Source of the DNA: Armatimonadota bacterium
GTDB taxonomy: Bacteria; Armatimonadota; Zipacnadia; Zipacnadales; UBA11051
DNA length: 64,000 bases
Direction of reading: 5' to 3'
Assembly: GCA_013178155.1 (NCBI GenBank)
Contig: JABLXH010000002.1
Coordinates: forward strand, 1-64,000
Shown here piece after piece: positions 1 through 64,000 of this stretch. A program made the translations under genes and the position numbers. Each line of letters begins with the position of its first letter. The first letter of the stretch is position 1. The notes beneath the pieces are model-generated. The model was given only the letters and a program-made list of their open reading frames with translations. It searched no databases and was not told the DNA's origin.

Positions 1-113
1 GCCGCCAAACACTTCGTGATCGCCGACGTCAGCGTCGTCTTCCCATGGTCCACGTGGCCAATCGTACCCACATTCACATGCGGCTTGTCACGTACAAACT
101 TCTCCTTGCCCAT
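1..113 (-). CDS. tuf: Elongation factor Tu, N-terminal part (cut by window edge)
   Basis: GTPase that delivers aminoacyl-tRNA to the ribosome. Only about 37 residues are visible because the gene runs off the left edge. They carry the EF-Tu N-terminus [17 protein letters not shown], including the P-loop at residues 19-27. Two adjacent ATG codons exist (116 and 113). GGGAGG lies 5 bases before the one at 113, which gives the usual MGKEKF start, so I chose it. It is the last visible gene of a leftward sigH-tRNA-tuf run. The tRNA order resembles the tufB operon of E. coli, which places tRNA-Thr, Tyr, Gly and Thr before tuf. Confidence 0.95.
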
Positions 114-173
114 CATGGCCTCCCAAGAAAGCCCCTGGCGCCGCGTTGCGGCATGGCTGTCAGGATATCGCAG

Positions 174-191
174 CCAGGCGTCTCCGCCTGG
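174..191 (-). other. Small GNRA-loop hairpin in the tuf leader
   Basis: On the minus strand CCAGGCG and CGCCTGG pair across a GAGA tetraloop, between tRNA-Thr(GGT) and tuf. It could be a processing site in the tRNA-mRNA precursor. There is no T-run, so it is not an intrinsic terminator. Confidence 0.4.
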
Positions 192-226
192 CCGTTATGA
201 TAAGGCCGCACACGCGGCTGTCATGC

Positions 227-302
227 TGGAGCCTACGACCGGGGTCGAACCGGTGACCTTGTCCTTACCAAGGACACGCTCTGCCGACTGAGCTACGTAG
301 GC
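227..302 (-). tRNA. tRNA-Thr (anticodon GGT)
   Basis: Full cloverleaf with a GCCTACG acceptor stem paired to CGTAGGC, a D-arm GCTCAGTCGGCAGAGC, anticodon loop TTGGTAA (GGT) and a TTCGA T-loop. The 3' CCA is encoded. It is the third tRNA of the cluster and the closest to tuf. Confidence 0.96.
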
Positions 303-308
303 GGATTG

Positions 309-394
309 TGGTGGTGGGACGTGGATTCGAACCACGGTAGGCGCTAGCCAGCAGATTTACAGTCTGCCCCCTTTAGCCACTCGGGCATCCCACC
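309..394 (-). tRNA. tRNA-Tyr (anticodon GTA)
   Basis: Class II tRNA with a long variable arm, acceptor GGTGGGA/TCCCACC, anticodon loop CTGTAAA (GTA), T-loop TTCGAAT and encoded CCA. It sits 6 bases from the downstream tRNA-Thr, so the two are almost certainly cut from one transcript. Confidence 0.96.
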
Positions 395-469
395 ACAGAC
401 AAGAACTCGGCGCACAAGGCGCCGAGCACGACCATCATACAGCAAGACGAGGACATGCGTCAAGACTGC

Positions 470-545
470 TGGAGCCGACGATCCGATTCGAACGGACGAC
501 CTGGGCATTACAAGTGCCCTGCTCTACCAGCTGAGCTACGTCGGC
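470..545 (-). tRNA. tRNA-Thr (anticodon TGT)
   Basis: Cloverleaf with GCCGACG/CGTCGGC acceptor stem, anticodon loop CTTGTAA (TGT), TTCGAAT T-loop and encoded CCA. It begins 14 bases after the sigH stop codon, with no terminator between them, which implies co-transcription with the sigma factor gene. Confidence 0.96.
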
Positions 546-559
546 TCTTGTCCTTGACC

Positions 560-1210
560 TCAGGGCCTGGTCATACCCATGCGCAGGCTGCGCCCCATCT
601 TCTTCTTCGCCCGCTGCAGCGCATTGTCCACCTGCTTGACATTGCGCCGGAGCTCGCGAGCGATGTCGCCGTATGACTTGCACTCAATGTAGCGCCGCAG
701 GACAGCGGCCTCGAGTTCCGACAGCCGTGAGTCTATCTGGTCGGCCACCTCGGCCTCAAACTCGCTGCTCAGGAAAAGCACCTGTGGATCGCACGGGCGG
801 GTCTCGACGATCGCCTCTCCCAGCGGTGGCTCGTCTCCGCCCTCGCTAACCGAGCATTCCATCGAGACGTAGCTGTTCAGTAGCGAATGCTTCTGCCGGC
901 TGGCCGTCTTGACCGCGGTGATGATCTGCCTGGTGATGCACAGTTCGGCAAAGGACCGGAAGGCAGAGAGGTTCTCCGCGGAGAAGTCCCTGATGGCCTT
1001 GAAGAGGCCAATCATCCCCTCTTGGACCACGTCCTCGTGGTCGGCGCCGAGCACAAAGTAGCTCTTCGCCTTGCCTTCGACGAGGTGGCGGTACTTGCGC
1101 AGTAAGTGCTCCGTCGCGTGCTGTGATCCTTGCTTGGCCCGGGCTACCACCTCCTCGTCGGACATGCCATGAAAGGCATGCCGCGCCCGGAGGTTGCCTA
1201 CGCCGGCCAT
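560..1210 (-). CDS. sigH: RNA polymerase sigma factor SigH/Spo0H type
   Basis: Alternative sigma factor of 216 residues, close to the usual Spo0H length. The region 2 block contains GADHEDVVQEGMIGLFKAIR and ELCITRQIITAVKTASRQKH, both characteristic of Spo0H. A region 4 helix-turn-helix lies near residues 165-205 (SYGDIARELRRNVKQVDNAL). The ATG at 1210 follows GGGAGGAG. In Bacillus sigH drives early stationary-phase and competence genes; the role here is unknown. Its neighbours downstream are three tRNAs and tuf. A near-consensus promoter lies about 210 bases upstream, giving a long leader. Confidence 0.93.
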   Translation of the reverse strand: MAGVGNLRARHAFHGMSDEEVVARAKQGSQHATEHLLRKYRHLVEGKAKSYFVLGADHEDVVQEGMIGLFKAIRDFSAENLSAFRSFAELCITRQIITAVKTASRQKHSLLNSYVSMECSVSEGGDEPPLGEAIVETRPCDPQVLFLSSEFEAEVADQIDSRLSELEAAVLRRYIECKSYGDIARELRRNVKQVDNALQRAKKKMGRSLRMGMTRP

Positions 1211-1424
1211 CGCATTCTCCTCCCGTCCGATAACCCAAAATGCCGGGGGAACGCGTCCACGGACTGAGCAACACGACTAGACTTTTACGGCTGACGATGC
1301 CCACGATGGCCCCCCGTTGACCACCGGTGCACCCGTCGCCCACAGTATTCCCGAACTTGCCCTCCCTCTGGTTGGCCTGTGGCTGTTGGATTGGCCTAAG
1401 CTGTGTTCCCTTGTGCTCTTTCCT

Positions 1425-1453
1425 AGTATAGTTTTGCCCGCTGCACAAGTCAA
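1425..1453 (-). promoter_or_regulatory. Housekeeping promoter for the sigH-tRNA-tuf run
   Basis: On the minus strand TTGACT (1453-1448) and TATACT (1430-1425) are separated by 17 bases. The predicted start is near 1418, leaving a leader of about 208 bases before sigH. The remainder of the 1211-1517 gap holds nothing else that I recognise. Confidence 0.8.
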
Positions 1454-1517
1454 GATAGGCCCCGCTCGAGGTGCCGCCGCGCAGCTATCGGCTTGCCAGG
1501 GGCTTTCCCATGAGCCA

Positions 1518-1991
1518 TCAGGTCAGGCTCTTGACGAAATCCAGCACGGCGTCAGCATGCTGGTCCACCTTCACCTTCGGGTAGATCTTCCGCACCACCC
1601 CGTCACGGTCGATGACGAAGGTGGTGCGCACTATCCCCATCGACTTCTTGCCATACATGCTCTTCTCTTGCCATACGCCATAGGCCTGGGCCACCTTGGC
1701 GTCCACGTCTGACAGCAGCGGGAAGTTGAGGTCATGCTTGGCCTGGAACTTGCTGTGCGAAGCCAGGTCATCGGTACTCACCCCCAGGATTACGGCGCCA
1801 AGCTCTGCGAACTCCTCCTGCAAGTCGCGGAAGCTGCACGCTTCCTGGGTGCAGCCGGGGGTCATGTCCCGGGGGTAGAAGTACAGCACCACGATTTGCT
1901 TACCCCGGTAGTCGGCAAGACCGATTTCGCCACCGGTGCTTGCCGGCAGCCGGAAGTCCGGCGCCTTGCTGCCTTCAGACACCTGTGCCAT
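1518..1991 (-). CDS. bcp: Thioredoxin-dependent peroxiredoxin, Bcp/PrxQ type
   Basis: Reduces hydrogen and alkyl peroxides in the cytoplasm using thioredoxin. The 157-residue protein has the Bcp fold motif YFYPRDMTPGCTQEAC: the peroxidatic Cys is about residue 47 and the resolving Cys, five residues later, is about residue 52, the usual Bcp spacing. AAGGAG lies 8 bases before the ATG at 1991; a GTG nine bases upstream overlaps that ribosome site and was rejected. It has no operon partner. Two thioredoxins that could reduce it are encoded at 50947 and 51349. Confidence 0.93.
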   Translation of the reverse strand: MAQVSEGSKAPDFRLPASTGGEIGLADYRGKQIVVLYFYPRDMTPGCTQEACSFRDLQEEFAELGAVILGVSTDDLASHSKFQAKHDLNFPLLSDVDAKVAQAYGVWQEKSMYGKKSMGIVRTTFVIDRDGVVRKIYPKVKVDQHADAVLDFVKSLT

Positions 1992-2123
1992 GTCGCTCAC
2001 TCCTTCCGTCGTCTCACACGCTGAGAACTTCGCCGTCGGCCGTCCGAGTGCCTGTGTCGTTGACCGCTGGGCCGGCCTCAGGGTTCACTTGTTCAACGCG
2101 CCGGGCGGTACTGGCACTGCGTC

Positions 2124-2153
2124 TTGACGTCTTTGCGGACTTGGCAATAGAAT
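2124..2153 (+). promoter_or_regulatory. Promoter for the liv-type transporter operon
   Basis: TTGACG and TAGAAT are separated by 18 bases. The start near 2160 leaves a GC-rich leader of about 130 bases with several GGCC-based inverted repeats but no riboswitch that I recognise. Confidence 0.65.
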
Positions 2154-2290
2154 ACGGTCCAAAACCAGAGTCGTGCGTGGCTGGCGGGCTATGGCCTGGC
2201 CGGCCAACGGGCCGGGACCGGTAGTGGCCGGTTCCGGAACCTCTGTGGAGACAGGGTGCCCGGAATCCGACCGTTCCTGGAGGGTTTCCC

Positions 2291-3511
2291 ATGCATCTGT
2301 CTGCACGCCTCGCTCTCCCCCTGCTGCTGTTTGCCGCGGTCGCTTTAGTACTTGGCGGCTGCCCCAAACCCGCCACGACCCCGACGGATGTTTCTGGCGA
2401 GACCAAGGTGCCCAAGGGCAGCGGCCTGAAGATGGCCGGCGGTGAGGAGATCGCCATCGGCGCGATCTTCTCCGTCACCGGCACCGGGGCCCCGCTGGGG
2501 GAGCCGGAGAAGGCCACGGCCGAGATGCTGGCCAAGCAGGTCAATGACGCCGGCGGCATCAACGGCAAGCAGATCAAGCTCATCATTGCGGACGATGCAA
2601 CCGCCGACGACAAGGCGGTCATGGCGGCCAAGAAGCTCATCGAGCAGGACAATGTCATGGCCATCGTCGGACCTACCATGAGCGGCACCACGCTGGCCAT
2701 CGTGGACACCTGCGAACAGGCGCAGGTCCCCCTGATCTCTTGCGCTGCGTCGGTCAAGATCACCAGCCCGGTCAAGAAGTGGGTCTTCTCGACCGCCCAG
2801 ACCGATGTCCTGGCCGTGGAGAGACTGCTTGACCACCTCAAAGCCCAGAAGATCACCAAGGTCGCTCTCATCTGCGACAGCAACGCCTTTGGTCAGAGCG
2901 GCGCGGAGCAGCTCAAGAAGCAGCTTCCCCCGGCCGGTGTCACGATCGTGGCGGAGGAGAAGTTCGACAACAAGGCCACGGATATGACGGCCCAGCTCAC
3001 CAAGATCAAGGCCGCCAAGCCCCAGGCCGTCATCTGCTGGGGAACCAACCCTGCTCCGGCCATCGTGGCGAAGAACGCCAAGGCCCTGAAGCTTGACGCC
3101 GCGATAATCATGAGCCACGGGATCGCCAACAAGAAGTTCATCGAGCTTGCCGGCGACGCCGCTGAGGGCGTTGTTTTCCCGGCTGGCAAGCTGCTGGTCG
3201 TCAATGAGCTGCCGGACAGCGATCCCCAGAAGCAAGTGCTGCTGGACTACGACAAGGCCTTCCAGGCCTTTGCCCAGAAGCCAGCCAACACCTTCGGCGG
3301 CCACGCCTATGACGCGCTGCAACTGGTCATCGCTGCCCTCAAGAGCGGCGCCGCGGACCGTGCGGCGATCCGCGATGCCATCGAAAAGACCCAGGGGCAT
3401 GTCGGCATCGGCGGCACCTTCAATCTCTCGGCCGAAGACCACAACGGTCTGACCAAGGACGCCTTCGCCCTTGTCACCATCAAGGGCGGCGCCTGGACCC
3501 AGGTCAAGTAA
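2291..3511 (+). CDS. ABC transporter substrate-binding lipoprotein, branched-chain amino acid type
   Basis: Extracytoplasmic receptor of a HAAT-family importer, 406 residues. The signal peptide ends in the lipobox LGGC with the lipidated Cys at residue 24. The mature protein has the periplasmic-binding-protein type 1 (LivJ) fold, with motifs such as GAPLGEPEKA, NDAGGINGKQI and IVGPTMSGTT. The ATG follows GGAGGG. It heads a cluster with two permeases and two ATPases. Substrate cannot be read from sequence: leucine, isoleucine or valine is typical, but the downstream aryl-CoA-ligase-like gene leaves room for an aromatic acid or another amide ligand. Confidence 0.9.
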   Translation: MHLSARLALPLLLFAAVALVLGGCPKPATTPTDVSGETKVPKGSGLKMAGGEEIAIGAIFSVTGTGAPLGEPEKATAEMLAKQVNDAGGINGKQIKLIIADDATADDKAVMAAKKLIEQDNVMAIVGPTMSGTTLAIVDTCEQAQVPLISCAASVKITSPVKKWVFSTAQTDVLAVERLLDHLKAQKITKVALICDSNAFGQSGAEQLKKQLPPAGVTIVAEEKFDNKATDMTAQLTKIKAAKPQAVICWGTNPAPAIVAKNAKALKLDAAIIMSHGIANKKFIELAGDAAEGVVFPAGKLLVVNELPDSDPQKQVLLDYDKAFQAFAQKPANTFGGHAYDALQLVIAALKSGAADRAAIRDAIEKTQGHVGIGGTFNLSAEDHNGLTKDAFALVTIKGGAWTQVK

Positions 3512-3577
3512 GCTCTGGCGAGCTTCAGTCGGAGCGATGTCGGGCAACGTCGATTCCGCCCGGCGACGGTGAAACGT

Positions 3578-3605
3578 CCGCGAGGGTCCTGCGGGACCCT
3601 CGCGG
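3578..3605 (+). terminator. Perfect hairpin between receptor and permease genes
   Basis: A 12-bp perfect stem, CCGCGAGGGTCC with its complement, closes a TGCG loop in the 137-base gap between the receptor and livH. The T-run after it is weak (TTGCTGCCTTTCT). It probably acts as a partial terminator or as an mRNA-stabilising hairpin, letting the receptor be made in excess over the permeases. Confidence 0.65.
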
Positions 3606-3648
3606 CGTTGCTGCCTTTCTGCTATACTCAGCCGACGGCCACCCACCC

Positions 3649-4539
3649 ATGACCGCCTCAGCACTCCTCCAATTCCTGCTGACCGGCATCACCGTGGGCA
3701 GCGCATATGCCCTCGTCGCGCTGGGCTTCACCCTCATCTACAATGCCACGGGCATCATCAACTTCGCACAGGGCGAGTTCGTGGTGCTGGGCGGCCTGCT
3801 GTTCTTCACCTTTGCTGAGGTCCTCCACTGGCCCCTGGCAGTGGCTCTGGCCGCCGCCGTGATCATCGTCGCTCTCATCGCGGTCATTGTCGAGCGTCTC
3901 GCCATACGGCCACTGATGGACCACCCGGTGCTGAGCCGCATCATCATCACCATCGGCCTGTCAGTGATCCTGCGGGGGTCGGCCAAGCTCATCTGGGGAG
4001 TGGATGCCCACAGCGTCAGACCCTTCTCCGGCGATGCCTCGCTCATGATTGGCGGCGCTGCGCTGCAGGTACAGTACCTGTGGGTAATGGGCCTGACTGC
4101 TCTGGCGGTCATCGCCGTTCGCCTGTTTTTCGACAAGACCATTACTGGCAAGGCCATGCAGGCTTGCGCCATCAACGCCGAGGCCGCGCGGCTGGTGGGA
4201 ATCAGCGTGCCGCGGATGGTACAGGCCTCTTTTGCCCTGAGCGCGGGTATATCAGCCCTGGCCGGCGCTGTCATCGCCCCTGTGACCTTCGCCAGCTACG
4301 ACGCCGGGATCGTACTGGGGGTCAAGGGCTTCTGCGGAGCCATCATCGGCGGCCTGGGCAACGGCCTGGGCGCCGTCTTGGGGGGTGTTCTCGTCGGGGT
4401 CCTGGAGAACCTCGGGGTCGGCCTGGCTCCCACCGGCTTTGCGGGTCTGCAGGATGCCTTCGCCTTCCTCATCCTGCTCCTGGTGCTGTTCCTGCGGCCG
4501 CAGGGCCTGCTATCGCGCCAGCGCACGGAGGGGGTCTAG
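3649..4539 (+). CDS. livH: Branched-chain amino acid ABC transporter permease LivH
   Basis: Inner-membrane subunit of the HAAT importer, 296 residues and almost entirely hydrophobic with about 8 predicted helices. Family motifs include ALGFTLIYNATGIINFAQGE near the N-terminus and VLGVKGFCGAIIGGLGN, the coupling-loop region that contacts the ATPases, in the second half. The stop codon is followed directly by the ATG of livM, so the two are translationally linked. Confidence 0.93.
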   Translation: MTASALLQFLLTGITVGSAYALVALGFTLIYNATGIINFAQGEFVVLGGLLFFTFAEVLHWPLAVALAAAVIIVALIAVIVERLAIRPLMDHPVLSRIIITIGLSVILRGSAKLIWGVDAHSVRPFSGDASLMIGGAALQVQYLWVMGLTALAVIAVRLFFDKTITGKAMQACAINAEAARLVGISVPRMVQASFALSAGISALAGAVIAPVTFASYDAGIVLGVKGFCGAIIGGLGNGLGAVLGGVLVGVLENLGVGLAPTGFAGLQDAFAFLILLLVLFLRPQGLLSRQRTEGV

Positions 4540-5520
4540 ATGCCGCACCGCCGCCGCGAGCTGCTGGGCTTCATTGTGGCGGGCGCGGTGATTGTGGCGC
4601 TTCCCCTGGCCACCCGCAACCCTTACCTCCTGAATGTGGCCGTGTTCATCGGCCTGCACAGCATGATTGCCATCGGCCTGGGCCTCCTGCTGGGCTTCGC
4701 CGGACAGATCTCGCTGGGCCATGCGGCCTTCTATGGTCTGGGCGCTTATGCCACCGGCATCCTCACCGTGCACTACCACATCAACCCCTGGCTCGCGCTG
4801 GTCATCGGCGCTGCTGTCACGGCAGTGGTCGCCTTTCTTGTGGGCCGCCCTACCCTGCGCCTCCACGGCCACTACCTCGCCATGGCGACCCTTGGCTTCG
4901 GCATCATCGTGCGCATCCTCTTCAACGAGGGGGGTGAGTTCACCGGCGGACCTTCCGGCCTGCCGGGCATCCCCCACCTGGCTCTGGGGCCACTCGTCCT
5001 GCGCAGTGACCTGCACATGTACTCCCTGATCTGGCCCCTCGTCCTGGTGCAGGTCGTCCTGTCCCGCCACCTGTTACGCTCTCGACTGGGCCGCGCCCTG
5101 AGGGCTATCCATGACAGCGAGATCGCGGCCCGTAGCTGTGCCATCGACACCGGCAGGCACAAGCTCATGATCTTTGTGCTCAGTGCCATCTACGCCTCGG
5201 TCGCGGGCAGTCTTTTTGCCCACTCCATTAGCTTCGTGAACCCCAACCCCTTCAGCTTCATGGTCTCCGTGGAGCTGGTGGTCATGGTGATTGTGGGCGG
5301 CGCGGCGACCCTCTGGGGGCCGGTGATTGGCGCTGCTGTCCTCACCATCGTGCACCAGATCATCGTGCAACTCGGCGGGCTCTACGAGCCGATCAAGGAC
5401 CTCGATGTGGTCATTTTCGGCCTGATCCTGGTCCTGATGCTGCTCTACCAGCCCCAGGGGCTGGCTCGGCTGCGATTGCCGCGGCTGGGACGTCTGACCG
5501 GGGAGGGCGACGATGGCTGA
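4540..5520 (+). CDS. livM: Branched-chain amino acid ABC transporter permease LivM
   Basis: Second membrane subunit, 326 residues. It carries the LivM signature GLLLGFAGQISLGHAAFYGLG and, near residue 250, VVMVIVGGAATLWGPVIGA, the ATPase-coupling segment. The last 8 bases overlap livG. LivH and LivM are expected to form the heterodimeric channel. Confidence 0.93.
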   Translation: MPHRRRELLGFIVAGAVIVALPLATRNPYLLNVAVFIGLHSMIAIGLGLLLGFAGQISLGHAAFYGLGAYATGILTVHYHINPWLALVIGAAVTAVVAFLVGRPTLRLHGHYLAMATLGFGIIVRILFNEGGEFTGGPSGLPGIPHLALGPLVLRSDLHMYSLIWPLVLVQVVLSRHLLRSRLGRALRAIHDSEIAARSCAIDTGRHKLMIFVLSAIYASVAGSLFAHSISFVNPNPFSFMVSVELVVMVIVGGAATLWGPVIGAAVLTIVHQIIVQLGGLYEPIKDLDVVIFGLILVLMLLYQPQGLARLRLPRLGRLTGEGDDG

Positions 5521-6292
5521 GACGGCGCCGCGGCTGGCGGTCCGCAATCTCACCAAGGCCTTCGGGGGCCTGACGGCAGTGTCCGACGTCAGCCTGTCGG
5601 TCGCCGAGGGGCTCATCTTTGGCCTGATTGGCCCCAACGGAGCCGGCAAGACGACGCTGTTCAACGTCGTGTCGGGTCTCTACCGGGCCACCTCCGGGCA
5701 CGTCCTCCTCGGAGGCCGGGACATCACCGCATTGCCCCAACACAGCATCGCCTCCCTGGGCGTGGCCCGCACCTTCCAGAACCTGCAGATCTTTGCCAGC
5801 ATGACGGTGCTGGATAACGTCATGACCGGGGCGCACCGCCATGGGCACTGCGGCTTGTTGCCCACTCTCTTGCGCCTGCCGGCGGTGCGGGTGGAGGAAC
5901 GACGTCTGCGGGAAGCAGCCCTGGAGGTGCTGGACTTCGTGGGCCTGGCGGACCTGCGGGACGAACCGGCCGCCAACCTGCCGCCCGGCAAACAACGCCT
6001 GGTGGAGATCGCTCGGGCCCTGGCCGGCAAGCCGTCCCTGCTGCTGCTCGACGAGCCCGCCGCCGGCCTGACGACCCATGAGACCGAGGTGCTGGGCGAA
6101 CTCATTGGCCGGATTGCTGCTACCGGGCTGACCACCGTGCTTATCGAGCACGACATGAGCCTGGTGATGGACGTCTGCCAACGCGTGGCGGTGCTTGACC
6201 AGGGCAAGCTTCTCACCGTGGATGTTCCCTCTGCTGTGCAGGCTGATCAACGCGTCATCGCCGCCTACCTGGGTGAGGAGGAGCCCGCGTGA
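5513..6292 (+). CDS. livG: Branched-chain amino acid ABC transporter ATPase LivG
   Basis: Cytoplasmic ATPase of 259 residues. Walker A GPNGAGKTT lies at residues 40-48 and Walker B LLLLDEP at 176-182, with the switch His in IEHDMSLVM. The ABC signature reads LPPGKQ (about 156-161), whereas family members usually have LSYGQQ. The glycine is kept, but the Ser that touches the gamma phosphate is Pro. The gene overlaps livM by 8 bases and livF by 4 (GTGA), so the four transporter genes are tightly coupled. Confidence 0.92.
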   Translation: MAETAPRLAVRNLTKAFGGLTAVSDVSLSVAEGLIFGLIGPNGAGKTTLFNVVSGLYRATSGHVLLGGRDITALPQHSIASLGVARTFQNLQIFASMTVLDNVMTGAHRHGHCGLLPTLLRLPAVRVEERRLREAALEVLDFVGLADLRDEPAANLPPGKQRLVEIARALAGKPSLLLLDEPAAGLTTHETEVLGELIGRIAATGLTTVLIEHDMSLVMDVCQRVAVLDQGKLLTVDVPSAVQADQRVIAAYLGEEEPA

Positions 6293-7026
6293 GCCTCCTG
6301 CTGACACTCTCAGGGGTGAACACCTTCTATGACCGGCTGCACGTGTTGAAAGGCGCCTCATTGCACGTCAACGAGGGCGAGATCGTGGCTCTGCTGGGAG
6401 CCAACGGAGCCGGGAAGACGACGACGCTGCGGACTGTCTGCGGTCTGCTCCGACCTGCCAGCGGCCAGGTCAGCTTCGCCGGCCAAAGCATTGTCGGAAG
6501 GTCCCCCGAGGCCCTGGTGCGTCTGGGCATCACCCAGGTGCCTGAAGGCCGCCAGATCTTTGGGCCCCTGTCGGTCCAGGACAACCTGCTTCTGGGCGCC
6601 TATGGCCGGGGCCGCCGCGCCCAGCGCACCGAGGTACCGGGGGACCTGGCGCGGGTCTTTGAGCTGTTCCCCGTGCTGGCTGAGCGCCGCCACGAGCGCG
6701 GTGGAAGCCTCTCCGGCGGGCAGCAGCAGATGCTGGCCATGGGCCGGGCGCTGATGGCTCGCCCGCGGCTGCTGTTGCTCGACGAGCCTTGCCTGGGCCT
6801 GGCGCCCCTAGTCGCGCGACAGATCATGGAGACGATCGTCGCTCTACGCGCCCAGGGCACCACCATCCTGCTGGTGGAACAGAACGCCCGCGCTGCCCTG
6901 CGCATCGCCGACCGCGGCTATGTCATGGAGACCGGTAAGGTCGTACTGGAAGGCACATCCGAGGAGCTGGTTCGCAACAAGGACGTGCGGCGGGCCTACC
7001 TGGGGAAGGACTACGACGAAGTGTAG
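6289..7026 (+). CDS. livF: Branched-chain amino acid ABC transporter ATPase LivF
   Basis: Second ATPase, 245 residues. It has Walker A GANGAGKTTT near residue 37, the family element TQVPEGRQIFGPLSVQDNL, an intact signature LSGGQQQML near residue 140 and Walker B LLLLDEP. The GTG start overlaps the livG stop. Because LivG has a degenerate signature, hydrolysis may depend on the site completed by the LivF signature (inference). Confidence 0.93.
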   Translation: MSLLLTLSGVNTFYDRLHVLKGASLHVNEGEIVALLGANGAGKTTTLRTVCGLLRPASGQVSFAGQSIVGRSPEALVRLGITQVPEGRQIFGPLSVQDNLLLGAYGRGRRAQRTEVPGDLARVFELFPVLAERRHERGGSLSGGQQQMLAMGRALMARPRLLLLDEPCLGLAPLVARQIMETIVALRAQGTTILLVEQNARAALRIADRGYVMETGKVVLEGTSEELVRNKDVRRAYLGKDYDEV

Positions 7027-7067
7027 CGCCGGGAGCGACCTGGCGATCCGTGGCGAGGTGATTCAGT

Positions 7068-8375
7068 GTGGCCGCCATCTATAACCCGCGGTATGAGACC
7101 ATCGCTCGCGAGGAACTGCAGCAGTTGCAGCTAGAGCGCCTGCAGGCAACCATTAACCGCTGCTACAAGAACGTCCCCTTCTACCGCCGGCGGCTGGAGG
7201 CCCTGGGTATGGAGCCCGAGGACTTCCAGAGCCTCGACGACCTCCGGCAGTTGCCGTTCACCACCAAGCAGGACCTTCGTGACAGCTACCCCTACGACCT
7301 GGTCGCTCTCCCGCTGCGCGAGGTGGTGCGGTTTCACCTGTCCTCGGGCACCACCGGCTCACCCACGGTCATCGCCTACACCGCCAACGACCTGGCCCAC
7401 TGGACCGAACTGGTCGCCCGCAACCTGGTGGCCGGTGAGATCACCCGCGAGGACGTCGTCCAGATATTCTTCGGCTATGGGCTGTTCTCGGGTGGCTTTG
7501 GTTTGCACCAGGGGGCCGAGGCCATTGGCGCCTCGGTGCTGCCTGTCTCCGAGGCCGAGTTGCCCCAGCAGGTCAAGATCATGCAGGACTTCCGCAGCAC
7601 TGCCCTCATCGGCATGCCTTCTTACGCCCTGGCCATCGCCGAAGCCATGGAGGCGGCAGGCGTGGATGCCAACTCCCTGTCGCTGCGCGTGGGCCTGTTT
7701 GGGGCCGAGCCCTGGAGTGAGGAGCGCCGCCAGGCCATCGAGGAGCGGCTGCACATCCGCGCCTATGACATCTATGGCCTGAGCGAGATGGGGGGGCCGG
7801 GCGTCTCCGGCGAGTGCCCGGAACGCTGCGGGCTGCACCTCGCCGAGGACCACTACCTCGTCGAGGTCGTGGACCCCGCCACCGGCGAGCCCTTGCCCGA
7901 GGGCGAGGAAGGCGAGTTGGTCTTCACCACCCTGACCAAAGAGGCCTTGCCGCTGCTTCGCTATCGCTCCGGTGACCTTTCGGCCCTGGACAGCGCCCCC
8001 TGTGCCTGCGGCCGCACGGTCGCCCGCATGCGCCGCGTGTGTTGCCGCACCGACGACATGGTCATCATCCACGGCATCAACGTCTTCCCCGCCGACGTGG
8101 CGACAGTACTGGCGAGCTTCCCGGAGGTTTCCGAGCACTTCCAGCTCGTCGTCGAACAGGTGGGCGTACTGGATGAGCTTGAAGTGCGCGTTGAACTGGC
8201 GCCGCAGTTCTTCTCCGACACCATCCGCGGCCTGGAGGGGCTGGAGCAGGAGATCGCCGACAAGATCCGGGCCAACCTGGGCGTCGGCGTGGCCGTCAAG
8301 CTCGTGGAGCCCAAGACCATCGAGCGTAGCATCGGCAAGGCCAAGCGGGTACTTGACCTGAGGGATAAGGAGTAG
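7068..8375 (+). CDS. Phenylacetate-CoA ligase family enzyme (PaaK-like)
   Basis: Adenylate-forming ligase of 435 residues, the PaaK length. It converts an aryl acetate or similar acid, ATP and CoA to the acyl-CoA. The phosphate-binding loop SSGTTGSPTV is near residue 92. YGLSEMGGPGVSGEC and LLRYRSGDLS are the PaaK A5 and A7/A8 motifs, and the C-terminal domain contains CRTDDMVIIHGINVFP. Start is GTG at 7068 after GAGGTG. It follows livF by 41 bases and overlaps the region before the ACT gene, so transport, CoA activation and an ACT protein form one unit, a pairing seen in anaerobes that use aromatic amino acids. Confidence 0.88.
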   Translation: MAAIYNPRYETIAREELQQLQLERLQATINRCYKNVPFYRRRLEALGMEPEDFQSLDDLRQLPFTTKQDLRDSYPYDLVALPLREVVRFHLSSGTTGSPTVIAYTANDLAHWTELVARNLVAGEITREDVVQIFFGYGLFSGGFGLHQGAEAIGASVLPVSEAELPQQVKIMQDFRSTALIGMPSYALAIAEAMEAAGVDANSLSLRVGLFGAEPWSEERRQAIEERLHIRAYDIYGLSEMGGPGVSGECPERCGLHLAEDHYLVEVVDPATGEPLPEGEEGELVFTTLTKEALPLLRYRSGDLSALDSAPCACGRTVARMRRVCCRTDDMVIIHGINVFPADVATVLASFPEVSEHFQLVVEQVGVLDELEVRVELAPQFFSDTIRGLEGLEQEIADKIRANLGVGVAVKLVEPKTIERSIGKAKRVLDLRDKE

Positions 8376-8380
8376 TGACC

Positions 8381-8830
8381 ATGGCAGCTACCAGGATTGT
8401 CCAGCAAGTCTCCATCTTTCTGGAGAACAAATCTGGCCGTCTGGCTGAGGTGTGTACCACCCTGGGCGCCCACGACATCAACATTCGGGCGTTGTGCATC
8501 GCCGACACCTCCGATTTTGGCATCCTGCGCCTCATCGTCAACGACCCGGCCAAGGCCGCCAGCGTGTTGCAGCAGGCGGGGTTCTCGGTAGGACAGACCT
8601 CCGTCATCGCGCTGCAGATCCCTGACCGCCCCGGTGGGCTGGGCGGCGTCCTGGAGAAGCTCGAAGCAGTCGGGATCAACGTCGAGTACATGTACGCCTT
8701 CTTCGTGCGCCGCGAAGGCGATGCGGTCGTGCTCTTCCGGGTCGCCGATGATGTGCTGGAAAGCACTATCCGGTTGCTTCAGGAGGCGAACGTCCCGATC
8801 CTGTCGGCGGAGGACGTCTACGCGCTCTAA
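8381..8830 (+). CDS. Tandem ACT-domain protein
   Basis: Small cytoplasmic protein of 149 residues made almost wholly of two ACT domains (about 6-72 and 75-145). Each begins with the pattern xxNKSGRLAEV or xxDRPGGLGGV followed by INIRAL or INVEYM. ACT domains bind amino acids, so this is a likely sensor or allosteric partner for the adjacent ligase. The ATG at 8381 has AAGGAG 8 bases upstream; the in-frame GTG at 8375 overlaps the ligase stop and was not chosen. Confidence 0.85.
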   Translation: MAATRIVQQVSIFLENKSGRLAEVCTTLGAHDINIRALCIADTSDFGILRLIVNDPAKAASVLQQAGFSVGQTSVIALQIPDRPGGLGGVLEKLEAVGINVEYMYAFFVRREGDAVVLFRVADDVLESTIRLLQEANVPILSAEDVYAL

Positions 8831-8865
8831 CCGGTTCCACCGCTGCCCCTGTGAGGTGATCGGCC

Positions 8866-11550
8866 ATGCGTGGCACGGCCCTGCTGTTGGTCTGGGCGTT
8901 GAGTGCAGCGACGCAAGCCCTCTCCGCTCCCGTCGTCCTGTACGTCTCCCCTGAGGGCCGAGACACGTGGACTGGACTGTCTCCAACCGCCAATGCAGCG
9001 GGCACCGACGGGCCCCTGGCCTCGCTGTCCGGCGCTCGTGACCGCTTGCGCCAACTGCGGGCAGCCGGGGAGCTGGACGGTCCGGTGCGCGTCCAACTGC
9101 AGCCCGGCAGTTACCCGCTGGCCGAGCCAATCGTCTTCACTCCGCAGGACGGCGGCACGCCCGAGGCCCCGGTCACCTACGCCGGCGCGCCCGGTTGGGC
9201 GTCGGTGGTCTCCGGGGGCAAAACCATCACCGGCTGGCGTGAAGTGGAGCCAGGGTTGTGGGTCGCCTCCGTACCGGAAGCCCGGGGAGGGGCCTGGCCG
9301 CTACGGAGCCTTTACGTCAACGGTCGTCGCGCGGTGTTGGCCCGTAGCCCAAACGAGGGCTACTTTCGTATCGCGGGCAAGGCGGCGCCCATCGTGGACC
9401 CGGACGGCAATGAGCGCGACAGCGGCAAGATCGCCTTCCGCGTCAAGCCGGAGGACTGGACTGGCTGGCCGGACGTGACCGGGGCCAATGTGATGGTCTT
9501 CTACCACTGGGAGACCGGACTGCTGCCCATCCAGGCCGTAGACCCGGAGAGCGCCACGATCACCCTGACGGGCGAGATGAAGTGGCCCTTCTGGTCCAAC
9601 CAGCGCTACTTCGTGGAGAACGCCCGCGCGGCCCTCGATGCCCCCGGCGAGTTCTGGCTCGACCGTCAGGAGGGCTTGCTGTACTACCGGCCCCGGCCCG
9701 ATGAGGACATGGGCTCGGCCAGCGTCATCGCGCCACGGCTGACCCAGCTCGTGCTCATCGAGGGCGACGTCCAGGCTGGGCTACCGGTGAGCAACCTGCG
9801 CTTTGAGGGCCTGAGTTTCCAGCATACCAACTACGAGCTGGAGCCAACCGGTCATTGCGACTGGCAGGCCGCCGTCACCGTCAATGCCGCGATCCAGGCC
9901 AACGGGGCCAGCGATTGCGCCATAGATGGCTGCGAGGTAGCGCACATCGGCAACTACGCCGTCTGGTTCGCGCAGGGCTGTCAGGGGAACGTGGTGCGCG
10001 GATGCTATGTCCACGACACCAGCGCCGGGGGCGTGCGCCTGGGAACTGGCGGGATCCCCGCCACAGAGCCCGAGCAGACGCGGAGCAACCGCGTGACGGA
10101 CAACCTGATCCGCGACATCGGCCATGAGTTCCCGGGCGCGGTAGGCGTCTGGGTGGGTCAGAGCAGTGACAATGTCATCGCCCACAACGAGATCTGCGAC
10201 ACATACTACACGGCCATCTCCTGCGGTTGGTCGTGGGGGTTCAACCCGACGCAGTGTCACCGCAACCGTATCGAGTACAACTACCTCCACGACATCGGGC
10301 GCGGCCGGCTGTGTGACGAGGGGGCCATCTACACCCTCGGTCTGCAGCCGGGTGCCGTCATCCGTGGGAACCTCATCCACGATGTCTGGGACTGGGACGA
10401 GGGCTACGGCGCCGGAGGCATCTACCCCGACGAGGGGAGCAGCGGCATCCTGATCGAGAACAATGTGGTGTATCGCACCGCCAGTGGCGGCCTTACGGTG
10501 CACTATGGCCGGGACCTCGTGGTGCGCAACAATATCTTCGCCTTTGGTCGGGATGCCCAGATACACCTGGGACGCCGCGACCAGGCCTCTACCATGACCT
10601 TCGAGCGCAACATCGTGTACTTCGACGAGGGCGTGCTGATGCAGCGGGACAGCGAACTGGTCTCGCGCAACAACGTGTACTACAACACGGCCGGCGAGGA
10701 GCTTGTCTTCCCACTGGATCGGGACTGGGCCGCCTGGCAGGCCAGCGGGCAGGACCAGGGCTCGATCATTGCTGACCCGCTGTTCGTGGCCCCTGAACAG
10801 GGCGACTTCCGCTTGCGCCCGGAATCGCCGGCGCTGAAGCTGGGGTTTGAGCCCATTGACACCAGCCTGGCAGGCCTCACGGGGCCGCCGGAGCTCATCC
10901 GCCTGGCCCGAAGCATCGAGCGCGCTCCCCTGGCCACTCCGCGGCGGCCGGAGCCACCGGCCCTGACGCTGGACGAGGGCTTCGAAAACACCCCGTCGGG
11001 CGTGACGGCGGAGAATTGCATCACCTGGGGCGAGGCTGGTGCGGCCCGCATCCGCGTGACCGACCAGGCGGCGGCTACGGGTCGGCACAGCCTGCGGTTT
11101 GAGGACGCACCGGGCCTGGACTTCGCCTACAATCCGCATCTGTGGTACTCGCCGCACCAGACCTCTGGTCTGGCCCGGGGCAGCTTCGACCTGCGCCTGG
11201 AGCCTGGAGCGCTCTTTTGGCACGAATGGCGTGACAACGCCAGCCCCTACCGCGTGGGACCGAGTGTCGGGGTGGACGCCACAGGGCAGCTCAAGTCGGG
11301 GGACCAGGTGCTGATGAACGTGCCCTGGGGGCAGTGGATTCACTTCGAGATCAGCGCAGGCCTGGGGAAGCAGGCCACCGGTGCCTGGGACCTGGTCGTC
11401 ACGGTGCCGGGGCAGGCACCGCAACGGTTCATGGACTTGCCCTGTGACCCCCGGTGGAAGGCACTGGAGTGGATGGGCTTCATCAGCAACGCCGAGGAAG
11501 CGACCGTCTTCGATCTGGACAACGTGACGCTGAAGGTGGAGAAGCCGTAG
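8866..11550 (+). CDS. Secreted right-handed parallel beta-helix protein with C-terminal jelly-roll region
   Basis: Exported protein of 894 residues with a signal peptide in the first 21 residues. After it, YVSPEGRDTWTGLSP and ARDRLRQLR are the typical entry to a pectate-lyase-like beta-helix. Residues about 300-610 have repeating beta-helix turns rich in N, G and I (for example GNLIHDVWDWDEG and IENNVVYRTASGG). The last 200 residues look like a concanavalin-type carbohydrate-binding domain. Probable polysaccharide lyase, hydrolase or binding protein; the substrate is not readable. It follows the ACT gene by 35 bases, but its link to it is doubtful. Confidence 0.82.
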   Translation: MRGTALLLVWALSAATQALSAPVVLYVSPEGRDTWTGLSPTANAAGTDGPLASLSGARDRLRQLRAAGELDGPVRVQLQPGSYPLAEPIVFTPQDGGTPEAPVTYAGAPGWASVVSGGKTITGWREVEPGLWVASVPEARGGAWPLRSLYVNGRRAVLARSPNEGYFRIAGKAAPIVDPDGNERDSGKIAFRVKPEDWTGWPDVTGANVMVFYHWETGLLPIQAVDPESATITLTGEMKWPFWSNQRYFVENARAALDAPGEFWLDRQEGLLYYRPRPDEDMGSASVIAPRLTQLVLIEGDVQAGLPVSNLRFEGLSFQHTNYELEPTGHCDWQAAVTVNAAIQANGASDCAIDGCEVAHIGNYAVWFAQGCQGNVVRGCYVHDTSAGGVRLGTGGIPATEPEQTRSNRVTDNLIRDIGHEFPGAVGVWVGQSSDNVIAHNEICDTYYTAISCGWSWGFNPTQCHRNRIEYNYLHDIGRGRLCDEGAIYTLGLQPGAVIRGNLIHDVWDWDEGYGAGGIYPDEGSSGILIENNVVYRTASGGLTVHYGRDLVVRNNIFAFGRDAQIHLGRRDQASTMTFERNIVYFDEGVLMQRDSELVSRNNVYYNTAGEELVFPLDRDWAAWQASGQDQGSIIADPLFVAPEQGDFRLRPESPALKLGFEPIDTSLAGLTGPPELIRLARSIERAPLATPRRPEPPALTLDEGFENTPSGVTAENCITWGEAGAARIRVTDQAAATGRHSLRFEDAPGLDFAYNPHLWYSPHQTSGLARGSFDLRLEPGALFWHEWRDNASPYRVGPSVGVDATGQLKSGDQVLMNVPWGQWIHFEISAGLGKQATGAWDLVVTVPGQAPQRFMDLPCDPRWKALEWMGFISNAEEATVFDLDNVTLKVEKP

Positions 11551-11576
11551 AGGCTTACCCTCCGAAGAGACCCGCC

Positions 11577-12521
11577 CTACAGCTCCTTCCGCAGCACCGC
11601 AAAGCGGCGTGTGACCTTGAAGCCGAACTTGCCGTAGACCTTCTCGGCGGTGTCGTCGCTGGTCCACAGCACCCACGCATTGTGGTGGCCGTGGCGGCGC
11701 ATGGTCTGCAGACAGCGTCCCAGCACCACCGTGCCGATGCCCATGCCCTGCAGGTCGTCGCGCACGCCGAAGGGGCCAAAGTGCTCACCCTCGAACTGGC
11801 AGTACCCCACGACCTCGTCTCCCCGCACGGCCACCGTGAAGTTGTCGAGTGTCGCCAGGCCCCGCGTGGCATCAGTCAGCAGTTCCCGGGCGTGGCGCAG
11901 CCAGTCGCCGTACATGTGGTCATGGAGGAAGCTCAGAAACGCCGGAAGGTCGGCCGGAGTGAGGTTGCGTACCGCAATCCTCTGTTCCGCCAGGCGCGCC
12001 TCCCGCAGGTCGAGACCGGCGAGGTCCAGCAGGACCAGGTTGGCGTCCATGCTGATGGCCTCGGTCACCGTGGCAAAGCCCTGCTCCTGCAGGAAGGCGA
12101 GGCCTGCAGCGTAGCGCTCGACATCCACACCGGGCACGAAGTAGTTGGGGGCGTAGGGGGCGATGGACACTGACCGGCGTTCGGCTTCGAGAAAGAGGCC
12201 GTCTGCGGCCCTGATGAGCGCCGCGCCGAGGCCCTGGCCGCGGGCCTCAGGGACCACGCCCATGGCCGTGATCCAGCCCTTGTCGGGCTCCAGTCCCACT
12301 CCCTCCAGGGGCACACGCCGGATCAGGCACAGGCAGAAGCCAACGACCTGGCCCCCTTGCTCCGCCACCAGCAACCAGTCCGGGTGGAAGTTGGGGTCCA
12401 GGAGCACCTTGCGGCGGAAGGTGGCCGTGTCCACCTGATCCCAGGGCAGGGCGGCGTTCCACGCGGCCAGCAGGTCAGGCTCGTCGGTGCCCCGGTAGCC
12501 GCGAATCGTGACGTCTGCCAT
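11577..12521 (-). CDS. Double-domain GNAT acetyltransferase
   Basis: Cytoplasmic protein of 314 residues with two GNAT folds. The N-terminal one has the acetyl-CoA motif ARGQGLGAAL near residue 95. The C-terminal one has LQGMGIGTVVL near residue 250, followed by EKVYGKFGFK. Two-domain GNATs of this kind include mycothiol synthase (MshD), and the upstream neighbour is an MshB-like PIG-L protein. That pairing is suggestive only, because no MshA or MshC is visible. It is the last gene of a leftward four-gene operon. Confidence 0.85.
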   Translation of the reverse strand: MADVTIRGYRGTDEPDLLAAWNAALPWDQVDTATFRRKVLLDPNFHPDWLLVAEQGGQVVGFCLCLIRRVPLEGVGLEPDKGWITAMGVVPEARGQGLGAALIRAADGLFLEAERRSVSIAPYAPNYFVPGVDVERYAAGLAFLQEQGFATVTEAISMDANLVLLDLAGLDLREARLAEQRIAVRNLTPADLPAFLSFLHDHMYGDWLRHARELLTDATRGLATLDNFTVAVRGDEVVGYCQFEGEHFGPFGVRDDLQGMGIGTVVLGRCLQTMRRHGHHNAWVLWTSDDTAEKVYGKFGFKVTRRFAVLRKEL

Positions 12522-12535
12522 GTCCTCTTCACCCC

Positions 12536-13234
12536 TCAGAGGAGGTCGCGCTGCTGGATCATCCGCGCTTCATCCACGGCGAAAGCCATGGCATGGCCCG
12601 TCCGCAGGGCGATGCCGTGCAGCCGCGTCCGCGCCTGGTACCAGTCCCAGTACGGAAAGCCCCCTTCGCCGCGGCCGATGGCGAAGCAGTCAAAGGCGGC
12701 CTTCCACTGCTCCATGACTGCGGTGATGTCCAGGAAGTGATAGGGTCGGAAGTGGTCCGGGTCCTCCCAGTTGTCGGCGAAATACAGCCGCGCCCAGCGC
12801 ATCGGTGGCAGGCCGTCGAGGTCGAAGTGGCGGATGCCCGCCAGAAACATGGCGCGGCGGGCAATCTCATAGGCGGCGGTATGGTCACTGTGGATGCTTT
12901 CGCGCCAGTGGGTGATGACCACCTGCGGCTGGACCTGGCGCAGGATCCGTGCCACCGCCAGCGCCGCGTCCTCGGTGGCGAAGAGCTCACCATCGGCGAA
13001 GGGCAGGAAGTGCGGCGTCGCCTGCAGCACAGCGGCCGCCGCCTCGGCCTCAGCCCGCTTCTGGGCGCCGTAGGCCTCCGGCGACAGCGTCGCGCTGCCC
13101 TTCTCGCCGAGGGTCAGGTGGATGACGTGGGCGTCCCAGCCCGCCTGCGCATGCTTGAGCAGCGCGGCCCCGGCCGAGAACTCCATGTCAGCCGCATGGG
13201 CGCCCACCGCGACGATGGAAGGCTTGTCGGGCAT
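12536..13234 (-). CDS. PIG-L (LmbE-like) family protein with altered active-site motif
   Basis: Zinc-dependent N-acetylglucosamine-type deacetylase fold, 232 residues. The family motif AHPDD is replaced by AHAAD (residues 12-16): the zinc ligands His13 and Asp16 remain, but the Asp that acts as general base in MshB is Ala15. The other zinc-site region, HSDHTAA, is intact. The ATG at 13234 follows TAGGAGA; an open frame continuing upstream is overlap with the mttB-like gene. It lies 11 bases after that gene, so it is in the same operon. The function is uncertain: either a divergent deacetylase subfamily or an inactive one. Confidence 0.83.
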   Translation of the reverse strand: MPDKPSIVAVGAHAADMEFSAGAALLKHAQAGWDAHVIHLTLGEKGSATLSPEAYGAQKRAEAEAAAAVLQATPHFLPFADGELFATEDAALAVARILRQVQPQVVITHWRESIHSDHTAAYEIARRAMFLAGIRHFDLDGLPPMRWARLYFADNWEDPDHFRPYHFLDITAVMEQWKAAFDCFAIGRGEGGFPYWDWYQARTRLHGIALRTGHAMAFAVDEARMIQQRDLL

Positions 13235-13245
13235 GGTGGCATCTC

Positions 13246-14661
13246 CTACAGGCGTACTCCATAGTCCTTCGCCGCACGCTTCAGGACCTGCCGCATGGCC
13301 GCCAACTGGTCCTCGCGCCCCTCGGGCTTGCGATACTCCCCAAGCAGCTTCTCGAACTCCGCCTGGGCGCGGTCCAGGACCGCCAACTCGTCGCCGGCTC
13401 CGGTCCAGCCCGCGCGCGGGAACAGCTCGGGCAGCCAGACGCTCTGGCGGAAGAAACGAAGCGTGTGGTCGCTTTGCAGGAAGTTGGTCTCGAGGCCCAG
13501 GTCCACCTCGGCGATGGTCGGCAGGGCGATGCGTTCGGAAACCGGCTGGACGTCTCGGCCATAGAGGTCGAGGCTGGCGACGAAATCGCGCTCCAGCAGG
13601 AGCTGCACCGGGGCCAGGGTCTTGCCACACTCCAGCATGCCCTGGCCCAGGCCCGGATGGTAGCCCGTAAAGGCCGCCACCATCATGGCCTTGTAGGCCT
13701 TCTCCATGACGGCATAGAGGCCCGGTTGCGTGGAATCGCAGTATTCGCCGGCCCCCGGCGGGAAGGGGAAGCCGGTCCAGCGCCGCAGGAACTCACACAC
13801 CACGAAGGCCATGTACATGGCATCCGGGGCCGAGTAGCTGGGCTGGCCGGTGCGCATGTCCACGGTGGCCGCCCACATGGAGCCGCCCAGGGGCACCTCG
13901 GGGTTAATGGCGCGGCCGCAGATCCACCCGGCCACCACCTCCGCCGCGGCCACCGCGATGAAGCCCTCGACCGTAACCGGCGTCGTGATCCCGGCCACCG
14001 GCATGGCCACGAGACCAACGGGAACGCCTGCCCTGGCCTGAGCCACCAGCCGGTCGGCCGGCTCGCGGTCAAACCGCAGGGGATGGGCGAAGCACAGGGC
14101 CGTCCAGCAGCAGAAGTCGTCATCCGCGCCCAGGATCGCCCCCATCCCCTCGATGTAGGGGCGCTGGTCGGCCCGCATGGGGTAGACCCAGCGGGGGCGC
14201 CGGGCAAACTCGGCCAGCGTCAGCGCCGCGTACAGCGGCTCCAGGACCGGCGGCACCTCGGCTTGCAGCAGGCAGTGGCCTACGCCCGCCTCGCCATGGA
14301 GCACGTCACCCAGCTTGATGAGCGCGACGAAGTCCTCGCGGTTGCCGGAGCGCTTCCGCCGGGTCGGCCAGTCGTAGTAGTACTGAGCGACCTGCAAGTC
14401 CAATCGGGGGCGCGGCGGAGGGGCGAAGCGGTCGTGGAGGGTGCCGTTGTACTGCTGGCGGAAGCTCGCCACATACTCGCGCGTCATCGGCGCCGGGAAG
14501 CGGGCTCGCTGCGCTGCGAAGTCCACCCGGGCGCCAAGGCGGTCCAGAGCCTGGAGCAACTCGTCCTGCTGGATGAGCACGCCCGTCTGCTCCAGGACAG
14601 CGCACACGGTCGCGGCCAGGGGCTCGACATGCTCATCGCGCAGCAACTGGGTCTGGAACAC
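13246..14661 (-). CDS. Trimethylamine methyltransferase (MttB) family protein, non-pyrrolysine, copy 1
   Basis: TIM-barrel methyltransferase of 471 residues. MttB relatives transfer a methyl group from a quaternary or tertiary amine to a corrinoid protein. Matching segments to the upstream paralogue include TQLLRDEHVEPLA, GGSMWAATVDMRTG, YSAPDAMYMAF and ECGKTLAPVQLLLERDF. No in-frame amber codon is present, so this is the Pyl-free type that includes glycine betaine and related demethylases. It begins 5 bases after the first copy ends. No corrinoid protein gene is in the window. Confidence 0.85.
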   Translation of the reverse strand: MFQTQLLRDEHVEPLAATVCAVLEQTGVLIQQDELLQALDRLGARVDFAAQRARFPAPMTREYVASFRQQYNGTLHDRFAPPPRPRLDLQVAQYYYDWPTRRKRSGNREDFVALIKLGDVLHGEAGVGHCLLQAEVPPVLEPLYAALTLAEFARRPRWVYPMRADQRPYIEGMGAILGADDDFCCWTALCFAHPLRFDREPADRLVAQARAGVPVGLVAMPVAGITTPVTVEGFIAVAAAEVVAGWICGRAINPEVPLGGSMWAATVDMRTGQPSYSAPDAMYMAFVVCEFLRRWTGFPFPPGAGEYCDSTQPGLYAVMEKAYKAMMVAAFTGYHPGLGQGMLECGKTLAPVQLLLERDFVASLDLYGRDVQPVSERIALPTIAEVDLGLETNFLQSDHTLRFFRQSVWLPELFPRAGWTGAGDELAVLDRAQAEFEKLLGEYRKPEGREDQLAAMRQVLKRAAKDYGVRL

Positions 14662-14666
14662 AGGGC

Positions 14667-16139
14667 CTACACCTGCACGCCGAAGTCGCGGGCGGCGCGG
14701 TCCAGAATAGCGCGCATGGCCGCCAGCTTGTCCGGGTCCACCTCGGGCTTGCGGTACTCGCCAAGCAGCTCCTCAAACTTGGCCTGGGCCCGGGCCAGCA
14801 GGGCTTCGTCCGCGGCACAGCCCTTCCAGCCCTCGCGGTCCACGAGCTTTGGCAGCCAGACATTGCCGCGGAAATGCTCCAGCGTATGGGTGCTCTCGAA
14901 GTAGTTGCGTCCGAAGCCCAGGTCCACTTCCTGCATGGTCTCCCAGGCCAGATTCTCGGCCGTGGGGGCGATCTCACGGCCGAAGATACCCAGAGCGCCC
15001 AGGAAGTCGCGTTCCAGGAGCAACTGCACCGGGCACATGGTCTTGCCGCACTCGAGCATGCCGGAACCGACCGCCGGGTGCTGCCCGGTGAAAGCCGCGA
15101 CCATCATGGCCTTGTACATCTTTTCCAGCACAGCGTACAGCCCCGGCTCCTTGGCATCGCAGTACTCGCCCCCGCCCGGCGGGATGCTTACCCCCGTCCA
15201 GCGCCGGATGAACTCGATGCTGCAGAAGGCCATGTACATGGCATCGGGGGCCGAATAGCTGACCGTCCCGGTGCGCATGTCTACGGTGGCCGCCCACATC
15301 GAGCCGCCAAGGGGGACATCCGGGTTGATGGCGCGGCCCGCGATCCAGCCCGCCACCTGTTCGGCCCCTGTCATGGCCATGAAGCCCTCGGGGGTGATGG
15401 GCGTGGAGACCCCCGCCACCGGCATGGCGGTCAGCCCTACCGGCACCCCCGCCTTGGCCATCAGCACGAAGCGTCCGGCCGGCTCGCGGTCAAAGCGCAG
15501 CGGGTGGGCAAAGCAGATGGCGCCCCAGGCGAGGAGGCTGTCGCCCACTCCCAGGACCTCGGCCATCTCCTGCAGATAGGGCCGCTGGTCGGCGCGGAAG
15601 CAGTAGACCCCCACGGGCTTGCTCACATGCTCGGCCATGACGATGGCCGAGTGCAGGGGCTCCAGGATCGCCGGGACATCGGTCGGGGTCAGGGTATGGC
15701 CGACGCCCTGGTCGCCGTGCAAGACCTCACCCAGCTTCAGCATGGTGATGAAGTCGGGGGTGTTGCTGCTGCGTCGGGTGCGGGAGGCCCAGTCGTAGTA
15801 GAGCTGGGCGATGTCGGTGCTCAGCACCGGCAGCGAGGGGGGTATGAAGCCCGCGCTCGCGGCGACGCGGCCGCCCTCGCTGGTGGGATCGCTGATTTTG
15901 TAGCTGCTTCCATACATCCGCCCGCCATACTGGGCGCGGAAGCCGGCCACGTACTCCTCGACCATGGCCCGAGGAAAGCGCACACGCTCCGCAGCCTGGT
16001 CAACCCGGGCGCCCGCGGCCGCCAGGGCCTGCAGCATCTCGTCGTTCTGGCACAGGATCCCGATCTCCTCCAGGATGCGCAGGGAGGTGTCGGCGATGGG
16101 CTCGATGTGCTCGTCACGCAGCAACTCGGTCTGGAACAT
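14667..16139 (-). CDS. Trimethylamine methyltransferase (MttB) family protein, non-pyrrolysine, copy 2
   Basis: 490-residue paralogue of the next gene, alike along nearly the whole length (TELLRDEHIEPIADT, GGSMWAATVDMRTG, LECGKTMCPVQLLLERDF). The ATG at 16139 is preceded by GAGGAG at 7 bases. It is the first gene of a leftward operon with copy 1, PIG-L and GNAT, divergent from the FGGY kinase. The 138-base divergent gap shows no clear promoter. Likely acts on a methylated amine through a corrinoid partner encoded elsewhere; substrate unknown. Confidence 0.85.
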   Translation of the reverse strand: MFQTELLRDEHIEPIADTSLRILEEIGILCQNDEMLQALAAAGARVDQAAERVRFPRAMVEEYVAGFRAQYGGRMYGSSYKISDPTSEGGRVAASAGFIPPSLPVLSTDIAQLYYDWASRTRRSSNTPDFITMLKLGEVLHGDQGVGHTLTPTDVPAILEPLHSAIVMAEHVSKPVGVYCFRADQRPYLQEMAEVLGVGDSLLAWGAICFAHPLRFDREPAGRFVLMAKAGVPVGLTAMPVAGVSTPITPEGFMAMTGAEQVAGWIAGRAINPDVPLGGSMWAATVDMRTGTVSYSAPDAMYMAFCSIEFIRRWTGVSIPPGGGEYCDAKEPGLYAVLEKMYKAMMVAAFTGQHPAVGSGMLECGKTMCPVQLLLERDFLGALGIFGREIAPTAENLAWETMQEVDLGFGRNYFESTHTLEHFRGNVWLPKLVDREGWKGCAADEALLARAQAKFEELLGEYRKPEVDPDKLAAMRAILDRAARDFGVQV

Positions 16140-16277
16140 GCTTGACTCCTCGGTGTGCTGATGCCCTCTGGGGCCGTTACCTTCGCCCGGCGCCCGGCAC
16201 ATTCCTGCGGCCTGCAGACAGGAAGCGCGGTGCCTGCGGCGAAGTATGGCGCGACACACGCGGAAAGGGTGAGCGCC

Positions 16278-17768
16278 ATGCCACAGGTCATCGTCGTGGA
16301 CTGCGGGTCCACCAACCTTCGCGCCATCGCTGTGGACCAGAACGGACGCATCGCCGCCACAGCCGGACGGCCCAACGCGCCTGTACCCCAGCCAGGACAA
16401 CCTCGTGGGTACATCATCTGGGACATGGAGCAGCTATGGAGTCAGATCTGTGAGGTGACCCGGGAGTGTGCCGCTCGGGCCGAGGACATCAGAGCGGTGA
16501 CGTTTACCACCTGGGGCGCTGACGGGGCGCCGGTGCGAGCCGATGGCAGCCTGGCCTACCCGCCCATCTGCTGGCAGGACACCCGCACCGAGGCGCTGGC
16601 GGCCTCTATCGGCGAGCGGATGCCGGTGCTGGAGATCTACCGTGAGACGGGCTACCAGGTCATCCCCTTCAACACGCTGCTGAAGCTCATCTGGCTGCGC
16701 GAGAACGAGCCGCAGACGCTGGACGGCACGCAGTGGCTGATGATGGCCGGTCTGCTGAGTATGAGGCTTTGCGGCGAGCGGTCCATAGACCCGACGGCCG
16801 GCGGTACCATGATGGCGATGGACATGGCGCGGCGGGACTGGTCGCCGCGGATGCTGGCCCTGGCCGGGCTCGACAGCTCTTTCTTCCCGTCCTGGGTGGA
16901 GCCCGGGGGCGTCATCGGGCGAGTGACCGCCGGAGCGGCGGCGGAGACTGGCCTGCCGGAGGGGATCGCCGTGGTCGCCGCCGGCCATGACACCCAGTTT
17001 GCCGCTATCGGCTCCGGGGCACAGCCGGGAGAGGCGATCCTGTCGTCCGGGACCTGGGAGATCCTGATGCTGCGGCAAGACAGCTTTCAGGCCACCGAAG
17101 CCGGATTCGCTGACGGGGTCCTCATTGAGTGTGACGCCGTGCCTGGTTTCTACAACCCGCAACTGCTGATGATGGGCTCGGGAGTGCTGGAGTGGATCCG
17201 CGACCACTTCTATGCCGGGCTGGGCGAGGGCGACGAAGCATACGCCCGACTGGCGAAGGACTGTGAGCAGGTCGGGTTGGGGTCAGGGGGCGTTACGGTG
17301 CTGCCCAGCTTCGTCGCCTCCACCGGCCCCGCCAAGCGCTACGGCACGCAGGGCACAATCCTGGGCCTGACCATCACCACCGAGCCGGCGCAGGTCTACC
17401 GTGCGGCGCTGGAGGGCCTGACCTGCCAGTTGCGACACGCGCTGGAGGTTCTCCGCTCAGCCACTGGCGCTAGCCCGACGCTCATTCGTGTCGTGGGCGG
17501 CGGCAGCAAAAACGCGCTCTGGAACCAGATGCGCGCCGACATGACCGGCCTGCCCATCGTTACGATAGACCAGAAGGAGGCGACCGTCGTCGGCGCTGCC
17601 ATGTTTGCCCAGTTGGGCGCGGGAACGTTTGCCACCCTGGCTGAGGCCCAGGCGGCGATGAAGGGGGGAGCCGCCACTGTGGAACCCGGCGACGGCGCTG
17701 CCTGTGACGAGCTGTACGCCAAGTACCGGCAGGGCATTGAGGCTCTGGGCGGGTTCTACGGCGCGTGA
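16278..17768 (+). CDS. FGGY-family carbohydrate kinase, L-fuculokinase-like
   Basis: Sugar kinase of 496 residues. It matches the FucK subgroup well: VVDCGSTNLRAIAVDQ at the N-terminal phosphate loop, FNTLLKLIWLRENEPQ, GHDTQFAAIGSGA with the catalytic Asp, LSSGTWEILM, and GGGSKNALWNQMRADM near the C-terminus. It would phosphorylate L-fuculose or a related ketose. I chose the ATG at 16278 because homology begins there. Its GTGA end overlaps the transporter gene, implying coupled uptake and phosphorylation. Confidence 0.85.
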   Translation: MPQVIVVDCGSTNLRAIAVDQNGRIAATAGRPNAPVPQPGQPRGYIIWDMEQLWSQICEVTRECAARAEDIRAVTFTTWGADGAPVRADGSLAYPPICWQDTRTEALAASIGERMPVLEIYRETGYQVIPFNTLLKLIWLRENEPQTLDGTQWLMMAGLLSMRLCGERSIDPTAGGTMMAMDMARRDWSPRMLALAGLDSSFFPSWVEPGGVIGRVTAGAAAETGLPEGIAVVAAGHDTQFAAIGSGAQPGEAILSSGTWEILMLRQDSFQATEAGFADGVLIECDAVPGFYNPQLLMMGSGVLEWIRDHFYAGLGEGDEAYARLAKDCEQVGLGSGGVTVLPSFVASTGPAKRYGTQGTILGLTITTEPAQVYRAALEGLTCQLRHALEVLRSATGASPTLIRVVGGGSKNALWNQMRADMTGLPIVTIDQKEATVVGAAMFAQLGAGTFATLAEAQAAMKGGAATVEPGDGAACDELYAKYRQGIEALGGFYGA

Positions 17769-18709
17769 GGCTACGGAGCCCGTCAAGGCCAACCTACCGC
17801 GCCGGCCTTTTCCTGGCCCTGGTGGGGGTCACGGCCGTCTGGGGGCTTACCTTTACGGTCGTCCGGGACGCGGTGGCCCGCTACGACGTGTTTGGCTTCC
17901 TGACCATCAGGTTTGCGCTGGCCTCCCTGGTCCTGGCCCCCATCGGCTTGCGGCGGCTCACCCGCGCGGGGGGACGGGCAGCGGTCGTGGTCGGGCTGGC
18001 ACTGGCCGGAGGGTACCTCCTGCAGACCCTCGGCCTCAAGTCCACCACGCCGACCCTCTCCGGTCTCATCACCGGCCTCTTCGTGGTCTTCGCGCCCCTG
18101 TGCAACCGGCTGCTGTTCGGGGTGCGGGTGAGTGCCCGCGCCTGGGTCGCCACCGGCATCAGTCTGCTCGGCCTGGGCCTGCTGACCGGGTCTGGCACCG
18201 CGCCTCCGAACTGGGGTGATGCGCTCACTCTGGGCTGCGCGCTGTGCTTCGGCCTGCACATTGCGCTGCTGGACCGCACGGCGAATCACCATGACACAGT
18301 GGGCCTGGCCGCCGGGCAACTGCTGACGGCCACCATCGTGTTCGGTGTTGCGTGGATAGCGACCACCGATCCCCATCTGCCTCCGGTCCAGGTCTGGCCA
18401 GCCGTCCTGGTCTGCGGCGTGGTGGCCAGCGCTCTGGCCTTCCTGGTGCAGACGGCGGCGCAGCGCGAGCTTCCGGCCATCGAAGTAGCCCTGATCCTCG
18501 CCCTGGAACCTGCCTTCGCGGTCCTGTTCGGGTGGCTCCTGGCTGGCGACCGTCTGACGCCCGTGCAGTGGTGTGGCGCTGCGCTGATGCTGGCGGCGCT
18601 GACCTGGGTGAGTCTGATAGGGACACACCAGCAGGGAGGGGCGGGAGAGCGCCGGGGCGAAGAGATGAGGCGAGGATCGCTGACGCATCGCGACTGTGGA
18701 GGTGCCTGA
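17765..18709 (+). CDS. EamA/DMT-family transporter
   Basis: Integral membrane protein of about 314 residues with ten hydrophobic segments in two EamA repeats; the first has GVTAVWGLTF, and the second ends near EPAFAVLFGWLLAGDRLT, the hallmark of the family. Starts at GTG overlapping the kinase stop. Exports or imports small metabolites, type unknown. The C-terminal 30 residues after the last helix are hydrophilic. Confidence 0.88.
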   Translation: MRLRSPSRPTYRAGLFLALVGVTAVWGLTFTVVRDAVARYDVFGFLTIRFALASLVLAPIGLRRLTRAGGRAAVVVGLALAGGYLLQTLGLKSTTPTLSGLITGLFVVFAPLCNRLLFGVRVSARAWVATGISLLGLGLLTGSGTAPPNWGDALTLGCALCFGLHIALLDRTANHHDTVGLAAGQLLTATIVFGVAWIATTDPHLPPVQVWPAVLVCGVVASALAFLVQTAAQRELPAIEVALILALEPAFAVLFGWLLAGDRLTPVQWCGAALMLAALTWVSLIGTHQQGGAGERRGEEMRRGSLTHRDCGGA

Positions 18710-18711
18710 CC

Positions 18712-19692
18712 GTGATACGCTACACCGCGCTGCTCGCCATGCTGCTGACGGTCGTGGGGACAGCCTCAGCCACCGTCACCCGGTATCCGGTTCACCGTGT
18801 CCCCACTCCGCCGGTGATAGACGGAGAGGTGGCGCAAGACCCTGCCTGGACGCTGGTTCCGGAGGCTACCGGCTTCCACGTCCTGGGCGGCGGCTACACC
18901 TCGGCCAAGCAGAGCACCGCGCGAATCTGTTGGGACGAAGAGGCGCTGTATGTGGGCTTCGTGGCCGAGGAGCCGGACGCAGCGTTGCTGAAGCCCACTA
19001 CCCGCGATGGCGGCGCGCCGTGGGGCGAGGACAGCATCGAGGTCTTCCTGCAGCCGCGCCCGCCCTCGGGCCAGACCTACCAGCTCGGCGTCACCGCCGG
19101 CGGCGGCCAGGGCTCAGGTGAGGGCCATCCGGACATCACCCAGACCACCGCCGCAGCGCGGATCGGACAGAGCTCGTACAGTATCGAACTGCGGGTGCCT
19201 TGGGCCGTGGTCGCCGCCCGTCCCCAGACTGGCGACAAGTGGCGTGGCACCGTCTGCCGCAACATCTTCACCACTCAGTCGGGGGGCGACAAGTTCACCA
19301 GCCTCTCGCCCCTGCAGCGTCAGTTCCTTGAACCGGCCAACTTCGCTGAACTTGTCTTCACCGACCAGGTGCTGGATGCGGCCGGCGCCGCACGCCTCAC
19401 AGGCGAGCTGAACGCCCCATACCACAGGACATTGCAGCAGCAGGTCCGGGAACTGGCTGCCCAGCGCAGCGAGTACGAAGAGACGCTGCGGTCTGCGGTG
19501 GGTGACCCCACTTACGGCCGTGAGGCCAGTGCCCTGCTGCAGCGGTGGGAAGCACTCGCGGCACTCGCGGCAAGATTGGCCCAGGCCTCCACCGCTGAGA
19601 TCCGGCAAAGCCTGGCTGCCAGCCGGGACCTGGGCAAGCAGTCCCATGAGCTGAAGTACCGCGTGCTGCTCAAGCAGTTGCTGTTGGATTAG
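18712..19692 (+). CDS. Secreted CBM9-like carbohydrate-binding protein with coiled-coil tail
   Basis: 326-residue exported protein with a signal peptide of about 20 residues. Residues 25-215 form a CBM9/DOMON-type sandwich: PPVIDGEVAQDPAW opens the domain, followed by ARICWDEEALYVGF and EDSIEVFLQP, typical of the family. The last 100 residues are helical and rich in Gln, Arg and Ala, likely a coiled coil. GTG at 18712 follows GGAGG. It is the third gene of the kinase-transporter unit. Its stop overlaps the stop of the convergent methyltransferase by 4 bases. Confidence 0.82.
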   Translation: MIRYTALLAMLLTVVGTASATVTRYPVHRVPTPPVIDGEVAQDPAWTLVPEATGFHVLGGGYTSAKQSTARICWDEEALYVGFVAEEPDAALLKPTTRDGGAPWGEDSIEVFLQPRPPSGQTYQLGVTAGGGQGSGEGHPDITQTTAAARIGQSSYSIELRVPWAVVAARPQTGDKWRGTVCRNIFTTQSGGDKFTSLSPLQRQFLEPANFAELVFTDQVLDAAGAARLTGELNAPYHRTLQQQVRELAAQRSEYEETLRSAVGDPTYGREASALLQRWEALAALAARLAQASTAEIRQSLAASRDLGKQSHELKYRVLLKQLLLD

Positions 19693-20477
19693 CCGGGTTT
19701 GCGGCACCGCAGGATCAGGAAGAACGCCACGACGCGCATGTCGTCCAACTCCGGACGCTGGCGCAGGACCTCGTCGTCGGGGCAGGGCTCGGCTGTCTGC
19801 TCCAGGACGAAGCCGGTCTCGGCGATGAGGTTCAGCCACTGGCTGAGGGTGCGTGTGAACCGTGGCGTGCTGAAGGGTCTCCACTGCGCGCGCACCTCCG
19901 GCGGCGTCGCGCCAAAGAGCCACTCGAGACTCTCCCCCTCCAGGTTCCGGAAGTAGTCCCCGATGGCATAGGCGTACGGGCGTCCCGTCTCGTCGCGCAG
20001 CTTGCGGCGATAGGGGGTTTCGAAGCAGGGGTGGGTGATGGAGAACTGCAGGAAACCGCCAGGCCGCAGCACCCGGTACGCCTCGGCGAGGACGCGGTCG
20101 GTCTCGCCCACGTCCATGAAGCACATGAAGCTGGTGGCGAAATCGAACGCGTCGTCAGGCATCGGTAGCTCGACGGCGCTGGCGACAAGGTAGTGTATGC
20201 CCAGGGGCTGCTCGCGTTCCGCGCCGATGGCGTGGCCGAGAAAGACGGGCGATACGTCCACTGCTGTGACTTCGGCCCCCCTCCGCGCCACCAGCCGCGT
20301 GTTGTGTCCCTCGCCACAGCCGATGTCCAGCCCTCTTAGGCCCGCCACCTCCGGCAGCATCGCGAAGAAGGCCGGTGTGTTGACGTAGTCACGGCAGACG
20401 TCGTATCCGGCGCGGGCCAGATGTGTCCACGCCTCGGCGTTAGCGTCCCAGTGTCGGGCGACCTGGCGGTGGTCCAT
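19689..20477 (-). CDS. SAM-dependent class I methyltransferase
   Basis: 262 residues. SAM-binding motif I GLDIGCGEGHNT lies near residue 49, motif II is VTAVDVS, and the post-motif segment is AYRVLRPGGFLQFSITHPCF. The Methyltransf_11 type is clear but the acceptor is not. It follows the UroD-like gene by 7 bases in the same direction, so the two are probably co-transcribed. Confidence 0.85.
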   Translation of the reverse strand: MDHRQVARHWDANAEAWTHLARAGYDVCRDYVNTPAFFAMLPEVAGLRGLDIGCGEGHNTRLVARRGAEVTAVDVSPVFLGHAIGAEREQPLGIHYLVASAVELPMPDDAFDFATSFMCFMDVGETDRVLAEAYRVLRPGGFLQFSITHPCFETPYRRKLRDETGRPYAYAIGDYFRNLEGESLEWLFGATPPEVRAQWRPFSTPRFTRTLSQWLNLIAETGFVLEQTAEPCPDDEVLRQRPELDDMRVVAFFLILRCRKPG

Positions 20478-20484
20478 GGATCGC

Positions 20485-21531
20485 TCAGTATCCCTTCAGG
20501 TTCTCGTCGTACATGGCCAGAATGTTTTCGTCCGGGATGTCGGCGATGAAGTTCTGGCTGCCGTTGAGGATGTACCCTCCCCGGTCTCGCGTCAGGTCCA
20601 GGTACGAGCGCACCTCAGCGCGGACGTCGTCGGTGGTGCCGAAGGGCAGCGTCCGCTGCGTGTCCACTCCGCCGTGGAAGCTGAGCCGGTCGCCGAAGTC
20701 ACGCACGAGCCCCGGGAGACTCATCCCCTCGGCGCGCACCTGGACCGGGTCCAGAATGTCCACTCCGTCCTCGATGAGGCTGGGGATGATCGCTCGGACC
20801 GAGCCACAGGAGTGCTTCATCACCTTGCAGCCATAGTCGTGCGAGACATCGAAGAAGCGCTTGAGGGGCCGGCGGAAGAACCGCTCCCAGTGCGCCGGGG
20901 AGATGAACAGCCCGCGTTGGGTGCCGAAGTCGTTGCCGAAGTAGGTGATGTCCAGCAGACCATCGCAGGCCTCGAGGAAGCGCCGCGTGACCTCAACCTC
21001 GTAATCCACAAAGCCATTGATGATGGCGTCCACCAGGTCGGGTCGGGAGATCATCCACATGTAGAGGTTCTCCTGGCCGACCAGCCAGCCGACCTCATGG
21101 AAGAAGGGGCTCCAGGGCGCGCCATAGGTGATGAACTCATCGTGGTAACGAGCGCACCGGTCGCGCACGCCCCTGTAGTCAATGGCATCGGGTGACGGCC
21201 ACTGGTGCGCCAGCACGTCCTCGACGGTGCTGTCCTCGGTGAAAGGGACAATGACGCGGTCGGGGTGATCGGCTGGCAGGTCCGGGTTCCAGCGCAGTCC
21301 CCACATGTTGCGGAAGTAGCCCTCGGCATCGGGACCGGTGTCGGGCTGCGAGTAGTCCATGTTCACGCGCCGGAAGTCAACCTGCAGCAGGCGCAGCAGC
21401 TCCTCCTCGTCGCGAAGTCCCTGGTTGGCAAGCAGCCGCTCCGTTACATCCGGGTTGGCGTGGAAGTTGGCCGGTGCGCGGTCTGTTGGCCGGTGCGCCA
21501 GGGACTCCATAACGCGTTCGCGGGGGGTCAT
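20485..21531 (-). CDS. Uroporphyrinogen decarboxylase (UroD)-superfamily protein
   Basis: TIM-barrel protein of 348 residues. In this superfamily, methylcobamide:CoM methyltransferases use a zinc site HxCx(n)C. Here the HSC element (KHSCGSVRA, about residue 237) is present, but the C-terminal segment GSQNFIADIPDENI has no Cys. It is therefore unlikely to be a standard MtbA/MtaA enzyme and is too divergent to be HemE (no RQAGR-type N-terminus). Family members like this are abundant in uncultured phyla and mostly have no known reaction. Confidence 0.8.
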   Translation of the reverse strand: MTPRERVMESLAHRPTDRAPANFHANPDVTERLLANQGLRDEEELLRLLQVDFRRVNMDYSQPDTGPDAEGYFRNMWGLRWNPDLPADHPDRVIVPFTEDSTVEDVLAHQWPSPDAIDYRGVRDRCARYHDEFITYGAPWSPFFHEVGWLVGQENLYMWMISRPDLVDAIINGFVDYEVEVTRRFLEACDGLLDITYFGNDFGTQRGLFISPAHWERFFRRPLKRFFDVSHDYGCKVMKHSCGSVRAIIPSLIEDGVDILDPVQVRAEGMSLPGLVRDFGDRLSFHGGVDTQRTLPFGTTDDVRAEVRSYLDLTRDRGGYILNGSQNFIADIPDENILAMYDENLKGY

Positions 21532-21588
21532 GCCGGGTCACCTTTCCGGAAGTGGTCAGGCGCACTTCGTCGCCAGTGGTCAGTGGGC

Positions 21589-21611
21589 CTTCGTCAACGG
21601 GCTTGACGAAG
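21589..21611. promoter_or_regulatory. Palindrome between divergent genes (possible operator)
   Basis: CTTCGTCAA and its inverse TTGACGAAG are spaced by 5 bases (CGGGC) in the 131-base gap between the divergent UroD-like and DegT genes. It could be a repressor site or a small hairpin. No clear -10 element was found nearby. Confidence 0.35.
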
Positions 21612-21662
21612 CCTGCCCATTGTGCTTGACTGGCCCCAGCCTATGGCACAGGAGGACGAGCG

Positions 21663-22898
21663 ATGCCCGATCTGGCGATCAACGGTGGTCCCCGTCTGAG
21701 GACCGAACCGTTCGTCGGCTGGCCCCCCAAAGACCCCGGTTTCAAGGAGTATCTGGCCCAGGTGATTGACAGCGGCGCCTGGGGGATCGGCGGGGCGATG
21801 CAGGAGCGGCTCCTGCAGGACTACAAGAAGTTCTGCGATGCGGAATATGCGGTGCTCAACACCAACGGGACCTTTGCCCTGGAGTTGGGGCTGCGCGCCC
21901 TGGGCGTCGGGCCGGGTGACGAGGTCATCGTGCCTCCATACACGTTCATCGCCACCGCCTCCTCGGTGGTCTCGGCCGGCGCGATTCCCGTCTTTGCGGA
22001 CATCCGGCCGGATACTCTGTGTCTGGACGCGGAGGCCGTCGAGGCCGCCATCACTCCTCGCACCGCCGCCGTGACGGCCGTGCACATCGGTGGGATGCCA
22101 GCCGATATGGATGCGCTCAAGGCAGTCTGCGCCAAGCACGGACTGAAGTTGCTGGAAGACTGCGCTCAGGCCCACGGTGCTGTCTACCGCGGGCGGAAGG
22201 TGGGGGCCATCGGGGATGCTGGCGGGTTCTCCTTCCAGTCATCCAAGAATCTCACCGCCGGGGAGGGCGGTCTGACCACCACCAACGACGGTGAGGTCTA
22301 TGCGCGGGCCTGGTCCTACGCCAACCTGGGGCGCGTCCCCGATGGGGGCTGGTATGACCACCGCGTGATGGGCACCAACCTGCGAATGACCGATTTCCAG
22401 GCGGCAGTGCTGGTACGGGGGATCGAGATGCTGGAGGAGCAGATGGCCCGGCGTGACCTGTGCGCCAACCACCTGCGCCAGCGGCTCGAGGAGATCGAGG
22501 GCATCGAGCCGCAAGCCTTCAGCCCCGGGGCCGAGCGTTGCGCGTACCACCTGTTCATCTTCCGCTACGACCGTGCGGCCTTTGGGGGCGTGTCGCGGGA
22601 CCGGTTTGTACAGGCGCTGGCCGCCGAAGGCATCCCGGTCAGCAACGGGTACAATCCGCTCTACCGCGAGGGCCTGTTTGCCAACAACTGGTCGCCCGAA
22701 CGATGCCCGTGGGCCTGCAAGTTCTACGAGGGCACGGTGGACTACAGCACCACCTACTGCCCGGTGGCAGAGCACGTGTGCACGGACGGGTCCTTCTGGA
22801 TGGGGCAAAGCCCTTTTCTCGGGACGACCGGTGATATGGACGACATCGCTGACGCCATCCTGAAGGTGCGTGACAACCTGGACGAGCTCCGGGACTAG
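21663..22898 (+). CDS. DegT/DnrJ/EryC1/StrS family PLP aminotransferase
   Basis: PLP enzyme of 411 residues. The Schiff-base Lys is residue 195 in FQSSKNLTAGEGG, preceded by LEDCAQAHGA. NTNGTFALELGLRALGVGPG and DEVIVPPYTFIATAS are standard family motifs. Usually converts keto-sugars to amino-sugars or acts as a sugar dehydratase or aminotransferase. ATG at 21663 follows GGAGGACGAGCG. It has no sugar-nucleotide partner nearby; the next gene on this strand is ilvD, after two terminators. Confidence 0.88.
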   Translation: MPDLAINGGPRLRTEPFVGWPPKDPGFKEYLAQVIDSGAWGIGGAMQERLLQDYKKFCDAEYAVLNTNGTFALELGLRALGVGPGDEVIVPPYTFIATASSVVSAGAIPVFADIRPDTLCLDAEAVEAAITPRTAAVTAVHIGGMPADMDALKAVCAKHGLKLLEDCAQAHGAVYRGRKVGAIGDAGGFSFQSSKNLTAGEGGLTTTNDGEVYARAWSYANLGRVPDGGWYDHRVMGTNLRMTDFQAAVLVRGIEMLEEQMARRDLCANHLRQRLEEIEGIEPQAFSPGAERCAYHLFIFRYDRAAFGGVSRDRFVQALAAEGIPVSNGYNPLYREGLFANNWSPERCPWACKFYEGTVDYSTTYCPVAEHVCTDGSFWMGQSPFLGTTGDMDDIADAILKVRDNLDELRD

Positions 22899-22956
22899 CT
22901 GACAGCGGTGGCATGGGCTGGAGGAGAATGGGTCTGCGCTGGGCGACGATCTGGAG

Positions 22957-23169
22957 AAGGAAAAAGCAGCCTGCCAGGCTGTGGGAGAGGGACCTGGCGG
23001 GCTGCTTTCCGCTCCTCCCATGCTACTTCGAAAAAGTGTGATCGGGAGAGCGGGGTGGTCTCTAGCTTGGGCGCAAGTCGAGGGGGCAGAGGGAGCTAGA
23101 GACCGCCTAAGGGTTGGGTGCGGGTAGAGCTCTGTCTAGAGTTTGGCCAGTATAGCTACACAACCCTAT
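22957..23169 (-). ncRNA. Candidate free-standing structured RNA, about 212 nt
   Basis: A strong promoter points left at 23176-23204, an intrinsic terminator ends at about 22960, and no protein gene lies between. The predicted RNA folds into (i) a 5' hairpin in which AGGGUUG pairs with CAACCCU, (ii) a perfect 11-bp helix GGUCUCUAGCU/AGCUAGAGACC at 23103-23056, (iii) a stem CCGCUC/GAGCGG extended by UCCC/GGGA, and (iv) the terminator. It lacks the conserved cores of SRP RNA, RNase P RNA and tmRNA as far as I can tell, and it does not obviously form the single long rod of 6S RNA. Identity unknown. Confidence 0.6.
22961..23008. terminator. Bidirectional intrinsic terminator
   Basis: AAAGCAGCC-GCCAGG pairs with CCTGGC-GGCTGCTTT. 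On the minus strand it is followed by TTTTT, ending the candidate RNA; on the plus strand TTT follows, ending the DegT gene. Confidence 0.8.
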
Positions 23170-23175
23170 GCGGCC

Positions 23176-23204
23176 ACTATAGCGACATCGGTCAGCTTTG
23201 TCAA
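23176..23204 (-). promoter_or_regulatory. Consensus promoter for the orphan RNA
   Basis: TTGACA (23204-23199), a 17-base spacer and TATAGT (23181-23176) on the minus strand. It is one of the best sigma-70-type matches in the window. The start is near A23169. No protein gene follows it. Confidence 0.82.
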
Positions 23205-23255
23205 TACCTTTTGACGGGAATTCTCCGTTCTCCCGGCGTGCAGGTCCCTGAAGCG

Positions 23256-23284
23256 AAAAAGGGGAGTTCCGGTTGGAACTCCCC
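23256..23284 (-). terminator. Intrinsic terminator after rpsE
   Basis: On the minus strand GGGGAGTTCC pairs perfectly with GGAACTCCCC across AACC, followed by TTTTT. It separates rpsE from the orphan RNA promoter, so the RNA is not simply an rpsE 3' tail. Confidence 0.92.
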
Positions 23285-23315
23285 TCCGATTCACTCCTGT
23301 CAGGGTTCTTTGGGC

Positions 23316-24023
23316 CTACTCGTCTTCGTCGGCCTCGTCGTCCAGGGTGTCGTCGTAGCGCGGAGCGACGGCTCGCGGGGTGGCCTCTTCCGGCTCTTCG
23401 GTGGCATAGGGGTCCTCGACGGCTCGGCCCAACATGTCCATGACACTGAAGCCACGGGCTTCCGCGACTTCGCGGGGGGTCCGCAGCAGGGTCAGGGCCT
23501 TGAAGCAGGCCTTGGCGCGGTTGAAGACATTGCCGCTGCCCAGCGACTTGGTGAGAATGTCACGGATGCCGCTGACCTCGATAATCTGACGGGTGGCGCC
23601 ACCGGCGATGATGCCGGTTCCGCGGGAGGCGGGTTTGAGCAGAATGACCGCGCCGCCCACCTTGGCCGTCACCTCATGGGTGATGGTGTACCCGTCCATC
23701 GGCACGCGGATCATCGTCTTGCGCGCCCGGTTCAGGGCCTTGGCGATCGCTTCCGGCGCATTGCGCGCCTTGCCCACGCCAAGGCCGACGTTTCCCTTCC
23801 CGTCGCCGACAGCCACCAGCACGCGCGATGAGGAGATGCGCCCGCCTTTGACCGTCTTGCGGGTGCGGTCAATGCGCACGACACGCTCCTGCAGCTCGGA
23901 GCCTTCCTCCTGCTCAACCTGCGGTCGGGGCCCTCGGGAGCCGCGCGACCCGCCTGGCCCTCCTGGTCCGCCCGTCTGGCGCGAACCTCGCTGTGTGCGC
24001 TGCTGTCTTGGGTTGTACGCCAT
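23316..24023 (-). CDS. rpsE: Ribosomal protein S5 (solitary gene)
   Basis: Small-subunit protein of 235 residues, needed for decoding accuracy and 30S assembly. The double-stranded-RNA-like N-domain (ERVVRIDRTRKTVKGGRI, VGDGKGNVGLGVGKA) and C-domain (GGAVILLKPASRGTGIIAGG) are fully conserved. Unusually it has about 45 extra Gly/Arg/Gln-rich residues in front and an acidic tail of about 35 residues. It lies alone with its own promoter and terminator, not between rplR and rpmD of the spc operon. ATG at 24023. Confidence 0.95.
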   Translation of the reverse strand: MAYNPRQQRTQRGSRQTGGPGGPGGSRGSRGPRPQVEQEEGSELQERVVRIDRTRKTVKGGRISSSRVLVAVGDGKGNVGLGVGKARNAPEAIAKALNRARKTMIRVPMDGYTITHEVTAKVGGAVILLKPASRGTGIIAGGATRQIIEVSGIRDILTKSLGSGNVFNRAKACFKALTLLRTPREVAEARGFSVMDMLGRAVEDPYATEEPEEATPRAVAPRYDDTLDDEADEDE

Positions 24024-24082
24024 CCCAGCTCGTCTCCCTGAAAACTTACTGGCCTCCCCAGAGGCGGGAGGCGCGGACCGAT

Positions 24083-24111
24083 AGCTTAGCATATCAGTGT
24101 GCCTCTGTCAA
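24083..24111 (-). promoter_or_regulatory. rpsE promoter
   Basis: TTGACA (24111-24106), 17-base spacer, TAAGCT (24088-24083). It lies back to back with the ilvD promoter; the two -35 boxes are 26 bases apart. Confidence 0.8.
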
Positions 24112-24137
24112 CGATGGGAGGGGGTGCATTTCGCGCC

Positions 24138-24166
24138 TTGACGCTGTGCAGACGCGGGGCTATACT
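24138..24166 (+). promoter_or_regulatory. Promoter of the T-box-ilvD transcript
   Basis: TTGACG, 17-base spacer, TATACT. Transcription should start near 24173, immediately before the T-box stem I. Confidence 0.88.
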
Positions 24167-24172
24167 GAGTTA

Positions 24173-24441
24173 CACAACCTGGTGACGCATGGCTATGATG
24201 GGGAGGAGTAAGCGGGAGGCTTGAGCCACAGAGAGCCGGCGAAGTGCTGAGAGCCGGTGCCGAGCCCCCGCTGAACGTCGCCTCGGAGCCGCGACCGCGA
24301 ACGGTGTGAGCCTACTAGCGGTCGCCGGGTGCGCCCGCTACAGCGCCAGAGGGTCGCTCCGGATCGCGGGGCGGAACTTGGGTGGTACCGCGAGAAGCGC
24401 CCATTGGGGCCTCTCGTCCCATGGTGGACGAGAGGCCCTTT
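24173..24441 (+). promoter_or_regulatory. T-box riboswitch leader, valine specifier (GTC)
   Basis: Canonical transcriptional T-box. AGTA at 24207-24210 and GAAC at 24273-24276 form the loop-E part of the specifier loop. AGCGGG/CCCGCT closes the helix above it, and GAGG/CCTC the helix below. The codon in the specifier position is GTC (24277-24279), so uncharged tRNA-Val(GAC) is predicted to bind. CAGAGAGCCGG and GCTGAGAGCCGG form the distal stem I motifs. The T-box sequence GGTGGTACCGCG is at 24381-24392. When tRNA-Val is uncharged the antiterminator forms and ilvD is read. Confidence 0.93.
24407..24441 (+). terminator. T-box-controlled intrinsic terminator
   Basis: GGGCCTCTCGTCC pairs with GGACGAGAGGCCC, followed by TTT. 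Its 5' flank competes with the antiterminator bearing the T-box sequence. This is the off state when tRNA-Val is charged. Confidence 0.9.
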
Positions 24442-24530
24442 ATGTATGCCTGGGGCTGGCGGCGCAAGCCACCCCTATCTGTGGTTTCGGAGCTCTGGTG
24501 GTCTTACCAGGCTTACGCAGGAGGCGAGAG

Positions 24531-26192
24531 ATGAAGAAGTACAGTGGTCCAGTGGTCGAAGGCCTGACGCGAGCGCCCTCGCGGGCGCTGCTGTACGCTT
24601 GTGGGTATACAAAGCGCCAGCTCATGGAGAAGCCGTTTATTGGCATCGCGAACGCTTACAGCGACGTGGTGCCCGGCCATATCGGTCTCAACCAACTGGC
24701 ACGTTCGGTGGAACAGGGCATTGCCGCTGGCGGGGGCGTGCCGATGAACTTCGGCATTCCTGCCATCTGTGACGGGGTGGCGATGGGGCACGCGGGCATG
24801 TTCTACTCACTGCCGAGCCGTGAGCTGATCGCTGACAGCGTGGAGAGCATGGCCCGCGCGCACGGCTTTGATGGCCTCGTGCTGTTGACCGACTGCGACA
24901 AGATCACCCCCGGGATGCTGATGGCGGCCGGGCGACTGGACATTCCGGCCATCGTGGTGACCGCCGGCCCGATGCTGACGGGGCGGTACCAGGGTCGGCG
25001 CCTGGACCTGGTGCGGGACACCTTCGAGGCCGTGGGGCGGGCTCAGGCCGGTGTCATCAGCCCGGAGGAACTGGAGGCGCTGGAGGTCGAGGCCTGCCCC
25101 GGGTGCGGGTCCTGTCAGGGGCTTTACACCGCCAACACCATGCAGTGCCTGACCGAGGCCATGGGCATGAGCCTCCCCGGCTGCGCCACGGCGCTGGCTG
25201 GCATGGCCCGCAAGGCCCGGATCGCCCAGGAATCGGGTGAGCGCATCGTGGGGATGGTGCGAGAGGACCTGACACCGCGCAAGATCATGACCCGAGCAGC
25301 CATCCGCAACGCCATCCGTATGGATATGGTGTTGGGCGGGTCCACCAACACGACCCTGCATATCCCGGCCATCGCCCATGAGGCAGGCGTGGACATCGCT
25401 TTGGAGGAGTTTGACGAGCTCTCCCGGGTGACCCCGCAGCTTTGTCACATTCGTCCGTCAGGCGACCACTTCATGGAGGACCTGGAGTGGGCTGGTGGCA
25501 TCCCGGCGGTGCTTAACGTCATCCAGGACATGCTGGAAGACAACATCACCTGCAGCGGGGAGATGATCAGCGCCATCGCGGCGCGGGGCGTTGTCACTGA
25601 CCCTGAGGTCATTCGGCCGCTGGACAAGGCCTACCGACCCGAGGGCGGGATCGCCATTCTCAGGGGAAACCTGTGCCCGGATGGCGCAGTGGTCAAGCAG
25701 TCGGCGGTGAGCGAGCGCATGCGCCAGTTCCGGGGCCCGGCGGTCTGCTTCGACAGCGAGGAGGCAGCGATGCAGGCCATCCTGGACGACAGGATCCCCG
25801 ATGGGTCCTGGTGCGTGGTGCGGTTCGAGGGGCCCAAGGGCGGACCGGGCATGCGTGAGATGCTCAACCCGACCGCGGCCCTGGCGGGCATGGGCAAGAC
25901 CGACAAGGTGGCCCTGCTGACCGACGGTCGCTTCTCGGGCGGCACGCGTGGTCCGTGCATCGGACACGTGTCACCCGAAGCCGCCGAGGGGGGCCTGATT
26001 GGCCTCATCCAGGACGGTGACCTGATTGAGGTGGACCTTGATGCGCGGCAACTCAATCTGCTGGTGGACGAGGCAGAACTGGCGCGACGGCGAGCGAGCT
26101 GGGTGCCGCCGGCGCCGAAGGTCAAGACCGGCTGGCTGGCCAGATATGCCCGAAACGTGACCAGTGCGGGCAAGGGTGCGGTGATGGCCTGA
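24531..26192 (+). CDS. ilvD: Dihydroxy-acid dehydratase
   Basis: Dehydrates 2,3-dihydroxy-isovalerate and -3-methylvalerate in valine and isoleucine synthesis; 553 residues. Iron-sulfur Cys residues lie in [12 protein letters not shown] and ACPGCGSC. At the place where [2Fe-2S] enzymes have PCN the sequence reads VVPGHIG, as in E. coli, which points to an oxygen-sensitive [4Fe-4S] enzyme. The ATG at 24531 follows GGAGGCGAGAG; frame upstream is T-box leader, not protein. It is the first gene after the valine T-box. Confidence 0.96.
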
Positions 26193-26229
26193 GGGCGTGC
26201 CCGCACGTGCTGAAGCTTGAGGTGCAGAC

Positions 26230-27921
26230 ATGTCTATGACAACTATGCGGGGCGCGGACGCCGTGGTGAGGGTGCTACAGGAAGAGGGAGTGGACACCGT
26301 CTTCGGTATTCCCGGCGGCCAGATGATCCCTATCTATGACGCGCTCTATGACACACCCATCCGCAATGTGTTGGTGCGCCACGAGCAGGGCGCCGCGCAC
26401 ATGGCGGACGGTTTTGCCCGGGCCAGCGGCCGGGTTGGCGTCTGCATGGCTACGAGTGGCCCGGGAGCGCTGAACCTGGTCACCGGCCTGTGCAACGCCA
26501 TGATGGACAGCATCCCCATGGTGGCTATCACCGGCCAGGTGACCCGTCCAGCGATCGGCCGGGACTCCTTTCAGGAAGCTGACACCACGGGGGTCACTAT
26601 CCCGGTAACCAAGCACAACTACCTGGTCAAGGACGAAGCCGAGTTGGCGGACACGCTGCGCGAGGCTTTCTACCTGGCGGCCACCGGTCGCCCGGGGCCC
26701 GTGCTGGTGGACATCCCCGGCGACGTGGCTCGCGCCCAGGTGCCCTTCAACGAGCGCTGCATTGAGTGCCTGGATGCCTACGAGGAGCCGTTGCGGCCGG
26801 TCCCCGAGGACATCGAGCGGGCGGCAGAGATGATCAACGCCGCCGAGCGGCCCTTGCTGTACATCGGCGGCGGCGTCATCTCTGCTAACGCCTCGGACCT
26901 GCTGACCGAGCTGTCTGACAAGTGCAACCTGGCGGTGGTGCACACGCTGATGGGCAAGGGGGGGTTCCCGGAGAGCCGTGAGCTTTCTATGGGGATGCCC
27001 GGGATGCATGGGATGGCCTACGCCAGCCATGCGCTGCACGAGTGTGACCTGATGGTGGTCATCGGGGCACGGTTCGACGACCGCGTGACCGGCGATCTAT
27101 CACGCTTCTCCCCGGGGACGAAGGTTATCCACATTGACATTGATGCGGCCGAGATCGGCAAGGTGCGCGAGGCGCACGTGCCCATCATCTGCGATGCCCG
27201 GGTCGCCCTGGAGGCCCTCCTGCCGTTGTGCAGGGAGCGGGGGCGTACGGCCTGGGAGGAGCACCTGTTGCAGGAGAAGCAGCGCCTGCCGCTGACATAC
27301 ACCTGGGACAACACCGGCATGCCGCCGCAGTTCGTGGTCCAGAAGCTGTATGAGGTGACGCAGGGCGAGGCCATCGTGACCACAGAAGTGGGGCAGAACC
27401 AGATGTGGGCGGCGCAGTACTACAAGATTGACCGTCCGCGCCACTTCCTGTCCAGCAGCGGGCTGGGGACCATGGGCTTTGGGTTCCCGGCCGCCATCGG
27501 CGCCCAGTTTGCACGCCCTGAAGCCCTGGTGGTAGACATCGCCGGCGATGGGTCTATCCAGATGAACATCCAGGAGATGGCCACAGCCATGGACTTCGGG
27601 CTGCCGGTGAAGATCTGCATCCTCAACAACGGCTACCTGGGAATGGTGCGCCAGTGGCAGGACCTGTTCTTCGACAAGCGGTACTCCGGGGTTGAGTTGT
27701 CGGCACGACCGGACTGGGTCAAGCTGGCGGAGGCTTACGGGGCCGTGGGGTTCTCCACTGACGACCCGGAGCAGGTCGTGCCGATCATGGAACGGGCTTT
27801 GGAGGTCACGGACCGGCCTGTGATCATGGACTTTCGTGTGTCCAGGGAAGAGAATGTTTTCCCCTTCATCCCGGCCGGTCAGGGCGTGGAGAACATGATG
27901 CTGGAGCCGCCGCGGCAATAG
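26230..27921 (+). CDS. ilvB: Acetolactate synthase, large catalytic subunit
   Basis: ThDP enzyme of 563 residues that condenses pyruvate with pyruvate or 2-ketobutyrate. N-terminal GIPGGQMIPIYDAL and RHEQGAAHMADGFAR contain the catalytic Glu region. The ThDP-Mg motif is GDGSIQMNIQEMATA followed by CILNN near residue 455. It lies 37 bases after ilvD in the same transcript. The regulatory subunit is present but separated from it by an unrelated gene. Confidence 0.95.
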   Translation: MSMTTMRGADAVVRVLQEEGVDTVFGIPGGQMIPIYDALYDTPIRNVLVRHEQGAAHMADGFARASGRVGVCMATSGPGALNLVTGLCNAMMDSIPMVAITGQVTRPAIGRDSFQEADTTGVTIPVTKHNYLVKDEAELADTLREAFYLAATGRPGPVLVDIPGDVARAQVPFNERCIECLDAYEEPLRPVPEDIERAAEMINAAERPLLYIGGGVISANASDLLTELSDKCNLAVVHTLMGKGGFPESRELSMGMPGMHGMAYASHALHECDLMVVIGARFDDRVTGDLSRFSPGTKVIHIDIDAAEIGKVREAHVPIICDARVALEALLPLCRERGRTAWEEHLLQEKQRLPLTYTWDNTGMPPQFVVQKLYEVTQGEAIVTTEVGQNQMWAAQYYKIDRPRHFLSSSGLGTMGFGFPAAIGAQFARPEALVVDIAGDGSIQMNIQEMATAMDFGLPVKICILNNGYLGMVRQWQDLFFDKRYSGVELSARPDWVKLAEAYGAVGFSTDDPEQVVPIMERALEVTDRPVIMDFRVSREENVFPFIPAGQGVENMMLEPPRQ

Positions 27922-27938
27922 AGCGGCAGGGGGCGGCG

Positions 27939-28676
27939 ATGGGACGCGCATACGTGATGATGCTGGCAGTGGCTGCCTTGGGGGCGCTGACGAGTGCCGT
28001 GCCCGCCGCCCCCGTCAATGACCCGTTGGTGGTGCTGAGCGCGGGGGTGGCGGGAGCGCTGGTCTATGTGGCGCCAACCGCTCGCGTCCGCGAACAGACC
28101 GCCGAGTCGCTCGAGGCGAGCGAGGTCGCCTTTCGGCGCGGCTTCTATCGGGGCGTGACACCGCTTCAGGTCTCGGTGCCGCCGGGCGAGTACGTGGTAT
28201 CGGTGGCCCTGCCGACGGAGTACAACATGCGGGAGGCCATGCGCCGCGCTGCTGAGCTGACTTGGGACGGCTACAACCAGCACGCCATTGTGCTGGATTC
28301 CAGGACCGATACATGGCGCTATGCCCACTCCTACGTGGTCAAGAAGGTCCCCGGGGAACCCCTGACGGTCTTTGCGGCCTTTACTCCGTCTGGTACACCC
28401 GGGCAGTGTGTGGTCCTTTCTCCTGCCGGGGGAAGCACCGTGGCCTTCACGGCTACGGCGGAAGAGGCACTGGCAAAGCTGGACGCCGCGGGTCTGCCCG
28501 GCCCGTTCGCCGACGAAGTGGCAGACGCAGTGATGGCCGGGAAGAAGGTCTTGCTGACCACCGGCGATACGCGCTGGGCCGTATATGCCGCTGGCCGTGC
28601 GACGCTGGATATCCGGCGGGCGCGGGCCACTGGCACCTGGTCGGGGCGACGCCTGAGTGTCCTGACTCCCGAGTGA
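27939..28676 (+). CDS. Secreted protein of unknown function, PEGA-like segment, between ilvB and ilvN
   Basis: 245 residues with a signal peptide ending at about residue 24 (AVPAAP). Residues 30-95 contain YRGVTPLQVSVPPGEYVVSVA, which resembles the PEGA fold of surface proteins (GTTPLxxxLPPGxYxV). I recognise nothing in the rest. It begins 17 bases after ilvB and ends about 56 before ilvN, in the same direction, so it should be co-transcribed. An exported protein has no obvious job in acetolactate synthase. Possibly a late insertion. Confidence 0.75.
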   Translation: MGRAYVMMLAVAALGALTSAVPAAPVNDPLVVLSAGVAGALVYVAPTARVREQTAESLEASEVAFRRGFYRGVTPLQVSVPPGEYVVSVALPTEYNMREAMRRAAELTWDGYNQHAIVLDSRTDTWRYAHSYVVKKVPGEPLTVFAAFTPSGTPGQCVVLSPAGGSTVAFTATAEEALAKLDAAGLPGPFADEVADAVMAGKKVLLTTGDTRWAVYAAGRATLDIRRARATGTWSGRRLSVLTPE

Positions 28677-28732
28677 TGGCACCCCACAGAGGGCCGGCCA
28701 GCCGTGGTCCGGTCCGGAATGAGGTGAATCGT

Positions 28733-29218
28733 TTGAAGCACACGATCTCCGCACTGGTGAAGAATCGGCCGCGCGTGCTGACCCGCATCGCGGGGCTGTT
28801 CGCCCGCCGCGGCTTCAACATTGACAGCCTGACCGTCAGCACCACCGAGAACCCAAACTCGTCGCGCATGACTATCGTCGTGGACGCCGATGACGCGACG
28901 CTGGCGCAGATCTGCAAGCAGCTCTCCAAGCTGCATGATGTGCAGCGGGTCATAGACCACACCGGTGAGGCGCTGGTGGAGCGAGAGATCTGCCTGGTCA
29001 AGCTCCGACCACCGCGCGAGCGCCGCAGTGAAGTGCTGCAGTTGGTTGACGTCTTCCGCGGGGATGTGGTGGACATCGGTGGCGACGTGCTGACCGTGCA
29101 AGTCGTGGGCGGGCCCACCAAGGTAGACGCTTTTGTCAGCACCATGCAGGAGTTCGGCATCGTGGAGATGGTGCGCACGGGCAAGGTGGTGCTCACCCGC
29201 GGCACGCAGGCCACATGA
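28733..29218 (+). CDS. ilvN: Acetolactate synthase, small regulatory subunit
   Basis: 161-residue ACT protein that activates IlvB and carries the valine feedback site. The N-terminal ACT domain reads SALVKNRPRVLTRIAGLFARRGFNID, and the C-domain contains RGDVVDIGGDVLTVQVVG. Start is TTG at 28733 with GAGGTG 6 bases upstream. An in-frame GTG nine bases earlier overlaps that ribosome site. Confidence 0.94.
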   Translation: MKHTISALVKNRPRVLTRIAGLFARRGFNIDSLTVSTTENPNSSRMTIVVDADDATLAQICKQLSKLHDVQRVIDHTGEALVEREICLVKLRPPRERRSEVLQLVDVFRGDVVDIGGDVLTVQVVGGPTKVDAFVSTMQEFGIVEMVRTGKVVLTRGTQAT

Positions 29219-29239
29219 GCTGTCTGGGAAGTGAGAGCC

Positions 29240-29836
29240 ATGTTCCGTACCGCGCTGGCGCTGGGCAGCATCCTGCTGACGTCGATCTGTTGCGCCACAG
29301 ACAGCCCTCCGGTTTTTGAGCGGCGGGACCTGTCGGGGGCAACGTTTCGTCAATGCCGGTTGGCGGATGTCCGGCTGGATGGCTGCGCACTGAGCGGGTT
29401 GCAGGTCGTGCGTTCGTCGGGAGACGGTCTGAAGCTGGAAGACTGTGCGCTGCGGCTTACTATGCGAAGGACGGAGCTGGATGATCTGCGGGCCGAGAGG
29501 CTAAGCCTAAGCGACGCCCGGTTCGAATATTGCACACTGCGAGGCGTTCAGATCTATGGACTGGAAGGAAGCGAGTTGAGGGTGGAACGCGCGGACCTGC
29601 GTGACACCCGCTGGGAGTACGTCGAGACGCCCGACGGCTACTTCAACCGCTGTGAGTGGCGCGGCAGCGAGTTCGACAGCGCTGACTTCGAGTGGACTCG
29701 TTTCGACTATGGTTCCTTCCGCAACGCCCGGTTCTACCGGACGGACCTGTCCTTTGTGACTCTGGACAACTGCGACATCCGCGGTCTGACGATAAATGGC
29801 GTACGGATAGATGAGTTGCTGGCCCGGCGATGGTAG
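29240..29836 (+). CDS. Exported pentapeptide-repeat protein
   Basis: 198 residues: a signal peptide (SILLTSICCA), then pentapeptide-like repeats A(D/N)LxX, such as DLSGATFRQCRLADVRLDGC and SADFEWTRFDYGSF. The quadrilateral beta-helix this predicts is about 170 residues long. The repeats are imperfect and rich in C and R. It sits in the ilv cluster between ilvN and the small membrane gene. Function unknown. The ATG at 29240 is preceded by a possible GTG at 29231. Confidence 0.78.
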   Translation: MFRTALALGSILLTSICCATDSPPVFERRDLSGATFRQCRLADVRLDGCALSGLQVVRSSGDGLKLEDCALRLTMRRTELDDLRAERLSLSDARFEYCTLRGVQIYGLEGSELRVERADLRDTRWEYVETPDGYFNRCEWRGSEFDSADFEWTRFDYGSFRNARFYRTDLSFVTLDNCDIRGLTINGVRIDELLARRW

Positions 29837-29884
29837 GGTCGCTGCCCGTCGGCCACTGAACTGCCCATAGCGCTACTCTTGCCC

Positions 29885-30232
29885 ATGGACACCTGGCACG
29901 AACTCATAGACCTGAACCGGTTTGAGGCGCTGATGCGGGCCGTGGCTCTGGTGCTGCCGGCGGTCGGGGCGCTTCTGGGGCTGGGGGTTGGGCTGGTGCG
30001 GAAGGCGCTGCGGCCGGCCCTGGTCCGCGGTGTGGCCTTCGGACTGCTGGGGCCCATCATCTACGGGCTATGGCGGTTCTTCGCCTGGATGGTGCGCTAT
30101 GACCCGGTGACAGGCTATTGCGGCCTGCACAGGGTTTCAGTATTATTGCTCAATGTCGTCATCTTCGCCCTGGTCGGGATCGGCCTCGGCGTCCTGTATG
30201 GACGGTTGCTCAGGCCGGCCTCGACGCAGTGA
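29885..30232 (+). CDS. Small integral membrane protein, unknown function
   Basis: 116 residues with three predicted transmembrane segments: residues 20-40 (VLPAVGALLGLGVGLV), 48-68 and 85-108 (VSVLLLNVVIFALVGIGLGV). No family recognised. It lies in the ilv cluster with no visible promoter of its own, 48 bases after the pentapeptide gene and 135 bases before ilvC. Confidence 0.7.
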   Translation: MDTWHELIDLNRFEALMRAVALVLPAVGALLGLGVGLVRKALRPALVRGVAFGLLGPIIYGLWRFFAWMVRYDPVTGYCGLHRVSVLLLNVVIFALVGIGLGVLYGRLLRPASTQ

Positions 30233-30244
30233 CCCGGTCGGGTG

Positions 30245-30269
30245 CCACTGCCAGCCGTGCTGGCAGTGG
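30245..30269 (+). other. Perfect hairpin before ilvC
   Basis: CCACTGCCAGC and GCTGGCAGTGG pair across a CGT loop. There is no T-run, so it may be an mRNA processing or stability element between the upstream genes and ilvC rather than a terminator. Confidence 0.5.
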
Positions 30270-30367
30270 GGTAGGGGCCGCGCGGCCAGGCAGCCCGGCC
30301 GTGGCATCCCCTGATGGAGCGAACATTACGGGCGCAGCAAGCCCCGCAGTTGAGGGAGGATTTCCCC

Positions 30368-31369
<1,002 letters not shown>

Positions 31370-31404
31370 GTCTGTCGGGCGAATAGCGACGGGTGACAGG
31401 GAGA

Positions 31405-31433
31405 GGGCCGGAGAGGACGAAGCTCTCCGGCCC
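31405..31433 (+). terminator. Probable terminator after ilvC
   Basis: GGGCCGGAGAG pairs with CTCTCCGGCCC across a 7-base loop, followed by CGTCTCTCT, a weak T-rich tract. It would end the T-box-ilv transcript before yraN. Confidence 0.6.
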
Positions 31434-31478
31434 CGTCTCTCTGCAGGGCTGGTGCCGTCGTTGACTTGTGAGGCTGTC

Positions 31479-31904
31479 ATGGTCGGGAACGTGCTGGCCC
31501 GGCTGCGTGTCTGGCTCGGCCTCTCGCCACTGCCTACCGATCGCCGATCACTGGGGCGGCGCGGCGAAGACGTGGCCGCGAGGTTCCTGGAGCAGCAGGG
31601 CTTTCGCATCCTGGATCGTAACCTGCGCACCCGGCAGGGCGAAGCCGATCTGGTCTGCCTGGATGGCGAGACCCTCGTCATCGTAGAGGTGAAGTCGGGC
31701 CAGGATGACCCTGACCATCCGCCACAGGTCCACGTCGGGCGCGAGAAGCAGCGCACGTTGCTGGCCCTGGCCGAGGCCGAACAGAAGCGGCGCGGGATGC
31801 TGGGCCGGTCGGTGCGGGTGGATGTGGTTGAGATCGTTTGGCGCCAAGATGGCCGAAGCCATGCCCTCAGACATTACCCCGGGGCCGTCAGCAACGTTCA
31901 CTGA
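31479..31904 (+). CDS. yraN: UPF0102/YraN family nuclease-like protein
   Basis: 141 residues with the YraN fold: LGRRGEDVAARFLEQQGFRILDRNLR, followed by the PD-(D/E)xK-type core GEADLVCLDGETLVIVEVK. YraN proteins are predicted endonucleases often found near rnhB and ribosomal protein genes; here the neighbours are ilvC and leuC. ATG at 31479 follows GAGG. Confidence 0.88.
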   Translation: MVGNVLARLRVWLGLSPLPTDRRSLGRRGEDVAARFLEQQGFRILDRNLRTRQGEADLVCLDGETLVIVEVKSGQDDPDHPPQVHVGREKQRTLLALAEAEQKRRGMLGRSVRVDVVEIVWRQDGRSHALRHYPGAVSNVH

Positions 31905-31930
31905 CCGAGGCCCTGGGACGGCCCCTGCCC

Positions 31931-31959
31931 TTGACCTGCCACGTCTGCCCATCTATACT
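31931..31959 (+). promoter_or_regulatory. leuC promoter
   Basis: TTGACC, 17-base spacer, TATACT. Start near 31966, so the transcript begins directly with the hairpin described next. Confidence 0.85.
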
Positions 31960-31966
31960 TCGTCAT

Positions 31967-32026
31967 GCAGGCTCCCGTGGTTGTGACTGACCCGTGGGAG
32001 CCTGCAAATGCCCCTTCCTAGGCTCC
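31967..32026 (+). promoter_or_regulatory. leuC leader with two alternative hairpins
   Basis: GCAGGCTCCC (31967-31976) pairs with GGGAGCCTGC (31996-32005). A second copy of the left arm, AGGCTCC (32020-32026), can pair with the same right arm instead, just ahead of the GAGGTG ribosome site at 32031. Mutually exclusive pairing of this kind can be regulatory, but no ligand motif is recognised and there is no T-run. Confidence 0.4.
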
Positions 32027-32041
32027 TTCTGAGGTGTAACC

Positions 32042-33295
32042 ATGACCATCACCGAGAAGCTGCTGGCGCGCGCCGCTGACCTGGACGCTTGCCGGCCCGG
32101 GGATTTCGTCACCTGCAAACTGGATATGGTACTGGCCAATGACATCACGGCCCCTATCGCCATTGACCAGTTTCGGGAGATGGGAGCCACCGCGGTCTTC
32201 GACCGGGCCAAGGTGGCGCTGGTCGCCGATCATTCGACCCCGACCAAGGACATCAAGGCGGCGCAACTCGTCAAGAAGATGCGCGACTTTGCCCGCGAGA
32301 TGGGCATCGTGAACTTCTACGAGGGTTGCCACGGGGGCATCGAGCACATCATCCTGCCGGACTTTGGGCTGGTGTTGCCGGGTGACGTAGTCATTGGCGC
32401 CGACAGCCATACCTGCACCTACGGAGCGCTGGGGGCCTTCGCCACCGGCGTTGGCAGCACCGACGCCGCGGCGGCCATGGCCACCGGCGAGTGCTGGTTC
32501 AGGGTACCGGAGAGCATGCGTTTCCGCTTCAGCGGTACGTTGCGTCCCTGGGTGACGGGGAAGGATCTGATTCTTTACACTATCGGCCAGATCGGCGTGG
32601 ACGGGGCCCGCTACCGGGCCATGGAGTTTGTGGGCGAGACGATCGAGAACCTGCCCATGCACGAGCGCTTCACCATCTGCAATATGGCCATCGAGGCCGG
32701 CGGCAAGAGCGGGATCATCGCCCCGGATGACACCACAAAGGCCTATGTGGACCAGCGTGCAAAGCGTGACTACGTGATGCTCCAAAGCGATGCCGACGCC
32801 GACTATGCCGAATGCTATGACTGGGACGCCTCGGTTCTGGAGCCCCAGGTGAGTTTCCCGCACCTGCCGGAGAACGCCCGGCCGCTGTCGGCAGTGGGGG
32901 AGGTCCCGATTGATCAGGCCGTGGTCGGCGCCTGTACCAACGGGCGCCTGGAGGACCTGCGACTGGCGGCGGAGGTGCTCAAAGGCCGCACGGTGGACCC
33001 CAACGTGCGCTGCATCATCATCCCCGGCAGTCAGGAGATCCATCTGCAGGCGACCCGGGAGGGCCTCGTGGAGTTGTTCCTCGAAGCCGGGTGTGTCGTC
33101 AGCCCGCCGACCTGCGGGCCGTGCCTGGGCGGCCACATGGGCATCCTGGCCGAGGGTGAGCGGGCCATCGCCACCACGAACCGCAATTTCGTGGGGCGCA
33201 TGGGGCATGTGACCAGCGAGGTCTACCTGGCTAACCCGGCGGTCACCGCGGCGAGTGCGGTCCTGGGGCGCATCGGCGGGCCGGACGAGTTGTAG
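32042..33295 (+). CDS. leuC: 3-Isopropylmalate dehydratase, large subunit (short archaeal/thermophile type)
   Basis: [4Fe-4S] aconitase-family subunit, 417 residues, the short LeuC/HacA class. Cluster Cys residues are in [10 protein letters not shown] and [14 protein letters not shown]; the family signature VGACTNGR is near residue 297. With LeuD it isomerises 2-isopropylmalate in leucine synthesis. Homoaconitase activity is an alternative for this short class, but adjacency to ilv genes favours leucine. leuA and leuB are not in the window. Confidence 0.9.
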
Positions 33296-33383
33296 ATGGC
33301 GCACCAGCGGATCGCCCAACGGGGGCTTTTCTGCCAACAGGCTCCGCAGCAGTAGCCATGACGAACCGACCAAAGGTGATACC

Positions 33384-33881
33384 ATGCCCATCCAAGGCAC
33401 CGTACACAAGTTCGGCGACCACGTGGATACGGATGTCATTATCCCGGCCCGCTATCTGGGGACCACCGACCCGGGTGAGCTTGCCTCCCATTGCATGGAG
33501 GACATAGACGCCGACTTCGTCAAGCGCGTCCGGCCGGGCGACATCATCGTCGCAGGACGGAACTTCGGCTGCGGCAGCTCGCGGGAGCATGCGCCGATCG
33601 CCATCAAGGCAGCCGGCATCTCAGTGGTGATCGCGGCTACCTTTGCCCGCATCTTCTACCGCAACGCGCTGAACATCGCCCTGCCCATCGTGGAGTGTTC
33701 CGAGGCGGCTGAAAGCATCAACGCTGGAGACACGGTTGAGGTGGACCTGAAGGGCGGAGTCATCCGCGACCTGACCACCGGACAGGACTTCGCCTTCGCC
33801 CCGCTGGTCGGCGCTGCCCAGGACCTGATCCAGGCCGGGGGTCTGGTGGAGCTGACCAGGCAGCGACTGGCGGCCCGGTAG
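33384..33881 (+). CDS. leuD: 3-Isopropylmalate dehydratase, small subunit
   Basis: 165 residues, the swivelling domain. [16 protein letters not shown] includes the substrate-recognition loop. [16 protein letters not shown] is the family active-site motif. ATG at 33384 is 88 bases after leuC in the same direction. Partner of the preceding subunit. Confidence 0.92.
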
Positions 33882-33963
33882 GTCGCCGAGGCCCCGCACC
33901 AGGGTTTGGCCGATTGCGCGACGCACCAGAGTTGGCCAACGCCCGACGAGAGGCATCACACCG

Positions 33964-35337
33964 ATGGCCCTACCCATCGTCGCCATAGTGGGTCGCACCA
34001 ACGTCGGGAAATCATCCCTGTTCAACCGGCTTGCCGGGCGCAAGCTGGCGGTGGTGGAGGACTTCCCCGGGGTGACCCGTGATCGCGTCTACTCCCAGGC
34101 CGAGCTGGACCGGCGTATGGTCATCTTGGTTGACACAGGGGGCATTGTGGGGGGCGAAGGGGATGAGCTCTTCGCCAAGGTCAAGGACCAGGCGGCACGC
34201 GCTCTGCGGGAAGCAGACGTGATCATCATGATGGTGGACGGCCAGGAAGGCCCCACCGATCTGGACCATGAGGTCGCTGACATCGTTCGCCGCTCCGGCA
34301 AGCCCTACGTCCTGGCGGCCAACAAGATGGAGAAGACCTCGCTTGACTCGGAGGACTTCCTGAGTCTGCGTCTGGGGCTGCCTGTGAACATCTCGGCTAT
34401 TCATGGCCGCGGCCTGCTGGACCTGGTGGAGGACGTCGAGGCGCTGCTGCCGCCCGAGGAGGAACCGGAGTCTCAGCGGGAGGGCGAGCTCGCAGTAGCC
34501 ATTATCGGCAAGCCCAATGTGGGCAAGTCGGCTCTGACCAATGCCATCTTGGGCGAGGAGCGGGTCATCGTCAGCGAGATGCCCGGCACGACGCGCGATG
34601 CCGTCGATACGCCCTTTGAGTACCGGGGCGAGCCGTGGCGGCTGGTGGACACGGCGGGACTGCGGCGTCGTGGCAAGCGCAAGGACACCGAGTTCTACTC
34701 CAGTCTGCGGACGCTCCACGCATTGTCGCGGTCCCAGGTGGCGCTGTGTGTGTTCGATGCCTTCGAGGGCCCCTCGGCGGGTGACGCGCGGGTGGCCGGT
34801 GAGGCTCACGAGGCTGGCCGCGCGCTGGTGCTGGTGGCCAACAAGTGGGACCTGCTCAAGCAGTACGCCCAGCCGACCGAGGACTTCCCGGACCTGAAGC
34901 CGTCGAAGGCGGAGAAGATGCTGAAGTCGGACCTGGAGCGGCTGCTGCGGGACGAGATGCCCTTTGCCAGCTACGCGCCGCTGGTCTTCACCTCCGCCCA
35001 GACCGGCGAGGGGATCGAGGAACTACTCGCCGTCACCCGCAGGGTGGCTGACAACTTCCAGCGGCGCATCGAGACTGGTCCTTTGAACCGTCTCTTGCGA
35101 CAGGCGGTAACAAGACATGCGCCGCCTACCCGCAAGGGCCGGCAACTGAAAGTGCTCTACGGCACCCAGGTACGCACGGGGCCACCGACCTTTGCGCTCT
35201 TCGTCAATGATCCGACCCTGATGCATCTTACTTACGAGCGCTACCTGGTCAACTGCTTGCGACGGGAGTACGATTTCGAGGGCACGCCGCTTCGCCTTCT
35301 GGTGCGGGCGCGCCGTCGCGAGAAGGAGGGAGGCTAA
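33964..35337 (+). CDS. der: GTPase Der (EngA), ribosome assembly
   Basis: Tandem GTPase of 457 residues needed for 50S maturation. First G domain: GRTNVGKSSLFN (residues 8-19), DTGG and NKME. Second G domain: GKPNVGKSALTN near residue 183, DTAGLRRRGK and NKWDLL. The last 90 residues form the KH-like domain. It is followed at 4 bases by plsY, and then gpsA, the usual der-plsY-gpsA string. Confidence 0.97.
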   Translation: MALPIVAIVGRTNVGKSSLFNRLAGRKLAVVEDFPGVTRDRVYSQAELDRRMVILVDTGGIVGGEGDELFAKVKDQAARALREADVIIMMVDGQEGPTDLDHEVADIVRRSGKPYVLAANKMEKTSLDSEDFLSLRLGLPVNISAIHGRGLLDLVEDVEALLPPEEEPESQREGELAVAIIGKPNVGKSALTNAILGEERVIVSEMPGTTRDAVDTPFEYRGEPWRLVDTAGLRRRGKRKDTEFYSSLRTLHALSRSQVALCVFDAFEGPSAGDARVAGEAHEAGRALVLVANKWDLLKQYAQPTEDFPDLKPSKAEKMLKSDLERLLRDEMPFASYAPLVFTSAQTGEGIEELLAVTRRVADNFQRRIETGPLNRLLRQAVTRHAPPTRKGRQLKVLYGTQVRTGPPTFALFVNDPTLMHLTYERYLVNCLRREYDFEGTPLRLLVRARRREKEGG

Positions 35338-35341
35338 CCCC

Positions 35342-35968
35342 ATGGCTAGCGCACTGGCGGCCACGATCGTCAGCTATCTCTTCGGCGCCATCCCCATCGG
35401 GCTTCTGGTGGGGCGTGCCCACGGCATTGACGACATCCGCAAGTATGGCAGCGGCAACATTGGCGCCAGCAACGTGCTGCGCCTGCTGGGGGCCAAGCTG
35501 GGGTTGACCGTCTGGCTGCTCGATGCGCTGAAGGGCTACGTGCCGGTGGCGCTAGCCATGCACGTCCTGGGCGTGGAGGGCTGGTGGCTCGCTGCGGTGG
35601 CCGTGGCGGCCATCGCTGGACACTGCTTCTCGCCCTACCTGCGCTTCACCGGTGGCAAGGGTGTCTCAACCAGCCTGGGGGTCATCATCGGACTGGACTG
35701 GCGGGCCGGGCTGATCTGTTTCGGCCTGTGGATCGTGATCGTGGCCCTCACGCGCTACATTTCGCTGGGCTCGATGATCGGTTCCGGAATGGCCGCTCCA
35801 GTGCTTTGGCTGCTGCGCCAGGAGGCGCCGGTGATCCTGGCGGGAGGGCTAATCGGCGCTCTGGTTATCGAGCGCCACCGCTCCAACATCCAGCGCCTGC
35901 TGACCGGTACCGAGCGACGGATCGGGCAGCGAGAGCAGGTGACTCCGCAGCACGGGGAACAGCCGTGA
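35342..35968 (+). CDS. plsY: Glycerol-3-phosphate acyltransferase PlsY
   Basis: Membrane enzyme, 208 residues, using acyl-phosphate to acylate glycerol-3-phosphate, the first committed step of phospholipid synthesis. Conserved cytoplasmic motifs are YGSGNIGASNVLR (residues 36-48), FTGGKGVSTSLG and the C-terminal IERHRSNIQRLLTGTE. The ending TGA overlaps the GTG start of gpsA, which supplies its substrate. Confidence 0.95.
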   Translation: MASALAATIVSYLFGAIPIGLLVGRAHGIDDIRKYGSGNIGASNVLRLLGAKLGLTVWLLDALKGYVPVALAMHVLGVEGWWLAAVAVAAIAGHCFSPYLRFTGGKGVSTSLGVIIGLDWRAGLICFGLWIVIVALTRYISLGSMIGSGMAAPVLWLLRQEAPVILAGGLIGALVIERHRSNIQRLLTGTERRIGQREQVTPQHGEQP

Positions 35969-36978
35969 GGCCGCCCGAACGGCCGGTGGCGGTTCTGGGG
36001 GCAGGTGCCTGGGGCACGACGCTGGCGTGGATGCTGGCGCGGGAGGGAAACGATGTCAGACTCTGGGCGCGGAGGCCCGTTCTGGCCGCGGATCTGGCCC
36101 AGGGGCGTGAGAACCGTGACTATCTGCCCGGCGTCCGTCTGCCCGAGACCATCGCGGTAACCGCGGACCTGGCCGAGGCCCTGCACGCGGCGCCGGTGGC
36201 GATTGTGGCGATCCCCTCCCACGGCCTGCGGCGCATCGCCAGCGATGCGGCCAGCTACATCGAGGAAGAGTGCCTGGTCATCTGCGCCACCAAGGGGCTG
36301 GAGGTGGACACTGGCCGGCGCATGAGCGAGGTGTTGCAGGAGACACTGGGCCATCGCCGTGCGCGACTGGTGGCGCTCTCAGGGCCTAACCTTTCGGGCG
36401 AGATCGCGGCGGGGATGCCAGCGGTGAGCGTGGCCGCCTCCGCGGCCCCTGAAGCTGCGGTGGCCGCGCAGGCGTTGCTGTCAAATAGCCTCTTTCGCGT
36501 CTACACGAATCCTGATATAATCGGCGTGGAGTTTTGTGGGGCGATGAAGAACGTTATCGCCCTGGGGGCCGGTATCAGCGACGGTCTGGGGTATGGCGCC
36601 AACGCGAAGGCGGCGCTGCTGACGCGGGGCATGGCGGAGATCCGACGTCTTGGATTACGGCATGGAGCGCGGGAGGCCACCTTCAGCGGGATCGCTGGTA
36701 TCGGGGACCTTATCGCCACATGCAGCAGTCCCCTGAGCCGCAACTGGACTGTCGGCTACCGTATCGGCCGGGGCGAGTCGCCGGGCGAGGTCAAAGCCAG
36801 CATGCGGCATGTAGCGGAGGGCATCGCCACCGCCGCGGCCGCCCGGGGGCAGGCCCAGGCGACGGGCGTTGAGACCCCCATCACTGACGGGGTCTACCGG
36901 GTTCTTTACGAGGGTTCCGCGCCGGCCGATGAGGTACGGACGCTGATGGCGCGCCGGTGGCGAGCCGAGGAGGACTGA
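35965..36978 (+). CDS. gpsA: Glycerol-3-phosphate dehydrogenase (NAD(P)+)
   Basis: 337 residues, reducing dihydroxyacetone phosphate to sn-glycerol-3-phosphate. Nucleotide motif GAGAWGTTLAW is at the N-terminus, and the catalytic Lys region is FCGAMKNVIALGAGI. The GTG at 35965 overlaps the plsY stop and gives the correct N-terminus; a much longer open frame upstream is the plsY gene in another frame. It works directly with PlsY. Confidence 0.95.
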   Translation: MRPPERPVAVLGAGAWGTTLAWMLAREGNDVRLWARRPVLAADLAQGRENRDYLPGVRLPETIAVTADLAEALHAAPVAIVAIPSHGLRRIASDAASYIEEECLVICATKGLEVDTGRRMSEVLQETLGHRRARLVALSGPNLSGEIAAGMPAVSVAASAAPEAAVAAQALLSNSLFRVYTNPDIIGVEFCGAMKNVIALGAGISDGLGYGANAKAALLTRGMAEIRRLGLRHGAREATFSGIAGIGDLIATCSSPLSRNWTVGYRIGRGESPGEVKASMRHVAEGIATAAAARGQAQATGVETPITDGVYRVLYEGSAPADEVRTLMARRWRAEED

Positions 36979-36980
36979 CC

Positions 36981-37006
36981 CGCGGGAGGGAGGGTCGCGT
37001 CCCGCG
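36981..37006 (+). other. Hairpin after gpsA
   Basis: CGCGGGA pairs with TCCCGCG across a 12-base loop, with no T-run. Possible weak terminator or 3'-end stabiliser for the der-plsY-gpsA mRNA. Confidence 0.4.
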
Positions 37007-37096
37007 AGGAACAATGCAGCGACGCACGTGTAGCCGTTGCCGTGGAGCACACCATCACCAGCCACAGTGGCGTGGACTCGATTGGGAGGGACAATG

Positions 37097-37381
37097 ATGG
37101 CGGCAACAATGGGCAAGGCGGACGTCGTGGACTACGTAGCGGAGAAGGCGGGCCTCAGCAAGAAGGACGCTACGGCCGCAGTCGAGGCGATGGTCAGCTT
37201 CGTGACTTCCTCGTTGAAACGCGGCGGCAAGGTTCAGCTCACGGGCTTTGGCGTGTTTGAGGTACGGAAGCGCCAGGCACGCAAGGGCAAGAACCTCAGG
37301 ACGGGTGAGACGATCAACATACCCGCCAGCAAGGTCCCGGCGTTCAAGGCCGGCAAGGCCCTGAAGGACGCCGTCAAGTAG
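37097..37381 (+). CDS. hup: HU-family DNA-binding protein
   Basis: 94 residues. DNA-bending histone-like protein with the HU core [21 protein letters not shown] and NPxTGE-like [13 protein letters not shown], ending [11 protein letters not shown]. Two adjacent ATG codons are at 37094 and 37097; GGGAGGG lies 6 bases before the second. A third at 37109 would give MGKADV, also a common HU start. Followed by a hairpin and tRNA-Pro. Confidence 0.93.
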
Positions 37382-37433
37382 CGCAGCGCTGTCTGCCGGA
37401 GGGAGTCTGGAGACTTCACGGGGCAGCGGCGAT

Positions 37434-37455
37434 CGGGCGCCGGGAAGTGCGCCCG
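37434..37455 (+). other. Hairpin after HU gene
   Basis: CGGGCGC pairs with GCGCCCG across an 8-base loop, 53 bases after the HU stop and 11 before tRNA-Pro. No T-run; could be a terminator for HU or a tRNA precursor structure. Confidence 0.4.
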
Positions 37456-37466
37456 GCAGGAACAGT

Positions 37467-37544
37467 CGGGGCGTGGCGCAGTTTGGTTAGCGCGTTGGAC
37501 TGGGGGTCCAAAGGTCGCCGGTTCGAGTCCGGCCGCCCCGACCA
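37467..37544 (+). tRNA. tRNA-Pro (anticodon GGG)
   Basis: Acceptor CGGGGCG/CGCCCCG, anticodon stem TTGGA/TCCAA with loop CTGGGGG (GGG), T-loop TTCGAGT, encoded CCA. It is located 85 bases after HU. Confidence 0.96.
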
Positions 37545-37613
37545 TCTTATCCCCCCAACGATGGGGCAGTGGCTGACAGCCCCCCCAGGGAGCGTCTACG
37601 GTCCGTGTCATCG

Positions 37614-37639
37614 AGCCCAGGTGGGTTTCCCCCTGGGCT
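37614..37639 (+). terminator. Possible terminator after tRNA-Pro
   Basis: AGCCCAGG pairs with CCTGGGCT across a 10-base loop, followed by TGTGTCGTTT. Weak T-run, so only moderate support. Confidence 0.45.
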
Positions 37640-37697
37640 TGTGTCGTTTGCGGCCACGGGTCTCCGCGCTGCCCAACGATGCCAGGAGTGCTTGATC

Positions 37698-38957
37698 ATG
37701 AACCCTGCCGAGTCCGCTGAGCTGTTCGATGTCACCTTTACCCGGTACAACGCCCACGTCAACCCCGGTATGGCGACGGTCGTTAAGTTCATCGGATATG
37801 AAGCCGTGGAGTGGACGGCCGAGGGCTGCTATGTCTACGGGCCGGCGGGGGAGAGGTATCTGGACTGCCTGGGCGGGCCTGGCGTTTTCACCTTCGGCCA
37901 TCGCCATCCCCAAATCGTGGCTGCCGTCCGGGCTCAACTGGACAGGATGCCGCTGTCAAGCCATCTGCTGCTGGACCCGGTCATGGCCGAGGCCTCTGAG
38001 CGTCTGGCGGGCCTGTGTCCCGGCGATCTGGCCTTCTGCTTCTGGTGTAACTCTGGCGCCGAGGCCATCGAGGGCGCGCTCAAAGTGGCCCGGATGTACA
38101 CCGGTCGCCCTGGGTTTGTCTGCGCCGAGAACGCCTTTCACGGGAAGACCTTCGGAGCCCTGAGTGCCTCGGGCCGCGAGGTCTATAAGGCGCCCTTCCG
38201 TCCGCTGCTGGAAGGGTTCACCCATGTTCCTTTTGGCGACGCGGAGGCCCTGCGGGCGGCAGTCACCGAGCAGACCGCGGCAGTCTTGCTGGAGCCGATC
38301 CAGTGTGAGGCAGGGATTATCATCCCGCCGGCCGACTACCTGCGGGCAGCGCGGGAGATCTGTGACCACGCCGGCGCCTTGCTCATTCTGGACGAGATCC
38401 AGACTGGCTTTGGGCGCACAGGCACCACTTGGGCCTGCGATGCCGAAGGGGTATGCCCGGACATCATGACCCTGGGTAAGGCGCTGGGTGGCGGGGTGAT
38501 GCCCGTTGGGGCCTTTGTGGCCCGACCGGCCGTCTGGGACGTCTTCCGTGAAAACCCCTACATCCACACCACTACCTTCGGCGGCAATCCTTTGGCCTGC
38601 TCTGCGGCCCTCGCGGCCATGGAGGTGCTGCAGGCGGAGAACATTGCCCAGCGTTGCGCGTCGCTGGGTCAGGAGCTGCTGGCAGGTGTGGAGCTGCTGG
38701 CTGCGGAATCTCCAGACCTCATCCGAGCGGTGCGTGGTCGGGGTCTGTTGGTGGGCCTGGAGTTCGCCGATGCCGACGTGGGCAACCTGGTCATCGCGGG
38801 GTTGGCCCAGCATCGGATCCTGGCTGCATTCACCCTCAACCGTCCCGAAGTGGTGCGCCTCGAGCCGCCCGCGCTGATCACGACCGCGGAGATCAACAGC
38901 GTCATCGAGGCCTTGCGTGAATCGCTGCAGATGTCAAAGGACCTGCTGCAGCTCTGA
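37698..38957 (+). CDS. Class III PLP aminotransferase (ornithine/putrescine type)
   Basis: 419 residues. PLP Lys lies near residue 261 in [16 protein letters not shown], preceded by [35 protein letters not shown] is the phosphate-binding block. Closest in style to putrescine or acetylornithine aminotransferases (YgjG group), but no arginine genes are adjacent. ATG at 37698; a second candidate further upstream overlaps the hairpin and lacks homology. Confidence 0.88.
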
Positions 38958-38980
38958 GTGTGGGGGCGTAGGGAAGAAGC

Positions 38981-40048
38981 ATGAGCCGACCCTGGGGGCT
39001 GGTATTGGCGGGCGTGCTGGCAGCGGCGACGCTGCTGACAGCAGCCGGCTGCCGACGCCAGGCGCCGCAGGCGGCGGACGAGCAACGACCCGTGACGCTG
39101 CCTAACCGCACCGTGCGTGTGCTCTGCTACCACAACCTCCGCGACAGGGCGGCTAACCTGTATGAGACCTCGGTCGCTGACTTCCGGTCCCAGTTACGGA
39201 TCCTCCGCGAAGGCGGCTTTCGGGCCATCACCATTCGGGAGCTCGCTGACTACCTGAGCAACGTGCAGGACATACCCGAGAAATCCGTAGCCATCACCTT
39301 CGACGATGGCTACAAGAGTGCGCTGACAGTCGCCAAACCTATCCTGGATGAGTTTGGGTTCCGGGCCACCCTTTTCCTGATCACCGACACGGTGGGGGGC
39401 AAGAGGAACCTGACCTGGGAAGATGTGAAGCAGTTGGCGGCTGCCGGGTGGGATGTCGGCTCGCACACGGTGACCCACAGCAACCTCACCAGACGCAGCC
39501 GCGGGGAGAGCTCCGGGCAGCACCAGGAGCGCATCGTCCGCGAGATCAGTGCTTCGTATGCGCGGATTGAGAAAGAACTCGGGGTGCCGCCAGTGGCGCT
39601 GGCCTACCCGTTTGGCAACTATGACGCGGCCTGCATGCAGGCGTGTCGGGACGCCGGCTACCGAGTGGCCCTGAGCATCGCGCCTGGTGCAGTGGACCAG
39701 CAGAGTGATCCCTGGCGGCTGCCGCGGAAGATGGTGGTGAACGGCACCTCGGTTCGTTCCTTCGAGCGCGCGCTGGCGGTGGAGCCGCTGCACCTGGCCG
39801 ATATGGACCCGCCGGTCGGTCAGCACGTCAAGGGCAGTGTGTACCTGCTGAGCGCCCGCCTCGCTGATGCCGATGCGTCAGGGGCTTTGGGTGTTGATGC
39901 AGGGCGGAAGGCGCGCCTGCAGTTGGACACGGCGACGAACCTGTTGACCGTATCCGCTACCCTCAACAAGGGAGCTAACCTGGTCCGGGTGTTCTCGTCG
40001 AGCACTCCGCGCCGCGAGGCGGGGTGGATTGTTGTCTCGGACCCCTGA
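38981..40048 (+). CDS. Polysaccharide deacetylase-family lipoprotein
   Basis: 355 residues, carbohydrate esterase 4 type. Signal peptide with lipobox TAAGC, lipid Cys at residue 24. The NodB domain has ITFDDGYKSA (about residues 105-114, metal Asp pair), SHTVTHSNLT (metal His pair) and LAYPFGNYD. The last 80 residues are a small sandwich. It acts outside the membrane on N-acetylated glycans, such as peptidoglycan or exopolysaccharide. Precedes a GH-like membrane protein in the same direction. Confidence 0.9.
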   Translation: MSRPWGLVLAGVLAAATLLTAAGCRRQAPQAADEQRPVTLPNRTVRVLCYHNLRDRAANLYETSVADFRSQLRILREGGFRAITIRELADYLSNVQDIPEKSVAITFDDGYKSALTVAKPILDEFGFRATLFLITDTVGGKRNLTWEDVKQLAAAGWDVGSHTVTHSNLTRRSRGESSGQHQERIVREISASYARIEKELGVPPVALAYPFGNYDAACMQACRDAGYRVALSIAPGAVDQQSDPWRLPRKMVVNGTSVRSFERALAVEPLHLADMDPPVGQHVKGSVYLLSARLADADASGALGVDAGRKARLQLDTATNLLTVSATLNKGANLVRVFSSSTPRREAGWIVVSDP

Positions 40049-40065
40049 AGGTAACCGACTCGCCG

Positions 40066-42198
40066 ATGGCCTACGAACCCGCCCCGCTAATCACCAGCGA
40101 GTCCCCCCGCCGCAGACGTTCGCGACGCCGGCGGCAGCAGCAGTCCACGTGCTGCTGTCTCCTGGTCGTGCTAGCCTCCATGGTTCTGGCAATCGTGGCG
40201 TGGCGGGGGCGCATCGGGAATCTCTTCCGGGGCCGTGGCACGCCGGCCCCAGCCGCGAAGACGGCCTTCCCTCTGGAGCTCAACACGCCCCGGGAAGCAT
40301 ACCTGCGTTACGAGCTGGTATCCCTGCAAGCGACCCTCAGAGACGCAAGCGGGCAACCGATCGCCACTGCGACGCCGCCCGAGGTGACGGTGACCCGCGG
40401 TGGTGAGGTGGTGACCACGGTGGGTGGCGTGGAGCGTGTTACGCTGCGTTACGATCGCAACAGCCAGACGTATGTGGCGCTGTGGCCCGTGCCCTGGAAC
40501 GCCGAGCCCGGCCAGTACGTGGCCGAGGCGCGGGTGAGCATCTCCGACCCGCAGGCCTGGCTCTGGGAGACTCCAGAACAGCGGCGGGAGCGGGAGCGCG
40601 AGGAGCGGCGACGACGTCAGAAACCCAAGCCGCTGGAGATCAAGGGGGAGAGCTACTGCGTGGCTCGGGCCCGGTTCGAGGTCCAGGGGCGCGCACGGGC
40701 CGACATCCCCAAGGGCACCTGTATCGCCACGTGGGAGCCGGACTTCCGTGCGGCCCAGATCCCTCGCCCGACTGGCGGCCGGGGCGACTGGAAGGCAATC
40801 CTGGACTGGTGTCAGTACATGGGAGCCGACACGTTCTGGTTCCGCGGAGCGGTCACCGAGGTCTACCAGGGCGAGCTTACCGACGAGACGCCCTTCAACC
40901 CCGCGAACCTGCGCGCCATTCCCGAGATGGCTGCAGAGGCGCACCGCCGGGGGCTCAAGTTCGGGGCCTGGGCAGCCGCCTATTCTACATACCCGCGTGG
41001 CAGCAACGCCCGCAAGCCGGACTATCAGTGGGCCAAGGACATTTCGCGCAGCACGGGCGCCATCCGTGACCTGGACTTCATCTCACTGCTGGAGCCCAAA
41101 CGCGTGGACCATCTGGTGGCCTTCGCAGCACAGATGCAGACGGACCCCAACGTGGACTATGTGGGTCTGGACTACATGCGCAGCGACCGTGGCGGGTACG
41201 AGATGGTAGACCGCTTCACTTCAGAGATGCCAGTACGGTTGCCTGCGGGCTTCTCGGGGTGGAGCCAGGCACGCCGCTGGGCCTACGTCGCCGGCAAGAT
41301 CGAGAAGGAATGGCAGACGGACCCGAAGTTCTACGATGCATGGAACTGGTGGCGCGCCCACCTCGGCGCCGGTATCGTCCGCTCGATCATCGAAAGGGCC
41401 GAACTCAAGAAACCGCTGTGGATTTTCGTCCTGAGCTGGTGGCACGGCAAGCAACATGGTCAGGACCCGATCATGTTCACCGACGCCGGGGTCGCGCTCC
41501 TCTGCCCGATGCTCTACCAGGTCCCCAATCGCGCCCATTTCGACCAGATGGTGAAGGACTGGGGCGCTTATGTGCGCGAGGGGCAGGTCAACCTGGCGCC
41601 GGGCGACCAGGTGGATTTCTACTGGCACCAGAACACGCTGCGGCCAGCGGCCCCCGAGGAGCTCTACGACCGCATCATGACTGCCCATCGCGGGTACCTG
41701 GCCAACGACCTGACTGTCGGCGCTTTCTGGCATGACGTCAGCCGGGCCGCATTGGGAAGCAACAAGGGGCCGTATCCGGGCACCGAGTGGGCCCTGGCCG
41801 GCGGCGCTGCCTTCACTGCCATCCGGAACAACTGGAGGGTTCATCCGCTAATCGCGACCCTCAAGACGCCTGGCGGTGCTCCTCTGGGCGGCGCTTTCCA
41901 GGCCGAGATCACGTTGCAAAACATCGTGCGGGTGCCCGTCAAACGCATTCAGGTGAAGCTGGCAAGCACCGAAGGGGTCACCGCGGTGAGTGGCCTGCCG
42001 CAGACCATCCCGAGCCTGGGGGGCGGCCAGACGCTCACGGTTCCGGTGTCGCTGCGATTGGGGGGACCTGACGGCTCGCGAGCCAACCGCTTCATGGTCG
42101 CGTGCTTTGTGACCTGGCCCGATGGCGACTACGGCGACGCGGTGCGCCGCGACCTGCCCCGCCAGCAGATCGTGATGCGATACGTCCAGGGCCGGTAA
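40066..42198 (+). CDS. Membrane-anchored glycoside-hydrolase-like TIM-barrel protein
   Basis: 710 residues. The N-terminus is Arg-rich (cytoplasmic), then one hydrophobic helix at about 28-46, so the bulk is outside. A beta-sandwich (about 75-180) and an Arg/Glu-rich linker precede a barrel of about 350 residues with TCIATWEPDF, LKFGAWAAAYS, VDYVGLDYMRSD and WIFVLSWWHG. The C-terminal 110 residues resemble a NEW3/CARDB sandwich. The barrel is like the COG1649 or GHL10 putative glycosidases. Starts 17 bases after the deacetylase; likely one unit for extracellular glycan processing. Confidence 0.75.
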   Translation: MAYEPAPLITSESPRRRRSRRRRQQQSTCCCLLVVLASMVLAIVAWRGRIGNLFRGRGTPAPAAKTAFPLELNTPREAYLRYELVSLQATLRDASGQPIATATPPEVTVTRGGEVVTTVGGVERVTLRYDRNSQTYVALWPVPWNAEPGQYVAEARVSISDPQAWLWETPEQRREREREERRRRQKPKPLEIKGESYCVARARFEVQGRARADIPKGTCIATWEPDFRAAQIPRPTGGRGDWKAILDWCQYMGADTFWFRGAVTEVYQGELTDETPFNPANLRAIPEMAAEAHRRGLKFGAWAAAYSTYPRGSNARKPDYQWAKDISRSTGAIRDLDFISLLEPKRVDHLVAFAAQMQTDPNVDYVGLDYMRSDRGGYEMVDRFTSEMPVRLPAGFSGWSQARRWAYVAGKIEKEWQTDPKFYDAWNWWRAHLGAGIVRSIIERAELKKPLWIFVLSWWHGKQHGQDPIMFTDAGVALLCPMLYQVPNRAHFDQMVKDWGAYVREGQVNLAPGDQVDFYWHQNTLRPAAPEELYDRIMTAHRGYLANDLTVGAFWHDVSRAALGSNKGPYPGTEWALAGGAAFTAIRNNWRVHPLIATLKTPGGAPLGGAFQAEITLQNIVRVPVKRIQVKLASTEGVTAVSGLPQTIPSLGGGQTLTVPVSLRLGGPDGSRANRFMVACFVTWPDGDYGDAVRRDLPRQQIVMRYVQGR

Positions 42199-42244
42199 GC
42201 CGAGCCGGCGCGTCGGCCCTAGGTGAGCGGAAAGGGATCAGCCA

Positions 42245-43057
42245 ATGCGCGTTTCCATTCTCTCCGACGAGGTCTCCGTTGACCCAGTCGCCGCCTGTGA
42301 GCTGGCCAGCGAGTGGGGACTGAAGCATCTGGAACTGCGGCTCTGGATGAACACACGCGCGCCCGTGGGCATGTCGGATGCCGACATGCAGCGCGTGCGG
42401 CAGGTGGCCGCGGACTTTGGCCTGGACTTCCCATCTATCTCGCCGGGCCTGTTTAAGCTGCGCGTGGACAGCCCGCAGTACGTGGAGCACTGCGGGCCCT
42501 TCCGCGAGCGCTGCTTCGACCTGGCTGAGACCCTGGGCGCTTCGCTGGTCGTGCTCTTCCCACCGCTTTGCGACAGCTTCGATGAGTGGGACAGCTATCC
42601 GGAGCACGTCGTGGCGGACTTGCGCGCCTGCGCTGAGGCCGCCGCTGCTCGCGGGTTGACCCTGGCCCTGGAGAACGAGCCTGCCTGTTACGGTGGCAGG
42701 GGTCAAAGCCTTGCGCGCCTGCTGGGCGCCATAGACCATCCCGCCATGCGGGCCAACTGGGACCCGGGCAATCACACCAACGCCACCCACGAGGACTTCC
42801 GGCACGGCTATGCAGCCGTCAGACCCTACCATGTGCATACCCACGTCAAGGACTACCGCGTGGGCGGCGGGGGCAGCGCGGTTCCGCCGGGAGAGGGTGA
42901 CGTGGACTGGCTGGGCCAGCTTCAGGCCCTGAAGTCCGACCACTACGCTGGCCTGCTGGTGCTGGAGACGCATTTCGTACCCAAGATCGCCGGTAGCCGG
43001 CACTGTTTCCAGCGGCTGCGGGAGTTGCTGGCTGCGATCGGCGAGGAGGTTGAGTGA
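42245..43057 (+). CDS. Sugar phosphate isomerase/epimerase-like TIM-barrel protein
   Basis: 270 residues of the xylose-isomerase-like (AP endonuclease 2) fold. Putative metal ligands are at LALENEP (Glu), NWDPGN (Asp), HTHVKD (His) and VLETHF (Glu). Members epimerise ketoses or inosose derivatives. It starts 46 bases after the membrane protein, and a methyltransferase gene follows directly. Confidence 0.85.
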   Translation: MRVSILSDEVSVDPVAACELASEWGLKHLELRLWMNTRAPVGMSDADMQRVRQVAADFGLDFPSISPGLFKLRVDSPQYVEHCGPFRERCFDLAETLGASLVVLFPPLCDSFDEWDSYPEHVVADLRACAEAAAARGLTLALENEPACYGGRGQSLARLLGAIDHPAMRANWDPGNHTNATHEDFRHGYAAVRPYHVHTHVKDYRVGGGGSAVPPGEGDVDWLGQLQALKSDHYAGLLVLETHFVPKIAGSRHCFQRLRELLAAIGEEVE

Positions 43058-43060
43058 CAC

Positions 43061-43837
43061 TTGCTGTTGCGCCGCCAGTCGCAGTTCACCACTCCGGGGC
43101 GGGGGGAGTTCGAGGGGGTCGCCGACTTCTATGACCACCTCATGCGCGGTGTCCCCTACGATGAATGGGTGGACTACGTGGAGGCCCTCCTGCACCGGTG
43201 GGAGGCCCGGCCGGAAGACGTGCTGGACCTGGCCTGCGGGACCGGTCAGGTGGGAGCGGAAATGGCCCGCCGCGGCTATCACGTATGGGGAGCGGACCTG
43301 TCCGAACCCATGGTGCGGCACTGCTGTCGTCGCGATCCACCCGTGCCGGCCATCGTCTCCGATGCCCGTGCCCTGGGCCTGCGCTCGCAGGCCTTTGACC
43401 TGGTGGTCAGCCTCTATGACAGCCTGAACTACATCCTCGACTTGCAGGGTTTCCAGGCGGCGATGCAGGAGGCCTACCGTGTTCTGCGCCCCAAGGGCCT
43501 GTTGATCTTTGACCTCAACACGATCCGAGCTCTCTCCACCGAGATGTTCTCACAAAGCAGCCTGGCGGGCCCAGACCCTCTGCAGTACAACTGGAAAGCG
43601 CAGTGGAAGGCCCGCGAACGGATCTGCCGCGTGGACATGTGGTTTGCCTATCGCCACCCTGACGGACACTTCGAGGAGTTCGAGGAGACGCACTACCAGA
43701 GAGCCTACACCGGCGGCGAGGTTACAGGGGCGCTGCGCAAGGCCGGGTTCCGTTCGTTCAAGTCCTACCATGCTTACCGTTTCACCCCGGTTACCCCCTG
43801 GAGTGACCGGGCTTACTATGTGGCGCGCAAGGAGTGA
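43061..43837 (+). CDS. SAM-dependent class I methyltransferase
   Basis: 258 residues with SAM motif VLDLACGTGQVGAEMARRGYHV near residue 53, then GADLSEPM and the post-motif AYRVLRPKGLLIFDLNT. The TTG start at 43061 is uncertain: the ribosome site GAGGAGG is 11 bases upstream, and a TTG two codons on is possible. The last bases overlap the lipoprotein ATG (TGATG). Confidence 0.83.
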   Translation: MLLRRQSQFTTPGRGEFEGVADFYDHLMRGVPYDEWVDYVEALLHRWEARPEDVLDLACGTGQVGAEMARRGYHVWGADLSEPMVRHCCRRDPPVPAIVSDARALGLRSQAFDLVVSLYDSLNYILDLQGFQAAMQEAYRVLRPKGLLIFDLNTIRALSTEMFSQSSLAGPDPLQYNWKAQWKARERICRVDMWFAYRHPDGHFEEFEETHYQRAYTGGEVTGALRKAGFRSFKSYHAYRFTPVTPWSDRAYYVARKE

Positions 43838-44250
43838 TGGCGTTGCGCGGGATTATCGTGTCGGCTGTACTGGCAAGTCTGATGCTCATCGGGGCCGGCT
43901 GCGGGAAGCCTACGGCAGAGGGGGTTGCCAAGGAGTTCGTCAGCCTGATGCAGGCGGGCAAGTTCGCCGAGGCCGCTGAGCTGTGGGACCTGCAGGCCGA
44001 GGGGCGAGCGCAGAACCCCGACTGGGATACCTTCGGCGAGAGCCAGCGCAAGCTCATCATACAGAAGGACCTGGCTCCGAAAAAGGCCGCGCTGCTGCAG
44101 CAATGGGCCACCGCTATGCCGGCCGGCACGAAGGTCGCTTCCGTCACGGAGTCCGGCACGACCGCCCAGGCGGCTCTCGAGGGCGGGCAGCTACGGGCGC
44201 TGCAGTTGGTCAAGGTCGGCGAGAGCTGGAAGATTGCCGGAATGCAGTAG
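43837..44250 (+). CDS. Small lipoprotein with NTF2/DUF4878-like domain
   Basis: 137 residues. Lipobox LIGAGC gives a membrane-anchored exported protein. The rest fits the DUF4878-like pattern: AEGVAKEFVSLMQAGKFAEAAELWD, then a beta-rich second half ending GESWKIAGMQ. Function unknown. It overlaps the methyltransferase stop. Confidence 0.78.
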   Translation: MALRGIIVSAVLASLMLIGAGCGKPTAEGVAKEFVSLMQAGKFAEAAELWDLQAEGRAQNPDWDTFGESQRKLIIQKDLAPKKAALLQQWATAMPAGTKVASVTESGTTAQAALEGGQLRALQLVKVGESWKIAGMQ

Positions 44251-44270
44251 GTAACCGGAGGGCCCCGCGC

Positions 44271-46058
44271 ATGCCTAACCTGCGAGCCGCCGCCGCCGCC
44301 ATCAGCCTGAGTGACGACAACCTCGAGGCTCTCGGCCATGGTGAGCCTCTATTCCCCGATGGCCACGAGGGGCAGTTCCGGGTCTCGGCGGTGCTGATCG
44401 AGGCCGACGAGACGGTTGGCCTCGTATCCTGTGACGCCCTGACCCTGCCCGCCGCCCTCGTGGCGCGAGTCGGTGAGCGCTTCGCGGCCGAGACCCATCT
44501 TCCGCGTAGCCACCTTCTGTTTGCGGCTTCCCACACCCATCACGGCCCCAGCACCCTCGACGTCCTGGGCCTGCGCTCCGTGCCCGAGTTCCTGCGCCGC
44601 CTGGAGCAGGCAGCTTACCTGGCGCTGCAGGACGCCTGGCAACAGCTCCGGGATCCCGATGCGGCGCCCAACCGCTACCAGGCTGAGTTGCTCTTTGCCC
44701 AGGGCCAGGAGGCTACCGTCGGGCGCAACAGCCGGCTGCTGCTGCAGGACGGCCAGATCGGCTGGTATGGCTACGAGGAAGCCGATGTCGTGAGACCAAC
44801 CGGCCCGTACGACCCGGATCTGCTGGTCCTCACGCTCCGGGCCATGGATGGTCGCACCATCGCCACGGTCTTCAACCACTCGGTGCATAACATCGGCGTG
44901 CTGCAGCCGGGAAGGCAATCGCCCGGCTTCTATGCCTTGGCTGCGCAAGAGCTGGAGCGCCGACACGGCGGCGTCTGCCTGTTCCTACCCGGCGCTTCGG
45001 GCTCGACGCACAACTGCACCTACGAGGGGAGCGGGCTGTCTGGACAGGAGCTGGTCAACCGCATGGTGGCGGCCGTCGAGGAGGCCCTCGGGCGAGCGGA
45101 GCCCGCCCTGATCGGGCCGGTTGCTGCCATCCAGCGCCCCTTCACCTACCGTGTCCGGGCGTTTGACGAGGCCGCCGAGGCGGCAGCGGTGGGACGGTAC
45201 TTCGCTCGCTATGCCACTTCTGATGCCGCGACCCAGGAGGCTATCTTTGCCGCGGAACGTGCCGCCCTGGCGCCCCACCAGGGAGAGGAGCGACAGACGG
45301 TCCTGCAGGTGATACGCCTGGGGCAGGTGGCGCTGGTGGGTATCCCCGGGGAGATGTTCGCACGGCTGGCCCTGGCCATCCGGCGCGCTTCGCCCTTACG
45401 TCACACCTTTGTTGTCGGCCTGGCCAACGACGTTTTTGGCTACATCCCTGATGCCGAAGGCTATCAGCTGGGTGGCTATCAGGCCTGGGTGCATCGCCAC
45501 TGCCCGGCCGAGACGGGCACCGGCGAGGCGATGGTGGTGCAAGCGCTGTCGATGCTAGATGAGGTGGCCGACTTTCCCCCGATCCTGGACCCGCCGGTCC
45601 TGCGGGAGCTGAGGGCTGATGACGCATTGGCCTTGCAGGCCTTCTACAATCGCACCAGCACCGATGTCCGCTGGCTGTTTTGCCCCCTGGGCTGGAACGC
45701 CTCACTGGACGCCTGCCAGGCCATCTGCGACCTGGTGGGCGCCGGTAACCGGTATGACGTTGTCCTGGATAACGGCCGTGAGATCGTCGGCTGGGCCTTT
45801 GTCAACGCCCTGGAGACCCGCCGGGCGTACCTGGGCATCGGCATTACCGACCGCTACTGCAGCCAGGGCCTCGGCAAGCCGCTCATGCAGGCGGTGATGG
45901 ACAAGTGCCGCGAGCTTGGTCAGGAGGCCGTCGAGCTCATCGTCATCCAGGACAACCCGCGGGCTCAGAGACTCTATGAGCGCTTCGGTTTCGTGCGCAC
46001 CGGCGAGTTCGTGGCGAACAGCGGCCAGGTATTCTACCGCATGGTAGCGGAGCTGTAG
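44271..46058 (+). CDS. Fusion of neutral ceramidase-like domain and GNAT acetyltransferase
   Basis: 595 residues. Residues 1-430 resemble the neutral/alkaline non-lysosomal ceramidase domain: metal motif SHTHHGPS near residue 86, NHSVHNIG and VGIPGEMF. No signal peptide is visible, unlike most ceramidases. Residues about 445-595 are a GNAT: VLRELRADDA, GITDRYCSQGLGKPLM and NPRAQRLYERFGF. The reading frame is continuous through the junction. The product may act on an acylated cytoplasmic substrate, hydrolysing then acetylating the amine (speculative). Confidence 0.8.
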   Translation: MPNLRAAAAAISLSDDNLEALGHGEPLFPDGHEGQFRVSAVLIEADETVGLVSCDALTLPAALVARVGERFAAETHLPRSHLLFAASHTHHGPSTLDVLGLRSVPEFLRRLEQAAYLALQDAWQQLRDPDAAPNRYQAELLFAQGQEATVGRNSRLLLQDGQIGWYGYEEADVVRPTGPYDPDLLVLTLRAMDGRTIATVFNHSVHNIGVLQPGRQSPGFYALAAQELERRHGGVCLFLPGASGSTHNCTYEGSGLSGQELVNRMVAAVEEALGRAEPALIGPVAAIQRPFTYRVRAFDEAAEAAAVGRYFARYATSDAATQEAIFAAERAALAPHQGEERQTVLQVIRLGQVALVGIPGEMFARLALAIRRASPLRHTFVVGLANDVFGYIPDAEGYQLGGYQAWVHRHCPAETGTGEAMVVQALSMLDEVADFPPILDPPVLRELRADDALALQAFYNRTSTDVRWLFCPLGWNASLDACQAICDLVGAGNRYDVVLDNGREIVGWAFVNALETRRAYLGIGITDRYCSQGLGKPLMQAVMDKCRELGQEAVELIVIQDNPRAQRLYERFGFVRTGEFVANSGQVFYRMVAEL

Positions 46059-46104
46059 GGCGCACTCATACGGAGGGCATCCTGTCTTGACATCGCCTCC
46101 TCTC

Positions 46105-46187
46105 GGTAGGAGGGGCGTCCGGCCCCCGCCGGCGCGGCAGGAAGCCACGCCTACCGGAGAGGAAAAGGACTGGAAGCCGCGCCTACC
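46105..46187. repeat. Short palindromic/direct repeats in an intergenic region
   Basis: GGAAGCCACGCCTACC (46140-46155) and GGAAGCCGCGCCTACC (46172-46187) are near-identical direct repeats. GGTAGG at 46105-46110 is the inverse of the CCTACC end and can pair with it. The element ends about 60 bases before the amidohydrolase gene. It looks like a dispersed REP-type sequence; the 190-base gap holds no gene. Confidence 0.6.
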
Positions 46188-46248
46188 ACAGGAGCAGTGC
46201 CTACTATAGAGGAATGCCCACCACACCGGTGCGCGAGGAGACAACTGA

Positions 46249-47067
46249 ATGATTGACTTCCACTGCCATATCGGTAACCTCCAGCGCGAGGGGTACCCCG
46301 AGCGCCCGCCTTTCAGCGTCCACCAGTGTGTGGACTGGATGAACCGTGAAGGCATCGAGCGGGCGGTGTTGCTGCCGCTGGAAAGCCCCGAGGGGGGCTG
46401 GGGGTGGTTTCTGACCGAAGAAGCCATCGCTGCCCGTGACCTCTACCCCGACCGCTTCATCGCCTTCATGTGCATTGATGTGCGCTATCCAGCGGTAGAG
46501 AAGCTCTTTGACATCTTCTACCACCGCTATGGCTGTCGGGGGTTTGGCGAGCACATCCCTGGCCTGCCCTTCGACCACGAGCTGTGCAAGGTGGTCTACC
46601 GCAAGTGCGACGAGTACGGCCTGCCAATGGTCATGGATCTGTGCACCATCCTGACCGATGAGCCCGGCCTGCCCCGGCTGGAGGCCTGCCTGAAGGAGTT
46701 CCCGAACTGCCAGTTCGTGGGCCACGGGCCGTACTTCTGGGCCAACATCTCCGGCCCGGACAGCGACCTGGAGGGCTACCCCTCCGGCCCGGTCACCCCC
46801 GGCGGCGCGGTGGACCGGCTGATGAGCGAGTACCCGAACCTGTATGCCGATCTGTCGGCCGGTTCGGGCTACAACGCCATGACCCGCGATCCCGAGTTCA
46901 CGCAGGGCTTCCTGGAGCGCCACTGGGACCGGCTGATGTTCGGCACCGACATCTGCTGGCACAACATGCCAATCCCGCAGTTCGACTGGTTTGCCAACCT
47001 GGAGGTGCCGGTGGAGTGGAAGAAGGCTATCGCCAGCGGGACTGCGAAAAAGCTGCTGGGGCTGTGA
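46249..47067 (+). CDS. Amidohydrolase-family metal-dependent hydrolase
   Basis: 272 residues of the amidohydrolase_2 (COG2159) TIM barrel. Metal ligands are seen in DFHCHIG near the N-terminus, GHGPYFW and GTDICWHN near the C-terminus. Members include 2-amino-3-carboxymuconate semialdehyde decarboxylases and lactonases. ATG follows GAGGAGA. Its role is not shown by context: the neighbours are a repeat region and a stalk protein. Confidence 0.85.
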   Translation: MIDFHCHIGNLQREGYPERPPFSVHQCVDWMNREGIERAVLLPLESPEGGWGWFLTEEAIAARDLYPDRFIAFMCIDVRYPAVEKLFDIFYHRYGCRGFGEHIPGLPFDHELCKVVYRKCDEYGLPMVMDLCTILTDEPGLPRLEACLKEFPNCQFVGHGPYFWANISGPDSDLEGYPSGPVTPGGAVDRLMSEYPNLYADLSAGSGYNAMTRDPEFTQGFLERHWDRLMFGTDICWHNMPIPQFDWFANLEVPVEWKKAIASGTAKKLLGL

Positions 47068-47143
47068 TAACTGCGTTGCAGGGCAAGCATTTGCCAAACC
47101 GTGTCTGCCACAGAGAGTCTAGGACAAGGACGGTGGCCCCAAG

Positions 47144-47935
47144 ATGACTCGTACGGTATATTGGGTGTTGGTAGTCTCCGTCAGCCTACTGGTCCTAGTA
47201 GTCGGCCCTGTTCACTCCGATAGCATCTCGGTGTGGGTAGACGGCCAGTTCGTCGGCTGGGCGCTGGAGCTGACAGAAGGTCGCTCCTATGTGCCACTGC
47301 GGTCTGTTTCGCAAGCTCTTGGGGTGCCCGTACAATACAGTGAGCGTTTCCACTGCGTGTTCCTAGGCATAACAGTGGGTGATGGAGTCACGACAGGTTC
47401 CGTCGTGCGTGGTAGCGCAGGCTTCCCGACAGTATATGTGGACGGGTCTCTAGTCGGTGTTGGAGCAGTCATATCTGGAGTGACATACGTCCCCCTTCGG
47501 CTAGTCAGCGAGAGACTCGGGGCCACTGTGGATTATGTACCACAGGTCTCCAAGATAAGGGTAACTAGCCGAGGTGGCACGCCCGCCCCCCTCTTGCCCG
47601 GCGTTCCAATCGCGCATACGGTAGAGCGTTGGTGGCCAGTTGAGGAGTCAGGATGGGGGATGTGGTTCCGGAACGCAGTCATCAGCGGTACTGGGCTAAG
47701 CGCAGAGATCAGGATTGATGAGGGCGTGTTCAAGAAGACTCCGAAGCCAATCTCAGTGGACTTCGTGGTCACACTCTACGGTTGGGATGGGACAGCCATT
47801 GCGCAGGACTCGGTCCGCCTGTACGGAATCTCGAGTGCTGGCGGACGGTACTTGCTCGAGACCATTACGCTCATTGGGGGCGAGGTGGCGTCCTGCTCAG
47901 TGGTATACTCGTCGGCTTGGGTTCCGCGCCGGTAA
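47144..47935 (+). CDS. Secreted protein with copper-amine-oxidase-N (stalk) domain
   Basis: 263 residues with a signal peptide of about 25 residues. Two stalk-type repeats: SYVPLRSVSQALGVPVQY and TYVPLRLVSERLGATVDY, each the typical end of the Cu_amine_oxidN1 domain. The last 100 residues are unrecognised. Codon third positions are visibly more A/T-rich than in neighbours (for example GTA, CTA and TCA are common), suggesting different origin or weak expression. It follows the amidohydrolase by 76 bases. Confidence 0.78.
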   Translation: MTRTVYWVLVVSVSLLVLVVGPVHSDSISVWVDGQFVGWALELTEGRSYVPLRSVSQALGVPVQYSERFHCVFLGITVGDGVTTGSVVRGSAGFPTVYVDGSLVGVGAVISGVTYVPLRLVSERLGATVDYVPQVSKIRVTSRGGTPAPLLPGVPIAHTVERWWPVEESGWGMWFRNAVISGTGLSAEIRIDEGVFKKTPKPISVDFVVTLYGWDGTAIAQDSVRLYGISSAGGRYLLETITLIGGEVASCSVVYSSAWVPRR

Positions 47936-48017
47936 CATCTGCTGAACTCGCTCTTCAGCTTCCGTTTCGCTGGAAAGACGGACTCTGCATAGCGTCTGCG
48001 GTGTCGATGCTCACCTT

Positions 48018-48039
48018 GGCCCGACAGGGATGTCGGGCC
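48018..48039. repeat. Perfect hairpin resembling a dispersed repeat
   Basis: GGCCCGACA and TGTCGGGCC pair across GGGA, followed by TACCG. The GGGCCTACC ending resembles the CGCCTACC ends of the repeats at 46140-46187. There is no T-run. The surrounding 233-base gap (47936-48168) has no gene that I can support. Confidence 0.5.
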
Positions 48040-48168
48040 TACCGTGAGGTAAACGGCATCGGGTTCGCAGGCCCGTCCCACAAGAGCATGGCGGGCAGGC
48101 CCAGCTTCTCGGGGAAGGGGCCAGACCAGCGGCGGGGCACAGGCTCCTGCCCTAGACACGGATAGAGC

Positions 48169-48867
48169 ATGAAGACCGTCATTCTCCTGGCCGGGCAGGC
48201 GACGCGGATGCGGCCGCTGAGCTCGTATCTCAACAAGGGCATGATCCCGGTCAACGGGCGGCCCCTGCTGGAGCATGTCATCACCAAGCTCCAGCGGCAG
48301 GGCTTCACCGACCTGATCGTCGCCGTGACCCTGTTCCCGGAGCAACTGCAGCACTACTTCGGCGATGGTAGCCGGTTCGGTGTGCGGATCGAGTATGTGC
48401 CGCGGCCGGAGCCGTCACAGACCGCCGGCGAAGTGCATGCCCTGAGGGAATGGCTACCCTCCGGTGAGCCATTTGTGGTACACTACGGCGACATACTCAC
48501 CAACCTGGACCTGCCCGCGATGGTCCGCCAGCACCAGGCGACCGGCGCGGTCGCGACTCTGGGTCTGGTGACCGGCGTGCCCGTGCATGCGGGCGTGGCG
48601 ACACTGGGTGAGGGTGGACGAGTGACGGCCTTCACCGAGAAGCCGCCCCTGGACCTGTGCTGCAACGCGGCGGTGTACGTGCTGAGCCCGCGGACGCTCG
48701 AATACTGCGGGCCCGGCAAGGACTTCGGCCGCCATGTCTTCCCGGAGATGATCGCCGCCGGAGAAGACGTGCGCGGCTATCTGGACCGTGAGGCCTATTG
48801 GATGGACGTGGGGCGGCTGTCTGACCTGGACGAGGCCAGTGAACTGATGGCGAGGCACGAGACCTGA
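48169..48867 (+). CDS. Nucleotidyltransferase (sugar-1-phosphate NTP transferase type)
   Basis: 232 residues of the NTP_transferase fold. The nucleotide loop reads LLAGQATRMRPLSSYLNKGMIPVNG, a variant of GGxGTRLRPLT...KPMLP, and the metal motif is HYGDILTNLD. Makes NDP-sugars or related activated compounds. Its stop overlaps the peptidase ATG (TGATG). The C-terminal left-handed helix of larger family members is absent. Confidence 0.85.
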   Translation: MKTVILLAGQATRMRPLSSYLNKGMIPVNGRPLLEHVITKLQRQGFTDLIVAVTLFPEQLQHYFGDGSRFGVRIEYVPRPEPSQTAGEVHALREWLPSGEPFVVHYGDILTNLDLPAMVRQHQATGAVATLGLVTGVPVHAGVATLGEGGRVTAFTEKPPLDLCCNAAVYVLSPRTLEYCGPGKDFGRHVFPEMIAAGEDVRGYLDREAYWMDVGRLSDLDEASELMARHET

Positions 48868-50123
48868 TGCGACGCGGGAGGGTTTCCAGCGGCGGAGCGC
48901 TGCTGGTGGCGCTGGCTTGCCTGGGTGTCTGCCGCGCGGACATCCTGGGTGGCATCGTGTCCCATTGTCCGGCCCAGTCTCCCTCCTTTGAGAGAGTGGT
49001 AGCACAGTTGCGGGCGCTGCAGATGAGCCCGCGGGTGGAGGTCGCCACCATCGGCGTCAGCCGCCAGGGGCGACCTCTGCTGCAGGTCACCGTCCGGGAC
49101 CCCGAAGTACCCCTTGAGAGCACTGTTCGCGTCTTCATCATCGCTCGCCAGCACGGAACGGAGGCCTCTGGAACGACGGCCTGTCTGGCGCTGGCCAAGC
49201 ACTTCGCCGAGAGCCAGGGTGAGTTGGAGCAGGCTCTGCTGCGACAGCTCACCTGGGTGCTCGTGCCGGTGGCCAACCCTGACGGGATGGTGGCTGGACG
49301 TCGCAACAACGCCGCCGGCGCCGATCTCAACCGCAGTTGGGGCACGGCGGCACAGGCGGAGGTAAAGGCCATCATCCGGGCCGTCGAGCACGTCAGGCCC
49401 CACGCCCTCGTTGACATGCACGAGCTTCCAGCGTCCTCGTCCAAGGCCGCCTATCGGGACAACTTCATCCAGACTATCGGTCCCGGCTCCGGGCTGACGG
49501 CGTCGCTGGGTCAGGAGTGCAAGAGCGCCAGCGCCCGTCTGGCCAGTTGGATGGGGCAGGTGGGTTACCCCCTGCGGGTGTACTACGACACCGCTGGCGA
49601 GAACACACAGCTCTGCCATCGCTACTTTGGGTTGGCGCGCCGGATCCCGTCGTATCTGTTTGAGGCCAAGACCGGCGGCGGCCGGACGCTGGTCTCGCGC
49701 ACGAGGTTCCACGTCCTGGGTGCGCTGGTGGTGGCCGACAGCGCTTTGCATCGGCACTATGAGCTGCCCGCCGAGCCGCAGGTCGCGTCGGTACCACTGC
49801 CGGCGCCGCCTGCTGAGGCCGCGCCGCAGGGCCCGCCCGTGGTGGAGCTGGAGTTGCCCCGCGACCAGGAGACGGCCCGCGGCGAGCTGAGCGTGGTAGC
49901 CAAAGCGACGCCGGCTTCAGAGCTTGCTTACCTGCAGCTCCAGGTTGACGGGGTTGTGAAGGCGCTGGCTACGTCGGCGATTCAGACTTTCCCGCTGGAC
50001 ACTCGCGTCTACCCTGACGGTGAGCACCGCATCGTGGTGCAGGCGTGTGACGACTGCGGCCGCGTTTTGGCTGAGGCGGCGGTCACGGTGCTGGTGGACA
50101 ACCGGCAGGAGGCGGGTGAGTGA
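48867..50123 (+). CDS. Secreted M14-family zinc carboxypeptidase
   Basis: 418 residues. Signal peptide of about 24 residues. The zinc site starts at RQHGTEASG (HxxE near residue 96), completed by His in VDMHELP; RNNAAGADLNRSWG is the substrate-binding block. The catalytic Glu is probably in LFEAKTGGG. A Pro/Ala linker near residue 310-325 precedes an Ig-like domain. Cleaves C-terminal residues from peptides or peptidoglycan stems. Couples to the nucleotidyltransferase upstream and to VanZ downstream by overlaps. Confidence 0.85.
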   Translation: MRRGRVSSGGALLVALACLGVCRADILGGIVSHCPAQSPSFERVVAQLRALQMSPRVEVATIGVSRQGRPLLQVTVRDPEVPLESTVRVFIIARQHGTEASGTTACLALAKHFAESQGELEQALLRQLTWVLVPVANPDGMVAGRRNNAAGADLNRSWGTAAQAEVKAIIRAVEHVRPHALVDMHELPASSSKAAYRDNFIQTIGPGSGLTASLGQECKSASARLASWMGQVGYPLRVYYDTAGENTQLCHRYFGLARRIPSYLFEAKTGGGRTLVSRTRFHVLGALVVADSALHRHYELPAEPQVASVPLPAPPAEAAPQGPPVVELELPRDQETARGELSVVAKATPASELAYLQLQVDGVVKALATSAIQTFPLDTRVYPDGEHRIVVQACDDCGRVLAEAAVTVLVDNRQEAGE

Positions 50124-50560
50124 GGTCGGGCCGGTCAGGTTTCTGGCGAGCGTGGGCGCCCGCGGTGGTGTGGCTGGGCGTGATCTGGACAGTGAACTCT
50201 TTGCCTCGCCAGACGTTTCCTGAAGGTATCAGGAAGTCGCCCCGTGCCGACCCACAGGCCCACGTACTGCTCTACCTGCCCCTGGGCGTGTTCCTGATGC
50301 GAGCGCTGTCGCCGCCTGGCCGTAACCGGGCTGGCGTGGTGCGGATGCTGGCACTGACGGTGGTCGTCGGCGCGGCCCTGGCGGCGCTGGATGAATGGCA
50401 CAAGGTCTTGATACCCTCGCGCAAGGGTGAAGTCGGCGACTGGCTCCGCGACGTGGTCGGAACCTGTGTAGGGGCATGCGGCTGGGCGGCGCTGGTTGCG
50501 GGCACAGCCTCACGAGATCGGCCGCAACCGGCGGTCGGGCCCGGCCAAGATGGTGGCTAG
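50120..50560 (+). CDS. VanZ-like membrane protein, copy 1
   Basis: 146 residues with about four transmembrane segments: VVWLGVIWTVNSLP at the start, HVLLYLPLGVFLM, and LAALDEWHKVLIPSRKGEVGDWLRDVVG. The DEWHQ-like motif is the VanZ signature. Starts GTG overlapping the peptidase stop. Function of free-standing VanZ-like proteins is unknown; VanZ itself gives low teicoplanin resistance. Confidence 0.82.
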   Translation: MRSGRSGFWRAWAPAVVWLGVIWTVNSLPRQTFPEGIRKSPRADPQAHVLLYLPLGVFLMRALSPPGRNRAGVVRMLALTVVVGAALAALDEWHKVLIPSRKGEVGDWLRDVVGTCVGACGWAALVAGTASRDRPQPAVGPGQDGG

Positions 50561-50975
50561 TGGCGATCGGGTGGCGCGCCGTCGGACGTGGGTAGCCCTG
50601 TTTGTCTGGATCGGGGTCATCTGGACGGTAACGTCCATCCCGGGACGGATGCTGCCTGAGGGACCGCCGGGCATTGATCGGGTAGTGCACTTTGCCTTGT
50701 ACGTCCCCCTAGGATTCCTGCTGACCCTGGCCTTGACGCCCAGCAACGGTGGCTGTGGCTTGAGCCTGGCCTGCTTGCTGATCGCCCTGGGCTCGGGCGC
50801 GGTTGTGGCGGCGCTCGATGAGTGGCACCAGCAGTACATTGTCAACCGCACGGCCAGCATTGCTGATTGGCACTGGGACCTGCGGGGTATGATTGTAGGT
50901 TCAGTCGCGGCGCTGCTGATGACGCAGTTCCGCAAAAGGAGATCCCATGTCCGAGATCCGCGCCATTACCGCTGA
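50550..50975 (+). CDS. VanZ-like membrane protein, copy 2
   Basis: 141 residues, a paralogue of copy 1: VWIGVIWTVTSIPGRMLPEG, HFALYVPLGFLLTLAL and AALDEWHQQYIVNRTASIADWHWDLRGM. It overlaps copy 1 by 11 bases and the thioredoxin gene by 29 bases. The tandem pair suggests recent duplication and a hetero-oligomer. Confidence 0.8.
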   Translation: MVASGDRVARRRTWVALFVWIGVIWTVTSIPGRMLPEGPPGIDRVVHFALYVPLGFLLTLALTPSNGGCGLSLACLLIALGSGAVVAALDEWHQQYIVNRTASIADWHWDLRGMIVGSVAALLMTQFRKRRSHVRDPRHYR

Positions 50976-51270
50976 GGAGTTCGAGAGCGTCGTCAACGAC
51001 GACGGTATCACGCTCATCAAGTTCTACACTCAAGGGTGTCCCGCTTGCGCGCGGTTTGCCCCGACCTATGAGAAGCTGGCTGACGAGTACGAGGGCCGGG
51101 CGGTGTTCGTGCAAATGGACGCCCGTCAGAATCTTGACACAGCCAAGCAACTTGGCATCCGTGGTGTCCCCACGGTCGTCGCGTTCAGGGCAGGGTCGGA
51201 AGCGCAGCGTGTGACGGGGGCCAAGACGCTGGCTGAAATGAGGGAATGGCTGACGCCGGTCCTGCCGTAG
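50947..51270 (+). CDS. Thioredoxin-like protein, CPAC active site
   Basis: 107 residues with a thioredoxin fold. The redox motif is CPAC (31-34) in FYTQGCPACARF rather than WCGPC. The cis-Pro motif GVPTVVAF is present. The ribosome site AAGGAGA lies inside the end of VanZ copy 2. Probably a disulfide reductase with altered redox potential; could serve the peroxiredoxin at 1518. Confidence 0.88.
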   Translation: MSEIRAITAEEFESVVNDDGITLIKFYTQGCPACARFAPTYEKLADEYEGRAVFVQMDARQNLDTAKQLGIRGVPTVVAFRAGSEAQRVTGAKTLAEMREWLTPVLP

Positions 51271-51348
51271 AGCGGCTGGCGGCCTTGGTCCGCCGCAGGC
51301 TCGCTACGGACGGCGTATGTCGGGTACAACACAAAGGAGAAGGCATCC

Positions 51349-51675
51349 ATGTCCAAAGCAGTGGAGTTGACCAACGACAACTTTGACACCGAGGTTGTAC
51401 AGTCTGATCTGCCGGTCCTGGTGGATTTCTGGGCGCCATGGTGCGGGCCCTGCCGCATGGTCGCCCCGGTGGTCGAGGCCATCGCGGAGAAGTACGCCGG
51501 GAAGGCCAAGGTGGGCAAGGTCAATGTTGACGAGGCCGGCGATCTGGCCATGAAGTTCGGGATCCGCAGCATCCCGACACTCATGATCTTCAAAGGCGGC
51601 CAGCAGGTTGACGTGGTGGTGGGTGCTTTGCCCGAGGCCGACCTGTCGGCCCGTCTGGACAAGGTTATCGGCTAG
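51349..51675 (+). CDS. trxA: Thioredoxin
   Basis: 108-residue cytoplasmic thioredoxin with WAPWCGPC (Cys32 and Cys35) and the cis-Pro loop [22 protein letters not shown] precedes the ATG. It ends before an intrinsic terminator, so the nucleotidyltransferase-to-thioredoxin string finishes here. Confidence 0.95.
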
Positions 51676-51705
51676 CGGCGGATCCCGCGTCACCGTAGGT
51701 CTGCC

Positions 51706-51738
51706 GGCCCCCGCGGTCAGACGCTGTCGGGGGCCTTT
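51706..51738 (+). terminator. Intrinsic terminator after trxA
   Basis: GGCCCCCG pairs with CGGGGGCC across 14 bases, followed by TTT. Confidence 0.75.
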
Positions 51739-51773
51739 GGCACCCTGGTCGTGACGGCAAAGAGGCAAAACCC

Positions 51774-51814
51774 TGGCGGCAGGTGGGACGTCTAACAGAC
51801 GATACCTGCCGCCA
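51774..51814 (+). other. Long hairpin in the htrA leader
   Basis: TGGCGGCAGGT pairs perfectly with ACCTGCCGCCA, and inside it GTCT/AGAC closes an AAC loop. It lies 46 bases before the htrA ATG without a T-run. It may be an mRNA structure or an operator. Confidence 0.5.
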
Positions 51815-51860
51815 TCAGGGCGGCTGGAGGCTTGTTTTCCGTCCAGGAGGAAAAGCACCG

Positions 51861-53411
51861 ATGCATACCGGCAACGATCTGCAGCAGAGGCACTCCCACC
51901 TCATTATCATCCTGCTTAGCGTGATTGTCGGGGCTGTGCTGACGGCCCTGGTTCTGTCGCAGACGCAGAAGCCGCCGCTTCTGGTGGAGCCAGCCATGGC
52001 TCAGCGGTCCGGCGGCGCCCCGCAGTTCGAGGCAGTGGCGGAGAAGGTGCTGCCTGCCGTGGTATACATCAGTAGCGACATCCAGCAGCCCGAGGATCCC
52101 CGGCAGAAGGAAATGCGGAGACAGATGGAGGAGTTCTTCCGGCAGCTTCCGCCCAACTTCCGCCCGCAGTTCCCCGATGGCGGTGACGAGGAGTCGGCGC
52201 CGCGCGCACGGCCTGCAGCCGGCTCCGGATGGATCTACAGCCCCGATGGCTACATTGTGACCAACGCCCATGTGGTGCGCGGCGCCACCAAGGTGACGGT
52301 CCAACTTCATGACGTCGAGGGCGATAAGAAGGAATACCCGGCGAAGATCATTGGGACTGACCCGCGGACGGAGCTGGCCGTCATCAAGGTGGACGCTGGG
52401 CGACAGCTTCCGACACTGAAGCTGGGCGACTCTGACCAGGCCAAGATCGCGTCCTGGGTCATGGCTGTCGGAAGTCCCTTCCAGCTTCAGCAGACAGTCA
52501 CGGTCGGCGTCATCAGCGCTCGTGGTCGCATCATTAGCGGCGAGAGTCAGTACTTCCGGCTGGGCGACCTGATCCAGACGGACGCGCCCATCAACCCTGG
52601 CAACAGCGGCGGACCCCTGGTCAACACAGACGGCGAGGTCATCGGCATCAACGTGGCCATCGCGTCGCCCGGGGCAACGATGATACCAGTCAATATCGGC
52701 ATTGGGTTCGCCATTCCCTCCAATGCGGCGAAGACCATTGTTCCGCAGCTTATCGAGAAGGGCAAGGTGGCACGCGGCTGGCTGGGCGTAACGATAAAGG
52801 ACCTCAACGAGAATCTTCGCACGCACTTTGGTGTGGGCGAAGGCGAGGGTGGTGTGCTGGTGACGCAGGTCAACGACAATGCGCCGGCCTCCAAGGTTCT
52901 GCAGCCCAACGACGTGGTGCTGTCGGTGGATGGCAAGCCTGTTCGCGAGACCTGGGACCTGCAAAGTGCCATCGCCAACACCCCACCCGGAACCAGGGTG
53001 AGCATGGAAATTCTCCGCGCCAAGCAGAGGATGACCTTGCAGGTGGAACTGGGACAGATGCCGGCTCAGTACGCGGGTTTCGAGGAGGAGAAGCCAGCCG
53101 CTGAAGAGACCGAGAGCAACGGCCTGGCGCTAACGGTCAAGGAGATCACGCCCGAGTTGGCCCGCGAGACCAAGCTGGCTCGTGACAAGGGTGTGGTCAT
53201 CACGGCGGTGGGGGCAGAGCTGCGGGATCGTCTGCTGGAGGGCGACGTGATCGTTCGGGTCAACGACAAGGACGTCAACACCGTCGCCGAATACAAGGCG
53301 GCTATCGCCGCCGCCCGCCAGGCCAAGGAGAAGTTCGTGGTCCTCTCGATCGAGCGGCTGGATGAAGAGGGCAAGAAGATGACCGATGTGGTGGATGTGC
53401 CGCTGGAGTAG
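51861..53411 (+). CDS. HtrA/DegP-family serine protease with two PDZ domains
   Basis: 516 residues, anchored by one N-terminal helix (about 14-33) and otherwise outside the membrane. Protease domain about 55-295: His137 in TNAHVV and Ser249 in NPGNSGGP are in place. The position of the triad Asp (DPRTDLAV in homologues) is Glu171 in DPRTELAVIK. PDZ1 is about 315-400 and PDZ2 about 430-510. It degrades or refolds damaged exported proteins. Own transcript between two terminators, with a structured leader. Confidence 0.92.
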   Translation: MHTGNDLQQRHSHLIIILLSVIVGAVLTALVLSQTQKPPLLVEPAMAQRSGGAPQFEAVAEKVLPAVVYISSDIQQPEDPRQKEMRRQMEEFFRQLPPNFRPQFPDGGDEESAPRARPAAGSGWIYSPDGYIVTNAHVVRGATKVTVQLHDVEGDKKEYPAKIIGTDPRTELAVIKVDAGRQLPTLKLGDSDQAKIASWVMAVGSPFQLQQTVTVGVISARGRIISGESQYFRLGDLIQTDAPINPGNSGGPLVNTDGEVIGINVAIASPGATMIPVNIGIGFAIPSNAAKTIVPQLIEKGKVARGWLGVTIKDLNENLRTHFGVGEGEGGVLVTQVNDNAPASKVLQPNDVVLSVDGKPVRETWDLQSAIANTPPGTRVSMEILRAKQRMTLQVELGQMPAQYAGFEEEKPAAEETESNGLALTVKEITPELARETKLARDKGVVITAVGAELRDRLLEGDVIVRVNDKDVNTVAEYKAAIAAARQAKEKFVVLSIERLDEEGKKMTDVVDVPLE

Positions 53412-53443
53412 GACTGACAGAGGCAAGGAGACGGTTTCTCAGA

Positions 53444-53473
53444 CTGGGGCGCCTCCGTGTTGAGGCGCCCCAG
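53444..53473 (+). terminator. Intrinsic terminator after htrA
   Basis: CTGGGGCGCCTC pairs perfectly with GAGGCGCCCCAG across a 6-base loop, then CTCGCTCTT. The following gene is convergent, so it may work for both. Confidence 0.75.
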
Positions 53474-53532
53474 CTCGCTCTTACGATGGAGCGGGCCTCG
53501 CGCGAACTGTGCTCGGGGTCTGCGGTGGCAGC

Positions 53533-55848
53533 CTAGTTGACAAGCTCCTCCAGCCGCACAGCCTGCTCCGCGATCATCCAGCGGTACACGTCGGCCTCTC
53601 GCGGCGCCCAGAGGTCCTGGTCCTTGTACTTGGGCTGGACGCGGATTCGCCCCCAGACGTAGTCCAGGGTCTTTTGGGCCTCCTCCGCCAACTGGGCCGA
53701 CTTGCCGCCTGCCTGCCTGGACTGCGCGATGAGCTGCTTGCAGGTGAATACGTACCGGTAGTCGTCGTAACCCTCGCGGTACGCCTCCCACATCGCCACC
53801 GGGATGGGCCGGCCGCTGTCCTCGGTTCGGTTGAAGAAGTCTGACATACGGCCGCTCAGGTAATTCCAGGGGTCACCGACATCGGCGCGGTAGATCCAGG
53901 GGATCAGGGCCGTGAAGCCGGATCGCCAGAAGCCAAAGCCGTAGGTCATCCGCGCACCGTTGACCGGTGTGTGGTCGTTCTCCCCATTTATATGGTTGGG
54001 GTAGCACCAGTAGTCAACCGGACGGGCCGCCTTGTCCTTCAGTAGCTCATCGCGTGCAGGCAGGAAGGGTTGCGTACACCAGACGTCGATGTAGGGACGG
54101 AGCGGAGCGAAGCCGTCCAGCGTTGGGTCAGCGGTCACATACGTTCTTACCCCTGCGGCGCGAACGGCCTTGAGGGTTTCCGTCATGAAGGCAATGGCTC
54201 CCGCGCCTGTGCTCGGCTCGTCAATGGGGTAGTACAGGAACTCGGGCCACCCGCGGCGGACACGCTCGGTCTCGATGGCCTGGCACATGGCCGTCAGCTC
54301 CTGGGCATACTCCGGAGGGGGCAAGGTGGCGTTTGCGATGTGCGATCCCAGGTCCTGGCCGGTGTACTTGCGGTAGATGCCACTGGCATTGACCGCCACC
54401 ACAAAGGGTCCCCGCAGGCCGAAGCGCTGCCAGAGGTCCACCTTCTTTTGGAACAGGTCGAAATTGAAGCTGAACGTGCCGGGCTCGTCGTCCTTGGCCG
54501 GGGCCGCCCAAAGGCTGGTCGTGACATTGCGGGTCCCATGGGCGATGAGGTCAGCCATCTCCCACTCGGACTTCTGCAGGAAGTAGGCTTTGCTGACCTC
54601 GTCCTTGGCGCTGGCCCACTCATCCAGGGGGTCGTAGTAGTAGATCCCATACAGCTTCTCGGGATCCTCCTGCAGGCGCAGGGGCAGGACGCGGAGACGG
54701 ACCGGCAGGCTGGCGGCGGCGGCCCCGCGGGGGCTGAAGGTCACGGTGCCTGTGTAGGTGCCGGGAGCGGCCGGCTCGGGAACATGCACCGTGAGCCAGT
54801 AGCGGGTGTTAGTCCTGCCTGGCAGCGGTTGCAACGGATCCATCGGCATGAGGGGGTCGGGCGCCAGTTTGAACTGGCCTATAGTGGTATAGTTCGGCCG
54901 GACACGCATGTACCGGACGCGCCGAATCTCCCAGGCGCTGGCCGGTATCGAGCCCTGCGGTCCCCGTAGGTCCGAGACGGCTACCGTGGCCCCCGCCAGT
55001 TCCCGGAACGGGTAGACGATGAAGTTCAGCGGCTCGTACTCACCCGGGCAGGCAAAGGCGCGGAGCTGGGGGTTCATCTCGGCGGCCAGCGGGACCGTGT
55101 CCGGGTAGACCACCTCGGCCCAGTGCCGCTGGTGTATGACATAGCCGCGCTGCCGGTCGGCCTCCGGGATCGCCGGCCAGGGGGTAGCATCGGTCGGTTG
55201 AACCTGCTTCCACTTGGCGGCCTCAGCCGGTGGCAAGAAGTCAATCAGCTCCCGCACAGGGTTCAGTATAGTCCCCAGCAAGCGCTGGCGGTCAGCATCC
55301 TGATACAGGACAAGGCCGGCAACAGCGAACAAGCTCCGGGGGCGGAAGGTCAGACGGGCTTCACCACCGACGGCCTTCACGTCGAGGTAGGCCTGTCGGA
55401 ACTGATAGGAGTCCTCGAAACGTACGGGCTTGGTCGCGGAACCGCTCTCGATGTCGAAGTCGAAGTACTGACTGCGGTAGGGGTAGCTGGTACCACACAA
55501 GACCCAGACGTGGTAGGTCCCATCCGGCACCCGGATAACCAGTTCTGCTGGCTGGTCGCTAATGACGGAGTCCTGGGAGAGAGGACAGGTCCAGCAGGGC
55601 GGGGGAACCTTGCTGCCCTCCGCACCCTCGTACTCCGTGAAGGGCTGGTCACGCACCAGCAGGTGGCTGCCGTCCACCCACCCGGCCGCGTCTTGCCCGC
55701 CGACCATCGCCGGGGTAACGCGGATGAAGCCATCCTGGACCGCCGACTCGGCGCCACCAAAGTCGAGACAGTACATCGCCGCTGACGACAGGGTCGCAGC
55801 GCCGATCAAGCCGGCCACGAGTGCCAGAGACAGGCTCAAGCGCCTCAT
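53533..55848 (-). CDS. Secreted glycoside-hydrolase-like protein, DUF4091 type
   Basis: 771 residues. Signal peptide of about 25 residues. Residues 30-170 form a malectin/galactose-binding-like sandwich (YCLDFGGAES, DGTYHVWVLCG). A second sandwich is followed by a TIM barrel of about 350 residues with LYGIYYYDPLDEW and FLYYPIDEPSTGAG (probable acid or base Glu). The C-terminus MWEAYREGYDDYRYVF is the DUF4091 hallmark. It overlaps the upstream gene by 4 bases. Probably a glycosidase; no substrate is readable. Confidence 0.82.
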   Translation of the reverse strand: MRRLSLSLALVAGLIGAATLSSAAMYCLDFGGAESAVQDGFIRVTPAMVGGQDAAGWVDGSHLLVRDQPFTEYEGAEGSKVPPPCWTCPLSQDSVISDQPAELVIRVPDGTYHVWVLCGTSYPYRSQYFDFDIESGSATKPVRFEDSYQFRQAYLDVKAVGGEARLTFRPRSLFAVAGLVLYQDADRQRLLGTILNPVRELIDFLPPAEAAKWKQVQPTDATPWPAIPEADRQRGYVIHQRHWAEVVYPDTVPLAAEMNPQLRAFACPGEYEPLNFIVYPFRELAGATVAVSDLRGPQGSIPASAWEIRRVRYMRVRPNYTTIGQFKLAPDPLMPMDPLQPLPGRTNTRYWLTVHVPEPAAPGTYTGTVTFSPRGAAAASLPVRLRVLPLRLQEDPEKLYGIYYYDPLDEWASAKDEVSKAYFLQKSEWEMADLIAHGTRNVTTSLWAAPAKDDEPGTFSFNFDLFQKKVDLWQRFGLRGPFVVAVNASGIYRKYTGQDLGSHIANATLPPPEYAQELTAMCQAIETERVRRGWPEFLYYPIDEPSTGAGAIAFMTETLKAVRAAGVRTYVTADPTLDGFAPLRPYIDVWCTQPFLPARDELLKDKAARPVDYWCYPNHINGENDHTPVNGARMTYGFGFWRSGFTALIPWIYRADVGDPWNYLSGRMSDFFNRTEDSGRPIPVAMWEAYREGYDDYRYVFTCKQLIAQSRQAGGKSAQLAEEAQKTLDYVWGRIRVQPKYKDQDLWAPREADVYRWMIAEQAVRLEELVN

Positions 55849-56771
55849 TGCGTTCCCTCCTGCCACGGACTCCGGGCGACTTTCAGAGCGAAGGGGGCCG
55901 GACTATCACCCCGACACCGCAGGGCCAGTTCATATTCACCCGCCGCCAGACCGGCCGAGGGCAGGGGCAAAGCAACCCGGGAACGCCCAGGCCCCATATC
56001 GAGGCGTCCCTCGGCCGCGACGGTCCCATTCCGACTGAGGGCCCAGGTCACCTCGGCCTTGGCCTCCTGCTTCACACCCATAAGGTCGAGGTCAACCAGC
56101 AAGTAGCGGCTGTCGGCATAGATGGCCTGTTCCACCAGCCGGCTGGCCGCGAGGGTTGGCTCGACATATCGCACCAGGCAGATATTGTCTATCCAGAAAT
56201 CCAGCTCGTCGCCGTCGCGGTAGTTGGACTCGCTGATGTGGAACTGGATGCCCGAACGCGGGTTGACCCCGGGGAGGTCGGCCAGGGGAAGTCGGTAATC
56301 GGTCCACTTGCCCAACTGCAGTTCGGTCAGGCTACGGCTGTAGTCCGCACGCGAGCCTGCGCCATATAGCCCCACGCCCATCGGTGTGGCCGGCAGCTTG
56401 TCGCGCGAGCTCTCCACGTAGATGGAGAACTCCAGGTAGTCCCAGCCGGACCAGTCACGGACCGGCTCCGGGAAGGAGCGCTGCATGCGCGGCCAGCCGA
56501 TGGGGTACTGCGGCTCGCCGGTGCTCCAGTCCACTTCCACATGGAACTGCAGGGAAGTGGGCCCGCGACGCGCCTGCTTCGTGCTGATACTCACCCGCGC
56601 TTCCGCCGGGCGCCACTGGGCCGCGTCGGTGTCGAGGCCATCGTCCAGGATCAGCCGCTCCAGGTTGCCCTCGCGGATCACGGGCGCGACCGGTGGCGAC
56701 TGCTGCGCAGCGGCAACACCCACAACCAGAGCCAGTGCGGTGACGGCGATGCACCTGAGCATGGGCGTCAT
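55845..56771 (-). CDS. Secreted carbohydrate-binding-like protein
   Basis: 308 residues with a signal peptide ending near AAAQQ. The sandwich WRPAEARVSISTKQARRGPTS followed by WDYLEFSIYVES and ELDFWIDNICLVRY is typical of carbohydrate-binding jelly rolls (CBM/laminin-like). A C-terminal Ig-like region follows. ATG at 56771 has AAGGAG two bases upstream; an internal ATG at 56762 is possible. The gene ends inside the start of the DUF4091-type gene, so the two are coupled. Confidence 0.78.
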   Translation of the reverse strand: MTPMLRCIAVTALALVVGVAAAQQSPPVAPVIREGNLERLILDDGLDTDAAQWRPAEARVSISTKQARRGPTSLQFHVEVDWSTGEPQYPIGWPRMQRSFPEPVRDWSGWDYLEFSIYVESSRDKLPATPMGVGLYGAGSRADYSRSLTELQLGKWTDYRLPLADLPGVNPRSGIQFHISESNYRDGDELDFWIDNICLVRYVEPTLAASRLVEQAIYADSRYLLVDLDLMGVKQEAKAEVTWALSRNGTVAAEGRLDMGPGRSRVALPLPSAGLAAGEYELALRCRGDSPAPFALKVARSPWQEGTQ

Positions 56772-56848
56772 CTCTCCTTCACGTTCGCGACGGCAACGGC
56801 CGCTGTCCATCAGGCCAAGCGAGCAGGCACTCCCTGTGGACACAGAGC

Positions 56849-57853
56849 TCATACCCGGTTCGTAGCCGCAGGCGGAGCGGCGGACATGGGCTGATTGTAG
56901 AAGGGCTGATAGCGGTGCTGCTCGGTAAGCTCGGTGAGGCGGTCCAGGTCCTCGGGCGCGATCTGCAGCTCACATACGCCCAGCAGCGGAAGAATGTGCT
57001 CGGGACGGGAGGCCCCGACGATCGGCACGAACGGCGCCGGACGTGAGAGAACCCACGCGACCGCCAGTTGGGACATGGTGACACCGTTGCGGCTGGCGAT
57101 GCGCTCCATCTCCTCCAGGAAGTCAAACATCTCGTCCGTCAGTTGTGAACTGAGCTTCCCGCTCTTGGCCACGCGGGTGTCCTCGGGCAGTGGTTCACCA
57201 CGGCGGAAGCGGCCGGTCAGGAGGCCGGCGCTCTGGGGACCATAGGACTGCAACACGATGTTGAAACGGTTGGCCATGGGAACGGTCTCATTCTCGATGG
57301 AACGGTCCAGCAGGTTGTAGTGCACCTGCACCGACACTGGCGGCTCCCAGCCATAGCGCGCGCACACGCCGAGGCAGTAAGCCACCTGCCAGGCGTAGGC
57401 ATTGCACATGGCGACGTAGCGGATCTTGCCCTGCTTGACGAGGTTGTCCAGTGTCGAATAGACCTCCTCAAAGGGTGTGAGAGGGTCAGGGTGATGGCAC
57501 ATGTAGATGTCCACGTAGTCAGTCTCCAGGCGGCTGAGACTGGCGTTGAGGGCGTCTATGATATGGCGCCGTGAACAGTCGGCCGGCCGGCGGCGGCCGG
57601 CGTAGCGGCTCGCCCAGACTTTGGTTGAGATGATGACCTGGTCACGCCGGCCCTTGAGGGCTTTCGCCAGAAAGCGCTCGCTTTCGCCACGGCCATAGGA
57701 GTCCGCCGTGTCAATGAAGTTGATGCCGCCGTCGAGGCACTGGTGGACCAGGTCAATGGCCTCTTCCTCAGGCAGGCGCTCGGTGATGGTCATAGCGCCG
57801 AGGCAGATCCGCGACACCTCGATGCCCGCATTTCCGTACCGTATGTACTCCAT
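56849..57853 (-). CDS. Aldo/keto reductase
   Basis: 334 residues. NADPH-dependent TIM-barrel reductase: DTADSYGRGESER holds the catalytic Asp and Tyr, STKVWA the Lys, and CHHPDPLTPFEE the His. The NADP-binding motif VGASRPEHI is near the C-terminus. AGAAGGAGGA precedes the ATG. It heads a leftward set with two secreted carbohydrate-active-like proteins, so the substrate may be a sugar aldehyde. Confidence 0.9.
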   Translation of the reverse strand: MEYIRYGNAGIEVSRICLGAMTITERLPEEEAIDLVHQCLDGGINFIDTADSYGRGESERFLAKALKGRRDQVIISTKVWASRYAGRRRPADCSRRHIIDALNASLSRLETDYVDIYMCHHPDPLTPFEEVYSTLDNLVKQGKIRYVAMCNAYAWQVAYCLGVCARYGWEPPVSVQVHYNLLDRSIENETVPMANRFNIVLQSYGPQSAGLLTGRFRRGEPLPEDTRVAKSGKLSSQLTDEMFDFLEEMERIASRNGVTMSQLAVAWVLSRPAPFVPIVGASRPEHILPLLGVCELQIAPEDLDRLTELTEQHRYQPFYNQPMSAAPPAATNRV

Positions 57854-57886
57854 GCTTCGTTCCTCCTTCTTGCCGTCAGCGAGGCA

Positions 57887-57915
57887 TTGCCGCTGGTGTC
57901 CCGGCATGGTACAAT
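57887..57915 (+). promoter_or_regulatory. Promoter for the TIM-barrel gene at 58014
   Basis: TTGCCG, 17-base spacer, TACAAT. It lies in the 160-base divergent gap between the aldo/keto reductase and the next gene. Confidence 0.6.
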
Positions 57916-58013
57916 CCGCCCGCTGACCGCGCCTGGCCTGGCGTTTCGACCGGTTTCGGGCCTTCTCCTCCCTGCCCGGAGCATCGCCGCAGCCAGCGAA
58001 AGGATGAGATGCA

Positions 58014-59396
58014 ATGAAGCAAGACCGGGCCGAGGAGCACCGGCGCCGCCTCTGCCATCTGGCCGAGGTCCACGCCGCAGTTGGTCCCGACGCGCCGTTC
58101 CACGTCGTGCAGGACTACCTGCCGGGCCAGGTGGTCTACAACCTTGGCGAATACCCGGCACGCTTCTCCATCGCCCCGAGCGATTACGATGTTGAGCTTC
58201 TGGAGCAGTTCGCGGCGGCCGGCGTGGAGCTGATCCAGATCCACGAGGACTGGAATGACTCGCTGCGTGTGCTGGGTGCTGACAAGTTCACCAGCCACGA
58301 TCCGGGGGGACTGCGGTCGTTCGTGGATGTCGCTCACGGTCTGGGGCTGAAGGTGCTGCCCTATATCTCCAGCGGGTTCTTTGACATCCGCGATCCGGAT
58401 TTCCGCGAGGAGTTCTACGACCCGGCGCGCAGTCGCCTGATCGAGCTCTACTTCGACTACGCTCGCTGCTCGCCGGCCAGCCCGGAGTGGCGCGCATACC
58501 TGCTGCCCCGCGTGGAACGTTTGCTGGACGACTACGGGTTTGACGGCCTGTACAATGACGTGGGGTACCACGCGGAGTTGGAGGAGCTGCCGCTGGCTGA
58601 AGGCCAGGTACGACCGGCCCCCTGGCCTCATGCGGCCTTTGAAGACCTGCTGGGCTTACTCTACGACATGGCCCACCGTCGCGGCGGAGTGGTGAAGATG
58701 CATGGGGGGCCGCCGCGGATCAGCGACCGCGTGAAGCTGTACGACTACCTGTGGCTGGGCGAGGGGGTCAAGTCACTGGACCGCCTGCGCCAGGAGGCTG
58801 GCCAGGCGCCGCCCTACGTCGTGCCCTGCCCGGACATGAGTCGCGCCCAGGTCGATAGCGAAGACGACCTGTACCTGTACACCATCCCCTTCATGCAGTT
58901 CCCGCTGCGCGTGGACGGTCGGCCCTTCACGGGCGAAAGGGCCAGTGTCCCCGGCATCGCCTACCAGCCTGAAGCGACATGCTTCTGGACACGGCACTGC
59001 CGGGCCATACACCGCTACTTCCAGCAGCATCGGGATGGGCCCTACACCTATGGCTGGTGGGATAGCTGTCCTGGTCAGCCAGGGGCCCGCGAGACCTGGC
59101 TCACATACCTGCGCCTCTATCGTCCCATGGTTGCCCCGGGCAGCCGGGTGTGGACCGGTGTGCGAAGCGGTGCGCTGTTTGCGGAACCGCCGTCCCGGGA
59201 CCTGGTGACAAGCCTGTTCGTCAACAGCAAGGTGTATCTCGTCGCAGCCAACTTTGGCCCCGCGCCGTCGGTCCTACGCTCAAACTGGCTCTGGCAGGAC
59301 CGGCGGAGCTCCAGGCGCGGGAAGGAATGGACGGTCGCCCCGCGCCAGATGCTCTTGCTGCAGCGTGTTGCCGACGAGACTACTGCGGCTCCCTGA
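58014..59396 (+). CDS. Cytoplasmic TIM-barrel protein, putative glycosidase-like
   Basis: 460 residues, no signal peptide. Barrel strands include GVELIQIHEDWND, GLKVLPYISSGFFDI, YGFDGLYNDVGYHAE (a possible catalytic Asp) and VVKMHGGPPRISD. The C-terminal 80 residues look like a beta-sandwich, as in alpha-glycosidases. I cannot name the family. ATG follows AAAGGATGAG. Its end overlaps that of the small convergent gene by 17 bases. Confidence 0.7.
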   Translation: MKQDRAEEHRRRLCHLAEVHAAVGPDAPFHVVQDYLPGQVVYNLGEYPARFSIAPSDYDVELLEQFAAAGVELIQIHEDWNDSLRVLGADKFTSHDPGGLRSFVDVAHGLGLKVLPYISSGFFDIRDPDFREEFYDPARSRLIELYFDYARCSPASPEWRAYLLPRVERLLDDYGFDGLYNDVGYHAELEELPLAEGQVRPAPWPHAAFEDLLGLLYDMAHRRGGVVKMHGGPPRISDRVKLYDYLWLGEGVKSLDRLRQEAGQAPPYVVPCPDMSRAQVDSEDDLYLYTIPFMQFPLRVDGRPFTGERASVPGIAYQPEATCFWTRHCRAIHRYFQQHRDGPYTYGWWDSCPGQPGARETWLTYLRLYRPMVAPGSRVWTGVRSGALFAEPPSRDLVTSLFVNSKVYLVAANFGPAPSVLRSNWLWQDRRSSRRGKEWTVAPRQMLLLQRVADETTAAP

Positions 59397-59718
59397 GCTC
59401 CATGGTTCCGTCGGAGCGGATCAACACCAGCTTGGTCACAACGGTCTGGGTGCGTCGCAGACGGGAGGGCTCAAAAGGGTCCTGCTCGTAGTCAGTGCGT
59501 GACTGGAAGGGTACCGCGGCAACCACCTGGGGGCGCTGCAGGAGCGCCCGGGCTTCCGGCGTCAACTCGTCGTCGGTGGGCTCGCCACCATTGGCGGCTG
59601 GCTGCGGCGCCGGCTCCTGTTGAGCCATGGCGGGCCGTGACTGGCCTGCCAGGATGGCTCCCAGCCCGAAGGAGAGCGCCATCAGGGCGACCACAACCGC
59701 AACAACTGACCTGGTCAT
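59380..59718 (-). CDS. Small exported protein, unknown function
   Basis: 112 residues: signal peptide of about 32 residues (RPAMAQ cleavage), a Pro/Ala/Gln-rich stretch, then DELTPEARALLQRP and a basic C-terminal part with VTKLVLIRSDGTMELREPQ. No family recognised. GGGGAGG precedes the ATG at 59718. It converges with the barrel gene. Confidence 0.65.
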   Translation of the reverse strand: MTRSVVAVVVALMALSFGLGAILAGQSRPAMAQQEPAPQPAANGGEPTDDELTPEARALLQRPQVVAAVPFQSRTDYEQDPFEPSRLRRTQTVVTKLVLIRSDGTMELREPQ

Positions 59719-59901
59719 GTCTAACCTCCCCGAGGGATCAGTCAGCAGAAGTCCAGAGGCTGACATCGCTATTAGAGCCCTATCCGCAGCAATGGTTCCC
59801 GGGGGGAAGGAATGGGCCCGGGGCTACGGGAAACTGACGGGACACCTGCGGACCATAGCCCGACCACGCCTCGTGGTCAACTGGACCAGGGAGGGCTGAT
59901 C

Positions 59902-62900
59902 TTGCGTTTCCTCATCCTCTGTCTCCTCGCCCTGCCGCTCGCCGCCCACGCTTACCCCCCTGCCTTCCAGGCACCCATGGACTCCTCCCTCGTGGCCAAA
60001 CCAGGTGGAGAGCCCGTGGAGACCACCGGCCAGCCGGTCTTCGTCGTCGGCAAGTTCGGCCAGGCCGTGGAGTTGCGACCGGGCACGGTGCTGTTCTACG
60101 GGGCACGCGGCGTTCTCGACAAGGGACAAGGGACACTGAGCTTTTGGCTCAGGCCGAACTGGGCGGGTGATGACGGCCAGGATCACGGCCTGGTGGCGGA
60201 TCAGGCTGACTACGCCAGCAAGGCGCTGAACACCTTCTACCTGTGGAAGGACCGTCACGGGTTACTGCGTTTCGATCTGGCGACGCCCGAGGGGCAGGCG
60301 TTGAGCGCTGACGTGCGGTCCTGGCGAGCGGGGGAATGGCATCATCTGGCGGTGACGTGGTCTCAGGCCGGCGAGCTTGCGTTGTATGTGGACGGCAACT
60401 GCGTCTCGCGCCGTCAGACGCCCTATGACCCCGTGTCGTGGCCGCGGCTCATTCTCGGCGGCGACTTCACCGGCGCAGGCAGCGCCGATGCGGCCTTTGA
60501 CGAAGTGCGGATCTACTCCCGGCCGCTGCAGCAGGCCCACGTCATGGCCCTGGGGCAGAACCTGCCGCTGGAGGACGCGGCAGTCACACGCCTGACCGCG
60601 CCGCGGGCCATCCGCCTTGGCCAGCCGTTCGACATTCGGGTGCAGGTGACCGCGGCTGGCCCCCTGACCCGGGAATACCCGCTCGTACTGGAGTTGGCTG
60701 GGATCCCCTTTGCCACTTTGCAGGTATCGCTGGCCGGACACGACTGGGGCGCCGGCCAACCCCTGGACCTGGCCGGCTTTGCGGTTACCGTCCCGGAGTA
60801 CTTGCGGTTGTGGAGCGGGACGTATCCGCTGACGGCTCGTCTCGACGGCACTGTGCCCCCGGCTGACACGGCGCCGGTGGTCCACCAGGTCGAGGTCACC
60901 TCCCGATCGCAGGCAGTCCCCGGTCACACTTACAGCGTGACCGAGGACGGCGTGCCCATGCGCGACGGTCGTCGCTTCATTCCGGCCGGTCCAGATGAGG
61001 GCTTTCTCTTCCAGGGACGTTTCTACCGTGACGACGCCGAGGGTCGCTCGTTGGCCTGCCAGCTCATCGCCAGCGGCGAGGTACAGGACGCGGTCCGCTG
61101 TCGGCTGGTGGATGCCGTCGAGGCCGCAGCTACCGACCACGAGTTTGTGGAATGGGGGCAGTCAGTGGTCCAGGAGGTGGCGCCGGGGAAGCGCGTCCGG
61201 CTTACCGGAGTGCCGGCCTCCGCGACCACAGCGGTCCGCGTGGGGGGCGAGGACCGTCCCGTCCTGCCCGGCTTCTCGTATACGCTGCGCACCTCGCCCA
61301 CAGTTGCGCCTCATGTGCTGGTGGTGGAGATGGCCGCCGATTCGGACCGCACCCTCGCGATTGGCGTTGACGCGGCCCCCGGCAGCGAACCCTCACCGCC
61401 GCTGCGCGACAGCGGCCTCGGCGACACAAGGCTGATTCCCCTGCTGGTCACCTATGCCGACGGAGAGACGGCGCGGGGGGACAGCACGCTGCGCCAGGCC
61501 TTGCTGTTCTACCCCAAGACCGGGGCCAGCCTAGTGACCATCAGTTCCGGCGGCCGTGACCGGCAGCCGGACGTGGCAACCGCCGCTGCCGTGGCCCGTC
61601 TGGAGGTGTACGAACTCCTGGACGACGGAGCCGCGCTGCACAACCAGATCGCCCTGCCTGAGAAGGAACCCTCCCGCAGCGTCGGGCTGTGCTTGCCGGA
61701 CACCACTGTCATGTTTGCGCAGTTTGGCTTCGCTGGCGCCGATGCCCTCCAGCGACGGGCCTCGCTGGGCGCCCTCGGGGACTATCTGGGGTTCATGGGC
61801 GTCAATCGCCTGGAGTTCTCGCCCCTGGGCTACGGGATGAATGCGCGGTATTTTGGCGGTCGTCTCGTCAACACGGAGGGCTACGATCTGTTCGATGAGC
61901 TGTTGCCCGTCGCGGAAAGACGGGGGCTGGAGCTGGTGCCGGTCCTGGAGCCCATGTCTTTCTACGATCGCTTGCCCGAGTTCACCGACGACAGCTTCCA
62001 GCTCGACCGCGACGGCCGAACCTACCGCCAGGCCTATGGCCGGGTGCCCGACCCTCTCCGCCCCGAGGTGCAGGCCCAGGCCATGGGCTTTCTGTCCGAG
62101 TTCCTGGAGCGTGTGCGCGGCCGCGCTTGTGTCCCCTTCGTGGCGGTGCGGGTGGATGGCGTCGCCGGTACATGCTACTCAGGCGATGCCCCGACGCGCC
62201 CACCCGAGGAGGCCGGTTACAGCGAGTGGGACCTCGCAGCCTTCATGCAGGCCACCGGCGTACAGGTCGGGGGCACGCCGGGTGATACGCCCAGCCGCTT
62301 TGCCTGGCTGAAGGCCAACCCGGAGGCCTGGAGCCGATGGATCACCTGGCGGTGTGAGCAAACCCATGCGTTCTGGCTCAAGCTGCGCGACCTGGTGGTG
62401 TCCCGGGGCGATGGCCGGAAGCTGCTGATCCAGACCAGCCTGCCAAGCGCAGAGCCGGGGCAGTATGGTTACTGGCGCACCAACCAGACTTCGCCGCTGG
62501 ATGTCCTGCGGCACCACGGCTACGATCCGCGCCTGCATCTGTCGGAGCAAGGGCTGCGGATCTCACGATGCCTCAACCTGGGTGGGGACCGCTACCATGG
62601 CGATTCGGCCAACAGCACCTATGCCCTGCAACCCGAACTGGAGCCCTGGTACCGGACGGCCGAGGGCGGCGAGACCGAACTGCGGCTGACCACGTGGGAC
62701 CTGCCGGAACACCCTCTGGGCCACCGGGCGGGTCCGGCTGGGCCTGCCGGTCGCGCCTTCCTGGGCCCCCTGGTCCACTCCCTGCGCGTCCACGATCCCT
62801 ACGCCCTCACGCTGACGAGCTGGGGGCTGGCAACAGCCGGTCACGAGGCGGAGCTGCGGCGCTTCATCCGCGCCTATCGGGCACTACCGGCCGTGCCGCC

Positions 62901-63204
62901 GACCGACTTTGAGGGGGAGGTTTTCCCGCGGCGCGAGCAGGTGGTGGTCCGTCGCCACGGTAGCTCACGGCTGGCGGTCATCAATGACAGCGAGGCTCCC
63001 CAGCGGGTGCGCCTGACCTTCCGTCCCCCGCTGCCCGTCGGGACGCGTGTGGTGGACTTGGCCGCCGGGGTTGAGCTCTCCCAGACGGTCGGGCGTGCCC
63101 AGACCAGAGTCGAGGTCGCCCTCGACGCCTGGGACCTGACTGCGCTCGAGATACGCACTCTGCCACCCAGCGGCGATGTCAAGCCGCGCCCCGGCCAACC
63201 GTGA
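59902..63204 (+). CDS. Large secreted LamG and GH-like barrel protein
   Basis: 1100 residues. TTG at 59902 with GGGAGGG six bases upstream gives a clear signal peptide (LRFLILCLLALPLAAHA). Residues about 20-215 are a LamG jelly roll (GTLSFWLRPNWAG, EWHHLAVTWSQAGELALYVDG, FDEVRIYSRPL). Beta-sandwiches follow. A barrel at about 590-950 contains MGVNRLEFSPLGYG, LELVPVLEPMS and WDLAAFMQATG. Probable extracellular glycosidase or carbohydrate-binding enzyme. Length is unusual. Confidence 0.78.
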   Translation: MRFLILCLLALPLAAHAYPPAFQAPMDSSLVAKPGGEPVETTGQPVFVVGKFGQAVELRPGTVLFYGARGVLDKGQGTLSFWLRPNWAGDDGQDHGLVADQADYASKALNTFYLWKDRHGLLRFDLATPEGQALSADVRSWRAGEWHHLAVTWSQAGELALYVDGNCVSRRQTPYDPVSWPRLILGGDFTGAGSADAAFDEVRIYSRPLQQAHVMALGQNLPLEDAAVTRLTAPRAIRLGQPFDIRVQVTAAGPLTREYPLVLELAGIPFATLQVSLAGHDWGAGQPLDLAGFAVTVPEYLRLWSGTYPLTARLDGTVPPADTAPVVHQVEVTSRSQAVPGHTYSVTEDGVPMRDGRRFIPAGPDEGFLFQGRFYRDDAEGRSLACQLIASGEVQDAVRCRLVDAVEAAATDHEFVEWGQSVVQEVAPGKRVRLTGVPASATTAVRVGGEDRPVLPGFSYTLRTSPTVAPHVLVVEMAADSDRTLAIGVDAAPGSEPSPPLRDSGLGDTRLIPLLVTYADGETARGDSTLRQALLFYPKTGASLVTISSGGRDRQPDVATAAAVARLEVYELLDDGAALHNQIALPEKEPSRSVGLCLPDTTVMFAQFGFAGADALQRRASLGALGDYLGFMGVNRLEFSPLGYGMNARYFGGRLVNTEGYDLFDELLPVAERRGLELVPVLEPMSFYDRLPEFTDDSFQLDRDGRTYRQAYGRVPDPLRPEVQAQAMGFLSEFLERVRGRACVPFVAVRVDGVAGTCYSGDAPTRPPEEAGYSEWDLAAFMQATGVQVGGTPGDTPSRFAWLKANPEAWSRWITWRCEQTHAFWLKLRDLVVSRGDGRKLLIQTSLPSAEPGQYGYWRTNQTSPLDVLRHHGYDPRLHLSEQGLRISRCLNLGGDRYHGDSANSTYALQPELEPWYRTAEGGETELRLTTWDLPEHPLGHRAGPAGPAGRAFLGPLVHSLRVHDPYALTLTSWGLATAGHEAELRRFIRAYRALPAVPPTDFEGEVFPRREQVVVRRHGSSRLAVINDSEAPQRVRLTFRPPLPVGTRVVDLAAGVELSQTVGRAQTRVEVALDAWDLTALEIRTLPPSGDVKPRPGQP

Positions 63205-63224
63205 GAGGTCCCTCTTTCGGGTCA

Positions 63225-63257
63225 GCCAAAGCCCCCGTCTGTGAGCGGGGCTTTGGC
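63225..63257. terminator. Terminator between convergent genes
   Basis: GCCAAAGCCCC pairs perfectly with GGGGCTTTGGC. It lies between the large secreted gene (plus) and the small gene at 63292 (minus) and probably ends both. Confidence 0.7.
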
Positions 63258-63291
63258 GTGCAAGGACTTGTCGCGTTGTGTGGGGCCCCCC

Positions 63292-63528
63292 TCAGCCCAG
63301 GTACCGCCATGTCATGTTGGTGACCTCGCCGTCGCGGAAGGTAAAGGTCTTGCGCCAATCCGATCGTCCGGCTCCAGTCGTGACGGTGCACTCGACCACC
63401 AGCTTGCCGTTGCCATCGCTCACGTCGTTGCTCAGGACGTCCATGCGCAGCGTGTCCTCGCCGTAGTGCACCTTCAGGTAGGTCTGTGCTTTCGCCAGCA
63501 GCTCTTCCTGCGTGATGGTAGCAGCCAT
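63292..63528 (-). CDS. Small cytoplasmic protein, unknown function
   Basis: 78 residues, no signal peptide. Short helix (TQEELLAKAQTYLK) then beta strands (GKLVVECTVTTG, KTFTFRDGEVTNMTWRYLG). AGGAGG precedes the ATG. It may be a small cystatin-like or ubiquitin-like fold, but I recognise no family. Confidence 0.65.
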   Translation of the reverse strand: MAATITQEELLAKAQTYLKVHYGEDTLRMDVLSNDVSDGNGKLVVECTVTTGAGRSDWRKTFTFRDGEVTNMTWRYLG

Positions 63529-63603
63529 GGGTACCTCCTATTGCCATACTTCGCCCCGGGTGTTTCGCCGTCGGGACGCCCCAGGCCTTCGCCGCAGCTC
63601 GGC

Positions 63604-63632
63604 TTGCCTGCCTGGCTGGCCCGTGTTAGAAT
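63604..63632 (+). promoter_or_regulatory. Promoter for the gene at 63685
   Basis: TTGCCT, 17-base spacer, TAGAAT. The start is near 63639, giving a leader of about 46 bases. Confidence 0.6.
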
Positions 63633-63684
63633 GGCCATGTCCCATTGGCTCGAGCGCCAACGGGGTATGTCGGAGGCCGCGGAA

Positions 63685-64000
63685 ATGAACAGAAGCTCAA
63701 GACGCCGCGCCGCGCCGCGCGACATTCTCGTGTTTTGGATCACCGTCGCCTGCCTCGCTGTCGCGCTGGGGGCTGCCGGGTTTGCTGTCGGGAAGTATCT
63801 TATAGGGGGCATGGTGGGTGGCAGCGAGGTAGATACCGGGGCGCCAGAGATCGTGGTCCAGAGCCCGGACGACCACCCCACCGGTACGGCCGCGCCGATC
63901 GGTCCGCCACCCGCCGAGGCCGTGGTCAAGGTCACCGAGCGTGCGCCTTCGGAAGCAGAGAGGATTGAGCTGGAGACGCAGCTCCCTCAGGATGCGGCCC
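63685..64000 (+). CDS. Membrane-anchored protein, cut by right window edge
   Basis: At least 105 residues. Arg-rich cytoplasmic start (MNRSSRRRAAPRD), one hydrophobic helix at about 14-40 and a Pro/Ala/Gly/Glu-rich linker outside, with no stop before 64000. The ATG at 63685 has GGAGG 8 bases upstream; an ATG 18 bases earlier is in frame. The layout resembles SPOR-domain or other cell-wall-binding single-pass proteins, but no C-domain is visible to confirm this. Confidence 0.75.
   Translation, partial: MNRSSRRRAAPRDILVFWITVACLAVALGAAGFAVGKYLIGGMVGGSEVDTGAPEIVVQSPDDHPTGTAAPIGPPPAEAVVKVTERAPSEAERIELETQLPQDAA

Follow-up and report, generated by a model that had tools for sequence, protein, structure and literature searches.

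On the minus strand of the window, by which we mean the whole 64,000-nt stretch of Armatimonadota DNA analysed here, lies what is almost certainly a real, conserved and independent RNA gene. Its architecture, conservation and covariation, its lack of a reading frame and its distinctness from 6S RNA, SRP RNA and all Rfam families are established computationally. The gene is vertically inherited. Its family is absent from Rfam 15; the kind of molecule, an autonomous structured small RNA, is already known. As to function, we tentatively favour, short of calling it probable, an autonomous trans-acting small RNA of an undescribed, order-restricted family whose C-rich loops may pair with ribosome-binding sites.

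The RNA Gene and its Distribution

A first-pass annotation of the window had described an orphan structured RNA at this place, equipped with a promoter and a terminator of its own, and the comparison of 35 genomes supports that description. The locus comprises the following features.

23199-23204, minus strand: -35 box TTGACA, from the promoter-like site scan; an equivalent box stands at the same place in 35 of 35 homologues
23176-23181, minus strand: -10 box TATAGT after a 17-nt spacer, from the promoter-like site scan
22961-23169, minus strand: predicted non-coding transcript of ~208 nt (fold z = -5.24; models R1 and R2)
23133-23163, minus strand: 5' domain with conserved TTGTGTAG (23163-23156) and CTAGACA (23139-23133) and a possible hairpin, HP1, from the 35-sequence alignment
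23057-23104, minus strand: hairpin HP2, predicted from the fold and 98% paired in nine f1/f6 sequences
23068-23086, minus strand: near-invariant C-rich loop motif CCCCCTCGACTTGCGCCCA, from homologue comparison; a looser C-rich form occurs order-wide
23009-23053, minus strand: hairpin HP3, predicted from the fold, with compensatory changes in 6 of 7 modelled pairs and 67% of cells paired
22961-23008, minus strand: intrinsic terminator hairpin with C-rich loop CUCUCCCAC and T-tract (22965-22961), from the predicted fold and terminator scan, with compensatory changes
~23256-23284, minus strand: rpsE terminator, context outside the RNA gene, read directly as GGGGAGTTCC-AACC-GGAACTCCCC-TTTTT

The near-perfect promoter reported in the first-pass annotation was recovered at these coordinates; it matches 11 of 12 consensus bases and is the top promoter-like site within 5 kb, a region in which four such sites were found against 0.6 expected from shuffles. 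The transcript start near 23169 is placed from this promoter and the end near 22961 from the T-tract. The T-tailed terminator and the ~212 bases said to hold no plausible protein gene were likewise found, the sense strand of the RNA containing no open reading frame of at least 20 amino acids. Among the at least three hairpins claimed, the perfect 11-bp helix is present in HP2 (GGTCTCTAGCT at 23104-23094 with AGCTAGAGACC at 23067-23057), and two further hairpins are predicted.

A DNA search returned diverged copies in the host's own family, the copy in G001 at 71% identity, and a near-invariant 19-nt stretch (CCCCCTYGACTTGCGCCCA) led to copies in family f6, where it reads CCCCCTAGACTTGCGCCCA in four of four genomes, and in f2, where it reads CCCCCTTGGCAAGCGCCCA in three of three. 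The covariance model R1, built from 13 sequences (host family, f6 and f2), extended the homologue set into f3, f4 and f5. With R2, a second model built from 24 sequences, exactly one copy was detected in 35 of the 41 genomes of the host's order (six families), including all 19 high-quality genomes (completeness of 90% or more, contamination of 5% or less); completeness in the remaining six, which gave no match, is 76-90%. No R2 match at E <= 0.001 was obtained in 250 other Armatimonadota genomes. Of the weak R1 matches outside the order, those inspected lack a promoter and seem to be chance hits, and a weak R2 match in G044 also lacks a promoter and appears to sit in coding sequence.

The -35 box reads TTGACA or TTGACT in every one of the 35 homologues, and a TATAAT-like box follows 16-18 nt later in nearly all, the -10 box being poor in a few. 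As the promoter is absent from the models, its presence in the homologues represents an independent confirmation of the gene. The terminator stem ends 205-230 nt after the -10 box in 34 homologues and 263 nt after it in one, and the RNA length stays near 210 nt in nearly all. None of the three outcomes named beforehand as refuting an orphan RNA gene was obtained: the set of promoter, stem and terminator is kept in 35 genomes, no conserved protein frame lies inside the RNA, and no Rfam family is matched. That the locus is a small protein gene or an mRNA remnant is barely credible: short open frames do occur in some homologues, but they differ in place and length, and what is conserved are the loops and the helices with their compensating changes. 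Since a single copy is kept in nearly every genome of the order, the RNA probably fulfils an important regulatory task in the cells of these bacteria.

Relation to Known RNA Families

The first-pass annotation had been unable to match the RNA to SRP RNA, RNase P RNA, tmRNA or a riboswitch, and the covariance-model search against Rfam that was proposed as a check bears this out. At gathering thresholds, Rfam 15 gave no match at the locus or at twelve homologous loci, around which only tRNAs and a T-box were matched further off. Permissive thresholds yielded microRNA-type and other chance matches at the locus and none at six homologous loci. The RNase P, tmRNA and SRP (RF00169) models did not match at the locus, nor did the 6S model (RF00013) at the locus or its homologues. 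Our literature search returned no paper on noncoding or small RNA in Armatimonadota.

A very divergent version of one of the known housekeeping RNAs (6S, SRP, RNase P or tmRNA) would fit a single-copy, order-wide gene of nearly 6S size. We nevertheless regard it as highly improbable, given that even permissive thresholds gave no Rfam model match at window or homologues and that 6S and SRP RNAs are found elsewhere in the same genomes. In the host, the 6S RNA gene lies on another contig (G000:C201, 59 bits) and the SRP RNA gene also lies elsewhere (G000:C173, 64 bits). The divergent 6S RNA that the first-pass annotation had kept in play is unlikely because of this separate 6S gene.

Fold, Covariation and Competing Helices

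For the segment between ~23169 and 22957 the predicted folding energy is -85.4 kcal/mol, compared to -62.4 +/- 4.4 kcal/mol for 200 dinucleotide shuffles, none of which is equally stable. Predicted folds consist of separate hairpins with the terminator at the end, and show no long rod with a central bubble. With the terminator removed, z is -2.75 in the host and -1.6 as the family median, which is only moderately better than shuffles, so that the structural case rests on covariation.

Aligning the homologues and examining their stems for covariation, a further proposed check, revealed compensatory changes in the terminator, HP3 and HP2. On the 35-sequence alignment, which is fitted to the terminator and HP3 helices and thereby somewhat favours them, 85.6% of the cells of these two helices are paired against 67.5% in shuffles, and the covariation score of 0.585 (shuffles 0.228) was reached by none of 500 shuffles and peaks sharply at register zero. 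The terminator hairpin carries compensatory changes in 10 of 11 pairs, as expected in any gene with a terminator. HP2 lies outside both models and was tested on a hand alignment of the nine f1/f6 sequences that leans towards the helix; there it shows double changes at 9 of 15 positions and a paired fraction that none of 2000 shuffles attained. Its arms pair at -22.9 kcal/mol with their own partners and at -17.7 kcal/mol across families. The 5' segment UUGURYARG...CYUANACA, by comparison, is conserved in sequence. Selection acts on both sequence and pairing.

Two other pairings were set aside. HP1 within the 5' segment is weakly supported, and the RNAalifold pairing of GGGUUGUA with UUGCGCCC involves near-invariant columns in f1/f6 and is impossible in f2.

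The 3' strand of HP2 has two potential partners. In helix B it forms HP2 itself, whereas in helix A it pairs with the 5' domain, so that both helices compete for one strand. In f2 and in several genomes of f3, the strand pairs with the 5' domain instead, or nearly as well, which indicates that its partner strand changed in evolution. Helix A is the predicted form in G017, and the two helices are close to balance in G018. Helix B is favoured over helix A by ~10 kcal/mol in the host; with such a gap we discarded a conformational switch, and the pattern looks like lineage divergence. The earlier observation that CTCTAG occurs three times and allows alternative folds can be refined: the RNA holds CUCUAG twice and its complement CUAGAG once, and the corresponding alternative fold is ~10 kcal/mol worse in the host.

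Genomic Context

The location beside rpsE, as first annotated, is correct for the window genome but is not conserved among the homologues; apart from the window genome, rpsE adjoins the RNA gene solely in G011, and there convergently. It is an incidental neighbour. The rpsE terminator claimed just upstream of the RNA gene is visible by direct reading of the sequence, while the terminator scanner did not report it. The rpsE gene is usually found inside a ribosomal protein operon. Here it stands alone with its own terminator (23316-24092, minus strand), flanked by the RNA gene on one side and a divergently oriented ilvD T-box on the other. This T-box leader (RF00230, 104.6 bits, 24186-24424, plus strand; region 24138-26192) is equipped with a promoter-like site of its own (TTGACG-17-TATACT) and with a hairpin resembling a terminator (24406-24439). 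Behind it lie genes for an ilvD-type dehydratase and for a TPP enzyme, the latter probably ilvB.

Common neighbours of the RNA gene are found mainly within families, on either strand, and differ between families, which argues for an autonomous gene acting in trans that has no cis target. A cis-acting, riboswitch-like leader or attenuator of the downstream gene, with the terminator as its output, would account for an RNA that ends in a terminator and for the two possible partners of the HP2 3' strand in some genomes. It would also suit the six f5 genomes (loci L138, L139, L141, L142, L145 and L146) in which members of one protein family (280-326 aa) are encoded downstream on the same strand, 35-222 nt away. 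In the window, however, the downstream gene encodes a DegT-type aminotransferase and is convergent to the RNA gene, downstream genes vary in identity and strand between families, and the energy gap between the two folds in the host is large. We consider a leader very improbable and close to refuted. In G003 and G004 the RNA gene is followed by a co-oriented tRNA gene (L091:2705-2780 and L092:2665-2740, both minus strand).

Proposed Mode of Action

The conserved unpaired segments of the RNA are rich in C. The HP2 loop contains GCCCCCU or GCCUCC in most members, with GCRCCCA beside it, and the terminator loop contains CUCCC or GCCCC in most families outside f5; the host's HP2 and terminator loops carry GCCCCCU and CUCCC, respectively. 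A Shine-Dalgarno core is complementary to CCUCC. Hfq was found in 27 of the 41 genomes of the order, and none was detected in the members searched of f2, f4 and genus g10 of f3, whose genomes are incomplete. The RNA gene is kept in these groups, which means that Hfq would not in general be required for any pairing.

By analogy with 6C/B11, chaperone-independent pairing of the loops with G-rich ribosome-binding sites appears the most likely mode of action. The RNA gene would be transcribed from its housekeeping sigma-type promoter and the transcript ended by the intrinsic terminator; the RNA would then fold into the 5' domain, HP2 with its near-invariant C-rich motif, HP3 and the terminator hairpin. 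The exposed C-rich loops of HP2 and the terminator could base-pair with G-rich ribosome-binding regions in several mRNAs and thereby reduce their translation, with no need for Hfq. A precedent is B11 of Mycobacterium abscessus, which represses a G-tract mRNA via either of two C-rich loops (PMC10470900), and the title of a 6C paper cited there speaks of action independent of RNA chaperones. We rank loop pairing first on account of the C-rich loops, the B11 precedent and the retention of the RNA where Hfq was not detected. Against it stand conservation over many segments, beyond what loop pairing alone needs, the absence of a CCYCC loop from six f3 genomes and one f5 genome, the modest family-wide stability of the terminator-free fold, and the judgement of Hfq absence from incomplete genomes.

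The ribosomal RNA itself was rejected as a target. The motif GACUUGCGCCC is complementary to a 16S helix-15 sequence, GGGCGCAAG...; at this place, however, the 16S genes of the host and its relatives have GGGCGAAAGCC or a similar sequence, and exact complementarity to 16S is at its longest little better than the identity control.

The same spread of conservation, together with the several genomes that have no CCYCC loop, places second, and close behind, in our ranking a housekeeping or global RNA that binds a protein machine (RNA polymerase as for Ms1 and 6S, the ribosome or an RNA-binding protein) and does not pair with mRNAs. The conserved unpaired segments, which occur in both the 5' domain and HP2, would then be protein contacts, and members without the CCYCC loop keep the rest of the molecule. 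One copy per genome throughout the order, a strong, constitutive-looking promoter and near-constant length would all suit such a role. The same genome encodes a genuine 6S RNA, though, no central-bubble rod is predicted and no Rfam family matches, and the C-rich loops in HP2 and the terminator suggest pairing; we therefore regard protein binding as possible but doubtful. Still less likely seems its more specific form, an order-specific housekeeping RNA of a new class that would bind RNA polymerase or the ribosome next to 6S and SRP RNA and whose core 3' strand would exchange its partner depending on lineage.

Significance and Comparison with Known Systems

The two covariance models could seed a new Rfam entry, and the family hints that poorly studied lineages possess their own conserved RNAs, which the catalogues lack. 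Under the favoured loop-pairing reading, retention of the gene where Hfq was not detected offers a test case for chaperone-independent RNA regulation.

Among described systems, 6S RNA (RF00013) is of similar size, encoded by one gene per genome and widely conserved. The Armatimonadota RNA differs from it in lacking a predicted central-bubble rod, in having its own intrinsic terminator within the conserved unit and in giving no match to the 6S model. Ms1 of Actinobacteria is likewise a lineage-restricted, autonomous structured RNA with extra hairpins. Ms1, ~300 nt long, binds core RNA polymerase and possesses a central bubble resembling that of 6S (PMC9130861), whereas no central-bubble fold is predicted for the RNA described here. 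The 6C and B11 RNAs of Actinobacteria belong to another phylum and match neither in sequence nor by covariance model. 6C RNA is shorter than ~208 nt, and we know of no counterpart of HP3 or of the conserved 5' domain in 6C/B11. What they share with the Armatimonadota RNA is that a single gene occurs throughout the lineage and that the hairpin loops are rich in C.
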